Under the pieces are notes generated by a model. That model was not told the origin of the DNA, did not search any database, and was given only the letters and a program-made list of their open reading frames with translations. 14,097 nucleotides of DNA from Desulfonatronospira sp. (lineage in GTDB: Bacteria; Desulfobacterota; Desulfovibrionia; Desulfovibrionales; Desulfonatronovibrionaceae): contig PWSL01000199.1 in assembly GCA_003563255.1 (NCBI GenBank), positions 1-14,097 of the forward strand. Reading direction: 5' to 3'. Positions within the stretch are counted from its first letter, which is position 1. Each line of letters opens with the position of its first letter. Both the position numbers and the translations under genes were made by a program. Positions 1-14,097 of this stretch are shown piece by piece.

Positions 1-24
1 AGCGATAAATGGTAATCTTAATAG

Positions 25-167
25 CACTACAGCGAAACTTATGGCTGACCTCCGGGGACTGGCTCTTTTGCCGCCAAATTTTTGGAGCAATTGCTATTTA
101 TCAACCGGCAAAAGTGCCTGTTTCCAATTGAGATACGATATTATATTTTATAAGTTTCGCTGTAGTG
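25..167. mobile_element. 143-bp MITE-like element with terminal inverted repeats
   Basis: The ends are perfect 17-bp inverted repeats: CACTACAGCGAAACTTA at 25-41 and its reverse complement at 151-167. The element is flanked on both sides by the 4-bp direct repeat ATAG (21-24 and 168-171), as expected for a target-site duplication. Deleting the element plus one ATAG recreates a sequence starting ATCTTAATAGATGCA, which occurs intact at 300-314, so an empty-site relative is visible in the same window. There is no credible transposase; the one open frame inside has no domain or coding character. It was probably mobilised in trans by an IS with matching ends; I cannot name the family. It carries a REP-like palindrome (54-125). 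Confidence 0.72.
54..125. repeat. REP-like palindrome with GGGGACTGG / GTGCCTGTTTCC ends
   Basis: Bases 58-73 (ACTGGCTCTTTTGCCG) and 106-121 (CGGCAAAAGTGCCTGT) are reverse complements at 14 of 16 positions, giving an imperfect hairpin with a 32-nt loop. The left end GGGGACTGG and the right end GTGCCTGTTTCC match the layout of the hairpin at 11994-12085 (GGGGACTGG and GTGCCTGTCCCC), although the stem interiors differ. This suggests two members of one dispersed palindromic family, of the kind mobilised by RAYT (REP-associated tyrosine) transposases. The family assignment is inference. It lies wholly inside the 25-167 element. Confidence 0.55.
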
Positions 168-243
168 ATAGATGCATCTGCATAAAGTCGAGGAATGAAA
201 AATTCAGAAATCAACAATCTACATAACTCTTTGATTTTACTGA

Positions 244-271
244 CCTCTGATCTCTGATCTCTGACGTCTGT
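244..271. repeat. 7-bp microsatellite (TCTCTGA-type)
   Basis: Four tandem heptamers can be read at 244-250, 251-257, 258-264 and 265-271 (CCTCTGA, TCTCTGA, TCTCTGA, CGTCTGT). The middle two are identical and the outer two have diverged. It runs directly into the hairpin at 269-300. No function is assigned. Confidence 0.6.
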
Positions 272-300
272 GACTGCAAAAATGACTTTTTGCAGTCACA
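269..300. repeat. Perfect 14-bp hairpin, part duplicated at 353-376
   Basis: TGTGACTGCAAAAA (269-282) is the exact reverse complement of 287-300, with a 4-nt TGAC loop. The right arm and its flank (282-305) recur at 353-376 with 23 of 24 bases identical, without the left arm. The stem contains A5/T5 but no U-tract follows it, so a terminator is not compelling. More likely it is repeat debris in this AT-rich region. Confidence 0.6.
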
Positions 301-398
301 TCTTAATAGATGCACCCGCAAAATGTCAGATATAAAATGGTAGTGGTAAATTATGACTTTTTGCAGTCGCATCTTATGAGACAGGTTATAAATTTTTG

Positions 399-414
399 AA
401 GTTTCGCTGTAGTG
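399..414. repeat. Solo third copy of the MITE terminal repeat
   Basis: AAGTTTCGCTGTAGTG at 399-414 is identical to the right end of the 25-167 element (152-167) and in the same orientation. It has no nearby left-end partner other than the one at 25. It could be a decayed second element or the right end of a longer 390-bp unit (25-414), but the 4-bp duplication supports 167 as the true end of the recent insertion. The copy lies 24 bp upstream of the candidate promoter -35 box. Confidence 0.6.
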
Positions 415-437
415 TTAATTTAACCCATAAAATTTAC

Positions 438-468
438 TTGAGAGTTTTATCAGTCAATATTTTATAAT
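438..468 (+). promoter_or_regulatory. Candidate sigma-70-type promoter for the nuoC-N operon
   Basis: TTGAGA at 438-443 resembles a -35 box and TATAAT at 463-468 is a perfect -10 hexamer, with a 19-nt spacer (slightly long). Transcription would start near 475, leaving a leader of roughly 88 nt before the nuoC ATG. The region is AT-rich and no gene lies upstream in the window, so the operon plausibly needs its own promoter here. This is a sequence match only; AT-rich DNA yields such matches by chance. Confidence 0.4.
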
Positions 469-562
469 AAATACTTAGAAGATTTGCCTGAAACGGCAGC
501 GAACCATAAAGCAGTCTGCACCAGACCGACGTTCTCTGCACCCTGGCCAAGGAGGTAAGTTG

Positions 563-1150
563 ATGAGCGAAGAAATCGCCCAGGCGGAAACAGCGTCCGA
601 GAAAACAACAAAGGCTGGAAAAACCGCCGGGAAAGAAGCTAAAAAAGAAGAGCCGCAGGGCCCCAGTTACACCGGCTATGACGCCGACTTCTTCGTGGCC
701 CCCCAGGATCTTTTCAAGGCAGTGGAAAAACTGGATCAGACAGGCTTCTTCCTGGAAGACGTGTCCTGTATAGATATGCAGGAAGGCTTCCAGATCGTCT
801 ATCACTTCGACAGATTTGACCAGCCCGGCCGGGTCGGCATCAGGGTGATGGTTTCCAAAGACAATCCGGAAGTACCTTCAATTTACGATATTTATCCCGG
901 AGCTGCATGGCACGAAAGAGAATGCTACGACTTCTTCGGGGTACGCTTTAAAGGCCACCCCAATCTGCTTCCCCTTCTTCTGGCTCCGGACCACGACGGT
1001 CCGCCCCCTCTGCTCAAAGACGAGTCCTCGCTCAAGGATATGCACCAGCTTTATCCGGACCGGGCTCATAGCCCAGTCTCCGTTGACAGCCAGGAATTTA
1101 TCCAGGCAATTACCAATTGTTCCAACAAACCAGGCAGGGATAAATCATGA
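563..1150 (+). CDS. nuoC: Complex I subunit C (30-kDa-type, NuoC)
   Basis: NuoC is a peripheral-arm subunit without cofactors that packs against NuoD near the quinone site. The family signature is clear at residues 112-140: WHERE (116-120), then DFFGV and GHP followed by a leucine-rich stretch. The start is ATG 563, with AAGGAGGT at 549-556 and 7 nt between GGAGG and ATG; an in-frame TTG directly before it has poorer spacing. The 195-residue length is normal for the unfused form. Residues 12-36 are a Lys/Ala/Glu-rich low-complexity N-terminus that is not part of the fold. The stop overlaps the nuoD start by ATGA. It is the first recognisable gene of the operon; nuoA and nuoB, usual upstream neighbours, are not seen. 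Confidence 0.95.
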   Translation: MSEEIAQAETASEKTTKAGKTAGKEAKKEEPQGPSYTGYDADFFVAPQDLFKAVEKLDQTGFFLEDVSCIDMQEGFQIVYHFDRFDQPGRVGIRVMVSKDNPEVPSIYDIYPGAAWHERECYDFFGVRFKGHPNLLPLLLAPDHDGPPPLLKDESSLKDMHQLYPDRAHSPVSVDSQEFIQAITNCSNKPGRDKS

Positions 1151-2307
1151 ACCTTGATCTGAGACTAGACACCAAGGGGGATTTTTATTCCCAGAGGTTC
1201 CAGCCCACTGAGCGCGAGGATACCCTGGTCCTGAACATGGGGCCTCAGCATCCATCCACTCACGGAGTGCTGCGCATACTGCTGGAAATCGACGGTGAAT
1301 ATATTCTCAGGGCCGAGCCGGTCCTGGGGTATATCCATCGCATGCACGAAAAGATGGCTGAAGTCATGAGCTATCCCCAGTACCTGCCCAACCCGGGGCG
1401 GACCGACTACCTGCATGCCCTGGCCTGGAACTGGGCACATGTGGCGGCCGTGGAAAGGCTCATGAACATCGAGGTACCGGAAAGGGCCGAATACATCAGG
1501 GTCATAACCTGCGAACTGAACCGGATCTCATCGCATCTACTGTGGTGGGGAGCCATTCTCCTGGACCTGGGTGCCTTCACCCCAATAATGTATGCCTTTG
1601 ACGACCGGGAAAGGATCCAGGACATCATGCAGCGCAACACAGGGTCCAGGCTGACCTACTGCTATTACAGATTCGGAGGGGTGGCCGCCGACATCGATGA
1701 CAAGTTCATCGAAGATACCAGGACAGAATGCGCCAGGCTCAAGGACCGGGCCAAGATGTTCAAGGACCTGGTCACGGACAACTTTATTCTGCGTAAAAGA
1801 ATGGAAGAGATCGGTGAAATCCCCATTGACACCTGCCGCAGGTATGGAGCCACAGGCCCGGTCCTGCGGGGATCCGGGCAGCCATACGATGTGCGGCGCG
1901 CAGAACCCTACTCCATTTACGATCGCTTCGACTTCAAAATCCCGGCCTACGATACCTGTGACTCCATGGGCCGCTACCTGGTGCGTATGGACGAGATACA
2001 GGAGAGTATAAAAATAATCGAGCAGGCTCTGGATACTCTGCCTGAAGGAGATTACATCCTGCCCAAAGCTCCCAAGCGTCCCAAACCACCGGCAGGCGAT
2101 GTGTACTTCGCAGTTGAAGGGGCCAGGGGCAAAATCGGAATTCACCTGGTAAGCGACGGGGGCAAATCCCCATATCGCCTCAAACTGCGGGCCCCCGGCT
2201 TCTCCAACCTGAGCCTCTTTTCCGAAGTCGCCCAGGGAACACTCATCGCCGACGCCGTCGCGATTCTGGCAAGCCTTGACCTGGTCATACCGGAGATAGA
2301 CAGATGA
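1147..2307 (+). CDS. nuoD: Complex I subunit D (49-kDa-type, NuoD)
   Basis: NuoD forms the quinone pocket with NuoB and NuoH and descends from the large subunit of [NiFe] hydrogenases. The hallmark GPQHPSTHGVLR occurs at residues 32-43, so His39 and Tyr88 (in DYLH) match the quinone-headgroup residues described in the family. GYIHRMHEKMAE (61-72) and the C-terminal EIDR are also typical. The paired N- and C-terminal cysteines that hold the NiFe centre in hydrogenases are absent, as expected for a quinone-type enzyme. At 386 residues it is of unfused length (not a NuoCD fusion). The start ATG 1147 overlaps the nuoC stop, with AGGGA at 1136-1140 as a modest ribosome site. The stop overlaps nuoH. 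Confidence 0.97.
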   Translation: MNLDLRLDTKGDFYSQRFQPTEREDTLVLNMGPQHPSTHGVLRILLEIDGEYILRAEPVLGYIHRMHEKMAEVMSYPQYLPNPGRTDYLHALAWNWAHVAAVERLMNIEVPERAEYIRVITCELNRISSHLLWWGAILLDLGAFTPIMYAFDDRERIQDIMQRNTGSRLTYCYYRFGGVAADIDDKFIEDTRTECARLKDRAKMFKDLVTDNFILRKRMEEIGEIPIDTCRRYGATGPVLRGSGQPYDVRRAEPYSIYDRFDFKIPAYDTCDSMGRYLVRMDEIQESIKIIEQALDTLPEGDYILPKAPKRPKPPAGDVYFAVEGARGKIGIHLVSDGGKSPYRLKLRAPGFSNLSLFSEVAQGTLIADAVAILASLDLVIPEIDR

Positions 2308-3287
2308 TAGAAGCAATACCTACGCAATTCATTATTATTTTCGTGGGCCTGCTGGCGATCATGGCCTTTGTCGGCCTCAACGCCGTGGTCCTGGTGTATC
2401 TGGAAAGGAAAGTGGCCGGTTTTATCCACAGGAGACCCGGTCCTTACGAAGTGGGCCCCCCATGCTTCCCTCACGGGATTCTGCAGCCCTTGGCCGATGG
2501 TCTCAAACTGGTGGGCAAGCAGATTTTCACCCCCAGGGGAGCGGACAGTTTCCTGTTCTGGCTGGCTCCAATGATATCCATAGCCCCGGCCATTGTCTGC
2601 TTTATCGCCATCCCTTTCGGGCCATACCTGCAGGTTATCAATACCAACGTGGGCCTGATTCTGATCCTGGCCTTCACCGGGATCAACGTCCTGGCCCTGT
2701 GCCTGGCCGGCTGGGCCTCACAGAACAAGTACGGCCTTATAGGCGCGGCCAGGGATATCTCCCAGGGTGTCGCCTACGAAATCCCTCTGCTCCTGGTGGT
2801 CCTGTCGGTGGTCTTCATGACCGGGACCTTCAACCTTTTCGACATCGCCGACGGACAGGGGGCCTGGCCGTGGCAGTGGTACATTGTATATCAGCCCCTG
2901 GCCTTTATTCTCTTTTTCATCTGTGCCCTGGCCGAAACCAACAGGAACCCCTTTGACCTCCCCGAGGCCGAGAGCGAGCTCACTGCCGGGTTCCACACCG
3001 AGTATTCGGGCATGGCTTTCGCCTGCTTTTTCCTTGCGGAATACGCCTACATGGTGGTGGCGGCCTGTATCATCGCAATTCTGTTCCTGGGCGGATTTCA
3101 GGGACCGGTTGCACCCGGGATATGGTGGTTTCTGGCCAAGGTCTATGTTTTGCTGCTGATCATGATCTGGATCAGGTGGACTTTTCCTAGGGTACGTTTT
3201 GATCAGCTGCTCAACATCTGCTGGAAATGGCTGATTCCCCTTGCCGTTCTTAATCTTCTGATAACCTTAGCGGTGATTGCCTTATGA
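2304..3287 (+). CDS. nuoH: Complex I membrane subunit H (NuoH)
   Basis: NuoH is the membrane subunit that closes the quinone chamber and links quinone reduction to the proton-pumping arm. ERKVAG begins at residue 34, LQPLADGLKL follows from 60, and the strongest signature is at 210-236 (AETNRNPFDLPEAE, then HTEYSG). The 327-residue length and multiple hydrophobic segments fit the family. One oddity is VGP-PCFP-HGILQP: about four residues (53-56) are inserted in the normally tight RxGPxxVGPxGLLQP loop facing the quinone site. The start ATG 2304 overlaps the nuoD stop by ATGA, with GGAG at 2292-2295. The stop overlaps nuoI in the same way, implying translational coupling. Confidence 0.97.
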   Translation: MIEAIPTQFIIIFVGLLAIMAFVGLNAVVLVYLERKVAGFIHRRPGPYEVGPPCFPHGILQPLADGLKLVGKQIFTPRGADSFLFWLAPMISIAPAIVCFIAIPFGPYLQVINTNVGLILILAFTGINVLALCLAGWASQNKYGLIGAARDISQGVAYEIPLLLVVLSVVFMTGTFNLFDIADGQGAWPWQWYIVYQPLAFILFFICALAETNRNPFDLPEAESELTAGFHTEYSGMAFACFFLAEYAYMVVAACIIAILFLGGFQGPVAPGIWWFLAKVYVLLLIMIWIRWTFPRVRFDQLLNICWKWLIPLAVLNLLITLAVIAL

Positions 3288-3823
3288 TAGTCAAAAGCTT
3301 GAGCGAAACCCTGTCGGGCATGTGGAGCCTGCTGGTGGGAATGAAGGTGACCGCAGTCAACTTCAAATCACCCCAGATAACCGTCCATTACCCGCGTCAG
3401 GTCACCAACCTGGATGGCTACCGGGGACATATTGAGCTTGTTCCAAGCGATGAAGATCCCACGAAGTCCAAGTGCATAGCCTGTAGCAATTGTGTGCGCA
3501 TATGCCCGGGAGCCTGCATTTCTCTGAAGGCTTCCAAGCCCAAGAAAAAGGCGGCCCCGGAAAAGACTGACGCCCCTTCTACTGCAAACGAAGCCCAACC
3601 AGAAAGCAAAAAAGAAGCCCCACCTAAAAAGGCCAAGCCTGAATTGCAGTCCTTTGTCCTGGACTACAACTATTGCTGCCTCTGCGGACTGTGCGTTGAG
3701 AGTTGCCCCTCCGGGGCCTTGAGATACTCCAGCGACGTTTATGTAGCCGGATTCACCAGGCAGGAGTTTGTCTACGACCTGCTGTCCAGACTTCAATATC
3801 AGGCTCAGAAAAAGGAGCAGTAA
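3284..3823 (+). CDS. nuoI: Complex I 2x[4Fe-4S] subunit I (NuoI)
   Basis: NuoI is an 8Fe ferredoxin-like subunit that carries electrons along the peripheral arm towards the N2 cluster. Two CxxCxxCxxxCP motifs are complete: Cys64/67/70/74 and Cys131/134/137/141. Between them, residues 83-119 form a Lys/Pro/Ala/Glu-rich low-complexity linker, longer than the short spacer usual in NuoI (E. coli type). The N-terminus (about 1-30) is the amphipathic segment that sits on the membrane near NuoH. Length is 179 residues. The start ATG 3284 overlaps the nuoH stop; the stop TAA directly abuts the nuoJ ATG. The position between nuoH and nuoJ is the standard complex I order minus nuoE/F/G. Confidence 0.96.
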   Translation: MIVKSLSETLSGMWSLLVGMKVTAVNFKSPQITVHYPRQVTNLDGYRGHIELVPSDEDPTKSKCIACSNCVRICPGACISLKASKPKKKAAPEKTDAPSTANEAQPESKKEAPPKKAKPELQSFVLDYNYCCLCGLCVESCPSGALRYSSDVYVAGFTRQEFVYDLLSRLQYQAQKKEQ

Positions 3824-4348
3824 ATGGAAAATCTGGAATACGAAAGACTGGCCTGGGCAGTGCTCTTCGGGCACATCGTCATAATAGTCGTCGGCGGATT
3901 TATGACTGTACTTTCCCAGAGTCTGGTCCGGGCACTTGTAGGCTTGATAATGACCCTCTTCGGCGTGGCTGGACTGTTTTTCCTCATGGCCGCCCCCTTT
4001 ATCGCCCTGATGCAGATCCTCATCTATGTCGGCGCAGTCAGCGTGCTAATTTTTTTCGCCATCATGCTCACCAGTGCATGGCCGGGTGGAGATGAAAGCG
4101 GGAAATGCTCAGGCAGAAAGTATATTTATGCCGGCGTGGCCGGGCTCGTGCCAGCCGTTATTCTGGCTACAGCGGCCATCCGTTCTGCTCCACCATCATT
4201 TCTGGTGCCGGAAGAGACGGAAATCAGCGTTCTGGGGAAGTTTTTCCTGGAGGATTTCATCCTGCCCTTCGAGCTAATCTCATTGCTGCTGACTGTAGCC
4301 ATGGCTGGTGCAGTAGTCCTGGCTTTTGAAATGAGGAGGAAAAAATGA
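3824..4348 (+). CDS. nuoJ: Complex I membrane subunit J (NuoJ)
   Basis: NuoJ is a five-helix membrane subunit between NuoH and the antiporter-like subunits; its third helix holds the pi-bulge that switches during turnover. The sequence is hydrophobic throughout, with the characteristic ALMQILIYVGAVSVLIFF near residues 61-78. The 174-residue length is usual for the family. The start ATG directly follows the nuoI stop, with AAGGAG at 3812-3817 and 6 nt spacing. The gene ends in an ATGA overlap with nuoK and a strong GAGGAGG just inside its 3' end serves nuoK. Confidence 0.94.
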   Translation: MENLEYERLAWAVLFGHIVIIVVGGFMTVLSQSLVRALVGLIMTLFGVAGLFFLMAAPFIALMQILIYVGAVSVLIFFAIMLTSAWPGGDESGKCSGRKYIYAGVAGLVPAVILATAAIRSAPPSFLVPEETEISVLGKFFLEDFILPFELISLLLTVAMAGAVVLAFEMRRKK

Positions 4349-4653
4349 GTGTAATGACCATCTACCACCTGGTGGCCATTTTTCTGTTGTGTCTGGGCAT
4401 ATTCGGCATTGCCTACAGAAGGACCCTGGTGGGGATTGTTCTCGGTATAGAGCTTATACTCAACGGAGCAGGCCTTAGCATCATGGCCTCTGCGCAACTC
4501 ACACCGGCCCCTAATGAACTGGGACAGGTGGGGGCCTTGCTGGTCATGGGTATAGCCGCAGCCGAAGCAACCCTGCTGCTGGCCATCCTTCTGGTTGTTT
4601 CCAGGCGCTTCAAAAATGTTGAGGCCGGCAAACTTATCACTATGCGAGGATAA
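4345..4653 (+). CDS. nuoK: Complex I membrane subunit K (NuoK)
   Basis: NuoK is a small three-helix subunit (102 residues) resembling MrpC that provides the E-channel glutamates linking NuoJ to the first antiporter-like subunit. Glu36 (in GIELILNG) and Glu74 (in AAAEATL) match the two essential membrane glutamates of E. coli NuoK (Glu36 and Glu72). Predicted helices are about 3-22, 28-48 and 60-86. The start ATG 4345 overlaps the nuoJ stop and has GAGGAGG a few bases upstream. The stop TAA (4651-4653) is followed after 3 nt by a short ORF, and then the additional antiporter subunit. Confidence 0.95.
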   Translation: MSVMTIYHLVAIFLLCLGIFGIAYRRTLVGIVLGIELILNGAGLSIMASAQLTPAPNELGQVGALLVMGIAAAEATLLLAILLVVSRRFKNVEAGKLITMRG

Positions 4654-4656
4654 AAA

Positions 4657-4722
4657 ATGTCTTGGGATCTAAAGCTGCGCTTTGGTTTCGCCTCTAGCCC
4701 AAATAAGGATGTTATGACATGA
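4657..4722 (+). CDS. Possible 21-residue leader/coupling ORF
   Basis: A short ORF (N-terminus MSWDLKLRFGF, C-terminus NKDVMT) starts at ATG 4657 with GAGGA at 4646-4650 and 6 nt spacing. Its TGA (4720-4722) overlaps the ATG of the next gene (4719) by ATGA, the same junction style used elsewhere in this operon. This suggests translation runs through the spacer between nuoK and the extra antiporter subunit. The peptide has no recognisable domain. It may be a coupling device rather than a functional protein, or chance: 22 codons is short. Confidence 0.4.
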   Translation: MSWDLKLRFGFASSPNKDVMT

Positions 4723-6230
4723 TGCCCTCTATTTTACTCCAGATAATCTTTGTCCCGGCTCTGGCCGCCTTGGTTATCCTGCTCTTCAGGTTTCAGCTGG
4801 GTATGAAAGCTGGATGGGTGGCTGTAGCTGGACTTGCATACACTACTCTTCTGTTGCTCCTTGCCTTTTTCAATGTCTACAAAGGCGCGCCTATCGAGGA
4901 AACGTACCAGATACTTAAAAGCCCGGATATAAGTATTACCCTGGTTGCAGACGGACTCAGCATCGCTGTGGCCTTTATCTGCAATATCCTCTGCCTGGCT
5001 TTGGGCACTTATTCCATAAAGTATATCTATCACCGCATCGAGGTCCTGTACCCGGAGACCATTGGAAACAAGGGCGAAATAAGCTGGTATGCTTGTTTTT
5101 ATTATCTCTTCCTGTTCTTTCCAGTGGGGTTTATGGGTGTCAGTTTTGCCAGCGACCTGGTACTGATGTACTTTTTTCTTGAAGTCCTGACACTGTTTTT
5201 GTTTTTCCTCATGGCCTACTTCGGCTACTATGAACGGGTATGGGTGGCCATAATCTGTACTGTATGGGGAATATTCTCAGCGTTGTTCTTCCTGGCCGGA
5301 GTGGCCCTTATCTACTCCCAGACCGGGTCATTTCAGATTGAACAGATCCACACAATGTCCGGAGACCCCTTGGCGTTCTGGGCTATCCTGCTGGTTCTGG
5401 TGGGCATGATCGCCAAACTGGCCATCGTCCCGCTGCATGTCTGGATGCCCTGGGTTCACGCAGAACATCCTACCTGCATTGCCGGACTTCTTGCGGTGTA
5501 TGCCAATATTGCGGCTTATATTATAGTCAGGATGCTGGTTTTGCCCCTGTGGGACGATTTTCAGGTTTTCGGACCGTACATCATGGTACTGGCTGTAATC
5601 ACCATGGTTTACGGCTCACTGCTTACCCTGGCTCAGAGGGATATGAAACGCATCCCGGCCTGCTCAACCATCAGTCAGAGCGCCTATTCCATGCTGGGCA
5701 TCGGGGCTTTGACGGCCGCCAGCATTGAAGGGGGGCTGTTCTTTTTCCTGAGTCACATCATGGGCAAGACGGTCTTCTTTTCCGCCTGCGGTCTGGTAGT
5801 TTATATGACCCACATCAGAAACGTAAAATATCTGGGCGGACTTGGGGCAAAAATGCCCATTACCGCATTGGTTTTTCTAAGCGGGGGCATGATGCTGGCT
5901 GGTATACCGCCTTTCAGCAGCTTTGCCGCGGAAGTGGTGATGTTTGCAGGAATATTCGAGCGCGGAGACACTTTCGGCCTGGTCATCGGAATCATCGGGC
6001 TGATGGCGATTCTATTAAGTATTTCGTATGCAGTGCATTTTACACGCATAATATTCTTTGGTCCGCTCCCGGAAAAGCTGGCCAATGATGATCATATCAA
6101 GGATCCGCCCTGGGTAATGCTGGCACCACTCATCGCTATTATCCTTTTATCAGCGTTTCTGGGGCTTTACCCGACTCTGGTCATGGAGCTTTTCGAACCG
6201 GTCATCAGTAGTGCAATAGCCAACATGTAA
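4719..6230 (+). CDS. Additional NuoM-like antiporter subunit of complex I
   Basis: This 503-residue polytopic protein belongs to the proton-conducting antiporter-like family (NuoL/M/N, MrpA/D, HyfB). Channel residues are in place: Glu155 in helix 5 (FFLEVLTL), Lys233 in helix 7 (IAKLAIVPLHVWMP) and Glu405 in the C-terminal half (SFAAEVVMF), the last matching the NuoM-type glutamate. Near Lys233 it reads MPWVHAEHPTCIAGLLA, unlike the LPxAHxEAPT of standard NuoM, so it is a distinct subtype. It lies between nuoK and nuoL, in addition to normal nuoL, nuoM and nuoN, making a fourth pumping-type subunit. Start ATG 4719 (AAGGAT at 4705-4710, 8 nt spacing) is coupled to a short upstream ORF; ATG 4722 is an alternative. 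It could instead be MrpD- or HyfB-related; the residues favour NuoM. Confidence 0.85.
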   Translation: MMPSILLQIIFVPALAALVILLFRFQLGMKAGWVAVAGLAYTTLLLLLAFFNVYKGAPIEETYQILKSPDISITLVADGLSIAVAFICNILCLALGTYSIKYIYHRIEVLYPETIGNKGEISWYACFYYLFLFFPVGFMGVSFASDLVLMYFFLEVLTLFLFFLMAYFGYYERVWVAIICTVWGIFSALFFLAGVALIYSQTGSFQIEQIHTMSGDPLAFWAILLVLVGMIAKLAIVPLHVWMPWVHAEHPTCIAGLLAVYANIAAYIIVRMLVLPLWDDFQVFGPYIMVLAVITMVYGSLLTLAQRDMKRIPACSTISQSAYSMLGIGALTAASIEGGLFFFLSHIMGKTVFFSACGLVVYMTHIRNVKYLGGLGAKMPITALVFLSGGMMLAGIPPFSSFAAEVVMFAGIFERGDTFGLVIGIIGLMAILLSISYAVHFTRIIFFGPLPEKLANDDHIKDPPWVMLAPLIAIILLSAFLGLYPTLVMELFEPVISSAIANM

Positions 6231-6233
6231 CTA

Positions 6234-6267
6234 CTGGGTTTTTTCTACCCAGCGCTGTAAATACAGC
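6234..6267 (+). other. Two small hairpins between the extra antiporter gene and nuoL
   Basis: CTGGGT (6234-6239) pairs with ACCCAG (6247-6252) around a T-rich 7-nt loop, followed immediately by GCTGTA/TACAGC (6254-6259 and 6262-6267). No U-tract follows, so these are not good terminators. They could be RNA processing or stability sites in the 76-nt gap. Confidence 0.35.
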
Positions 6268-6306
6268 CCATAGATAAGAACTATAAACCTTGAGGTGGGT
6301 ACGAAT

Positions 6307-8406
6307 ATGGATATTCAGCTTGCGTGGCTCTGCCTGATCTTCCCTTTCATCGGGGTCCTTGTTACCCCGTTTCTGGCACGCATCAGCACCACGGTGATGA
6401 ATTTCGGAGCTGTCTTCTTTTCATTTCTGGCGGCAGCCTGTGCAGTCATGCTGTTTCCGCTGGTATTCAGCGCTGAAAACCTGCCCTTGGAGTCGCAGCT
6501 GGTGTGGCTGCATACGCCCATTACCGTCAGCTTCGGGGTTCTGGTGGATCCTCTGAGTATAATCGTGGCCAATGTGGTGGCGGTTATCAGTTTTTTCATT
6601 ATGGTTTATTGTTTAGGCTACATGAAGGGCGATCCAGGTATCATGCGCTTCTGGATGCTCATGAACGCCTTTATCGGCAGCATGCTGCTCCTGGTACTGG
6701 CCAACAACCTCATAATCATATTTATCGGCTGGAAGCTGGTGGGACTATGCAGTTACGGACTTATCGGTTTTTACTACCGCGACGAGAAAAAATACTGGAT
6801 CGGCGGCCCGGAGCCGTACTCCTTTGACAAGCCTTCAGCCTGCGGAGTAAAGGCTTTCATCGTCACCAGCGTGGGTGATATGCTTATGCTCGGTGGCATA
6901 CTCATCATGTACTTCTATGCCGGCACCTTCAATGTCCTGGAACTCTACCAGACGGCCCCGGAATGGATTCCGGCCATGGCTGCAACCCCGGGGATGATTA
7001 TCCTGGTAAGTATACTCCTTATAGCCGGACCTGTCGGCAAATCGGCCCAGTTTCCCATGCATGAATGGCTGCCTGAGGCCATGTCCGGACCTGGGCCTGT
7101 ATCAGCCCTGATCCACGCCGCCACCATGGTCAAGAGCGGCGTGTTTCTAATAGCCCGATTCATTCCAATATTCTACTACGGATACTGGACCGCCGGGGTG
7201 GAAGAAGCCATGTATTTCTTTCTGATTGTGGCCTGGATCGGTGCCATCACAGCGTTTCTGGCGGCCAGTCAGGGGCTTGTGGCCCTGGAGTTAAAGAAAA
7301 TTCTGGCCTACTCTACTGTAAGCCAGATAGGTTACATGATGCTGGCCCTGGGTGTGGCCGGGTTCAGCCAGGATCTGCTGGTCAAGGGATATGCCGCCGG
7401 TACTTTTCACCTCATGAGCCATGCCATGTTTAAGGCTTGCCTGTTCCTCTGCGCGGGTACGGTCATTCACGCGGCACACTCCATATATATAAACGATATG
7501 GGTGCCTTGAGGAAGTTTCTGCCTTACACCTGGCTCTTCATGGGTCTGGCGACCCTTTCTCTCATAGGAGTACCGCCTCTGCCCGGCTTCTGGAGCAAGG
7601 AGGCCGTGTTGCTGGCTACCCTGGAGTCCCAGCACATGATGCTGTTTTTGATAGTTCTTGTATCGGTTATATTTACAGCCTTTTACTCCACCCGGTATTT
7701 CGGAATGATGTTTCACGGACGGCAGAGCAGGCATATCAAACAGGAACTAAAAAAACCCCATCACCATGTTCATGAGGGGTATTTGCCACAGACTATCGCA
7801 TGCGGTGTGCTGGCGGCAGGGATAGTCATATTCGGCCTCATGGGGATGCGTGTGGAATATGCCCTTTATGGACTTTTTGAGACTCAGCTGGTTCAGGACT
7901 TGGCGCACTCAACTGTTCTAAGCGTACCATCATTTGACAAGACCCTGATCATGGTACTTTCCATTAGCAGCGTACTCATCGGTGTTATTCCGGCCTACAT
8001 GTTTTACATAGCCAGAAAATGGGATGCCGACCTGGTATACGAAAGATCCAGGCTGGTGCAGGTGGTGCATGCTTTCCTGTGGAACAGGTGGTATATAAAT
8101 GCTTTTTACAACTGGTTCTTCGCCAGAGGTGTCATGGGAATAGCCAGGTTCGTGGCTGAGAAGATTGAGATAGCTGTTGATACGGTCATAAACAAATTGA
8201 CTCCGTCAGGGGTGTTTGGTCTGTCCAGTATTTCCGTCTGGTTTGACAAAAAAGGTATTGACGGATTTCTGGACGGACTTGCTTACCATGTTCAGAACAG
8301 TGCCGGGGGAACCCTGGCCAGGATCCAGAACGGCAGGATCCAGGAGTATCTGGCCCTGGCCGTTATTATAGCCCTGATAGTCTGCGGCTTTTTCTGGCTG
8401 TCATGA
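6307..8406 (+). CDS. nuoL: Complex I antiporter-like subunit L (NuoL), extended
   Basis: NuoL is the distal proton-pumping subunit, whose C-terminal lateral helix braces the membrane arm. Signatures include VGLCSYGLIGFYY, GKSAQFPMHEWLPEAM (Lys245), SALIHAATMV, AYSTVSQIGYM and GFWSKE (Lys431). Length is 699 residues against about 610-650 usually. From Arg607 (ARGVMGIARF) to the GIDGFLDG motif at 650 there are 43 residues, against about 17 in the common NuoL consensus, so the lateral-helix region is about 26 longer. At residue 143 the motif reads GWKLVG where NuoL normally has GWExVG, replacing the conserved helix-5 glutamate with lysine. Another lysine, Lys276 (MVKSG), replaces the usual threonine. 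Start: ATG 6307 fits GAGGT at 6292-6296 (10 nt); the in-frame GTG 6295 lies inside that site. Confidence 0.95.
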   Translation: MDIQLAWLCLIFPFIGVLVTPFLARISTTVMNFGAVFFSFLAAACAVMLFPLVFSAENLPLESQLVWLHTPITVSFGVLVDPLSIIVANVVAVISFFIMVYCLGYMKGDPGIMRFWMLMNAFIGSMLLLVLANNLIIIFIGWKLVGLCSYGLIGFYYRDEKKYWIGGPEPYSFDKPSACGVKAFIVTSVGDMLMLGGILIMYFYAGTFNVLELYQTAPEWIPAMAATPGMIILVSILLIAGPVGKSAQFPMHEWLPEAMSGPGPVSALIHAATMVKSGVFLIARFIPIFYYGYWTAGVEEAMYFFLIVAWIGAITAFLAASQGLVALELKKILAYSTVSQIGYMMLALGVAGFSQDLLVKGYAAGTFHLMSHAMFKACLFLCAGTVIHAAHSIYINDMGALRKFLPYTWLFMGLATLSLIGVPPLPGFWSKEAVLLATLESQHMMLFLIVLVSVIFTAFYSTRYFGMMFHGRQSRHIKQELKKPHHHVHEGYLPQTIACGVLAAGIVIFGLMGMRVEYALYGLFETQLVQDLAHSTVLSVPSFDKTLIMVLSISSVLIGVIPAYMFYIARKWDADLVYERSRLVQVVHAFLWNRWYINAFYNWFFARGVMGIARFVAEKIEIAVDTVINKLTPSGVFGLSSISVWFDKKGIDGFLDGLAYHVQNSAGGTLARIQNGRIQEYLALAVIIALIVCGFFWLS

Positions 8407-8478
8407 CAGGCAGAACCAGGACAATAATCCGAATGAATGCATATAACATCTATAAACCGTTTGCCGGAGTAGCCGACC

Positions 8479-10092
8479 ATGCTTAACACAGGTTTTCCCG
8501 TGCTCAGCGCCCTGATCTTTTTTCCGCTTATCGCTGCGGTAGTGCTCTTTTTCATCAGAGGAGACAACAACATCAGGGTGTTCACATTGGTTGTAAGTCT
8601 TATAGAATGTGTCCTGCTCGCCCCTATACTGCTGGGCTTTGACACCACAACAGCCCAGTTTCAATTTGTGGAAAAGCATGCCTGGATCGAGGCCTGGAAT
8701 ATCTACTACTTCCTCGGCATTGACGGGATAAGCGTTCTTATGGTGCTTTTGACTGTAATTCTATTGCCCATATGCGTGTTGTGCTCCTGGAAGTACATTG
8801 GGCAAAGGGTCAAGGAGTTTCACTTCTGCCTGCTGCTCATGACCACGGCATGCATAGGCATCTTCAGCGCACTGGACTTTATTCTCTTTTACATCTTCTG
8901 GGAAGCCATGCTTATTCCCATGTACCTTATGATCGCTGTATGGGGGGGGCCTCAGAGAAGATATGCCTCCCTGAAGTTCTTTTTATACACCCTGGCCGGA
9001 AGTACCTTATTTCTGGCAGCCATTATCGCTTTTTTCATCAATACCGGCACCTTTTCCATCCCTGAACTTATGGATCACAGGTACGCCTTTCAGTTTCAGG
9101 TATGGACTTTCCTGGCCATGGCCCTGGCTTTTGCCATCAAGGTGCCCCTTTATCCCTTTCACACCTGGCTGCCTGCCGCCCATGTTGAAGCCCCCACAGC
9201 TGGCAGTGTGCTGCTGGCTTCCATCCTCCTGAAAATGGGCACATACGGTTTTCTGCGCTTCTGCCTGCCCATAACTCCGGCAGCCAGTGAGTTTTTCGCG
9301 CCACTTATGATAACCCTGGCCCTGATATCCATTATAGTTGGATCCCTTCTGGCCATCGGCCAGTCAGACATGAAAAAGCTGATTGCTTATTCTTCGGTTG
9401 CCCACATGGGGTTTGTAACCCTGGGAATATTCGTGTTTGCCTTCAGAGGCGTTGAAGGGGCCATTATGCACATGGTCAACCACGGCATAATCACCGGCGC
9501 TATGTTTTTGCTGGTAGGCCTTATTTATGAGCGCAGCCACAGCCGCGAACTCTCTGAAAATATGGGTGTGAGCAGTTATTTGCCCGCGTATACAGGCTTT
9601 CTGCTGCTGTTTTCTCTGGCTGCATTCGGATTTCCCGGTACAAACGGCTTTTTCAGCAAACTACTGGTGCTGCTAGGGGTATTTGAAGCCAGTTATATCC
9701 TGGGAGTGCTTTTTGTCATCGGCCTAATACTGGGCCTGGTTTACCTCCTGCGCCTGCTTCTTAATGTTGGCTGGGGTAAACCCAGCAGCGTCAAAGGCTG
9801 GGCTGATATGAACAGCAGGGAGTGGGTATACCTGGTGCCGCTGGGCATTCTGGTCATTTATCTTGGTGTCGCCCCAGGAAGGGCTCTAAGCTTTATCAGC
9901 CCCTCCATTGAAAATCTGCTGGATAATTTTGAGGCCGAGAAGAATATCAGGGTAGAGCCTGTACCGCAGCCGGGACCGGAACTTTATTCCAGCAATAATA
10001 TTGAGATGGAATTATACATGGATAAGCCCATGAGGTTCACACTGTCTTACGCTTATGAGAATAGATTTGATTTTTACCGGGATACAAAATAG
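8479..10092 (+). CDS. nuoM: Complex I antiporter-like subunit M (NuoM)
   Basis: This is a canonical NuoM proton-translocating membrane subunit. FYIFWEAMLIPMY carries Glu142 (helix 5), AFAIKVPLYPFHTWLPAAH carries Lys221 (helix 7) followed by VEAPTAGSVLLA, and DMKKLIAYSSVAHMGF is the central discontinuous-helix motif. In the C-terminal half the motif reads GTNGFFSKLLVL, so Lys394 sits where NuoM usually has glutamate (E. coli Glu407). The 537-residue length includes a hydrophilic C-terminal tail (about 474-537) beyond the last helix, rich in Asn, Glu, Tyr and Phe. Start ATG 8479 has GGAG at 8466-8469, 9 nt away. A 72-nt gap without recognisable structure separates it from nuoL. Confidence 0.96.
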   Translation: MLNTGFPVLSALIFFPLIAAVVLFFIRGDNNIRVFTLVVSLIECVLLAPILLGFDTTTAQFQFVEKHAWIEAWNIYYFLGIDGISVLMVLLTVILLPICVLCSWKYIGQRVKEFHFCLLLMTTACIGIFSALDFILFYIFWEAMLIPMYLMIAVWGGPQRRYASLKFFLYTLAGSTLFLAAIIAFFINTGTFSIPELMDHRYAFQFQVWTFLAMALAFAIKVPLYPFHTWLPAAHVEAPTAGSVLLASILLKMGTYGFLRFCLPITPAASEFFAPLMITLALISIIVGSLLAIGQSDMKKLIAYSSVAHMGFVTLGIFVFAFRGVEGAIMHMVNHGIITGAMFLLVGLIYERSHSRELSENMGVSSYLPAYTGFLLLFSLAAFGFPGTNGFFSKLLVLLGVFEASYILGVLFVIGLILGLVYLLRLLLNVGWGKPSSVKGWADMNSREWVYLVPLGILVIYLGVAPGRALSFISPSIENLLDNFEAEKNIRVEPVPQPGPELYSSNNIEMELYMDKPMRFTLSYAYENRFDFYRDTK

Positions 10093-10126
10093 TCACAAGC
10101 GGATAAAATCTGCCCAGGCAGGATAA

Positions 10127-10132
10127 AAGGAG
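10127..10132 (+). promoter_or_regulatory. Ribosome binding site deciding the nuoN TTG start
   Basis: AAGGAG at 10127-10132 lies 7 nt upstream of TTG 10140. No in-frame ATG occurs until the fifteenth codon, inside the first hydrophobic segment, so the TTG is the best-supported start for nuoN. Confidence 0.7.
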
Positions 10133-10139
10133 ACAAGCC

Positions 10140-11555
10140 TTGCTTAACTTCAATCCTCAACTCATAATACCAGAATTGTACATGGTGGCTTTGCTGGCGG
10201 TTTTATTCGTCCAGAGCATAAGCGACAGACTTAAGGACAAAATCCTTTGGGTGCCTTTTGCCGCCTTGCTTGGAGCATTTCTGGCCTATTTCTCTCCATC
10301 CGGCGTGGAGTATATGTTTTATGAATCATACCGCATTGACGGCCTGTCACAGTTCTTCAAGACCATTATTTTTCTCGGCCTGGCCATATGCGCGGCCAAT
10401 GCTCTTCGGGTAGGCTCCCTGGGCAAAGCCAACAGGGCCGACTATTTCTTTTTCATGTACATGAGCGCCTTTGGATTGCTCCTGCTTTCCAGCACGGTGG
10501 AACTGTTCACCATCTACATCTCCCTGGAACTGTCGGCTTTCAGTCTATACATACTTTTGCCTTTCAGAAACAATGATCCGCGGGCGGTGGAAGCAGCCAT
10601 CAAATACGTCCTTTTCGGGGCCGTGGCTACGGCCATAGGTCTGTACGGCATATCCTACATCCTGGCTGTGCAGCATACCACGTACATCAACGAACTTCTG
10701 ACTCTGGACTGGTCCTTTACCGGTCAACCCATGGCCCTTATCGGCCTGACCATGTTCCTGCTGGCCTTTCTGTACAAACTGGCCCTTTTCCCCTTTCATT
10801 TCTGGGCCCCTGACGTATACCAGGGAGCCAGCAACGAAACAGCCGCATTTGCCGCTACCCTGCCCAAGCTGGGAGCCATAGTCATCATGGTCCGGCTCAT
10901 GGCCTTTAATCCCGGCATGGAAGTCAAGACAATCCTGGCCGTCTTTGCCGCCATCTCCATGACCTTCGGAAACTTGGTGGCCTTGATTCAAAAAGACGTA
11001 AAAAGGCTTCTGGGTTATTCCAGCGTAGCCCATGCAGGTTTTATCATTATGGGCCTGGTAGCCGGAGGTGCATACGGGCTGGCTGCGGCCTCGTATTACG
11101 CTCTCGTTTACATGGTTATGAACCTGACTATATTCTGGATCATTACCCGCATTTCTCACGATGGTAAGAACGTATATATAAGCGATCTGCGCGGGCTGTA
11201 TTCCAGTTCGCCCATACTGGCTTTCGTGCTGGCGGTATCAGCATTCGCCCTGGTGGGACTGCCGCCCACCGCTGGTTTTATCGGCAAGCTTTTTCTGTTC
11301 AATTCCGCTTGGGATGCCGGGTTCTACTGGCTGGTTATTGTCGGGGTAATAAACACAGCCCTGGCCATTTTCTACTACCTGAACCTGGTAAGACATGCCT
11401 ACACTCTGGATGAAGTAGTCCCAGCCAGGATCAGCCTTAGTCCCGTAGGTGCATCCATTGCTGTGATACTGGCCCTGAGTGTGCTTTATCTGGGTGTAAT
11501 GCCCCAGAATATATTTGACTTCCTGGTCCAGGCCAGCCAGATTATCCTGTCATGA
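10140..11555 (+). CDS. nuoN: Complex I antiporter-like subunit N (NuoN)
   Basis: NuoN is the antiporter-like subunit adjacent to NuoK in the assembled membrane arm. Glu130 (YISLELSAFSLY), Lys213 (FLYKLALFPFHFWAPDVYQGA) and Lys383 (GFIGKLFLF) are the expected channel residues, and DVKRLLGYSSVAHAGF is the central motif. The VYQGA sequence after the helix-7 motif is diagnostic for NuoN over NuoM. Length is 471 residues, usual for the family. It begins with TTG, giving an MLN N-terminus like the preceding nuoM, and is the last gene of the operon; a strong intrinsic terminator lies 30 nt after its TGA. Confidence 0.96.
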   Translation: MLNFNPQLIIPELYMVALLAVLFVQSISDRLKDKILWVPFAALLGAFLAYFSPSGVEYMFYESYRIDGLSQFFKTIIFLGLAICAANALRVGSLGKANRADYFFFMYMSAFGLLLLSSTVELFTIYISLELSAFSLYILLPFRNNDPRAVEAAIKYVLFGAVATAIGLYGISYILAVQHTTYINELLTLDWSFTGQPMALIGLTMFLLAFLYKLALFPFHFWAPDVYQGASNETAAFAATLPKLGAIVIMVRLMAFNPGMEVKTILAVFAAISMTFGNLVALIQKDVKRLLGYSSVAHAGFIIMGLVAGGAYGLAAASYYALVYMVMNLTIFWIITRISHDGKNVYISDLRGLYSSSPILAFVLAVSAFALVGLPPTAGFIGKLFLFNSAWDAGFYWLVIVGVINTALAIFYYLNLVRHAYTLDEVVPARISLSPVGASIAVILALSVLYLGVMPQNIFDFLVQASQIILS

Positions 11556-11584
11556 TGCAGCTCAACGGATAGATGCGGTATTCA

Positions 11585-11622
11585 AGCCCTGCATCCAATG
11601 GATGCAGGGCTGTTTTCGTTTT
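11585..11622 (+). terminator. Rho-independent terminator of the nuo operon
   Basis: AGCCCTGCATC (11585-11595) pairs perfectly with GATGCAGGGCT (11601-11611), an 11-bp GC-rich stem with a CAATG loop, followed by the T-rich tract GTTTTCGTTTT (11612-11622). It lies 30 nt past the nuoN stop, where the operon should end. A frame that starts within the hairpin (11598) is not treated as a gene. Confidence 0.9.
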
Positions 11623-11773
11623 ATAAACTGACGGAATGGACATGGTACTCGGGCAGGCTGCAGAGTCAGCGCAATAATCTCTTTGAGGTCATGTTCTGCT
11701 TCCGTATGTTGTTAATTCACGCGGTTATTTATCCGCAAATCATCGCTGCTGCGAAACTTCTCTATTCGTATCT
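11623..11773. other. Intergenic stretch with nothing recognisable
   Basis: Between the nuo terminator and the second MITE-like element I see no gene, RNA or convincing promoter on either strand. One open frame crosses it (11598-11831), but it lacks a ribosome site and ends inside the inserted element. Confidence 0.5.
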
Positions 11774-11781
11774 GTTTAGCG

Positions 11782-11970
11782 AGGAGCATTACGCGTTTCT
11801 GAAAACTGAACACATAAGGAATTTATCATAGCTTGTTTTGGGTTAAAAACTGTTTATTAGGCTCTTGGTACGGGGACTGTCCCCGGCTTCGGGACTGTCC
11901 CCATCCGGTTATTCAGTCCCCGGCTTCGGGACTGTCCCCATCCGGTTATTCAGAAACGCGTAATGCTCCC
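11782..11970. mobile_element. 189-bp MITE-like element with 8-bp target duplication
   Basis: Perfect 21-bp inverted repeats lie at 11783-11803 (starting GGAGCATTACGCG) and 11949-11969. One mismatched base (A 11782, C 11970) extends each end, and the 8-bp direct repeat GTTTAGCG follows directly on both sides (11774-11781 and 11971-11978). This symmetry is that of a transposon-type insertion with an 8-bp target duplication. There is no transposase; the interior holds an AT-rich stretch, the palindrome GGGGACTGTCCCC (11872-11884) and a 37-bp tandem repeat. Several IS families make 8-bp duplications; I cannot assign one. The inverted repeats are unrelated to those of the 25-167 element. Confidence 0.75.
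11872..11952. repeat. GGGGACTGTCCCC palindrome plus perfect 37-bp tandem duplication
   Basis: The palindrome GGGGACTGTCCCC occupies 11872-11884. Overlapping it, the 37-bp unit beginning GTCCCCGGCTTCGGGACTG occurs twice without a mismatch at 11879-11915 and 11916-11952. Each unit contains GGGACTGTCCC and ends CCGGTTATTCA. It is REP-like in character, and the second unit overlaps the right inverted repeat of the enclosing element by four bases. Confidence 0.8.
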
Positions 11971-11993
11971 GTTTAGCGCTTTGCATGTGGCAT

Positions 11994-12085
11994 GGGGACT
12001 GGTTATTCCGGGACCCACTTGTCCCAGAAAATGAGATATTTTAGCACAAAATGATGCTCAAATGGGTCCCGGAGTGCCTGTCCCC
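11994..12085. repeat. 92-bp REP-like hairpin
   Basis: CCGGGACCCA (12008-12017) pairs perfectly with TGGGTCCCGG (12063-12072). The outer ends GGGGAC (11994-11999) and GTCCCC (12080-12085) also pair, giving a two-part stem. The ends GGGGACTGG and GTGCCTGTCCCC match the layout of the palindrome at 54-125. It lies upstream of treZ, just after the second MITE-like element. It is not followed by a clear U-tract and is probably a dispersed repeat rather than a terminator. Confidence 0.65.
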
Positions 12086-12182
12086 TGCTTTCCTTATAAA
12101 GGGCTAAACTGATACCTCTATTCTATGCATGCACAATTTACAGGTTGATCCAGCTTCTGGAGCAACTAAGAAAAGAGGCTTA

Positions 12183-13949
12183 ATGAAGTACCATGCCGGT
12201 GAAGCATCGCTCCAGCAGCTGCGGGTGTGGGCTCCGAGGGCGCAAATGGTGGAGCTGGCACAGGGACAAGACAGAACCCTCATGCTTGAGATAGAAGACG
12301 GATGGTGGCTTGCAGAAAAAAGTCCAGACCACGGCCAGGACTATGCTTTTTTTCTGGATGGTGACGGACCTTTGCCGGATCCCCGATCGTCCTGGCAGCC
12401 CCGAGGCGTTGATGGCCCATCCAGGCGGCTGGATCACGGCCGCTTTGAGTGGAGTGATCAGGGCTTTCAGCCAGCCCCCCTGCCTTCGGCCGTTATTTAT
12501 GAGCTTCATGTGGGCACCTTCACCCCGGAAGGGACTTTTTTGGGAGTACTGGAGAAGCTTGATCACCTGGTTGAGCTGGGGGTCAGCCATATTGAACTCA
12601 TGCCCGTGGCCCAGTTTTCAGGGAATCGCGGCTGGGGTTATGACGGGACTGGTCTTTATGCACCGCACCACGCCTACGGCCACCCTGAGGATCTGAAGAA
12701 ACTGGTCAATGCCTGCCATGAACGGGGTCTGGGGGTGATCCTGGATGTTGTCTACAACCACCTGGGGCCCAAGGGCAATTATCTGCCCCGTTTCGGACCT
12801 TATTTTACCGACCGCTACCGCAACCCCTGGGGGTCAGCGGTGAATTTTGACGGTTCCTACAGCGATGAAGTCCGCCGGTTCTTTATAGATAACGCTCTCA
12901 TGTGGTTGAGGGACTATCATTTCGACGGTCTGCGCCTGGATGCGGTGCATGCATTATTTGATTTTTCAGCCAGGCACTTCCTGGAGGAACTGGCCCTGGA
13001 AGTCAGGGAGCTTGAGGCCGGGCTGGGCCGGCATCTGGTGCTTATAGCCGAAAGCGATCTCAATGATCCTCGTATTGTCAGGCCGACTTACGCCGGCGGA
13101 TATGATGTCCATGCCCAGTGGAACGAGGATTTTCACCACGCCCTGCATGCGGCCCTCACCGGAGAGAACCATGGTTATTACGCCGATTTCGGAGGGCTGT
13201 CCCCACTGGCCAGGGCTATGGAAACAGGCTTTGTGTATGACGGGGCTTATTCAGTGTTCCGTCGCCGCAGACATGGCCGTCCTGCCCCGGACCTTTGCGG
13301 TCACCAGTTTGTGGGCTGCCTGCAGAATCACGACCAGGTGGGCAACCGGGCCGGTGGAGAGCGCACATCTCACCTGCTCACCCCGGGACAGCTCAAGATT
13401 GGAGCGGCCCTGGTGCTGACCTCACCCTTCATTCCAATGCTTTTTCAGGGAGAAGAATGGGGGGCAAAGACGCCTTTTCTGTATTTCACCGATCACGAGG
13501 ATAAGCATCTGGCCAGGGCCGTGTTCCTGGGACGTATGGCCGAGTTTGCGGATTTCGGCTGGCAGCCTGAAAACATACCCGACCCGCAGGCTCTGGAAAC
13601 CTTTGCCAGTTCCAGGCTTGACTGGCAAGAGATGCATCTGGACATACACGCTGAGATCCTTGACTGGCATAAGCAGCTTATTATTCTTCGCCGCCATGGT
13701 CTCGACCTGAGCAGTGGGCGACTGGACCGGGTGCGGGTGGATTTTCATGAAGAGGATGAATGGCTGGTGATACACCGTGGGTCTGCCATAGTGGCATGCA
13801 ATTTTGCCTCCATCCGGCAGACAGTTTCCCTGGATGAGCAGGCTGTGGATTTGCACATTGTGCTTGCTTCGCATGCGCTCGCCTCACTCTACGGCCGGGA
13901 CCTGTTTCTGCCTGGCCACAGTGTAGCCGTGCTGAGTTGCAAGAGTTGA
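12183..13949 (+). CDS. treZ: Maltooligosyltrehalose trehalohydrolase (TreZ)
   Basis: TreZ is a GH13 enzyme that releases trehalose from maltooligosyltrehalose made by TreY. An N-terminal carbohydrate-binding-type segment (LRVWAPRAQMVEL) precedes the TIM barrel starting YELHVGTFTPEGTF. The family motif NRGWGYDGTGLYAPHHAYG is present, then DVVYNHLGP. Catalytic residues are Asp253 (GLRLDAVHAL, nucleophile), Glu290 (LIAESDLNDP, acid/base) and Asp384 (LQNHDQVGNR, transition-state stabiliser). The 588-residue length fits. ATG 12183 is chosen because AAGAGG (12173-12178) precedes it, although 4 nt spacing is short; an in-frame ATG at 12129 would add 18 residues but has no ribosome site. treY is not in the window. 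The likely role is trehalose synthesis from glycogen for osmotic stress, consistent with a saline habitat (inference). Confidence 0.95.
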   Translation: MKYHAGEASLQQLRVWAPRAQMVELAQGQDRTLMLEIEDGWWLAEKSPDHGQDYAFFLDGDGPLPDPRSSWQPRGVDGPSRRLDHGRFEWSDQGFQPAPLPSAVIYELHVGTFTPEGTFLGVLEKLDHLVELGVSHIELMPVAQFSGNRGWGYDGTGLYAPHHAYGHPEDLKKLVNACHERGLGVILDVVYNHLGPKGNYLPRFGPYFTDRYRNPWGSAVNFDGSYSDEVRRFFIDNALMWLRDYHFDGLRLDAVHALFDFSARHFLEELALEVRELEAGLGRHLVLIAESDLNDPRIVRPTYAGGYDVHAQWNEDFHHALHAALTGENHGYYADFGGLSPLARAMETGFVYDGAYSVFRRRRHGRPAPDLCGHQFVGCLQNHDQVGNRAGGERTSHLLTPGQLKIGAALVLTSPFIPMLFQGEEWGAKTPFLYFTDHEDKHLARAVFLGRMAEFADFGWQPENIPDPQALETFASSRLDWQEMHLDIHAEILDWHKQLIILRRHGLDLSSGRLDRVRVDFHEEDEWLVIHRGSAIVACNFASIRQTVSLDEQAVDLHIVLASHALASLYGRDLFLPGHSVAVLSCKS

Positions 13950-13976
13950 ACAAAGTATGCCACGCTCGAAAGCAAT

Positions 13977-14097
13977 AGGATTTCCTGCAAAGCAGGGTTT
14001 AACTCGGGCCTGCCCGGTTAAACAAATCCGAAGGATTTCCTGCAAAGCAGGGTTTAACTCGGGCCTGCCCGGTTAAACAAATCCGAAGGATTTCCTG
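13977..14097. repeat. Perfect 55-bp tandem repeat of back-to-back hairpins (2.2 copies, cut by window end)
   Basis: The 55-bp unit starts at 13977, 14032 and 14087 with no mismatch seen. Each unit folds into three adjoining hairpins with no gap between them: CCTGC-AAA-GCAGG (13984-13996), GTTTAAC...GTTAAAC enclosing CGGG-CCTG-CCCG (13997-14023), and AAATCC-GAA-GGATTT across the unit junction (14024-14038). The array begins 27 bp after the treZ stop and runs off the window. It lacks U-tracts, so it is not an ordinary terminator. No flanking direct-repeat/spacer pattern suggests CRISPR. Confidence 0.85.

Follow-up and report, generated by a model that had tools for sequence, protein, structure and literature searches.

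Complex I of the 2M type, reportedly introduced by Chadwick and colleagues in 2018, is said to combine a second NuoM with an insertion in the lateral helix (HL) of NuoL, and to our knowledge an adjacent nuoL-M-M-N layout is not universal among 2M complexes. Bioenergetics has yet to settle how redox energy is transmitted to antiporter subunits at a distance from the quinone site. Three papers describe 2M complex I as having a fourth antiporter-like subunit and a NuoL HL about 26 residues longer (PMC9040806, PMC7117926, PMC6606698), and one of them gives the layout nuoL-M-M-N for Chloroflexi (PMC7117926). In the green complex I of rhizobia, NuoL is described as replaced by two MrpD-like subunits, and Complex_I_3 of Ca. 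Manganitrophaceae as carrying a 26-residue HL insertion in an Mrp-type subunit (both PMC9040806). The account of the Mrp operon of Ca. Nitrospira alkalitolerans places NuoM/NuoL-like genes after mrpD (PMC7784846).

Here we analyze the window, a stretch of 14,097 nucleotides from Desulfonatronospira sp. (contig PWSL01000199.1), in which ten ORFs form a nuo operon of the order nuoC-D-H-I-J-K-X-L-M-N, X being the extra antiporter-like subunit. With a probability of about 0.78, we consider that a four-pump complex I formed by capturing an Mrp cassette, its distal end being rebuilt from an Mrp-type antiporter. Complex I with fourth or Mrp-type antiporter subunits is already known; we recognised no description of this hybrid operon in a literature search covering openly licensed PMC texts. 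The genes are as follows.

560..1150, + strand: nuoC, 196 aa with a charged N-terminal extension, the first nuo gene on the contig; NuoC_fam 84.6 bits, below the curated cut-off of 122
1147..2307, + strand: nuoD; NF004739 435.6 bits, above the cut-off of 360
2304..3287, + strand: nuoH; NF004741 346.6 bits, above the cut-off of 305
3284..3823, + strand: nuoI, with a Lys/Ala/Pro-rich linker separating two 4Fe-4S motifs; NuoI 78.5 bits, below the cut-off of 113
3824..4348, + strand: nuoJ; best of the NuoJ models 93.1 bits, below cut-off
4345..4653, + strand: nuoK; best of the NuoK models 64.7 bits, below cut-off
4719..6230, + strand: X, extra antiporter-like subunit, 503 aa; PF00361, homologues in Mrp operons, trees
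6295..8406, + strand: nuoL, 703 aa from GTG, with an ATG four codons later as a likely start; NDH_I_L 476.8 bits, above the NCBIfam cut-off of 407.5
8479..10092, + strand: nuoM, a true NuoM by descent (NuoM clade support 100); NDH_I_M 559.8 bits
10140..11555, + strand: nuoN; NDH_I_N 323.9 bits, slightly below the cut-off of 332.6

The ORFs of X, nuoL, nuoM and nuoN lie at the coordinates given by an earlier sequence-only reading, which was also right in counting four antiporter-like subunits (PF00361 matches all four) and in finding no nuoE, nuoF or nuoG among the ORFs of the operon. These three genes likewise gave no match in the stretches of the relatives L114, L116 and L118-L122, and three NuoF-like genes lie elsewhere in the genome in formate-dehydrogenase-type clusters; the electron donor would be ferredoxin, or an NADH or formate module acting in trans. 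Of the proximal set of complex I (in the broad sense), C, D, H, I, J and K are present, and nuoA and nuoB were found neither on the contig nor elsewhere in the window's assembly, a point against the four-pump reading; they stand immediately upstream of nuoC in L008, L009, L014, L114, L116 and L118-L120. The X-containing arrangement recurs in the nuo operons of other genomes (L005-L009, L014, L114, L116, L118-L121; some of these loci share one genome, and the sequence of L014 stops within X) and is therefore not due to chance. Genes flanking the nuo operon are not common to all relatives. The hosts include Desulfonatronospira, Desulfonatronovibrio and Desulfonatronum, haloalkaliphilic sulfur-cycle bacteria with a low energy supply.

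For the comparisons, ORFs shorter than 440 aa or with more than five ambiguous residues were dropped, as were L009 (a near-copy of L119) and L121 (a near-copy of L006), and rows with one or two ambiguous letters were kept with those letters deleted. At most 10 each of M, N, MrpD and D2 entered the X tree, and the trees with two-NuoM operons used subsets of X, N, MrpD and D2. All trees are of a quick kind with SH-aLRT supports only, and the runs for L, X and the two-NuoM comparisons flagged long branches meeting.

X scores 212.6 bits against NDH_I_M, under the cut-off of 263.8, so that calling it NuoM-like was only loosely right; the step from there to a duplicate of NuoM was not. In the X tree (101 rows), the 10 complex-I X form one clade (100) nested among 49 other X, and their sister (97) is the X directly upstream of L', the Mrp-type counterpart of L, in L117, a four-antiporter Mrp operon D-X-L'-X from the same bacterial family as the window. 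NuoM and both copies from two-NuoM operons form a clade (100) that leaves X outside, and constraining X with the second NuoM of these operons, which were taken not from Nitrospira 2M but from genomes belonging to the same phylum as a MAG labelled Dehalococcoidia, was rejected (AU p 3.1e-5); on tree and test together we reject X as a duplicated NuoM. X, like NuoL, groups instead with the antiporters of Mrp operons, an affiliation that, on the terms of the sequence-only reading itself, speaks against a second NuoM. Its homologues were found at 53 loci, six of which are nuo operons (L005-L009, L014). At 46 of the 47 others, X is accompanied by an L' or D2/A2-type antiporter gene, and at 30 of the 47 MrpE, F, G or B genes occur in the stretch examined (Pfam-confirmed for L023, partly for L012). 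Six loci (L026, L038, L049, L054-L056) carry D-L'-X and lack Mrp small subunits across the stretch examined, so L' and X do not always lie within full Mrp operons. Judged by homology, X is an antiporter of the Mrp-operon kind and not a duplicated NuoM. The extra genes of Ca. Nitrospira alkalitolerans are, going by their description, probably of the L' and X kinds; unlike here, they are described among Mrp subunits, with no NuoC, D, H or I.

The partner of X proved to be composite as well, as seen in three segments of nuoL.

8077..8403, + strand: NuoL residues 595-703, beginning at the RWYI motif and reaching the C terminus; HL and the last TM helix, 109 residues
8161..8238, + strand: 26 NuoL residues (623-648) absent from canonical NuoL, their exact placement being alignment-dependent
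8254..8403, + strand: canonical-type NuoL C terminus (GIDG...RIQNGRIQEY... plus last TM helix), from profile scores

Arg611 (607 with the internal ATG as start) and GIDG at 654 are 43 residues apart, exactly as previously counted. The distance from RWYI to the C terminus is 108-110 residues (median 109) in 11 NuoL of the window type and 79-86 (median 83) in 19 canonical NuoL, a difference of +26, and alignment with four canonical NuoL opens a gap of 26 columns within the HL segment; the proposed extra length of about 26 residues and its position in the lateral helix thus both hold. In an AlphaFold model of NuoL as a single chain, a helix spans residues 599-654, with pLDDT below 50 at residues 647-684 and low confidence in the back half of HL. 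This predicted structure shows no confident longer helix, which weighs against the four-pump capture reading.

The first 45 residues of the HL segment score as Mrp-type in 11/11 sequences, and the last 60 residues of NuoL, again in 11/11, score 36-47 bits against the canonical profile and at most 0.3 bits against the Mrp L' profile. In a sliding comparison with 8 of the 27 L', identity to canonical NuoL stays at about 13% at the C terminus, with no rise, so the canonical affinity of this end rests on the profiles and an HL-only alignment. By these measures NuoL is a mosaic, with a Mrp-type body and HL front and a canonical complex-I C terminus. The L tree (66 rows, HL columns removed, L rows below 560 aa excluded, 8 of 21 A2 used) is consistent with this: the complex-I L (11) come together in a single clade (99) within the 27 Mrp-type L', the 19 canonical NuoL are separate (95), and a single clade of complex-I L and canonical NuoL is rejected (AU p 0.0155). 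The direction of transfer is drawn less sharply, as a constraint that unites all Mrp-type L' in a single clade, with complex-I L beside it, narrowly escapes rejection at 0.05 (AU p 0.054). That result would suit an origin of the X-L pair within complex I and its export to Mrp operons, which we nevertheless hold to be very unlikely: in the trees, complex-I X and complex-I L each form a clade at the tips that comes from a single bacterial order and is surrounded, with starred supports, by sequences whose records carry the labels archaea, Acidobacteriota and Desulfobacterota, and a canonical C terminus on a Mrp-type body would be more easily acquired by arrival in a nuo operon.

Measured against 2M complex I, the window is alike in that its nuo operon encodes a fourth antiporter-like subunit and in that its NuoL HL is about 26 residues longer, falling in the same length class (RWYI to C terminus 108-115 in 11/11 two-NuoM operons). 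These two parts of the proposed 2M assignment stand; descent from a second NuoM does not. A genuine 2M complex, with X as a diverged second NuoM and NuoL as a canonical one with an HL insertion, could also draw on the score of NuoL above the NDH_I_L cut-off, on the presence in X of the TMH12 glutamate of NuoM, and on a branch (support 94) that puts X and all NuoM on one side. It is already contradicted, and to be considered highly improbable, given the exclusion of X from the NuoM clade and the AU test above, the joint occurrence of X and NuoL homologues in Mrp operons, the Mrp-type NuoL body, and a gene order of K-X-L-M-N instead of the L-M-M-N of all 11 comparators. A search with the NDH_I_M profile over 297 genomes of the window's phylum, in which 16 regions among the matches listed were examined (some ending at contig ends), yielded no NuoM-NuoM pair in those regions and two operons (L134, L136) that we call green-type by their layout, not by comparison with rhizobial sequences. 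As described for green complex I and Complex_I_3, Mrp-type antiporter subunits replace NuoL in the nuo operon of the window; unlike them, the pair is X-L, not the D2-A2 that stands in NuoL's place in L134 and L136, NuoL has the canonical C terminus, and NuoM has a lysine where the two green-type operons keep the TMH12 glutamate.

This lysine is one of three residues in the charge pattern of the arm.

5931..5933, + strand: X Glu405 in TMH12, aligned with E. coli NuoM Glu407
6733..6735, + strand: NuoL Lys147, replacing the TMH5 glutamate (E. coli NuoL Glu144)
9658..9660, + strand: NuoM Lys394 in TMH12, glutamate in the other NuoM examined

The TMH12 residue is lysine in 11/11 NuoM adjoining this NuoL type, glutamate in 10/10 complex-I X, and glutamate in 23/23 other NuoM and in E. 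coli; in NuoN it is Lys383. Where canonical complex I has three antiporter-like subunits with the pattern K-E-K, and 2M complex I has K-E-E-K, the four subunits here read K-K-E-K in the order N-M-X-L. There is exactly one TMH12 glutamate in each of 10 complete X arrays, 17 canonical arrays and 2 green-type ones; as a universal rule this fails, there being two in two-NuoM operons (11/11) and none in 14/16 loci of the D-D2-A2-X type. The glutamate in X together with the lysine in NuoM appears to be a sign of X's integration into complex I, although the complex-I sequences are one clade, and the charge swap, the mosaic and the HL length each count as a single event. At TMH5, lysine is found in 38/38 L and L' and glutamate in 19/19 canonical NuoL; L belongs to a clade lacking this glutamate and so may not pump in the ordinary way. 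The E. coli NuoM variant E407K, which has the residue of this lineage's NuoM, is reported still to pump, at about 1.5 H+ per electron as against 2 (PMC9271201), but no other subunit there supplies the glutamate, as X does here. With operon integration, the complex-I-type end of NuoL and the changed NuoM, the idea of four pumps survives, and the filing under 2M does not.

As presented in published models, the terminal residue of subunit i couples to the ion pair of subunit i+1 (PMC5938582), and for the order N-M-X-L the successive TMH12/TMH5 pairs are K/E, K/E and E/K. No structure fixes this order, and the gene order K-X-L-M-N is not decisive; the arm may instead run N-X-M-L, which overlaps with the capture model and alters the order only, or X may substitute for NuoM in some particles, leaving three units at once. 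We judge this pair of arrangements unlikely. X adjoins L' in Mrp operons; in N-X-M-L, the glutamate of X would meet that of NuoM and the lysine of NuoM that of L; and an arm of three units would leave the 26 additional residues with no obvious function.

The capture model would account for these features as follows. A two-gene cassette of X and L', as in the D-X-L'-X Mrp operon of the relative, would have been placed between nuoK and nuoM, taking the place of canonical nuoL, after which L' would have gained a complex-I-type C terminus, through recombination or convergence. A Mrp-type HL front joined to a canonical back would be 26 residues longer, about what one extra subunit needs. The membrane arm would have the order N-M-X-L, with the sole TMH12 glutamate in X beside the terminal unit, and one proton per unit would be moved by the usual complex-I mechanism, giving about five H+ for every two electrons once the E-channel is included. 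The sequences themselves show the order of the genes, their homology, the positions in the trees, the mosaic make-up of NuoL, the length of HL and the charge pattern; assembly into one complex in this order, pumping by all four units, the direction of transfer, the stoichiometry and the electron donor are inferred.

The same kinship could mean that X, and perhaps L, works as an antiporter of its own, free-standing or Mrp-like, and only shares a transcript with a complex I of three antiporter subunits; both proteins are of Mrp-operon kinds, and the six D-L'-X clusters show none of the Mrp small subunits in the part examined. We think this very improbable, and for X we reject it. The only PF00361 matches in the assembly (3.52 Mb, 99.14% complete) are X, NuoL, NuoM and NuoN, with no other nuoL to complete such a complex; the ten ORFs include nuoC, D, H, I, J and K and, unlike a Mrp antiporter, no MrpB, C, E, F or G and no MrpA C-terminal domain; L has a complex-I-type C terminus in 11/11; and the TMH12 residue of NuoM is altered in the same lineage.

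More speculatively, and with the odds rather against it, the complex I of anaerobes and Mrp antiporters may share an expandable end, at which X-L cassettes are exchanged, HL grows by about 26-37 residues per antiporter unit, and the hybrid's one buried TMH12 glutamate has shifted from NuoM to X and so stays beside the terminal unit. The HL unit is doubled in L011, L016 and L117, and about four units occur in L030 and L034, where a second X is present but incomplete. HL length does not strictly count subunits, and we rejected it as such a measure: in L016, where the contig ends with what looks like a transposase gene after X, the unit is doubled although there is one X, and the A2 of L115 has a doubled unit with the same gene set, D-D2-A2-X, as L028. 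If the expandable end is real, arm length and H+/e- ratio would change in evolution with the number of modules, and the glutamate in its new place would mark where the electrostatic signal of the arm must invert.

What the lone TMH12 glutamate of NuoM does is a matter of dispute, given the report that E407K still pumps (PMC9271201), and the lineage described here offers a natural NuoM lysine, a glutamate supplied by an added neighbor, and a terminal subunit with altered TMH5 charge. If the four units assemble, these operons would be a natural mutant series for testing coupling models, and a respiratory pump would have gained a unit from an antiporter and not by duplication. For hosts with the low-energy, haloalkaliphilic life generally attributed to these genera, the H+/e- stoichiometry should matter.

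The complex I operon of the window runs nuoC-D-H-I-J-K, X, nuoL, nuoM, nuoN and is followed by an alpha-amylase-family gene. X is the additional antiporter-like subunit:

4719-6230: X, 503 aa, extra antiporter-like protein between nuoK and nuoL

The assembly (3.52 Mb, 532 contigs, 99.14% complete), in which the window forms the beginning of contig C377, contains only four PF00361 matches, X, NuoL, NuoM and NuoN, which confirms the four antiporter-like subunits of the sequence-only reading and makes this operon the sole detectable complex I of the assembly. The same search of 3.52 Mb found no Mrp antiporter, and nuoA and nuoB were not found anywhere in the assembly searched. Positions 1-530, 5' of nuoC, are noncoding and rich in inverted and direct repeats; the sister genome has nuoA and nuoB there. 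Since similarity to the closest genome searched (G037, whose X is 97% identical) starts at position 531, matches of at most 20 bases aside, and short repeats lie before it, nuoB and nuoC have been parted in the window by an insertion or by a contig-end artefact. NuoC has a charged N-terminal extension, and in NuoI (3284-3823) a Lys/Ala/Pro/Glu-rich linker separates the two 4Fe-4S motifs.

X had been taken for a second NuoM, the hallmark, together with an insertion in the lateral helix (HL) of NuoL, of 2M complex I. This identification was not borne out. X scores 212.6 bits against the NCBIfam subunit-M model, short of the cut-off of 263.8, compared to 559.8 bits for the NuoM of the window, while the NuoL of the window exceeds the subunit-L cut-off (476.8 versus 407.5). 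Genome contigs were scanned for X homologues, and the 53 loci obtained were annotated with the window proteins and with Mrp proteins from L023 and L028 as references. Six are nuo operons (L005-L009, L014); of the other 47, all except L010, with X alone, also carry a gene for L', the NuoL-like protein of Mrp operons (51-76% identical to the window NuoL), or D2/A2-type antiporter genes. At 30 of these 47, the stretch examined also includes genes for MrpE, F, G or B, and six (L026, L038, L049, L054-L056) have D-L'-X without them; at the remainder the stretches are short or cut. Pfam confirmed MrpE, F, G, B, an MrpC-family protein and MbhD/MbhE at L023, and MnhE and MbhE at L012. In alkalitolerant Nitrospira, NuoM- and NuoL-like genes adjoining mrpD are read as additional Mrp genes in passages of PMC7784846. 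Together with the tree position outside the NuoM clade, the low subunit-M score and the Mrp-operon homologues led us to reject a duplicated NuoM.

Chloroflexi 2M complexes are described with an adjacent NuoM pair (PMC7117926, in part), and we compared 11 operons with such a pair from genomes sharing a phylum, presumably Chloroflexota, with a MAG that is labelled Dehalococcoidia. Their order is L-M-M-N, whereas that of the window is K-X-L-M-N, but the C-terminal segment of NuoL, counted from the RWYI motif, is similarly long (108-115 and 108-110 residues). Both of their NuoM group with all other NuoM (support 100), with X outside; X and all NuoM together have a support of 94, and a clade of X with the second NuoM is rejected (AU p 3.1e-5). 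By these trees, the window complex is not 2M in descent; in layout it is a convergent counterpart, and it would work like one. In all 11 two-NuoM operons (L168-L178), the NuoM adjoining nuoN has Leu at the TMH7 lysine position, with the TMH5 and TMH12 Glu kept, and in L178 also Ala at the TMH8 lysine position; with the TMH7 lysine lost, pumping by one NuoM of each pair may be unusual or absent. In the window's phylum, two genomes have nuo operons in which D2-A2-type antiporters replace NuoL (L134, L136), the gene layout of green complex I.

Where X and its neighbouring NuoL came from is suggested by their trees. With the HL columns excluded, the 11 NuoL of window-type operons form one clade (support 99) nested in 27 Mrp-type L', and 19 canonical NuoL form a separate clade (support 95). 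The AU test rejects a grouping of the 11 with canonical NuoL (p 0.0155); uniting all Mrp-type L' falls narrowly short of rejection (p 0.054). The 10 complex-I X likewise form one clade (support 100). Its sister (support 97) comes from L117, a D-X-L'-X Mrp operon from the same family as the window, and is the X whose gene immediately precedes L'; both are nested among 49 other X. From this nesting and the X-L order common to L117 and the nuo operons, we infer that an X-L' cassette was captured and took the place of canonical nuoL. G049 and G054, from the same order of bacteria, each have a window-type NuoL plus another only 38-40% identical, which in G054 lies in a canonical nuo operon (L123).

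The window-type NuoL itself is a mosaic of an Mrp-type front and a canonical C terminus. In all 11, the first 45 residues of the HL segment score 55-71 bits with the Mrp-type L' profile versus 8-23 with the canonical one, and the last 60 residues 36-47 bits with the canonical profile and at most 0.3 with the L' profile. Against eight of the L', sliding identity runs at 45-90% as far as about residue 625 and drops to about 24% at the end; in the same joint alignment, canonical NuoL is about 13% identical at the C terminus, so the canonical affinity there rests on the profiles and the HL-segment alignment. The lengthening of NuoL is confirmed: RWYI motif to C terminus measures 108-110 residues versus 79-86 in the 19 canonical NuoL, with 26 additional columns relative to the four canonical sequences aligned. 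In the 27 L' it measures 84-90 (15), 103-108 (7), 114-115 (3) or 201 (2). PMC9040806, in part, reports an HL insertion of 26 residues in Manganitrophaceae MrpD2 and one of similar length in Nitrospira 2M NuoL. AlphaFold predicts the HL of the window NuoL as one helix (599-654), with pLDDT below 50 at 647-684 and the last TM helix thereafter; in the Mrp-type L' P0152, the HL spans 595-649 and the last TM helix 656-678. The added residues thus lie within the HL, as first proposed, or else between it and the last TM helix, and the model does not show a rigid longer helix. In the PDB, NuoL-type chains match best, with MrpA chains lower in the ranking.

Charged residues also set these operons apart. 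The TMH12 column of E. coli NuoM Glu407 holds Lys in all 11 NuoM beside window-type NuoL, but Glu in 23/23 other NuoM, E. coli and 22/22 NuoM of two-NuoM operons. X has Glu there in 10/10 complex-I sequences and 28/32 from loci without a full A2 gene, and Lys in 14/19 from A2 loci. Read N-M-(X)-L, the arrays are K-K-E-K (10 complete arrays), K-E-K (17 canonical) and K-E-E-K (two-NuoM operons); NuoM Glu is kept in 2 green-type arrays. E. coli NuoM E407K pumps about 1.5 H+ per electron versus 2 (PMC9271201, in part). The TMH5 glutamate position is Lys in all 38 L/L' and Glu in all 19 canonical NuoL; Glu257 and Lys280 are present in 38/38, the E. coli His100 position is Met in 37/38, and the Arg175 position Ser or Gly in 38/38. 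L/L' is in this respect a charge-rearranged terminal antiporter subunit.

Window NuoL residues 103, 147, 192, 257, 280: charge-rearranged sites, from the alignment of the L/L' clade

Published models, as outlined in parts of PMC5938582 and PMC11496545, link a subunit's terminal residue with the ion pair of the subunit that follows. Facing TMH12/TMH5 pairs are K/E, K/E and E/K in the order N-M-X-L, whereas N-X-M-L would put like charges together in two of three, which supports, but does not prove, the former.

Some Mrp-type loci have further expanded lateral helices. L030 (5824-8223, Methanophagales MAG Kmv05) and L034 (7596-10001, from a MAG labelled Nitrosotalea, perhaps misbinned) encode NuoL-like proteins of about 795 aa, in whose HL segment (201 residues versus 84-90 in 15/27 L') one unit is repeated in tandem about four times. 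L030 has the start of a second X gene at its contig end, and L034 has fragments of a second X that are 81-85% identical to its first; at TMH12 of these loci, X has Lys and MrpD Ile. These complexes possibly contain more than four antiporter units. A doubled unit (114-115 residues) occurs in three Mrp-type loci:

L117 10985-14625: D-X-L'-X, two X genes
L011 448-5541: L'-X-X, two X genes
L016 7875-11506: one X, then an apparent transposase gene at the contig end

At L115, A2 has a doubled unit yet there is one X, at odds with a doubled unit signifying two.

Matches to X with E up to 1e-60 come from 12 of 348 class genomes and 4/59 genera. NuoL at least 74% identical occurs in 13 of the 348 (15 matches, two being Mrp L' of G039 and G043), and its context in 12 of these (G030 excepted) is a nuo operon every time (in G049, L-M-N only before the contig end); some contexts came from loci equated by coordinates (L005 = G034, L007 = G043, L008 = G042, L014 = G040). 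The stretches covering L114, L116 and L118-L122 gave no nuoE/F/G match. The window genome has three NuoF-like genes, clustered with NuoG-like and formate-dehydrogenase-alpha genes:

G000:C436 1-12000 (L167) and C95 (L166): NuoF-like/NuoG-like/formate-dehydrogenase-alpha clusters

These are probably NAD-linked formate dehydrogenases, and because of the NuoF-like genes, NADH input to the window complex in trans may occur.

We found no printed description of an X-L hybrid complex I in the openly licensed literature searched. 2M membership is contradicted by descent and matched, convergently, by layout. Most likely, this lineage acquired a four-pump complex I through capture of an Mrp-type X-L' cassette, the captured L' being re-anchored as NuoL and the TMH12 glutamate now being carried by X.
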